DNA of 22,916 nucleotides, taken from a virus. The stretch is from positions 1 to 22,916 of the IMG/VR virus record IMGVR_UViG_3300011261_000081. One strand, given 5' to 3'. A model generated the notes under the pieces. It was not told the DNA's origin. It was given only the letters and a program-made list of their open reading frames with translations, and did no database searches. Numbering within the stretch: position 1 is the stretch's first letter; every line of letters starts with the position of its first letter. Shown in pieces: positions 1 through 22,916 of this stretch. The position numbers were made by a program, and so were the translations under genes.

Positions 1-2623
1 CGGGGGCCCCGGTCGCGGCGGGGGTGATGGGGTTGCCGTCGGGCCCGTGCGCCATCTTCGCGGGGGTGACTCCATCATCGGTGATGTGGTTCGTTCCAAC
101 CTTCAGGCCCTCAAGGACACCTGAGCCAGAGCGCCCGACCAGCGCGTCGGCTGCGACGAGAATATCGCAAGGGACACCAGCGGTACCAGTTGCCCGCCCC
201 TTGACGGTGAAGTTAGGCATGTCGTCCAGCATGGAGTTGACAACCTTGGCCGTCCCAATGGTCAAGGCGGTGGCGCCCGTCACGTCCCCTGTGTGGGTGG
301 CGTTGGTGACCTTGGCGTTGTTCAGGACGACATCGCTGTGGTCCTTGCCATCGCTTGTGCGGTGGGTGAGGTCGAGTGCGTTCGCTGCCGTGTTGGCTGC
401 AATCTGTGCGACTGTCCCGGTGCTGTCCTTGATGAGCTTGCCGGTCGTGCCGTCGTAGACTACGAGAGCATCGTTCGTTGCGATGGCCGGGCCTACCACG
501 TCGCCCACGGGGACGGCGCCGATTAGAGCATCGACCTCGGCCTGGGTGTACTTGTCCAGGTCGGTCACGTCCGCTTCGAGGTGGGTGTGGCCAACGGGGG
601 AGTAGGTTTCCCAGACGGCTGCTGCCGGCGTCGAGTCGAGGCAGATGTAGGAGATGTTGGCGGTCGTGTCCACGAGGATGTCGCCCTCGAAGATACCCCA
701 GCCGCTACCGTGCGAGGCGTCAGGCGCCGTGCTCAGCTCGAAGTTCCGCGCGATGTGAGTCTGGTTGTTCGACTCGTCCGTGAACATGGGGCGAGTCTTG
801 TCGTCGGTCTTGACCCAGTAGGCTCCGGTGTCAGCTCCGCCAGCGGTCTGCGCGGTCTGTCCCATCATCCTCAAGTTGCCCGAGGTCAGGTGCCTGTTGA
901 ACAGGAGGCCGGTGTCGTCGAACGTAAGCAGGGGGGTGTCCATCACCAGCTTGCCATCGCCACCGTCGAACCGGGCAAGGGCCTGGTGGGTGGAGGAGGC
1001 TGGGCCCGTCACCTTCTCATCGAGGAGGAGGTCGGCGGCGGTCTGCGTGTAGTACCGTGCGTCACCGCGCGTCTCGTTGTAGTACTGCGTGTGGTCGTCG
1101 TCGCCCAGGCCCGTGAGGTCTGAGTGCTCTGAGGCGCCACCGGAAAGGAAGAGCTTGACGAACGCGCTCTCTACAGTGAACAGCTCGGTCGCACTCTTCT
1201 GTACGATAATCTTCCCGGCGAGGACTCCATGCCAGTAGTCGATGTGGGGAGGAAGGGATGCTGGTGCGGCGGCCTGCTCGGCCTGGGTGCGGGTGTAGTT
1301 GCCATCTCCGTACACGACATACATGTCCTGGTCGTGTGGCGACACGTACACCCAGTGCACGCCGTAGCGTGCGGTGCCCAGTGTGGCGAGGGTGCCTGAC
1401 CCGTCGTCGTACTGGAGGTTGTCGATGATGCTGTTGCCGCTCGTGAGCGTCCAGCCGCCGATGCCGTCCTTGTAGAAGCCAAGGTAGGTGTCGGCCACCG
1501 AGGTGTCCTGCGCTGCCCACTCGGCCACGTTGAGGCCCAGGTAGAAGGTGCCGGCCGTGAAGGAGAAGTGGAGGGTGGCTTCGTCCGCGATGGCACAGCC
1601 CGTGGAGTGCGTCGTGCCGTCCACGTTGTAGAGGCGACGGTTGACCTCGCGCGCCAGGTTGCTCTCGTCGTAGCGGTTGGGCGTCTCGTGGAGGAACGTA
1701 CCGGAGCGGTACACCGACCAGAGGAGGAGGTTGGTGTTGAGGTCCGTGGGGCGGGTGGTGCTGACGGCGACCTGCGGGGTGCCCGCGTTGTACTCGACGT
1801 AGATGAAGTTGATGCTGTTGTCGGTGAGGGGGACAACCAGTACGTCGGGCCACTCCATGGAGTACACGGCTTCCGTGTCGCCGTTCACTGCTCGGAGGAA
1901 GCCAGCGCCCTGCTCGATGTAGACGGTGCCGTCGAGGTTGTCGGTCAGCTCTCCGCCGTGGACGTGACCCACGCCGAGGGTGTGGTCGATGACCGTCTGC
2001 ACGGTGTCGATGGCTGGGGTGCCCAGCACGGGGACGGTTATCTCACTGGAGTCGTAGTCACCCTTGACGCTGACGACCGCGCCGGTCCTGCCGTGCACGC
2101 TGTCCACTGGTACGACGATGGCGCCCAGCTCTGCGTCGAGCGTGTCGAGGGCGTCCGATACTTGGGCCCCCACTACGCCTGAGTTATTGTCTATCTCGCT
2201 GGCGGCGTAGTCGCCTACGGAGCTAACCACATTTCCGCTGCGGCCCTCGAAGGTAACCACGCCGGTCGAGTCGCCGGCTGCTGAATCATTGTACGGGCGC
2301 ATCCCCTCGGGGTACACCTGGGTCGGGAAGACTTCGTAGGTCCACGAGGTCGTGTCTACGCCGTTCTCCGTGACGTGCACCGTCATGGGGTCGTCGTCCC
2401 AGCCAGAGTCCCGGGTGACGCTGACCTTGTGCACGGCGCCCAAGTCCTCGATGATGACCTGGTAGCCTGTGCCCACGGCGTCGTCGTAGGCTGCTTCTAG
2501 CACGCCCCCGCTCGTGGTCACGCGGACCAGGAGGGAGGTGTACGGGTCCGTTACCTCGAAGCTGAAAGTAGCTGCGGGGGTAAGCGTCTCACCTGTTGCG
2601 GGGTTGACGTTGGAGATGCCCAT
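1..2623 (-). CDS. Tail fibre protein 2 (3' end beyond window)
   Basis: The frame is open without a stop from ATG 2623 to the left edge: 874 codons plus one base. Residues 1-122 repeat the N-terminal domain of fibre 1 (YTSLLVRVTTSGG, VTRDSGWD, YPEGMRPYNDS). Well-known fibre shaft modules follow: GRSGNVVSSVGDY (127-139) and GRTGAVVSVKGDY (178-190); HSDLTGLGDDDHTQY (500-514) with TRGDARYYTQT (518-528); two GPA-x(3-12)-DG-x2-GKL modules (539-562 and 711-734); GHTHLEADVTDLD (678-690); and THTGDVTGATALTIG (776-790). At 650-671 the motif DTTANISYICLDST then PAAAVWE matches the C-terminus of fibre 1. A beta-rich domain at about 240-490 is found in other phage fibres. The protein would be a trimeric shaft; its receptor-binding tip lies outside the window. 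Confidence 0.9.
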   Translation of the reverse strand, partial: MGISNVNPATGETLTPAATFSFEVTDPYTSLLVRVTTSGGVLEAAYDDAVGTGYQVIIEDLGAVHKVSVTRDSGWDDDPMTVHVTENGVDTTSWTYEVFPTQVYPEGMRPYNDSAAGDSTGVVTFEGRSGNVVSSVGDYAASEIDNNSGVVGAQVSDALDTLDAELGAIVVPVDSVHGRTGAVVSVKGDYDSSEITVPVLGTPAIDTVQTVIDHTLGVGHVHGGELTDNLDGTVYIEQGAGFLRAVNGDTEAVYSMEWPDVLVVPLTDNSINFIYVEYNAGTPQVAVSTTRPTDLNTNLLLWSVYRSGTFLHETPNRYDESNLAREVNRRLYNVDGTTHSTGCAIADEATLHFSFTAGTFYLGLNVAEWAAQDTSVADTYLGFYKDGIGGWTLTSGNSIIDNLQYDDGSGTLATLGTARYGVHWVYVSPHDQDMYVVYGDGNYTRTQAEQAAAPASLPPHIDYWHGVLAGKIIVQKSATELFTVESAFVKLFLSGGASEHSDLTGLGDDDHTQYYNETRGDARYYTQTAADLLLDEKVTGPASSTHQALARFDGGDGKLVMDTPLLTFDDTGLLFNRHLTSGNLRMMGQTAQTAGGADTGAYWVKTDDKTRPMFTDESNNQTHIARNFELSTAPDASHGSGWGIFEGDILVDTTANISYICLDSTPAAAVWETYSPVGHTHLEADVTDLDKYTQAEVDALIGAVPVGDVVGPAIATNDALVVYDGTTGKLIKDSTGTVAQIAANTAANALDLTHRTSDGKDHSDVVLNNAKVTNATHTGDVTGATALTIGTAKVVNSMLDDMPNFTVKGRATGTAGVPCDILVAADALVGRSGSGVLEGLKVGTNHITDDGVTPAKMAHGPDGNPITPAATGAP

Positions 2624-5097
2624 TAGGTAGCAATAATCTTCCAGACGGCCGCACCTGTGGACGCATCACAGCAGATGTAGACATCGTTCAGTGAGGTGTT
2701 GATCCAGACAGAGCCAGGACCGTAGCCTTCGTCCTGGTCGTTCGACGCGCCGGGCACGCCAGCGATGCTGACGGGCTGGTACCTATCGTTGAGTGAGGTG
2801 GCGATGGGTCCGCCGACTAGCGATGCGAGCCCGGAGTACTGCTTGGGGAATATCCGCGTGTCCCACCAGGGAACGTAGTACTCGCCGGAGCTGAGCGTGA
2901 CACACCGCGACTTGTAGGCGTTGGTGAGGGTGTCCTTCGTGTGCATCAGGACGGAGGCGACTGGACACATACCAGCCTGCATGCCACCCTGCTCGTTCTG
3001 CGGGAACTTCATAATGACGCCGACCTCGGCTGCCACTTCTGACTCTGCCGCGCCCTTCGTCGTGTAGTTTCCGAGGCCAATCCAGTGGAGGTACTTCCCG
3101 TTGTCGTAGTCGTTCCCGGTGTGAGCAAAGACGTGAGCCCAGACGTAGGAGTCGTCAGCGCACTCGACCATCGAGTTTGCTGCTGAGTAGCCTGCGCGTC
3201 CTGTGCCGTGGGTAGCGACAAGGCCCGAGGTGGTAGCGTCTACCTGCTCGTAGAACCCACCGGAGTCAGAGCCGAGGCGCTTGCACTTGGCCACGTTGGC
3301 CGTGGGTAGCCGTGAGGCCATCTCGTGCTTCGTACCACCGAGGAGGAAATGTCCTGAGTAGCATCCCATCTCACCGTGTGCGTCCAGGTTACCGGCCGCG
3401 TCGATGTTCGGGATTGAGTAGTTGAGGTTCGCGCCGTAGTTGTATTCCAGTCCTCGGTTGAACAGCTCTTGGAACCAGTAGTCAACAGGCGTGGACTCGT
3501 GCTTCATCAGGTTGTGGAATCCACCTAGCGTCTCGTTGTCCACCTGGTGCCACCAGAGGTAGCCCACGATGCACTGAGACTTTACCATGGCTGGGGTTAC
3601 AGAGCCGGAAAGGTAGAGCACACCATCGGTCCCGAACATCACGAAGAGGCCAGAGTATGAGTCGGGCCACACGATAGAGGGGGTGGTCTTGGTGTAGAGG
3701 ACACCGCCGGAGTAGAAGTCGAAGGTGCCGGTCATCGTCAGGGTACGGGTGCCTTCGTTCAGGGTGATGTTCACGGCGTCCATGTCCGTGAAGCCGTTGA
3801 CTGGACCACCAGATGCCGTAGTGACAACAGTGCAGCCGTATCGCTCCTGGTCCACGAGGTTAGTGCCGCTATCCGTGACTCCGCTTATGGGAATCTCGTA
3901 GTAGTATGGGCCGGTGCCCTTCCTGATGGGGATGCCACACGTAGCCTGGAAGTTCCCGTTCGTTAGGGCCTGCGCGTGCATGGTAATCTTCGAGCCGGCG
4001 ATGTTGTCGAAGACGCTGCTCAGGTCGTATCCCTGTCGCGGCGAGTAGAAAATCCACATCTTCGTGGCGCTGGAGGGGTCCACGTTGTCGAGGTGGAAGA
4101 GCGAGCTGCTCATGCTTCCGGGGTCGGAGGTGTAGAGGTCGTCGAAGGTGAACCCACCAATGCCAAAGGTGCCGGGCTCCGTCAGGGCGCCCGTGTCAGG
4201 CTGGGAGGGGAGCACCTCGATGTAGACCACATCGTCTACGGCCCAGGTGTGCGCGCCGGAGTTGGTCTTGTCGGCGTGGTTGATGGTGAAGTTCCGGTAG
4301 TTGGGGGTGCCGAGGGACATGCCACTGACCGGCGAGGAGAACCACTTGGTCCCGTCCTCGGAGTACACCGTGACGGTGAGCCCCTCGTTGAGCGCGTCGA
4401 AGGTCTGCAACCACTGTTCGTAGTTCTGCCCTTCTGAGGTCGTGGTGTCCATGAGGAGGATGGTGACGGCCGTGTTGTCGGAGCTGTTGATGACGATGCC
4501 ACCGCCCGTGGGGGTGCCGCCGCCGGCTACGTTCTGGATGGTCCACTTGCCGATGCCGCCGAGGCTGACGCCCCCGCCGCCTCCGCCGCCGCCCACTTGC
4601 TTGAGAGTTTCGTTGGCGTTGACTCGTATCTTCCCGTTACCCAGGTCAACAAGGTCGAAGTCTGTACCATTGAAGTCGGCCCAGCCAACGTCGCCACGTA
4701 CCTGGACATCCTCTTCAGTCACAATGAGGGTGCCCTCGTAGGCGTCGTTGTACGGCTGCATGCCGTCCGGGTACAGCACGGTGCTGGTGAGGTAGAACTG
4801 GAACTGAGTCGTGACAATGCTGCCTGACTCGTTCTCTACCACTGTCACCGCCACTGGTTCCTTGTCCCACCCCGATGAGCGAGTGACCGTCACGCGGTCT
4901 TGGATACCAATGTCCTCGATGGTTACGACGTAACCGGACTGCGCTCCGCCGAGGGCGTAGTCGTAGGCGTACTCGTCGCCACCGCTCGCGCCGACTTTGA
5001 CGACGAGCGAGGTGTAGGTCTGGTCAATGTCGAAGGAGAAGCCGTCCGCTGGTCCGATGACACTGTTCGTAAGGGGGTTGGTGTTTTCGATGGCCAT
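2623..5097 (-). CDS. Tail fibre / receptor-binding protein 1
   Basis: This encodes 824 residues. Residues 1-126 form a beta-rich domain closely matched by the start of the next gene (YTSLVVKVGASGG, VTRSSGWD, YPDGMQPYNDA), so it is probably the part that attaches to the virion. After a linker with a run of 8 glycines (169-176) comes a long beta-rich, aromatic region with no family I recognise, containing GFHNLMKHESTPVDYWFQEL, MGCYSGHFLLGGTKHEMASR and YVWAHVFAHTGNDYDNGKYL; this is the likely receptor-binding or glycan-interacting part. The C-terminus ends in a fibre motif, SVWINTSLNDVYICCDASTG then AAVWK. No hydrolase active site is evident. The start overlaps the previous stop (TAATG) and its own stop overlaps the second fibre (TAATG), so the two are made together. 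Confidence 0.85.
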   Translation of the reverse strand: MAIENTNPLTNSVIGPADGFSFDIDQTYTSLVVKVGASGGDEYAYDYALGGAQSGYVVTIEDIGIQDRVTVTRSSGWDKEPVAVTVVENESGSIVTTQFQFYLTSTVLYPDGMQPYNDAYEGTLIVTEEDVQVRGDVGWADFNGTDFDLVDLGNGKIRVNANETLKQVGGGGGGGGVSLGGIGKWTIQNVAGGGTPTGGGIVINSSDNTAVTILLMDTTTSEGQNYEQWLQTFDALNEGLTVTVYSEDGTKWFSSPVSGMSLGTPNYRNFTINHADKTNSGAHTWAVDDVVYIEVLPSQPDTGALTEPGTFGIGGFTFDDLYTSDPGSMSSSLFHLDNVDPSSATKMWIFYSPRQGYDLSSVFDNIAGSKITMHAQALTNGNFQATCGIPIRKGTGPYYYEIPISGVTDSGTNLVDQERYGCTVVTTASGGPVNGFTDMDAVNITLNEGTRTLTMTGTFDFYSGGVLYTKTTPSIVWPDSYSGLFVMFGTDGVLYLSGSVTPAMVKSQCIVGYLWWHQVDNETLGGFHNLMKHESTPVDYWFQELFNRGLEYNYGANLNYSIPNIDAAGNLDAHGEMGCYSGHFLLGGTKHEMASRLPTANVAKCKRLGSDSGGFYEQVDATTSGLVATHGTGRAGYSAANSMVECADDSYVWAHVFAHTGNDYDNGKYLHWIGLGNYTTKGAAESEVAAEVGVIMKFPQNEQGGMQAGMCPVASVLMHTKDTLTNAYKSRCVTLSSGEYYVPWWDTRIFPKQYSGLASLVGGPIATSLNDRYQPVSIAGVPGASNDQDEGYGPGSVWINTSLNDVYICCDASTGAAVWKIIAT

Positions 5098-7658
5098 TAG
5101 TAGCTCTGCACTCGTTGGGTAAAGGTGAAGGCGTTATCGCCGTCCTGGGGGTGTGACTGGTTGAACTGTTGGCCGTTGGGCATGGGCTGTTGCCCGCCTA
5201 CGGCTTCTTGCTGCTCAGCGTTCTGAGCGTAGTTTGACTGGAGCTGCATGATGACCTCACCCTGGAAGAGTGGGTCGCCGCCGCCCATGAACTTGAGGAC
5301 GCCCTTGACGGTCGAGCGCGAGAGAGTGTGGATGTCCACGGTGTCGATGAACTGAGCGAAGAGGGCACCCAGCTCTGCGTACTGCGCGGGGGCGCTGACA
5401 CGGATGGCGTCAATCATGTCCTGCGTGACCTTGCCCTCGGTTGCGGCGTAGGCCACGTCCATGGGGCTAGCCATCGCGGCGTAAGTCTCAGCGAAGCGAA
5501 TCACTCGGTCGCGGCGGGGCGTGCGGCCCTTGCCGTGGAGGGTACGGTCCACTCGGCCCAGCTTGTTGCTGAGCATGTAGACGGAGTTGGCTGCGACGAC
5601 ACCAGCCATCGCGTGGACGCCCGGCTGTTGCGGGGCCTCGGCCATGAAAGGCTCCATCTCCTTGGCCATGATTTCCGGGTTCGAGGTCATCATCGGGATG
5701 CGTTCCTGCATCTCCAGGAAGAACTCTTCCTTCTCGGCCATCGTCGTTTCACGCAGCATGCGAAGCATGCGGTTCGCGTGGATGGGGATGCGGTTGCTCT
5801 TGGACAGGGCGGAAAGGTGCTTGATGAGGCCGGTGCGCTCCTCGGCCCACTCGGCGACACGGGTCGTCATGCGGGACTCCAGGGCGCCTACCGTCTCTAC
5901 GTCACCGCCCTTGAGCTTGTCGTAGCGAGCCTTGTGGACCTTGGCCGCGCTCTGGCGTGCCTTGTTCACCTTGACTGCATCGAGGTAGGCCTTCTTGCCT
6001 TCGACGAGTGCGTCCTCCACCTTGTTGAGCGTGGACTCGATGCCCCGCACCTGCTTGGTGCTGAACAGCTTGCTGGCGTGGAGGTTGTCGTAGCCGTGCC
6101 GGATGGAGGCCAGGGCGTCGTCGAGCGCGTCGAGGTTGGTGTTCTCTGGAATCTTACTGAGGTCGTCGGGAATGTCGAGCTTCTTGAGTTGCTCGAACCC
6201 CTCGGTGAGCTTGTCGATGCCGGTGTTCAGGTTGCGCGACTGCTCCATCGCCTTCGAGCTACCCCAGATGCGGGGGTCTTCGGTGATGGCCTTCAGCTCC
6301 ATCGCGAGCAGCTCGGTGGACTGGTTGCCCACCTTGCCCTTGAGCGCGAGGTCGAGGCGAGCCTGGAAGAGGATGCCGTAGTTCTTGTGACCCTTCACAT
6401 CGCGGAGGTGACCCACAATGTCGCCGAGGCCCATGTCGTCGGCCCGGCCGAGGAACGTGTCCATCGCCGACTCCAACAAATCTGTTTGAGTCTTTCCGAG
6501 GTTTCCAACACCAATGACTGCATCACCCCGCATGGTGCGGTTGATGCTCCAGATGGAGTTTTGTGCCTGGCGGCCTGCGGTGCGGACCTTGTTCAGGTTC
6601 GGCGCCACGGTGCCTACGTCCACCTCATCGAGGTAGCCGGCCTTCATCTCCATGTTGTCTTTGATGGTCTTGAGGATGCGCTCGCGCACGGTGCCCTTGG
6701 TACCCTTGAGGCCCTCGGGGGTGGCTCGACCGATGTCCAGCTCTTCCTTGCCCATCGTCTTGCGAAGCTCTGCCAGCTCGTCCACCTTGGTGACCGTCTT
6801 GCGGCCCCCGAAGAGACGGCGACCGATGCCTGCGATGGCGGCGCCACGGCGTAGCTTGCTGGCCTTGCCTGCGTCTGTAGTCTTGAGTGACGCGGCGACC
6901 ATGCCGCTCTGCGCCCAGGCCGAGGCCTTGCCAACACCGCCGCCAACCATGCTGACCGCGTTCCAGATGGGCTTGCGTAGCATGGCGCCACCGATGATGG
7001 GTGCAGCGAAGAGCATGCCCTGTAGGATGTTCTCGCCTAGCTGCTCCGCCTGGAAGTCCTGGCGGGTGTCCATAATGTACTTCGTGTACGAGACTGTCTC
7101 GAAAGCCGCTTCGTCTACTGCGACGTGCGCGAGGAGCCCGAGGCCCTTCCCGCTCTTGGCCGTGAGCCCCAGGGCGTTGAGCCCCTTCATGGCTGCGCCA
7201 CCTGCGTAGAGGGCGGGGACGAACTCGCCGGCCATCTTGGTGATGCTGTTCGCCTGCTTCAGTTCCCCGAAGCCCTGGTCCACGACATCCTTGTCCATGA
7301 ACGTGCGCGCGAGGCCCTCGACGGGAGCGATGCCCGATGCGAGGGTGAGTATCTTGTGTTCCTTGGCGGTGGCCAGCCTGGCCGCGTCCGCCTGCTGGCG
7401 CATCTGCGCCTGGAGCTTGGGGTCGTCCGGGCCCATGACGAAAGCGTTCTCGCCCATGCCCATGCGCGCGACGAGCTGGTCGCCCTCTAGGCCCTCACGT
7501 ACAAGCTCACCATCGGTGTTCTGATACACCGCGTCGTGCTTGCCGTCCACCTTGATGCGGCGACGGCCGGCGTCAGAGAGGTTCGCCATGTAGGCAACGA
7601 AGTCCTCCTTGGAGAGAACCATCGTCTGCTCGCCGTTGCTGAACTTGACGTTAGCCAC
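5097..7658 (-). CDS. Large internal virion (ejection) protein candidate, 853 residues
   Basis: It starts at GTG 7658-7656, overlapping the previous stop, with AAGGA about 8 bases upstream. The N-terminal 60 residues form a small domain (NGEQTMVLSKEDFVAYMANL). There are several hydrophobic Gly/Ala-rich helices: EFVPALYAGGAAMKGLNALG (about 145-164), ENILQGMLFAAPIIGGAML (about 209-227) and HAMAGVVAANSVYMLSNKL (about 676-694). Between them lies a long charged helical stretch (about 300-640). The C-terminus is Gln-rich. T7 gp16, the counterpart by order, spans the inner membrane and carries an N-terminal lytic transglycosylase; no such catalytic signature is visible here, so a cell-wall-cutting activity, if present, must be elsewhere. 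It probably forms part of the ejected channel. Its stop overlaps the first fibre gene (TAATG). Confidence 0.8.
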   Translation of the reverse strand: MANVKFSNGEQTMVLSKEDFVAYMANLSDAGRRRIKVDGKHDAVYQNTDGELVREGLEGDQLVARMGMGENAFVMGPDDPKLQAQMRQQADAARLATAKEHKILTLASGIAPVEGLARTFMDKDVVDQGFGELKQANSITKMAGEFVPALYAGGAAMKGLNALGLTAKSGKGLGLLAHVAVDEAAFETVSYTKYIMDTRQDFQAEQLGENILQGMLFAAPIIGGAMLRKPIWNAVSMVGGGVGKASAWAQSGMVAASLKTTDAGKASKLRRGAAIAGIGRRLFGGRKTVTKVDELAELRKTMGKEELDIGRATPEGLKGTKGTVRERILKTIKDNMEMKAGYLDEVDVGTVAPNLNKVRTAGRQAQNSIWSINRTMRGDAVIGVGNLGKTQTDLLESAMDTFLGRADDMGLGDIVGHLRDVKGHKNYGILFQARLDLALKGKVGNQSTELLAMELKAITEDPRIWGSSKAMEQSRNLNTGIDKLTEGFEQLKKLDIPDDLSKIPENTNLDALDDALASIRHGYDNLHASKLFSTKQVRGIESTLNKVEDALVEGKKAYLDAVKVNKARQSAAKVHKARYDKLKGGDVETVGALESRMTTRVAEWAEERTGLIKHLSALSKSNRIPIHANRMLRMLRETTMAEKEEFFLEMQERIPMMTSNPEIMAKEMEPFMAEAPQQPGVHAMAGVVAANSVYMLSNKLGRVDRTLHGKGRTPRRDRVIRFAETYAAMASPMDVAYAATEGKVTQDMIDAIRVSAPAQYAELGALFAQFIDTVDIHTLSRSTVKGVLKFMGGGDPLFQGEVIMQLQSNYAQNAEQQEAVGGQQPMPNGQQFNQSHPQDGDNAFTFTQRVQSY

Positions 7659-9985
7659 TACTTGTCCTTCTTAGTCGAGCGGAGCCAAAGGTCGATTTCC
7701 TTGCGGTCGCTCTCGAACCTGTTCGCCTGGTCGTAGTCCATCACGATGTCGCCGATGTTCTCGACGGCAATCGCATCGGAGAGCTTGCTCGCCGTGGCGC
7801 CCATGACTCGCACCAGGGACTCACGCACTGCGCTCTTCGTTGGGTCTTTGCCCGTGACGTTGCGGTAGATGGAGGAGAGAGTCTCCCAAATCTTGATGCT
7901 GGGGTTCTCCAGGAGGGCGGTCATAAAGGTGATGCCCACCTCGATGTCCTTATCGGTGAGGCGGCCCGAGGGGTCGAGCTGCTTCATCGCGCGGATACCC
8001 AGGCCAATCTTGCCGGAGAGACGCTCGCTCATGGACTCGGCTGCATCGCCGGTTCCAATCCACTCGATGCCGTCCTTCCCGACCTGGAGGCCGAGGAACT
8101 GTCCGGTGCCGTGTTTACGGATGGCCTTCGCCTGGCGCGAGATGTCCTGCGCTCGTGCGAAGTCATTGTTGACCTTCTTGCGGAACTCGTCACGGGTGCC
8201 CGTGTCATGTCGGAAGGTGCTCGTCCGCTCCAGCTTGAGGTTGCCCCACGCCGTCTTGATGTAGTTCTGTTCAATCCAACGCGGCTTGGTCTTGGTGCCC
8301 TCGTGCTCCAGGAACGTATCCTGCTCGTACAGCTCGGGGTGCTTGCGCTCGTAGTTGGCCTGCGCGCCTGTGCGCTGGTCGTACTTGAGCCCTTCCTTCG
8401 CATCCTCGTAGGACGGAAAGACATTGATTTCCGGGTTGGTCGGGTCGATGATGATGTCGCGAGCCTCCAGGAAGGTGTTGAACCCCTGGGGCTTCATGCC
8501 GAGGCGCTCTAGCTCCTCGTGGCGGTAGCTGGTCTGGATGGTCTTGCCCATCCGCTTGACGATGCCTGCCTCGACCTGGGACGCTGCCGCGTTGGCGCGG
8601 AGCACCTTGTCGTCGGCGACGGCCTGCTTCTCGGCTTCTACCCTGGCCACCTGGTCTGCTGGCAGCTCGATGCCTGCGGGGACGCCTACGGGGCCTCCCA
8701 GCTTCCTCTCCATCTCAGCCTGCTGTGGCGTGAGGGGGTCGGGCTCGTTGTAGCGGTCGGTCTGGGCGTCGGCGGCGATGTCCGGGGCGGAGTCGATAAC
8801 GGCCTGTTCCTCTGGCGAGGGTCCGACCTTGCTGACGCGCTTGTCCTTAGTGACACGGGAGGCCGTTGGGGCCGGGGCGGCCTCTACGGGGCTCTCAGGG
8901 GCCTCTACGGGCAAAGGGGCTTCTGGGCTGTCGAACGTCACAGGCTGGCCCTGGGCGTCGTAGCTCTGGATTGCGGTGTCCACTTCCTGGGCTCCACCCT
9001 CCTGCTGAGCGTAGGCCTCCTGGAGCATCTGCTGGGCTGCCTGCCAACGCTTGCCGTTGATGAGGGCCTGGTAGGCTCGGTGCGTGGGGGCGTCGAGGTA
9101 GAGCGTGGCGTTCTTGGCCAGGGCGGCGGCTGAGGCGTCGATGCCCTCGGCTCGGGCCCGGTCACGAATCATCTGGTAGGCCTGGTACTCCATCTCGTTC
9201 GCAGCGCGCTGCTGGATGACGGCCACCTGGGCCTCCAGGGCGGTGTACGCGACGGCTCGGCTCTTCTCTTCAAAGCCGTAGTACTTCTCCAGCATGTTCC
9301 CTTCGTGGGTTTGCTGGTCCTTCGCGGCGGCGATGCCCGAGAACTCCAGTTCGATGTTGCTCTTCTGAGTGGCGATGTCCTGGTCGATGGTCGCCTTGAT
9401 GCGGTTCCACGCCATGTTAGGGTTGCCGGCGCCTGCGGCCATCTGGCTCGCGGCTGAGGCTAGGACTGAGGACACGCGGCCTGACCGGCCGATGTTCTGC
9501 ATGTAGTTGTTCGGGTTGACCCGGAGCTGCCTGGCGGAGTCGATGTCCTCACGGAACTGGGCGTTCTCTGTCTCCCAGCGCGAGTAGTGCTCCCGGTTGA
9601 GCCGGTCCATCTCTTCGCGGTCCTCCACCGCAATCTCTTGGGCCTGGGCCTTCGACTGCGCGAGGGCTCGGCCTGCGTTGAGGCGCGTGAAGCTCTGGGC
9701 CTCAGCGAAGTTCAGTTCCTTCTCGCGGAGCTGTCCGCGCTCGGCCTGTACGTCGGCGGGAAGCTGGGGGCTGAACTCGCCCTTGAGCCGCATGTCGGCC
9801 TTGGGCTCCTTGCCGTCCTCGGGCTTGGCTGTCTGCGTGGTCAGGGTCGCGCTGGCCGGGGCCTTGGCGTTCTGCTCTCCACGCAGTAGACCTCGGGGGC
9901 CTACCTCTTCCTTGTCGGGCTCGACGCCCTCGATGGGCGACTCGTCCGGTCGTTCGTAAATCTTGGAAATCCAGTCGGTGCCCAT
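7658..9985 (-). CDS. Large internal virion (ejection) protein candidate, 775 residues
   Basis: The N-terminus (about 1-75) is acidic and probably unstructured. Residues about 80-300 form a long charged helical region, with stretches such as NLNREHYSRW-like repeats of Glu/Arg/Gln and RIKATIDQDIATQKSNIELE (about 192-211), likely coiled coil. A Pro/Ala/Glu-rich linker follows (about 350-390, PVEAPESPVEAAPAPTASR). The second half is a mixed domain, including the segments RHEELERLGMKPQGFNTFLE and WETLSSIYRNVTGKDPTKSA. The protein lacks a signal peptide, membrane span or recognised enzyme motif. Its size and place after the nozzle match the T7 gp15 position, where the protein lines the ejection channel. 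The stop overlaps the GTG start of the next gene (TAGTG). Functional call is contextual. Confidence 0.8.
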   Translation of the reverse strand: MGTDWISKIYERPDESPIEGVEPDKEEVGPRGLLRGEQNAKAPASATLTTQTAKPEDGKEPKADMRLKGEFSPQLPADVQAERGQLREKELNFAEAQSFTRLNAGRALAQSKAQAQEIAVEDREEMDRLNREHYSRWETENAQFREDIDSARQLRVNPNNYMQNIGRSGRVSSVLASAASQMAAGAGNPNMAWNRIKATIDQDIATQKSNIELEFSGIAAAKDQQTHEGNMLEKYYGFEEKSRAVAYTALEAQVAVIQQRAANEMEYQAYQMIRDRARAEGIDASAAALAKNATLYLDAPTHRAYQALINGKRWQAAQQMLQEAYAQQEGGAQEVDTAIQSYDAQGQPVTFDSPEAPLPVEAPESPVEAAPAPTASRVTKDKRVSKVGPSPEEQAVIDSAPDIAADAQTDRYNEPDPLTPQQAEMERKLGGPVGVPAGIELPADQVARVEAEKQAVADDKVLRANAAASQVEAGIVKRMGKTIQTSYRHEELERLGMKPQGFNTFLEARDIIIDPTNPEINVFPSYEDAKEGLKYDQRTGAQANYERKHPELYEQDTFLEHEGTKTKPRWIEQNYIKTAWGNLKLERTSTFRHDTGTRDEFRKKVNNDFARAQDISRQAKAIRKHGTGQFLGLQVGKDGIEWIGTGDAAESMSERLSGKIGLGIRAMKQLDPSGRLTDKDIEVGITFMTALLENPSIKIWETLSSIYRNVTGKDPTKSAVRESLVRVMGATASKLSDAIAVENIGDIVMDYDQANRFESDRKEIDLWLRSTKKDK

Positions 9986-9986
9986 C

Positions 9987-10910
9987 TTACTGCTGTCCCA
10001 TCTGCGGCATCTGGAGTTGCATCTGACGCTGGAGGTCTATGCTCTCGTTGATTGCCGGTTGGTCTTGCATCCTGCGAAGCCTCGCGTAGATGCGGTTGAT
10101 GTTGGCGCCTGTGCGGTACGCTTCGTCGAGCGCGAGGTTCTCCATGCGGTGCTGAAGTTCCAGCTCGGGGGCGATGCTGTAGAGCGTCTCCTTGTCAGCG
10201 ATGCCCAGCTCTGCGAGGGCGGGGTCCATGCTGACCTCACCGATGTCCGGGGCTCCGTTGTAGTCGCTCTCGTGCTGGCCGTATTGGTCCAGCTCATCGA
10301 GTCCGGGGCCTGGCCCAATCTGCTGCTCTTCGAGCTTCGTGTCTCCAGGCATCTGCTGTTGCGCGGACTGGTGGAGCCCTGTCACGGGGTCAACCATCTG
10401 GCTTTCAGCGTAGGTGGGAATGAGTGCTCCGGCCTGTTCCTGGAGCATCTTCAGCTCTGCGGCCTTGCCCTCGGCGTCGGCGGCTTCGTTGGCTGCTCGG
10501 CCCTCGGTGACGGCGGTTCCGATGGCGGCACCCGTCTGCCCCACATCTTTTCCGAACTGCGCGAGGCGCGCGTTGCGTGCCGTCTTGTCGTTCTGGTACT
10601 GCTGCTCGTCCGACGCTGCGGCCTTGGCGGCCCCTATCGCACCCTCGCGGGCGTACTGGGCACCTGCTCGCAGACCACTGCGAAGCGCAAGGCCACGGCT
10701 CGCGCCGAAGCCCGTCTGGCTCCCGCCGACTGCCGCGCCTGCTGCACGCATGGACGCCTGACGCGCCGCGCTCGACGCCGTGTTCCTCTTCTTGGGCTTC
10801 TTGAGCCCGGGAATCTGGGCGCCGATGGAGGCACCAAGTCCCAGAAGGGGGGCGATGTTCTCGAATACCTTTGCGGACTTCGAGGCGGGTTTGTCTTTTT
10901 TATCTACCAT
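9987..10910 (-). CDS. Candidate internal virion protein, 307 residues
   Basis: The ATG lies within the last codons of the previous gene, with no ribosome-binding site, so coupled translation is likely. The N-terminus is lysine-rich (MVDKKDKPASKSAKVF), followed by a hydrophobic Gly-rich segment (IAPLLGLGASIGAQIPGL, 19-36) that may be membrane-active. Next comes an Ala/Gly/Arg-rich helical region (about 45-150) and a Gln/Met-rich, acidic second half ending in QRQMQLQMPQMGQQ. No catalytic motif is visible. Such low-complexity helical proteins downstream of the nozzle are usually packaged in the head core and ejected with the DNA. I do not recognise the family and assign the role by context. Its stop is one base before the next start codon. 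Confidence 0.72.
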   Translation of the reverse strand: MVDKKDKPASKSAKVFENIAPLLGLGASIGAQIPGLKKPKKRNTASSAARQASMRAAGAAVGGSQTGFGASRGLALRSGLRAGAQYAREGAIGAAKAAASDEQQYQNDKTARNARLAQFGKDVGQTGAAIGTAVTEGRAANEAADAEGKAAELKMLQEQAGALIPTYAESQMVDPVTGLHQSAQQQMPGDTKLEEQQIGPGPGLDELDQYGQHESDYNGAPDIGEVSMDPALAELGIADKETLYSIAPELELQHRMENLALDEAYRTGANINRIYARLRRMQDQPAINESIDLQRQMQLQMPQMGQQ

Positions 10911-11478
10911 TGGGGGTTGTATTCGGGGAGAAGGTGTTGACTGGGGCTACGGGGTCGGGAACGGTGGGCTCGGGGCCTATGGTGGCGCCGGTTCGCATGA
11001 TGCCGCCGGCCAGCTTCATGCCTGCGCCTGCCGCTGCTGCACGCATGCCAGCATGACGGCCGTCACGCTTCCTGCGGAACTCGGCTTGCCTCTTCTGGCG
11101 CTTCTGCCTGGGGCCCTGAATGTTCATCAGGGCGGAAACTAGCTTGAGGACACCCCCGGCAATCTGGCCGAAAGGGCCTGCCATGTCTGCGGCGCTGGCG
11201 GCCATGTCGATGCCTGCCTGGGCCTGCTTGACGCGGCCCGCTGCTCCGAGGCCTGCATCCTTGAGGGCCTTGCCCTCTTGAATCTTGCTGACGCCTCCGG
11301 TCACGGCGCCCATGACGCCCATGGCGCCACCTGCGATGCCGGCTGCTCCGCCCATCTGGGACTTCATGTCGCCACCCTCGGCACGCTTCTCCAGGCCGCT
11401 CTGGATGCCAGAGATGCTGCCCATCGTTGAGCCGAAGGTGCCTGCGGCGCCCATGAATGATTCTGGGTCGAAACTCAC
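10900..11478 (-). CDS. Gly/Ala-rich small internal virion protein candidate (gp14-like by position)
   Basis: This encodes 192 residues starting at GTG 11478-11476, which overlaps the nozzle stop (GTGA); AGGGG lies about 10 bases upstream. An internal ATG at residue 9 is the alternative start. The sequence is rich in glycine-zipper-like hydrophobic stretches (GAAGIAGGAMGVMGAVTGGV and GPFGQIAGGVLKLVSALMN) that could insert in membranes. These precede a very basic segment (PRQKRQKRQAEFRRKRDGRH) and another Gly/Ala/Met stretch. In T7 the gene after the nozzle region encodes gp14 (196 residues), an ejected protein forming part of the channel across the host envelope. Size, composition and position match, but the sequence is not convincingly homologous by eye. 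The end overlaps the next gene by 11 bases. Confidence 0.75.
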   Translation of the reverse strand: MSFDPESFMGAAGTFGSTMGSISGIQSGLEKRAEGGDMKSQMGGAAGIAGGAMGVMGAVTGGVSKIQEGKALKDAGLGAAGRVKQAQAGIDMAASAADMAGPFGQIAGGVLKLVSALMNIQGPRQKRQKRQAEFRRKRDGRHAGMRAAAAGAGMKLAGGIMRTGATIGPEPTVPDPVAPVNTFSPNTTPNGR

Positions 11479-14400
11479 TTGCTGCTGCCCCTGTGCGTGG
11501 TGTTGGCCCCGGTGCCCTTCATCGGGGTGTACTCGATGTCCATGCCTGCGATGACGTAGCCTCGGCCGATGGAGTAGTCGCCCTCGTGTGGAGCGATGGC
11601 GGTCGTGCTGCTCTCGTACATCTCCACCTGGATGGCCTGGCACTTCTGCCGGCCGGGGGTGATGTCGAACTGCATGCGGCCGTTGGGTCGGTCTACATCG
11701 TAGTCGGTCTTCACTCCGCCGAGGGAGCCATCGTTGGCCCGGATGCGGTAGTCGTCGTACTCGTTATTGTCGTCGTTATCTTCGTAGTCGTAGCGTAGAC
11801 GGATGTTGATGTCGCCGGCCTGCGTACCTAGACCACCCTCGTCGCGCCAACAGGAAAGGTACTTGCCGAGGAAGGTGAGCCGCTCGATGCGGCCGAAGCT
11901 CTGGAGCTGGTTGACTCGAATCCACGGGGTGCGGACGACGAGCTTGTTGCTCGACTCAAGCGGCCAGGCGTCGAGTGCTGCGTCGGACTGGTAGACGTTC
12001 CAGGTGGCCGAGATGTACGTCGCCTGGTTCTGGAAGAGCACGGAGTGGCGTGCGCCGGAGTTGCTGTGAACCATCCACTTCTTGTAGTGGTAGTTGTAGA
12101 CCAGGGCCGGGTAGGCTGGAAGGGGCTCCACGTCGCGGTGGATGGAGGGAGGCGGTGGGTTGGTCCTCCAGGGGTCGTCCAGGTAGTCGCGCTTGTTGTA
12201 CTCGTACTGCCAGTCGCTCTCGACGTACCAACGAACCTCGTGCTCGGCGGGGAACACAAGGGCGGAGTAGATTTCCGTGATGGCGCTGGCGGTGTCCTCG
12301 ACTGGCTTGCCGATGTCGTGGACCTGGAGGTCGCGGGAAAGGAGGTGGAACTCGTTGGAGACGGTGGAGAAGAAGAAGAGCCCGTCAGGAATCTCGACCA
12401 CGGACTGGCTGTCGGAACACCCAACGGTCGTCTGGAGGCGGTCAATCACGAAGTCACCGTTGGCGCCCGTGTTGTCGGGGCCGGTGTCGTAGACGGCGAA
12501 GATTTCCCGCTCGGTGAAGATTATCACCTTGTCGTCGATGGCGCCGATGCCCGTGAGCTTACGGTTGCGGCCCAGGGAGATGACGAGTGCGGCGGAGAAC
12601 TCGGGTGCGATGTTCTCTTCGAGGAGCTTCGAGTAGTAGACGGTGCCGGGCACCTCAGAGCTGATGGCGAACAGGCGGTTCGAGGTAATCACGAAGTCGT
12701 CGAACGCGGGCCACGGGTCAGAGGGGAGTACGTTGCCCTCGGTGTAGAGCGTCTCCGACCATCGGATGGGGTCTTGCTGCCCGTTATTGTTGTAGACCAG
12801 GTTGCTGAAGACAACCTCGGTGTTCTCGTCACCGGAGTTTACGTCGAAGGACTTGACCCCGGCGAGCTGTCCTGCTGCCTCACCGATGGCCGCGTAGGCC
12901 TCGACGAAGTAGCGGCGTTGGGTGCCGTAGGCGGAAAGGGGCATGGTGACGCCCAGCTCGACCTGGTTGTCAGTGTCGGACACGGAGGCCAGGTCAATAC
13001 CGTTGACCCACATCGGGGTGCTCGGGGCGCTACGGTGGAGGTTCCCAAGGTGGTCAGCGAAGCCGACGACTACCGTGAAGCGGTACCAGTTGTCTACTTC
13101 GCCCTCGGTGAGTTTCTCGTAGGAGATGTCCTCGTAGCCTGTAGCGGAGGTCTGGATGGTGGCAATCTCGGGCTGGTCGAATACCGACTGCTCACCGAAG
13201 GCCACGCCGTCGTACTGCGAGGGGACGGCCAGGCCGAAGAGGGTGGCGTCACCGAACCGGCGCGTGGTAAGGGTGGTGGCCTTTGTCAGCTTCACGACCT
13301 TGCCTGAAGCCTCGCCCGGAAAGAGGACGTTGTAGCGTTTGCGGGTGGCGTTGCTGTCGCCGAGGTGGATGCTGATGTCCTCGGGCTGGAGTACGTTGCG
13401 CGTCGTTATGTAGACATCGTTCCCACGAGTGTAGGCGCTCTGGAGCTGGTTGGTTAGCTCTGCTGCGGAGCCGTTGCAGCCCTTGTTCTGCCCTGCGCCG
13501 AGGGTGGCGATGACCTGGTAGTCCTGGGTGTTGTAGGGCAGCTCGACGACGACGGTCGTGTGTGGGCGGATGATGACCGGGCACGAGGCGAACTCGTCCT
13601 GGGGAATGTTGGAGCGCGGCTGCGCGAAGGGGGCCCACTGCTCTACGGCGAAGCAGGTGCCGGAGGTTTCCCCGGAGACTGGCGTAACGGTGCTGGGGGT
13701 CACGCGGGAAACGAGGCGGTGGTCGCGGAGCTGCGCGCCGATGCTGAAGTCGTTAGCCCCGGTGTCGATGTGGCCGGCGAGCACGATGGGCCTATCATTC
13801 CCGGCGGGCACGTTGTCCGCGTTTATCCAGTCGGGCTCGAAGCCGATGCTGGTGCATGCGAAGCGCCAAGTATCGTTGCTCTCGTCCCAGTAGATGTCGC
13901 CGTTGATGGGCCTCTGGTTTGCACCGTAGCCAGCGAGGATGAGCGAGATTCCAAACTCAATGGTGGTCCACGAGCTTGAGACGGTGTTCCAGTAGTACTG
14001 GTGGAAGAGAACGTCGCCGATGCCCTCGGGGTTCGTGACGCGGGCCGTCAGGGTTCCCGCTTCGTAGCGGGACTCTGCATCGTTGTACCTCATGTGGACC
14101 GCAAGGGGCCAGAACGTGTAGTAGTCGCTGTTCGAGGCGATAGTCTTGATGGTGCCGGTGACTATCGAGGGGGTGGCATAGCCGAGGCGGCAGTTGGTAC
14201 CGTCGTGCCAGTAGTACGCCCCGCCGCTGCCCGAGACGTTCCAGTCGAAGAAGCCGTCCTTGTCGCCGTCGTCGCAGAAGCCTGCGCGTCCGTCCTCGCG
14301 GAGGAACTGGCCGATGGCCCCGGAGTCCGGGTCGTAGAAGTTCTCAAGCTGGGCGGGAAGGGGGTGGTCCAGAATCGCGCTCTGGCCAGAGTAGAGGAGG

Positions 14401-15056
14401 CTACCGACGCCGCTGCTGCTGATGCTCCGTCGTCGCATCGTGCCGTTGTCGGCCTGGTAGATGAGGTATGAGTTGCCCGTGCCGTCCATCTCGCTGTTGC
14501 GTAGGATGGGGTGACGTGCACCAGGCCCAAGGTAGCGTTCGATGAGGTCGCCGTTCAAGCGCCGCACTTCGCAGATGACATCGGTCTGGACGGTCAGGTT
14601 GCCACGGATGGAGCCCGGCTTACGAATCTCCCAGGCCTGGGCCTTGTAGTCAGGGCCCTCGATGGACTGGAAAACGTGAGCACCGGACTCAGGGGCCGTC
14701 TGGTAGGCTACCTCCGCCTTGTAAGGGATGATGTTGGTGGCTTTGCTGTTCCACGTATCGGTCCCGTCTGAGGCGTCGTAGGTGTAGAGGGTACCATCTT
14801 TCTTGATGGTGACGAGCGTGTCGTCCAGCTCTGCCAGGGCGAGGGGGTTGCCATCGACGACGTAACCTACGGGGAGGCCGGTCTTGCTGAGCTTGCGGTA
14901 CGGGAGGCGCTTCTCAATCTCGTCCTTCTTACGGAAGCGACCGTTCTGGATGTAGTTGCACCCGGGCTCTGCCTGGTGGTACGTGCTGACATCATCCTGC
15001 ATGCCCCCGGAGAAGAGGACGGTCTTGGTGAGATTGCCTGGGTTCGCGGAAGCCAT
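11475..15056 (-). CDS. Large tail nozzle/stabilisation-type protein (tail tubular B-like)
   Basis: This encodes 1193 residues from the ATG at 15056; 15 upstream in-frame codons only re-read the previous gene. The protein is beta-rich. Residues 1-110 (LFSGGMQDDVSTYHQAEPGC, later ALAELDDTLVTIKKDGTLYTY) resemble the opening of podovirus nozzle proteins. Residues about 770-925 contain LYTEGNVLPSDPWPAFDDFV, NRLFAISSEVPGTVYYSKL, DDKVIIFTEREIFAVYD and DGLFFFSTVSNEFHLLSRD, a blade-like repeat pattern typical of the beta-propeller part of such proteins. At 263-271 DGDKDGFFD fits a D-x-D-x-DG-xx-D calcium loop. An acidic patch (YDYEDNDDNNEYDDY, 1089-1103) lies near the end. At 1193 residues it is much longer than T7 gp12 (about 794), so extra domains are likely in 150-600. 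It would form the tail tube tip below the adaptor. Role inferred from position and fold pattern. Confidence 0.8.
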   Translation of the reverse strand: MASANPGNLTKTVLFSGGMQDDVSTYHQAEPGCNYIQNGRFRKKDEIEKRLPYRKLSKTGLPVGYVVDGNPLALAELDDTLVTIKKDGTLYTYDASDGTDTWNSKATNIIPYKAEVAYQTAPESGAHVFQSIEGPDYKAQAWEIRKPGSIRGNLTVQTDVICEVRRLNGDLIERYLGPGARHPILRNSEMDGTGNSYLIYQADNGTMRRRSISSSGVGSLLYSGQSAILDHPLPAQLENFYDPDSGAIGQFLREDGRAGFCDDGDKDGFFDWNVSGSGGAYYWHDGTNCRLGYATPSIVTGTIKTIASNSDYYTFWPLAVHMRYNDAESRYEAGTLTARVTNPEGIGDVLFHQYYWNTVSSSWTTIEFGISLILAGYGANQRPINGDIYWDESNDTWRFACTSIGFEPDWINADNVPAGNDRPIVLAGHIDTGANDFSIGAQLRDHRLVSRVTPSTVTPVSGETSGTCFAVEQWAPFAQPRSNIPQDEFASCPVIIRPHTTVVVELPYNTQDYQVIATLGAGQNKGCNGSAAELTNQLQSAYTRGNDVYITTRNVLQPEDISIHLGDSNATRKRYNVLFPGEASGKVVKLTKATTLTTRRFGDATLFGLAVPSQYDGVAFGEQSVFDQPEIATIQTSATGYEDISYEKLTEGEVDNWYRFTVVVGFADHLGNLHRSAPSTPMWVNGIDLASVSDTDNQVELGVTMPLSAYGTQRRYFVEAYAAIGEAAGQLAGVKSFDVNSGDENTEVVFSNLVYNNNGQQDPIRWSETLYTEGNVLPSDPWPAFDDFVITSNRLFAISSEVPGTVYYSKLLEENIAPEFSAALVISLGRNRKLTGIGAIDDKVIIFTEREIFAVYDTGPDNTGANGDFVIDRLQTTVGCSDSQSVVEIPDGLFFFSTVSNEFHLLSRDLQVHDIGKPVEDTASAITEIYSALVFPAEHEVRWYVESDWQYEYNKRDYLDDPWRTNPPPPSIHRDVEPLPAYPALVYNYHYKKWMVHSNSGARHSVLFQNQATYISATWNVYQSDAALDAWPLESSNKLVVRTPWIRVNQLQSFGRIERLTFLGKYLSCWRDEGGLGTQAGDINIRLRYDYEDNDDNNEYDDYRIRANDGSLGGVKTDYDVDRPNGRMQFDITPGRQKCQAIQVEMYESSTTAIAPHEGDYSIGRGYVIAGMDIEYTPMKGTGANTTHRGSSK

Positions 15057-15415
15057 CAGAATACCCAGAACCTTGCAAAGACGCCATTGGTGTTGGCCCA
15101 TGCCACGAGGTTGTTACCGCGCGAGGACCAGTTGACGTAGGCGTCTGGGGGATTCCCTGGAGGAGCGAGGATTTCCCCGCCGGAGGTTGAGTCGCACTCG
15201 ATGAGGATGCAGCCCAGGTGGCGCCCAATCATCTCGGTGGTGGCTTCGGTGCCGAGGTTCATGGTGACCTCTTTCCCGGCGCCCACGTCGCCTACCGTGG
15301 GGTTCTGAATACCCCCAGCGTTGGCTAGTATCTTATTAGCCGCGCCTGTACGGGTCAATCCCGTCAGCGTCTTGGCTGGTCCACCACCACGTCGTTTGTT
15401 ACGGAGTTTCCCCAC
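15056..15415 (-). CDS. Unidentified neck-region protein, 119 residues
   Basis: I place the start at the GTG at 15415-15413, which overlaps the adaptor stop as TAGTG. The upstream extension of this frame is an out-of-frame reading of the adaptor gene and has an arginine/histidine-rich shadow composition. The protein begins very basic (MGKLRNKRRGGGPAK) and then has a small, apparently beta-rich domain with VTMNLGTEATTEMIGRHLGC (about 51-70) and a C-terminal aromatic stretch (YVNWSSRGNNLVAWANTNGV). Its stop overlaps the nozzle start (TGATG). I do not recognise the family. Between adaptor and nozzle it could be a head-completion, neck or decoration protein; the basic N-terminus could contact DNA or an acidic partner. 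A GTG start and absence of a clear ribosome-binding site suggest dependence on upstream translation. Confidence 0.75.
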   Translation of the reverse strand: MGKLRNKRRGGGPAKTLTGLTRTGAANKILANAGGIQNPTVGDVGAGKEVTMNLGTEATTEMIGRHLGCILIECDSTSGGEILAPPGNPPDAYVNWSSRGNNLVAWANTNGVFARFWVF

Positions 15416-16113
15416 TAGAAGCCCCGGAACCTGTTGTAGCCGTTTGCCTGGGTTGCGGTGCGGATGGTCTTGATGCGCGTGATGGTCATGGACTTGATGT
15501 GGTCCCGGATGCGCTTTTCCGTCGAGGCGCGCTCGACGCTCAGGGCATTGGCGCCAGCCTGGTTCTCTGCCTTGTTGAGGCACTGAACGGCGGCGTCGAA
15601 CACGACCCACTGGTGCCAGAAGTCTGGCCAGGTGAGGGTGTCGGTATCAAGTGAAAGGTTGGGGGCAACCGGAACGTACTGCACGGCAACGTCGCTCGTG
15701 TTCGTGGGCTCCGGGAAAATGAAGAGTTCGCCGCGCCCTTGTTCAAGGCTCCACCGGAGGAAATGGTTGCGCTCTTGGTAGAGGCTGCGTCCGGTTAGCT
15801 GCGTGAGTTGGGCATAGTCCTGGGGGTCGGACTGGATTGAGCGAATGTAGTTGGTGCCGTGCTTTACGTCTACGGACACGAGCTGCGAGAAGTCGCTGGG
15901 GAGCTGGTAGGAGTACGTGCCAATCTTGGTGAGCACGCCTGCGTTCTTTGCAAAGAGCTGTCCATCAGTACCATCGACCAGCACGGAGTGCAGGAGTCGA
16001 ATGGAGTCATTGATGTACGCATCCACTTCAGTATCGGAAACATGCTGACCATCGTTCTCGATGTCGGCCTTCTGTCGTACTTGGTCGCGGAGGTAGCTAA
16101 GGTTCTTTGCCAT
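15415..16113 (-). CDS. Head-tail adaptor (gp11/gp6-like connector)
   Basis: This encodes 232 residues. The N-terminal helices (YLRDQVRQKADIEND then DTEVDAYINDSIRLLHSVL, about 6-46) are typical of phage adaptor rings that bind the portal. A beta-rich middle contains GTYSYQLPSDFSQLVSVDV and the strand VAVQYVPVAPNLSL. The C-terminal helix WHQWVVFDAAVQCLNKAENQ, followed by RASTEKRIRDHIKS, matches the tail-tubular A pattern of a conserved hydrophobic helix and then a charged helix. The protein would sit below the portal and connect it to the nozzle. AGGA lies 4 bases before the ATG. The stop overlaps the next start (TAGTG), beginning a chain of coupled genes that runs to the fibres. Family assignment rests on these patterns and on synteny. 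Confidence 0.82.
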   Translation of the reverse strand: MAKNLSYLRDQVRQKADIENDGQHVSDTEVDAYINDSIRLLHSVLVDGTDGQLFAKNAGVLTKIGTYSYQLPSDFSQLVSVDVKHGTNYIRSIQSDPQDYAQLTQLTGRSLYQERNHFLRWSLEQGRGELFIFPEPTNTSDVAVQYVPVAPNLSLDTDTLTWPDFWHQWVVFDAAVQCLNKAENQAGANALSVERASTEKRIRDHIKSMTITRIKTIRTATQANGYNRFRGF

Positions 16114-16130
16114 GTTTTCCTAGAAAGGTG

Positions 16131-16159
16131 AGTACCCCCTGCTGATGCAGGGGGCTACT
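16131..16159 (-). terminator. Hairpin (attenuator/terminator-like) after the major capsid gene
   Basis: CCCCCTGC pairs perfectly with GCAGGGGG across a 4-base loop. The stem continues after a single-base bulge with AGTA/TACT, giving 12 base pairs in all. It fills most of the 56-base gap between the capsid stop (16170) and the adaptor start (16113). In the transcribed direction it is followed by CACCTTTCT, only weakly U-rich, so partial read-through is expected. T7 has its main late terminator in the corresponding place after gene 10, which makes this position meaningful. It could equally be a processing or stability hairpin that raises capsid mRNA relative to tail mRNA. Confidence 0.6.
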
Positions 16160-16169
16160 CCAAAGTTAC

Positions 16170-17396
16170 TTACACGGTGATGTCAGCCGTGTAGGACCAC
16201 TTGACGGGGGCCTGCACGCACTGGTTGTAGAAGCCGAACAAGTAGAACGCCAACGTATCAGCGTTTTCCTCGCGGTGGTAGAAGCTACCATCCTTTTTGA
16301 ACATCCGGGGAAGGCCACCAGCCGAGAACAACTCGACGGCACTCTTCTCGCCCATCAGAACGGCCTCTTCGCACAGACTCGGGTCTGACACGATGGGGAC
16401 CGCTCCTGCGCCCGTCATAATCTCCAAGGCGGAGAAGCTGAGGCTACCGGAGGTAGCGCCAACCTTGACGTAGCGAGCTGCCCGAGATTCAGTCTCGAAA
16501 GCAATCGCGGCGTGGGTCACGGGGTTCACGAGGGCGATGTCCGGGGACGAGCCTTCGCGGTACAGTCGCGCACCAGTCTTGATAAGGTCATCAAGGTACG
16601 GAGCGGTTCCGTGGGCGGAGCCGTGCGAACCATCAACACCAGCAAGGCGGGTGCTGTCGGCGGTACGGTCAATGCCGTTGAACAACGCCGAGGTGACGGC
16701 GCTACCAGGCAACCATGCCGGGAGCGAGTCAGCCTTCTTGTCGAAGTCGCCTGAGCGGTAGATGAAGTCGGCGTCGTTCGCACCAGTTGCGAAGTCGGCG
16801 GCGAGTGTAATCGTATCAGCGATACGGTCAACACTCTCGACCACTGCGGTATCAGGCGCGCCGATGAGGCTGGCCTGCGCTGCGAGCGAGTGGTTCAGAA
16901 TCATGCCGACCTCGAAGAAGCGAGCTTCTCCGGCGCCAAGCGTGATGACGAGAGCAACAGCTCCGCCGGTCTGGACCTGGGCACGGGCGCCCTTCGGGTA
17001 CTTCGCAAGAAGCTCGAAGGCCACGTCGTTACCATACGCGCTGTAAGCCGAATCGACCGCATCGGTCAGGGCTTCACGGAAAGCTGCCGGGCTACCAAGC
17101 GAAAGCTCGATGACCTTATTGGCAACGGTCGCCTTAGCGTAGTTGTCTTTGTGAGTGAGTTCCCAGCGGTCGCGAGTCGCGGGCCCCTGGTTGTTGTGTG
17201 CATCAAGGAAGGTCGAAGCCTGTCCAGTGATGTTCGCGTAGCGAATGGGTTTCGGGTAGACGTTACCACGAACCTCGGGGTTCTTCGGAACGATAGCGAG
17301 CCACGGGTGGTTCTTGTAAACCAGGTCCGCAACCACGGTACCGACGTAGAACTCCTTGAGGAACGATTCGTAAGCCGTCTGCGTTAGAGCAGCCAT
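16170..17396 (-). CDS. Major capsid protein (HK97-fold type)
   Basis: This 408-residue protein has the length and composition expected of the shell subunit. An N-terminal arm region (YESFLKEFYVGTVVADLVYK, 9-28) leads into a segment rich in small residues. The C-terminal part, PDIALVNPVTHAAI and later KSAVELFSAGGLPRMF then a hydrophobic strand FYLFGFYNQCVQAPVKW, looks like the P-domain and terminal strand of HK97-fold coats. Position after portal and scaffold strengthens the call. Its AGGA ribosome-binding site (17409-17406), 9 bases before the ATG, is one of the best in the window and overlaps the scaffold stop, consistent with high expression. A strong hairpin follows within 60 bases. I see no slippery sequence that would give a longer capsid form. 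Confidence 0.9.
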   Translation of the reverse strand: MAALTQTAYESFLKEFYVGTVVADLVYKNHPWLAIVPKNPEVRGNVYPKPIRYANITGQASTFLDAHNNQGPATRDRWELTHKDNYAKATVANKVIELSLGSPAAFREALTDAVDSAYSAYGNDVAFELLAKYPKGARAQVQTGGAVALVITLGAGEARFFEVGMILNHSLAAQASLIGAPDTAVVESVDRIADTITLAADFATGANDADFIYRSGDFDKKADSLPAWLPGSAVTSALFNGIDRTADSTRLAGVDGSHGSAHGTAPYLDDLIKTGARLYREGSSPDIALVNPVTHAAIAFETESRAARYVKVGATSGSLSFSALEIMTGAGAVPIVSDPSLCEEAVLMGEKSAVELFSAGGLPRMFKKDGSFYHREENADTLAFYLFGFYNQCVQAPVKWSYTADITV

Positions 17397-17402
17397 TTGA
17401 TG

Positions 17403-18152
17403 TTATCCTACAGTGCGTGCCCACAGTTCGGCGGCGGCGGCCTTACGGTCGCCTCCCCCAGCGATAAGGTCTTCAACAGTGGAGGCCTCATCTGTAGCTG
17501 TGAGCGATGGAGTTAGAGTTGGTGTGCTAGGAGTCTCGCTTGGGGGTGCTTCTTCGCTTGTGGTTGAGGACTTCGCGGCGTGCAGGATGTCATACATCTG
17601 CCACAGCTCCGTCTCCGTTTCGCTTAGGATTGTTTCTTCGCTTACTTCTTCACCGGCCTGTTGCTTCGCATGAATCTTCTCGAAGACCTTCTCCTCGAAG
17701 CCAGCGGCTACAATGCCAGGGAAATCTGGGGACTCGCGGAGGGACTCAACAAAGCCCTCTCTCACGGTGCGGAGGCGCGCTTCGCGCTCTTCCGTCTTGG
17801 CTGCCTCTACGACGGCTGCGTCACGCGCGGCCAGCTCTTCCCGTAGTGCGACAAGCTCCTTATACACCTCGGGGTGCTCGGGCTCGCTCGTGGGGACTAG
17901 GGATTGCTCTAGCGCCTGGAGGCGCTCGGCGATGGGGTCAGCGGCGGGGGTAGAGTCGGCGTACAGTGCTTCGAGTTGGCCGGTGACTAGCACGCGGTCG
18001 GGAAGGACTGGGGCGGCCTCTGCTGCCTTGGGGTTGTCGCCACGCACGGCCTCCTTGGAGATGGGTGCACTCACGGTGCGGTCCCATACCTGTGCGGCGG
18101 ACTCGGGGGTGCCTTCTACGGCGGGGATGATTACGTTTGCTTCTTCGGTCAT
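17403..18152 (-). CDS. Probable scaffolding protein
   Basis: This encodes 249 residues: strongly acidic, low in aromatics, and helical in the middle. A long charged helix spans about residues 95-140 (KELVALREELAARDAAVVEA is typical). It is followed by a second helical segment containing FEEKVFEKIHAKQQAGEEVS (about 152-171) and a disordered Ser/Thr/Pro/Glu-rich tail (about 195-225). There is no enzymatic motif. Scaffolding proteins of tailed phages are small, acidic, coiled-coil-rich and sit between portal and major capsid genes; they guide capsid assembly and leave before DNA enters. Function is inferred from composition and position, since scaffold sequences diverge beyond recognition. The ATG follows the portal stop by 9 bases with only a weak ribosome-binding site, so re-initiation after portal translation is likely. 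Confidence 0.78.
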   Translation of the reverse strand: MTEEANVIIPAVEGTPESAAQVWDRTVSAPISKEAVRGDNPKAAEAAPVLPDRVLVTGQLEALYADSTPAADPIAERLQALEQSLVPTSEPEHPEVYKELVALREELAARDAAVVEAAKTEEREARLRTVREGFVESLRESPDFPGIVAAGFEEKVFEKIHAKQQAGEEVSEETILSETETELWQMYDILHAAKSSTTSEEAPPSETPSTPTLTPSLTATDEASTVEDLIAGGGDRKAAAAELWARTVG

Positions 18153-18161
18153 TGGTTTGCT

Positions 18162-20081
18162 TTATTGGCCCATGACTGTTCCGCTGAGGCTAGCCGCTCC
18201 GGGCTGTGCTCCAGTGATGTCCATGGCCGGGGGCTGACCAGGCAATCCAGGGCCCATCCCTGATGCCTGCATCTGCGTTGCTTCTTGTTCCTCGGCGATG
18301 AGGTCCGTCACACTACGCAAGAACTGGTAGAGCAGGTTGACGTTTTCCTCTTCGACGCCCATGGCTTGGGCAAGGTTGATGTTCTTTTGTACGACCTTCA
18401 GTGCGAGGCGGAGGTCCATCGTGGGCTCGGCTTCGGTGTACTTGGCGTCGTCAAGAATCTCTTCGCAGATGCGCTCGATGAAGTCGAGCGATGCGTTCTG
18501 GATACGTGCCTCCGCGTCGAAGTCTGGGATGTCCAGGTACTTGAAGGCGCGGGAAGGCGGAATGATTTGGAGGCCGATAAGCTCCTTCATCTCAGCCAGT
18601 CGCCCACCGAAGGTGGTGCTCAGGGCTGAGGTCGGTGCGGCCTGGATGATGTAGCTGTCCTTCTTGGGGTCGAGGTCGAACTGCTTCCAGTTGACGGCCT
18701 CTACGGTGTTGCGGTCCTTGCGGACGACCGTCTTGAACCCACCGGGGGTACGCTCGTCGAGGAGCTTGCCTGCAATCATCTGTTGCTCGGCAACGCGGAT
18801 GCAGAAGTCCTCGCGGTAGCGGAAGTTGGGGGACAACTCGGTGGACTGAATGTCCACGATGTCCTTGAACGCCTGGCCTGTTTCGCCCTGGGAGCCTGCG
18901 CTCTCCGGGAGGCCCATCGCAACGAGGCGGCTGACTTGCAGCGCCCTCTGCCACTGGACGGCGATATAACTCACCACGTCCTGGGGTACTGAGGGCGGCA
19001 TGACTATCTGAGGCGCGCGGCCCGTGTGGTTGATGATGACGCCCGAGACGTTCCCAAGCTGTCCCTCGTTTATCTCGCCGTCTGCGGGACAAAGGATGTA
19101 CGGCCGGGGCATCGCTGCGATGCACTCCTCGGTGTGGATGACGCTGGTGTTGATGTCGAAGTGGAGGCCGATAAGCTCTTCCACGAGGGCCATACCGAAG
19201 AAGCCCACGGTGGGGTCTTTCTTCCAGTACGAGAAGCTGAAGGGGAAGTCGGTGGGCTCCCAGGGGGAGCAGTCGAGGATGGCACCGTCGATGAAGATGA
19301 CCTTCTTGCCGTCGCCCGCGCCCTGCCAGGAGGGGAGCTTGTAGGCTTCGCACACGTCAACCATGCTGTTGGTGGCGAGGGTTCCATCGTTGTCGTCGGA
19401 GAAGTCTGAGATGCGCTGCTCGGTGAGGCTACCGGCGGCGTGGATGAGCTTCTTGCTCTTGGGGAAAATCTTAGCCAGGCGTCCCCTGTTGGCTGACATG
19501 CGATGATAGAGGTGGGTCGGCTTGCCGGTGGCGGCAGCCTCCGCCGGGTCCACGAAGATGTCCTTCGGGTGGACGCGGAAGTTCTCAATCTCTGGGACCA
19601 CTGGGTGAGGAGCGGTCTTGATTACGCCTAGCCCGTAGACAAGGGAATCGAGGATGCCCGCATCTTCCTTGTCTCGCAGTGAGGTAGCGTGCATTTGGAA
19701 GCGCACGAACTGGCTCATCTGCTTCGAGCGTCGGCGAAGGCTCCAGTTGGCTCCGGCGGGCAAGAACTCGACGGCGATGGCGGGCCGGGTGAGTCTCGCA
19801 TGCACGGCGTCTACCATGACCTTGCAAACATTCAGTGGGACTCGACTGTAGTCGCCGTTGCCTGAGAAGGCGGCGCTGTAGCCGGTCAGATAGTCGTTAC
19901 CGAGGATGTCCCGGTTGGTGTAGAGCGAGGAGTAGGCCGCGTAGCTGTTGAGCCGGTCGCGGTCCTGGTCTACGTAGTACCGGAACAGTCGCGAGAGCTT
20001 AGGAAGTATCTTCGTGGCTGACTTTTCCTCCCACCAGGGGTTTGAGAAGTCAGACTGTTCAACAGAATCGGTATCGGCCAT
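18162..20081 (-). CDS. Portal protein
   Basis: This 639-residue protein would form the ring at the unique head vertex through which DNA is packaged by terminase and later ejected, and on which the neck is built. Supporting signs are an N-terminal helical region (LPKLSRLFRYYVDQDRDRLN, 26-45), the portal-like segment ENFRVHPKDIFVDPAEA (166-182), the stretch GFFGMALVEELIGLHFDINT (about 294-313) and a long helical C-terminal barrel-like part ending in a Gly/Pro/Met-rich tail. Length and position between terL and scaffold/capsid fit well. The codon directly before the ATG is an in-frame TAG, so this is the first possible ATG. It has no free ribosome-binding site because an inverted repeat ends one base upstream. 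Nine bases separate its stop from the scaffold start. Confidence 0.92.
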   Translation of the reverse strand: MADTDSVEQSDFSNPWWEEKSATKILPKLSRLFRYYVDQDRDRLNSYAAYSSLYTNRDILGNDYLTGYSAAFSGNGDYSRVPLNVCKVMVDAVHARLTRPAIAVEFLPAGANWSLRRRSKQMSQFVRFQMHATSLRDKEDAGILDSLVYGLGVIKTAPHPVVPEIENFRVHPKDIFVDPAEAAATGKPTHLYHRMSANRGRLAKIFPKSKKLIHAAGSLTEQRISDFSDDNDGTLATNSMVDVCEAYKLPSWQGAGDGKKVIFIDGAILDCSPWEPTDFPFSFSYWKKDPTVGFFGMALVEELIGLHFDINTSVIHTEECIAAMPRPYILCPADGEINEGQLGNVSGVIINHTGRAPQIVMPPSVPQDVVSYIAVQWQRALQVSRLVAMGLPESAGSQGETGQAFKDIVDIQSTELSPNFRYREDFCIRVAEQQMIAGKLLDERTPGGFKTVVRKDRNTVEAVNWKQFDLDPKKDSYIIQAAPTSALSTTFGGRLAEMKELIGLQIIPPSRAFKYLDIPDFDAEARIQNASLDFIERICEEILDDAKYTEAEPTMDLRLALKVVQKNINLAQAMGVEEENVNLLYQFLRSVTDLIAEEQEATQMQASGMGPGLPGQPPAMDITGAQPGAASLSGTVMGQ

Positions 20082-20082
20082 C

Positions 20083-20128
20083 TATATAGAGGGATTCCGG
20101 CCGCTGTCAGCCGTTTTCCCTCTATATA
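20083..20128 (-). repeat. Long inverted repeat (mRNA hairpin) abutting the portal start codon
   Basis: TATATAGAGGGA (minus strand, 20128-20117) is exactly repeated in reverse complement as TCCCTCTATATA (20094-20083). Between the arms a further CGGC/GCCG stem (113-110 with 101-98 of the 20,000 block) is flanked by 3-base internal loops, so the RNA folds into one extended hairpin with an 8-base tip loop. The second arm ends one base before the portal ATG. The only Shine-Dalgarno-like sequence nearby, GAGGGA, is locked in the first arm. Possible roles are translational control of portal synthesis, an RNase III processing site, or 5'-end protection of the head transcript. It could also be a DNA-binding palindrome. 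Confidence 0.7.
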
Positions 20129-20154
20129 TACCAGAGTGACCTAAAGTTTTGCAA
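20125..20154 (-). promoter_or_regulatory. Candidate sigma70-type promoter for the head gene block
   Basis: On the minus strand TTGCAA (20154-20149) is separated by 18 bases from TATATA (20130-20125). The latter is preceded by TGG, which makes an extended -10 element. Transcription would start near 20122-20118, inside the first arm of the inverted repeat before the portal gene, giving a leader of about 40 bases. A weaker alternative, TTGCCA (20198-20193) with TACATA (20176-20171), lies upstream. The AT-rich block followed by GAGGGAAA also recalls single-subunit phage RNA polymerase promoters, but there is only one copy in the window, so no phage consensus can be built. Confidence 0.45.
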
Positions 20155-20158
20155 CTTT
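20143..20158. repeat. Short inverted repeat over the candidate -35 element
   Basis: AAAGTT (20143-20148) and AACTTT (20153-20158) form a 6-base inverted repeat around a 4-base centre. It covers the TTGCAA hexamer proposed as the -35 element of the portal promoter, so it could be an operator half-site pair or simply an AT-rich promoter feature. Six-base arms also arise by chance; this is a weak call. Confidence 0.25.
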
Positions 20159-20220
20159 CAGGGTACTCGTTATGTAGACCCCCAACGCATTTTGGCAACG
20201 GTAGGGTCCGCGACCATAGA

Positions 20221-20247
20221 GGGGGCCACTCGGGACAGGTGGCCCCC
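20221..20247 (-). terminator. Terminator-like hairpin behind terL
   Basis: A perfect 9-base-pair stem (20221-20229 with 20239-20247, GGGGGCCAC/GTGGCCCCC) with a 9-base loop begins 10 bases after the terL stop codon. In the direction of terL transcription it is followed by TCTATGG rather than a true run of T, so it may be a weak or factor-assisted terminator, or an mRNA-stabilising 3' end. Its position between two gene blocks supports a transcript-boundary role. Confidence 0.5.
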
Positions 20248-20256
20248 GTGTTGCGT

Positions 20257-21756
20257 TTAGGGCTTGATGAGCGTCTGCCAGAAGGGACGGTTCTCGGGGC
20301 CCTTCTCATCGAAGACCTCCTTGCGCCGCTCGGCTATCGAATGACGCATCGCGTCGTCGCCCATCATCACGCCCTGGCCGTAGGCGGCGGACTTCCATGT
20401 CCTCACCTTAGTGTAGGCATAGCGGAAAGAGTCTGCACAGTGGTCCGGGTATCCGTCCCCTCTTTTGACGCGCCTCGCGCCGGTCGGGCTCATCTTTCCG
20501 TCCCAGATTAGTATGGCCATCTGCAATCGGAGGTTGGCGGTGGGCTCCTCTACGAAGTAGAGTCTGTCCGCTTGAATGTCCGCATTGATGATTTGGATTC
20601 CCATGTCCACGGACCCGTACCCCTTCTTGACGGGCTGGATGGGTAGGGTGGGGTGGGTGTCCTTCCACTGGGCCACAGGGGCGGCTCCCTGGCCGCCTGT
20701 GTCCACGATGACCGTGTGGCACGGGTACTGGTCCATCAGGGCGCTGACCTCATCCCCTGCGTCCAGCGTGGTGAGCTGCTTCTCGTAGCTCTCCAGGACG
20801 TAGGTGGCCTGCACGTCGCGGCTCGTCGCGAGCATGGAGAACGACCAGGGGTCTTTGGTCCCGACATCGACGCCGAGGATGTACCGCCAGTCGTGGGCCC
20901 GCTCCATGGGGAACCTGGGGACGACCATGCTGTCCTTGTTGTAGTAGCACAGCCCCTCGGTGTCCCGGACCCATTCGCCCAGGTACTCGCGGCGGAAGGC
21001 GGGGCTCGCGTCGGTCCAGTTGTTTGCTGCCTTATGCACGCGGTACTGGTGCTCAACGTCTGGAATGTAGGGGTTGTCACGCATTAGCCACTTGTGCTGG
21101 CTCCAGCCCATGAGCTGGTCGCCGTCGTCGCCCTTGAACATCTCTCCGCCACCGTGAACGATGTCGTAGAAGGGCCCGGCGCACGCGGCGCCTGGCGTAC
21201 CCGTGATGAGGATGGGGGCCTTGTGAGTGACGGTCGCGGGAAGGAGAATCTCCCGGATGAGCTTATACATGTCGGTGCCGAAGTTCTGGGCCTCATCGAG
21301 GATGACCAGGTTCAACGTCGAGCCGATGCCACGAATCTTGTCCATCTCGCGGAGCGAGCCAGCGCCGAACACCTTGATGGTCGAGCCGTTGGGCAACCGG
21401 ATGTCGGAGGTGGTCTTGATGAACTCCAGCCCCAGGCCGTGCTCCTCGTTGAGCGCCATGAGGGGCGGCCAGATGATGTACTGGGCCGAAGCCCTGTTCA
21501 TGTTGATGTAGACCGGCGTCGAGCCAGGCGTTTCTACCGCTGCCCGCAAGGCTATAATCGCTGCGGCGTGGCTCTTCCCGCTCTGGCGCGAGCAACAGGC
21601 GACCTTGAACTGGGCCGGGTCGTTCGCGAACTTCTGCTGCTCGGGGTGCAGGAGCTTGTCGAAGTCGAGCTTCTCCAGCGCCGCACGCTGTTTGGCGTAC
21701 AGCTCAAGGAGTTTCTTTCGCTGCGCGAGTAGCTCTACTGGGGTGCTATCTGCCAT
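20257..21756 (-). CDS. terL: Terminase large subunit (packaging ATPase and nuclease)
   Basis: This 499-residue protein is the motor that pumps DNA into the prohead through the portal and cuts the concatemer. The N-terminal ATPase has an adenine-binding-like HPEQQKF (37-43), a Walker A-type loop SRQSGKS (56-62), Walker B LVILDEAQ (150-157, with D154 and E155) and a coupling motif ITGTPG (184-189). The C-terminal RNase H-like nuclease has candidate metal ligands in ILGVDVGTKD (D297), VIVDTGGQG (D352) and GYPDHCADSF (D438 and/or D442). Length and motif order are normal for the family. The ATG lies inside the end of the acetyltransferase gene (11-base overlap), with a weak upstream AGGA. After its stop comes a GC-rich hairpin and a non-coding region, so it closes the packaging operon. 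Confidence 0.96.
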   Translation of the reverse strand: MADSTPVELLAQRKKLLELYAKQRAALEKLDFDKLLHPEQQKFANDPAQFKVACCSRQSGKSHAAAIIALRAAVETPGSTPVYINMNRASAQYIIWPPLMALNEEHGLGLEFIKTTSDIRLPNGSTIKVFGAGSLREMDKIRGIGSTLNLVILDEAQNFGTDMYKLIREILLPATVTHKAPILITGTPGAACAGPFYDIVHGGGEMFKGDDGDQLMGWSQHKWLMRDNPYIPDVEHQYRVHKAANNWTDASPAFRREYLGEWVRDTEGLCYYNKDSMVVPRFPMERAHDWRYILGVDVGTKDPWSFSMLATSRDVQATYVLESYEKQLTTLDAGDEVSALMDQYPCHTVIVDTGGQGAAPVAQWKDTHPTLPIQPVKKGYGSVDMGIQIINADIQADRLYFVEEPTANLRLQMAILIWDGKMSPTGARRVKRGDGYPDHCADSFRYAYTKVRTWKSAAYGQGVMMGDDAMRHSIAERRKEVFDEKGPENRPFWQTLIKP

Positions 21757-22273
21757 CTTCCCAGTGTTGTTCCTGGGAGGTGTACTTGAACCACGGCCAG
21801 AACACGAGGTTCATGTCGCGCGCCGCGTTCCAGATGCCCTGGTTCTTCACCGCGCTGTTCGTGAACGTGTAGAGGATGTTCTGGTCCTCCTTGATGGCGA
21901 AGTCCTTCTTGAATCGTTCTACTAGCGCGCTAGCGACACCCTGGCGCCAGTCGCGCTTCTTGACCTGCATCCAGTGGAGGTAGGCCACGTCCACGCCACC
22001 CCAGGAGCGAACCTCGCCGCACAGGTAGCCACGGATGAGGTGCGGGGCCCCCGGTTGGTGGCAGATGTAGAGCGCGCCGTTCTCGCTCGACCGGCTGATA
22101 AGCTCGTCGAGGATGAGGTGGGCGTGCCTGAAATATTCATCACGAATCATGCCTGGGCTGTTCATCTCTGGGGAGCGTTCCCAGGTGAGCTGCCACGAGC
22201 TGAGGATGTAGTCGAGGTCGCCCTCTTCGGCTGGCCGGATGTCGAAGGCACCCTTGGCGTTCACTATGTTCAT
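21746..22273 (-). CDS. GNAT-family N-acetyltransferase-like protein
   Basis: This encodes 175 residues. The start has the classical GNAT opening, FDIRPAEEGDLDYILSSW (residues 10-27), a beta strand followed by helix 1. A strand (VAYLHWMQVKK, 96-106) leads into an acetyl-CoA-binding-like loop, RDWRQGVASALVERF (107-121), where Q111-G112-V113-A114 stands in for the usual Q/R-x-x-G-x-G/A; the first position is degenerate (W109). The C-terminal part AVKNQGIWNAARDMNL (141-156) matches the late helix of the fold. Such enzymes transfer an acetyl group from acetyl-CoA to an amine; the acceptor here cannot be told. Its start overlaps the previous stop by 4 bases and its end overlaps terL by 11, so it is made together with the packaging proteins. 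GGAG sits 8 bases before the ATG. Catalytic activity is not certain. Confidence 0.82.
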   Translation of the reverse strand: MNIVNAKGAFDIRPAEEGDLDYILSSWQLTWERSPEMNSPGMIRDEYFRHAHLILDELISRSSENGALYICHQPGAPHLIRGYLCGEVRSWGGVDVAYLHWMQVKKRDWRQGVASALVERFKKDFAIKEDQNILYTFTNSAVKNQGIWNAARDMNLVFWPWFKYTSQEQHWEDGR

Positions 22274-22707
22274 CGGAGTTTCTCCAGGGCGCTTCTTACG
22301 CCCTTGTTGCCGGGGTACATGGCGAGTACGTCGTCTATTTCCATGCCGGTGTCTACGAGGCCCCTGGCTATCTCCACGGGGCCCATGTCGTCAGTCTTCT
22401 GCTTGGCTTGGATGCCGCACAGGGTGGCCTCCAGCTTGCGGATGGTGTCGAGGAGCGACATGAAGCGCGACTCCTCGGTGGGGTCCAGCTCTTCGCCGTC
22501 CTCCAGTTTCACCTCATACTTGTTCAGTGCCAGGTTCGTCAGGTAGATGCTGCGTTCAAGCTGGGCCTCGGTCGTGAGGCGCTTGTACGTGCTCTGGACG
22601 GTGGGCGGCTGCTTGAGCCGCTCCTTCTTGGCTGCGAGGGCCTTCATCACCGTGGTGGCGCCCTCAATGTCTCTGCGTCGGCTTTCGCCGTCCTGGTAGT
22701 TGCTCAT
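22270..22707 (-). CDS. Hypothetical helical protein, candidate small terminase subunit
   Basis: This encodes 145 residues, predominantly charged and apparently all-helical, with no signal peptide or membrane segment. Two parts stand out: a central helix pair (EESRFMSLLDTIRKLEATL, about residues 79-97) and a C-terminal region (VEIARGLVDTGMEIDDVLAM, about 111-130) that could form a compact helical domain. The ATG is preceded by GGAG with a 5-base spacer, a good ribosome-binding site. The stop overlaps the next start (ATGA), so it is coupled to the acetyltransferase gene, and terL follows. A small helical protein just upstream of terL is the usual place for the DNA-recognising small terminase, which forms a ring on phage DNA and delivers it to the large subunit. 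That assignment is inferred from position and fold class only; no family signature was recognised. Confidence 0.8.
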   Translation of the reverse strand: MSNYQDGESRRRDIEGATTVMKALAAKKERLKQPPTVQSTYKRLTTEAQLERSIYLTNLALNKYEVKLEDGEELDPTEESRFMSLLDTIRKLEATLCGIQAKQKTDDMGPVEIARGLVDTGMEIDDVLAMYPGNKGVRSALEKLR

Positions 22708-22751
22708 AATCGCTCCGGCCCTTGCTGGGCCTCCGCTGGGGTGGAGAGGGA

Positions 22752-22916
22752 CTAGCCTATGGCCTGGCCCTCGGGAAGTTCATTCGCGAACTGGGGGGCG
22801 CCTGTGCGCCGCTCAATGGACTGCCGGCCCAACTTGTCGTGGCGGGACTCCCGGGTGTTCAATACACCCCCCTCGCCCTCCCCGCCCCGGCTCCAGGCGT
22901 CCATCTTGCGGAGCCA
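22752..22916 (-). CDS. 3' end of an unidentified gene (partial at window edge)
   Basis: The minus-strand frame is open from the right edge of the window to a TAG stop at 22754-22752, giving 54 residues of a protein whose start may lie outside. The visible part is charged and glycine-rich, with a Gly/Glu-rich stretch followed by RESRHDKLGRQSIERR, and ends in NELPEGQAIG. It has no recognisable domain, membrane segment or catalytic motif. Synteny is the main support: it reads in the same direction as the packaging genes and ends 44 bases before the next start codon. An in-frame ATG at residue 5 could make this a complete 50-residue gene, but no good ribosome-binding site precedes it. It may belong to a packaging or DNA-metabolism gene; I make no functional claim. 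Confidence 0.55.
   Translation of the reverse strand, partial: WLRKMDAWSRGGEGEGGVLNTRESRHDKLGRQSIERRTGAPQFANELPEGQAIG

Follow-up and report, generated by a model that had tools for sequence, protein, structure and literature searches.

A candidate divergent control region with an exchangeable site and a conserved structured RNA between the portal and terminase genes of an uncultured phage lineage

The region between the terminase gene terL and the portal gene of the window (the whole stretch of DNA analysed, a virus record of 22,916 bases, here called W) is probably a divergent control region that combines an exchangeable phage-specific site with a new small RNA, as judged from sequence comparison. 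The portal-like protein gene (639 amino acids, 18162 to 20081, minus strand) was assigned from its position and from the call of an earlier note on this DNA; its product has no Pfam or PHROG match. A gap of 175 nt separates it from terL (499 amino acids, 20257 to 21756, minus strand), which matches phrog_2 with an E value of 1.1e-41. The window portal had no match among 50,697 phage records (tblastn, E ≤ 1e-5), and a portal profile search of genome contigs yielded no relative. Relatives were recovered by a scan with the single portal sequence (8 loci) and with a nine-sequence profile (29 loci, one per contig). The 29 relatives and the window provide 30 terL-portal gaps, 23 of them distinct. 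Based on portal identity and gap layout, these were grouped into a W clade of eight gaps (W, L008, L104, L105, L106, L107, L108 and L113), a distant clade of 11 rows (L083, L115, L116, L118, L120, L121 and L123-L127) and the remainder (L109-L112). L104, L105, L106, L107 and L108 correspond to the contigs L001, L002, L003, L004 and L005, respectively.

The inverted repeat at the portal start codon

The earlier note had described a 12-base-pair inverted repeat whose second arm ends one base before the portal ATG, and the sequence bears this out. The arms TATATAGAGGGA (20083-20094) and TCCCTCTATATA (20117-20128) pair perfectly over 12 bp and enclose an inner CGGC/GCCG stem, the whole feature extending from 20083 to 20128. 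Along the portal strand, a single G separates the second arm from the portal ATG. This is the single instance of a perfect 12-bp inverted repeat with a spacer of 3 to 30 nt across the whole 22.9-kb window, and a repeat of the same type was present in one of 60 dinucleotide shuffles of the window. The plus strand of 20083-20190 folds with a z-score of -5.3. The repeat is identical in L002, and L003 keeps the core AGAGGGA/TCCCTCT. In the predicted plus-strand folds of the W clade, each of the eight gaps shows a stem whose outer edge is 1 to 6 nt away from the portal start codon. The inverted repeat next to the portal ATG is non-random, and the spot beside the ATG appears regulatory. To this extent both the observation and the interpretation of the earlier note stand; the promoter and the ribosome-binding site that it placed here, and the start-site-dependent translational switch built on them, are not supported.

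The promoter had been described as an extended -10 firing into the repeat. A sigma70 consensus scan of 18000-22916 on both strands found no site, and the extended -10, TGGTATATAT, is retained in L002 and missing from L003. TATATATA is readable on both strands because it is part of the palindrome. A possible -35, TTGCAA, which is our own guess and not that of the earlier note, is missing from L002. The top promoter score on the portal strand of the gap (9/12, CTGACA-16-TATATA) belongs to a distinct site and is equalled by 11% of shuffles. The Shine-Dalgarno-like GAGGGA that the second arm was thought to mask (minus strand, 20122-20117) ends 35 nt upstream of the portal ATG, which is too far for a portal Shine-Dalgarno sequence, paired or unpaired. 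No Shine-Dalgarno word occurs within 20 nt of the portal ATG, so that the arrangement characteristic of a sequestered ribosome-binding site, with a paired Shine-Dalgarno sequence near the start, is absent. Such a word is missing from this distance in 5 of 11 genes examined, namely those for the portal, the scaffold-like protein and proteins of 307, 775 and 824 amino acids (the count leaves out the 1208-amino-acid gene, whose start is unclear). A portal gene without a Shine-Dalgarno word is thus unremarkable in this phage.

Given this distance, the other genes lacking such a word and the absence of the extended -10 from L003, it is improbable that a portal-strand hairpin masks translation initiation and that start-site choice tunes the portal dose, as the earlier note proposed, even though a stem lies beside the portal start codon in all W-clade gaps and the portal strand gives the better fold of the 5' domain in 6 of 8 members of this clade. 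The strong fold of the whole gap on the portal strand (z -6.7) also fits such masking. Together with the preference of the 5' domains, and compared with a z-score of -2.9 for 20134-20261 on the plus strand, it counts against divergent control, and a leader hairpin may form on the portal strand in the W clade. Portal translation set by a hairpin whose length depends on the 5' end of the transcript is further unsupported by L001 and L008, whose leaders show no significant similarity to that of the window (see below). Moreover, these sites also occur next to a further gene and where no start codon is present; the recurrence of the site at a second late gene is not predicted by a switch acting on the portal only.

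A structured RNA on the strand opposite to the portal

A structured RNA was found opposite to the portal in all 23 distinct gaps; in the window it occupies 20177-20261 on the plus strand. Its P1 domain (20209-20255), defined by covariation, pattern scan and the covariance model R1, consists of helix P1a (20209-20214/20250-20255), an internal loop CATAGA/GT, helix P1b (20221-20229/20239-20247) and the loop TCGGGACAG (20230-20238). P1a, a CATAGA-like internal loop, P1b and a terminal loop are present in every gap, the terminal loop being TCGGGACAG in 12, TCCGGGCAGG in five and a variant in six of them. Immediately upstream lies the P2/P3 domain (20177-20208, plus strand), recognised by covariation of helix P2, whose arms are GACCC (20177-20181) and GGGTC (20204-20208). 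P1 is followed by a short T-containing tail, TTTAGG (20256-20261, plus strand), which runs into the terL stop codon of the other strand. Hairpin B (20134-20168, plus strand), a predicted fold, may form the 5' part of the RNA; its position matches that of hairpin P4 in the distant clade, and a related stem was seen by eye in L002 and L003.

In a MAFFT alignment of the 23 gaps, 94.4% of cells were paired, compared with a mean of 67.8% in shuffles, which ignore relatedness. Double changes occurred in 18 of the 20 pairs and amounted to 105 double-change cells (31.4 in shuffles). The covariation value was 0.697, against 0.229 for shuffled alignments and at most 0.172 with the partner slid. P2 is out of register in some alignment rows, which lowers its counts. 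The compensatory changes exceed both the shuffle and the slide controls, as is characteristic of a structured RNA family. RNAalifold predicted P1 unaided, and did not predict P2. Read on the plus strand, the wobble pairs comprise 35 G.U and 8 A.C, and because G.U exceed A.C the RNA strand is taken to be the one opposite to the portal. The core folds better on the plus strand in 18 of the 23 gaps, a comparison in which P2 is misplaced in several rows and the same segment was used for both strands. These patterns indicate that the plus strand of the window encodes a structured RNA running opposite to portal and terL.

Other roles for the helices were considered and rejected. P1 and P2 had at first been assumed to be a leader RNA of the portal strand, which was dropped on the wobble strand test. 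P1 as a minus-strand terminator of terL is disfavoured by its conserved loop and by the wobble pairs, which favour the other strand, and genes or tRNAs intervene between P1 and terL in relatives. A loop-loop pseudoknot with a downstream GGGG was inconsistent across sequences when compared by eye. In the window AACGCA (20184-20189, in P3) is complementary to TGCGTT (20252-20257), which overlaps the 3' arm of P1a. The two words are paired in the minus-strand fold, and by eye similar words occur in L001 and L002 and not in L003 or L107; their pairing is a possible alternative fold.

A pattern scan of viral contigs for the conserved loop and tail returned 93 stretches. Those with complementary arms fell in contigs already in the set or in two added groups, L060/L083 and L093/L097/L100, where they likewise lie between terL and portal, with the exception of L018, L040 and L047, which are chance-like matches with 7 of 9 pairs. 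Model R1 gave one match in each of 41 portal-locus sources, 23 of which had been used to build it, and exactly one match per record in all 11 records searched whole. Its score in the window, whose row is among the sequences building R1, was 92.8 bits. Pattern-fetched loci were tested with R1 in sets of 80, 67, 80 and 85. Among the matches listed, those above 70 bits were contigs already in the set and one new contig, L307, in which the RNA adjoins a portal gene (65% identity); two weak matches (19.3 and 16.9 bits) are chance-like. The pattern scan of genome contigs returned at least 120 stretches, and none of the 80 tested with the model was a good match (best 16.9 bits). Scanning the loci against Rfam release 15 at gathering scores gave no match to the RNA, and at E ≤ 10 the window segment 20040-20320 matched only weak, unrelated families. 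The RNA is absent from Rfam release 15 and new to that collection, and the titles and abstract openings of the literature surveyed contain no description of it.

A phage-specific site and the exchange of leaders

The hairpin at the portal ATG can be described as two inverted, outward-facing copies of a phage-specific site of about 20 bp, one at the portal ATG and one facing the RNA, and the palindrome would then exist because two outward-facing copies are present. Both copies were located by a scan in which the 20 nt abutting the portal ATG of each record served as query and five single-base shuffles of each genome as null. In the window, site A (GCCGGAATCCCTCTATATAG on the minus strand, 20082-20101) abuts the portal ATG, and site B (20110-20129, plus strand) is an inverted copy with four mismatches that faces the RNA. 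As shuffles of the window average 1.0 copies at ≤6 mismatches, this pair was judged together with L002, which carries five copies at 0 to 5 mismatches where its shuffled genomes average 0.6 at ≤6. Copies with their mismatches in brackets numbered five in L005 (0, 0, 3, 4, 4), five in L002 (0, 2, 2, 4, 5), four in L004 (0, 2, 4, 5), three in L008 (0, 3, 4), two in W (0, 4) and two in L001 (0, 3), with one further L001 copy at six mismatches. Thus L005, L002, L004 and L008 hold 3 to 5 copies at ≤5 mismatches, where shuffled genomes average 0.0 to 0.8 at ≤6. Against divergent control, the scan of L003 was at chance (five found, 4.2 expected at ≤6), and the distant-clade records showed the portal copy and chance-level matches, even in a record of 41.9 kb. 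L112 and L307 have one copy each.

In L005, L002, L004 and L008, two of the repeated copies per phage lie at gene starts and the others elsewhere. In all four, the copies at the portal and at the first late gene stop precisely at the ATG. The copy that faces the RNA reaches the first bases of P2 in L004, L005 and L008 and, judged by eye, in L113; for W and L002 the distance to P2 downstream is about 47 nt, a stretch that contains hairpin B. Neither a start codon nor P2 follows several of the copies (L002 at 1704, 2106 and 5547, L005 at 4990 and 5400, L004 at 325 and the window at 20110), which counts against divergent control. In L002 the arm of the portal leader recurs at 2107-2129, and its inverted partner (2201-2218) directly precedes the first-late-gene ATG; L003 has a similar but less exact pair at 2156 and 2247.

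The leader moves as a module. W and L001 share 97% identity at the terL end and 98.6% in the portal gene, and the 95-nt leader between them (20082-20176) is without a significant match, apart from one 17-nt match elsewhere (E 0.09). In contrast, W and L002 share 92.6% of the leader and 79-82% of the flanks. The portal proteins of L001 (99% identity) and L008 (100% over residues 1-315) are nearly those of the window, yet neither leader has significant similarity to the window leader. The earlier note had suggested comparing related leaders for paired changes in the two arms. Independent variation of the arms was not seen and they do change together, but by exchange of the whole site.

The specificity of the site mostly recurs within a genome. 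The portal leader scores highest against the first-late-gene leader of its own phage in four of the five cases, at 32 to 44 (null: 95% = 19, 99% = 22, maximum 29). The exception, L003, counts against divergent control, since its own two leaders score 16 and its first-gene leader scores 26 with the portal leaders of L002 and W; a motif search nevertheless found AGAGGGA pairs at both L003 leaders. L004 and L008 share part of the site (score 27). The window ends before its own first-late-gene leader, and its portal leader scores 36 with the first-gene leader of L002 and 13 with that of L008.

The factor that reads the site is putative. The 145-amino-acid protein and the GNAT-like protein of W are 100% and 99.4% L008-like while its site is L002-like, and these proteins are therefore unlikely to be the cognate factor. 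A T7-like promoter read by a phage RNA polymerase was considered and is retained here as a likeness in layout. The ORF list of a 44.4-kb record contains no recognisable single-subunit RNA polymerase, and PF00940 matched none of 12 records, a search in which the control was likewise without a match. A pac or cos site of the terminase flanking terS-terL is disfavoured, because the 145-amino-acid gene and terL of W are L008-like and the site L002-like, an argument limited by the first late gene being only partly inside the window. That the 145-amino-acid gene is terS is a possible guess. The GNAT-like gene (21746-22273, a weak assignment under the Pfam cut-off) lies between the 145-amino-acid gene and terL, and has relatives in L002-L005 and L008.

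Stems for RNase III-type processing, or for stability, between the terL and portal mRNAs were considered as another explanation of the hairpins. They would account for long stems of changing sequence at a gene border, the longest being on the portal strand in L008/L104 and L107, but they would not require a phage-specific sequence with further copies in the genome, and the wobble pairs of the P1/P2 part favour the opposite strand, which makes this explanation very unlikely.

All four phages compared share a conserved non-coding block some 200-330 nt ahead of the first late gene. It was located at L002:1890-1980, at L400:5180-5265 and in the corresponding aligned segments of L003 and L004 (columns ~205-300 of alignment A5). 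It consists of ACCCCC..GGGGT, TTCCCCCT and then GAGYGGYAGCGAGTA.C.CAC.CTCTCCCCTG, and in L002 and L005 a convergent pair of phage-specific sites encloses it. The block may be a second RNA or an origin or packaging site.

Transcription of the RNA, its possible roles and related systems

In the distant clade, the RNA strand carries a sigma70 match of at least 9/12 in 11 of 11 rows and of at least 11/12 in nine, three of which are perfect, and the -10 ends 31-42 nt upstream of P2. On the portal strand of these gaps, promoter scores are 6-9/12. The 5' hairpin P4, with an ACC-containing loop, occupies the interval between the -10 and P2 in most gaps of this clade; its single-sequence z-scores are modest (-1.0 to -4.5). 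Scores on the RNA strand of the W clade, L109-L112 and L307 are 7-9/12 and are equalled by 10-83% of shuffles, which speaks against divergent control. In the window, the weak sigma70-like candidate for the RNA (20104-20132, plus strand) is composed of CTGTCA (20104-20109), a 17-nt spacer and TATACC (20127-20132). It scores 8/12, which 54% of shuffles reach, and its -10 ends 44 nt before P2. A further point against divergent control concerns the T run of an intrinsic terminator: the P1 stem, present in 23 of 23 gaps, is followed by at least four T in the next six nt in only 10 of them; the window has three.

A conserved small ORF follows the RNA on the same strand in 13 of 23 gaps (L109-L112, L115, L116, L118, L120, L121 and L123-L126). 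It encodes 52-69 amino acids with the pattern M.L....Y.RARRVAKLYNGT..PR..QIEAM..LQ.FI and lies directly downstream of the RNA; the L006 version has no Pfam match. The ORF is missing from L104, L105, L106, L107 and L127; in W and L008 the only ORF there, of 56 amino acids, lies antisense within terL, and the 127-amino-acid ORF of L108 is unrelated. In L083 and L113 the contig end cuts the region downstream of the RNA. ARAGORN identified tRNA-His and tRNA-Phe downstream on the RNA strand in L004/L107. In the latter, two to three tRNA genes lie antisense between terL and the RNA (L107:3570-3802, minus strand), and the third, found by Rfam only, abuts the RNA tail.

The RNA could be a cis-acting 5' leader of this small divergent ORF (M.LS..ELY.RARRVAK.YNGT), persisting as a relic in phages without it. 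In the 13 gaps an ATG ORF begins 9-36 nt into the stretch searched after P1, by eye 10 of the 13 have a Shine-Dalgarno-like word, and P1 lies between promoter and ORF wherever the promoter is strong. However, W, L008, L104-L107 and L127 are without the ORF and L108 has an unrelated one, tRNAs take its place in L004/L107, and L127 retains an 11/12 promoter. In these eight sequences, 98.1% of cells were paired (73.8% in shuffles), with 34 double-change cells compared with 10.6. Since the RNA covaries where the ORF is missing, it is independent of that ORF, and a role as its leader is unlikely. The RNA may instead act on its own, because it is retained and covaries where the small ORF does not follow.

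The simplest mechanism for the divergent control region would be a single phage-specific factor that controls transcription of the portal, the first late gene and the RNA. The site would be a transcription control site, either an unusual promoter or its operator, read by this factor. One copy would set portal transcription, with a start at the ATG or just upstream of it, and the second copy that of the RNA, so that both late units and the RNA would be controlled together; in relatives, the site of the same phage recurs at the start of the first late gene. The palindrome would be a by-product of back-to-back sites rather than a stem masking a ribosome-binding site. Should this hold, a conserved RNA gene that is missing from Rfam release 15 lies between terminase and portal in a lineage of uncultured phages, and the specificity of the control site is swapped as a module of about 95 nt between otherwise near-identical phages. 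As this specificity would mostly stay matched within a genome, the search for its cognate regulator and for the partner of the RNA would be open to direct testing.

A trans-acting role of the RNA in head assembly or DNA packaging, similar to that of pRNA but in a phage with a conventional TerL, is a long shot. Its position between terL and portal in every gap found and its strongly conserved loops would fit such a role, and the 5' region together with the portal control site would then make up a code that is specific to each phage, can be exchanged and marks the first late gene as well. The pRNA of phi29 (Rfam RF00044) is a small, structured, phage-encoded RNA encoded near packaging genes, and in these respects the present RNA is alike. 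In contrast to it, the pRNA model matched neither the scanned loci at gathering scores nor window 20040-20320 at E ≤ 10, and the TerL of this phage has terminase matches.

The region also resembles other known systems, and no membership in any of them, or in the pRNA family, is claimed. GP20-a and GP20-b are candidate structured RNAs beside phage structural genes that came from comparative genomics. They share with the present RNA the covariation and the adjoining portal gene, whereas the RNA here is on the strand opposite to the portal and matched no family of Rfam release 15. T7-like phages use phage-specific promoters, which the site resembles as a directional element of about 20 bp with several copies per genome, a common layout, a core that differs between relatives and TA-G ends at two gene starts. 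Unlike in these phages, only 3-5 copies were found in records of 4 to 24 kb, and no single-subunit polymerase was recognised. Phages also contain divergent operator/promoter palindromes; the likeness lies in inverted pairs of specific sites between divergent units that are exchangeable among close relatives. The difference is that the cognate protein here is putative, the 145-amino-acid and GNAT-like proteins of W being L008-like and its site L002-like.

Two further features of these genomes were noted. At 15102-15414 of the window, between the adaptor and the 1208-amino-acid gene, the minus strand is covered solely by an ORF of 184 amino acids (15056-15610), which overlaps both neighbouring genes; L002 and L003 carry an ORF of 124-125 amino acids there. 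The two ends of record G001, which has 44,406 bases, are L397:1-1404 and the terminal part of L399; both lie inside one gene, which encodes an 853-amino-acid homologue. This points to a nearly complete, circularly permuted genome of some 44 kb.
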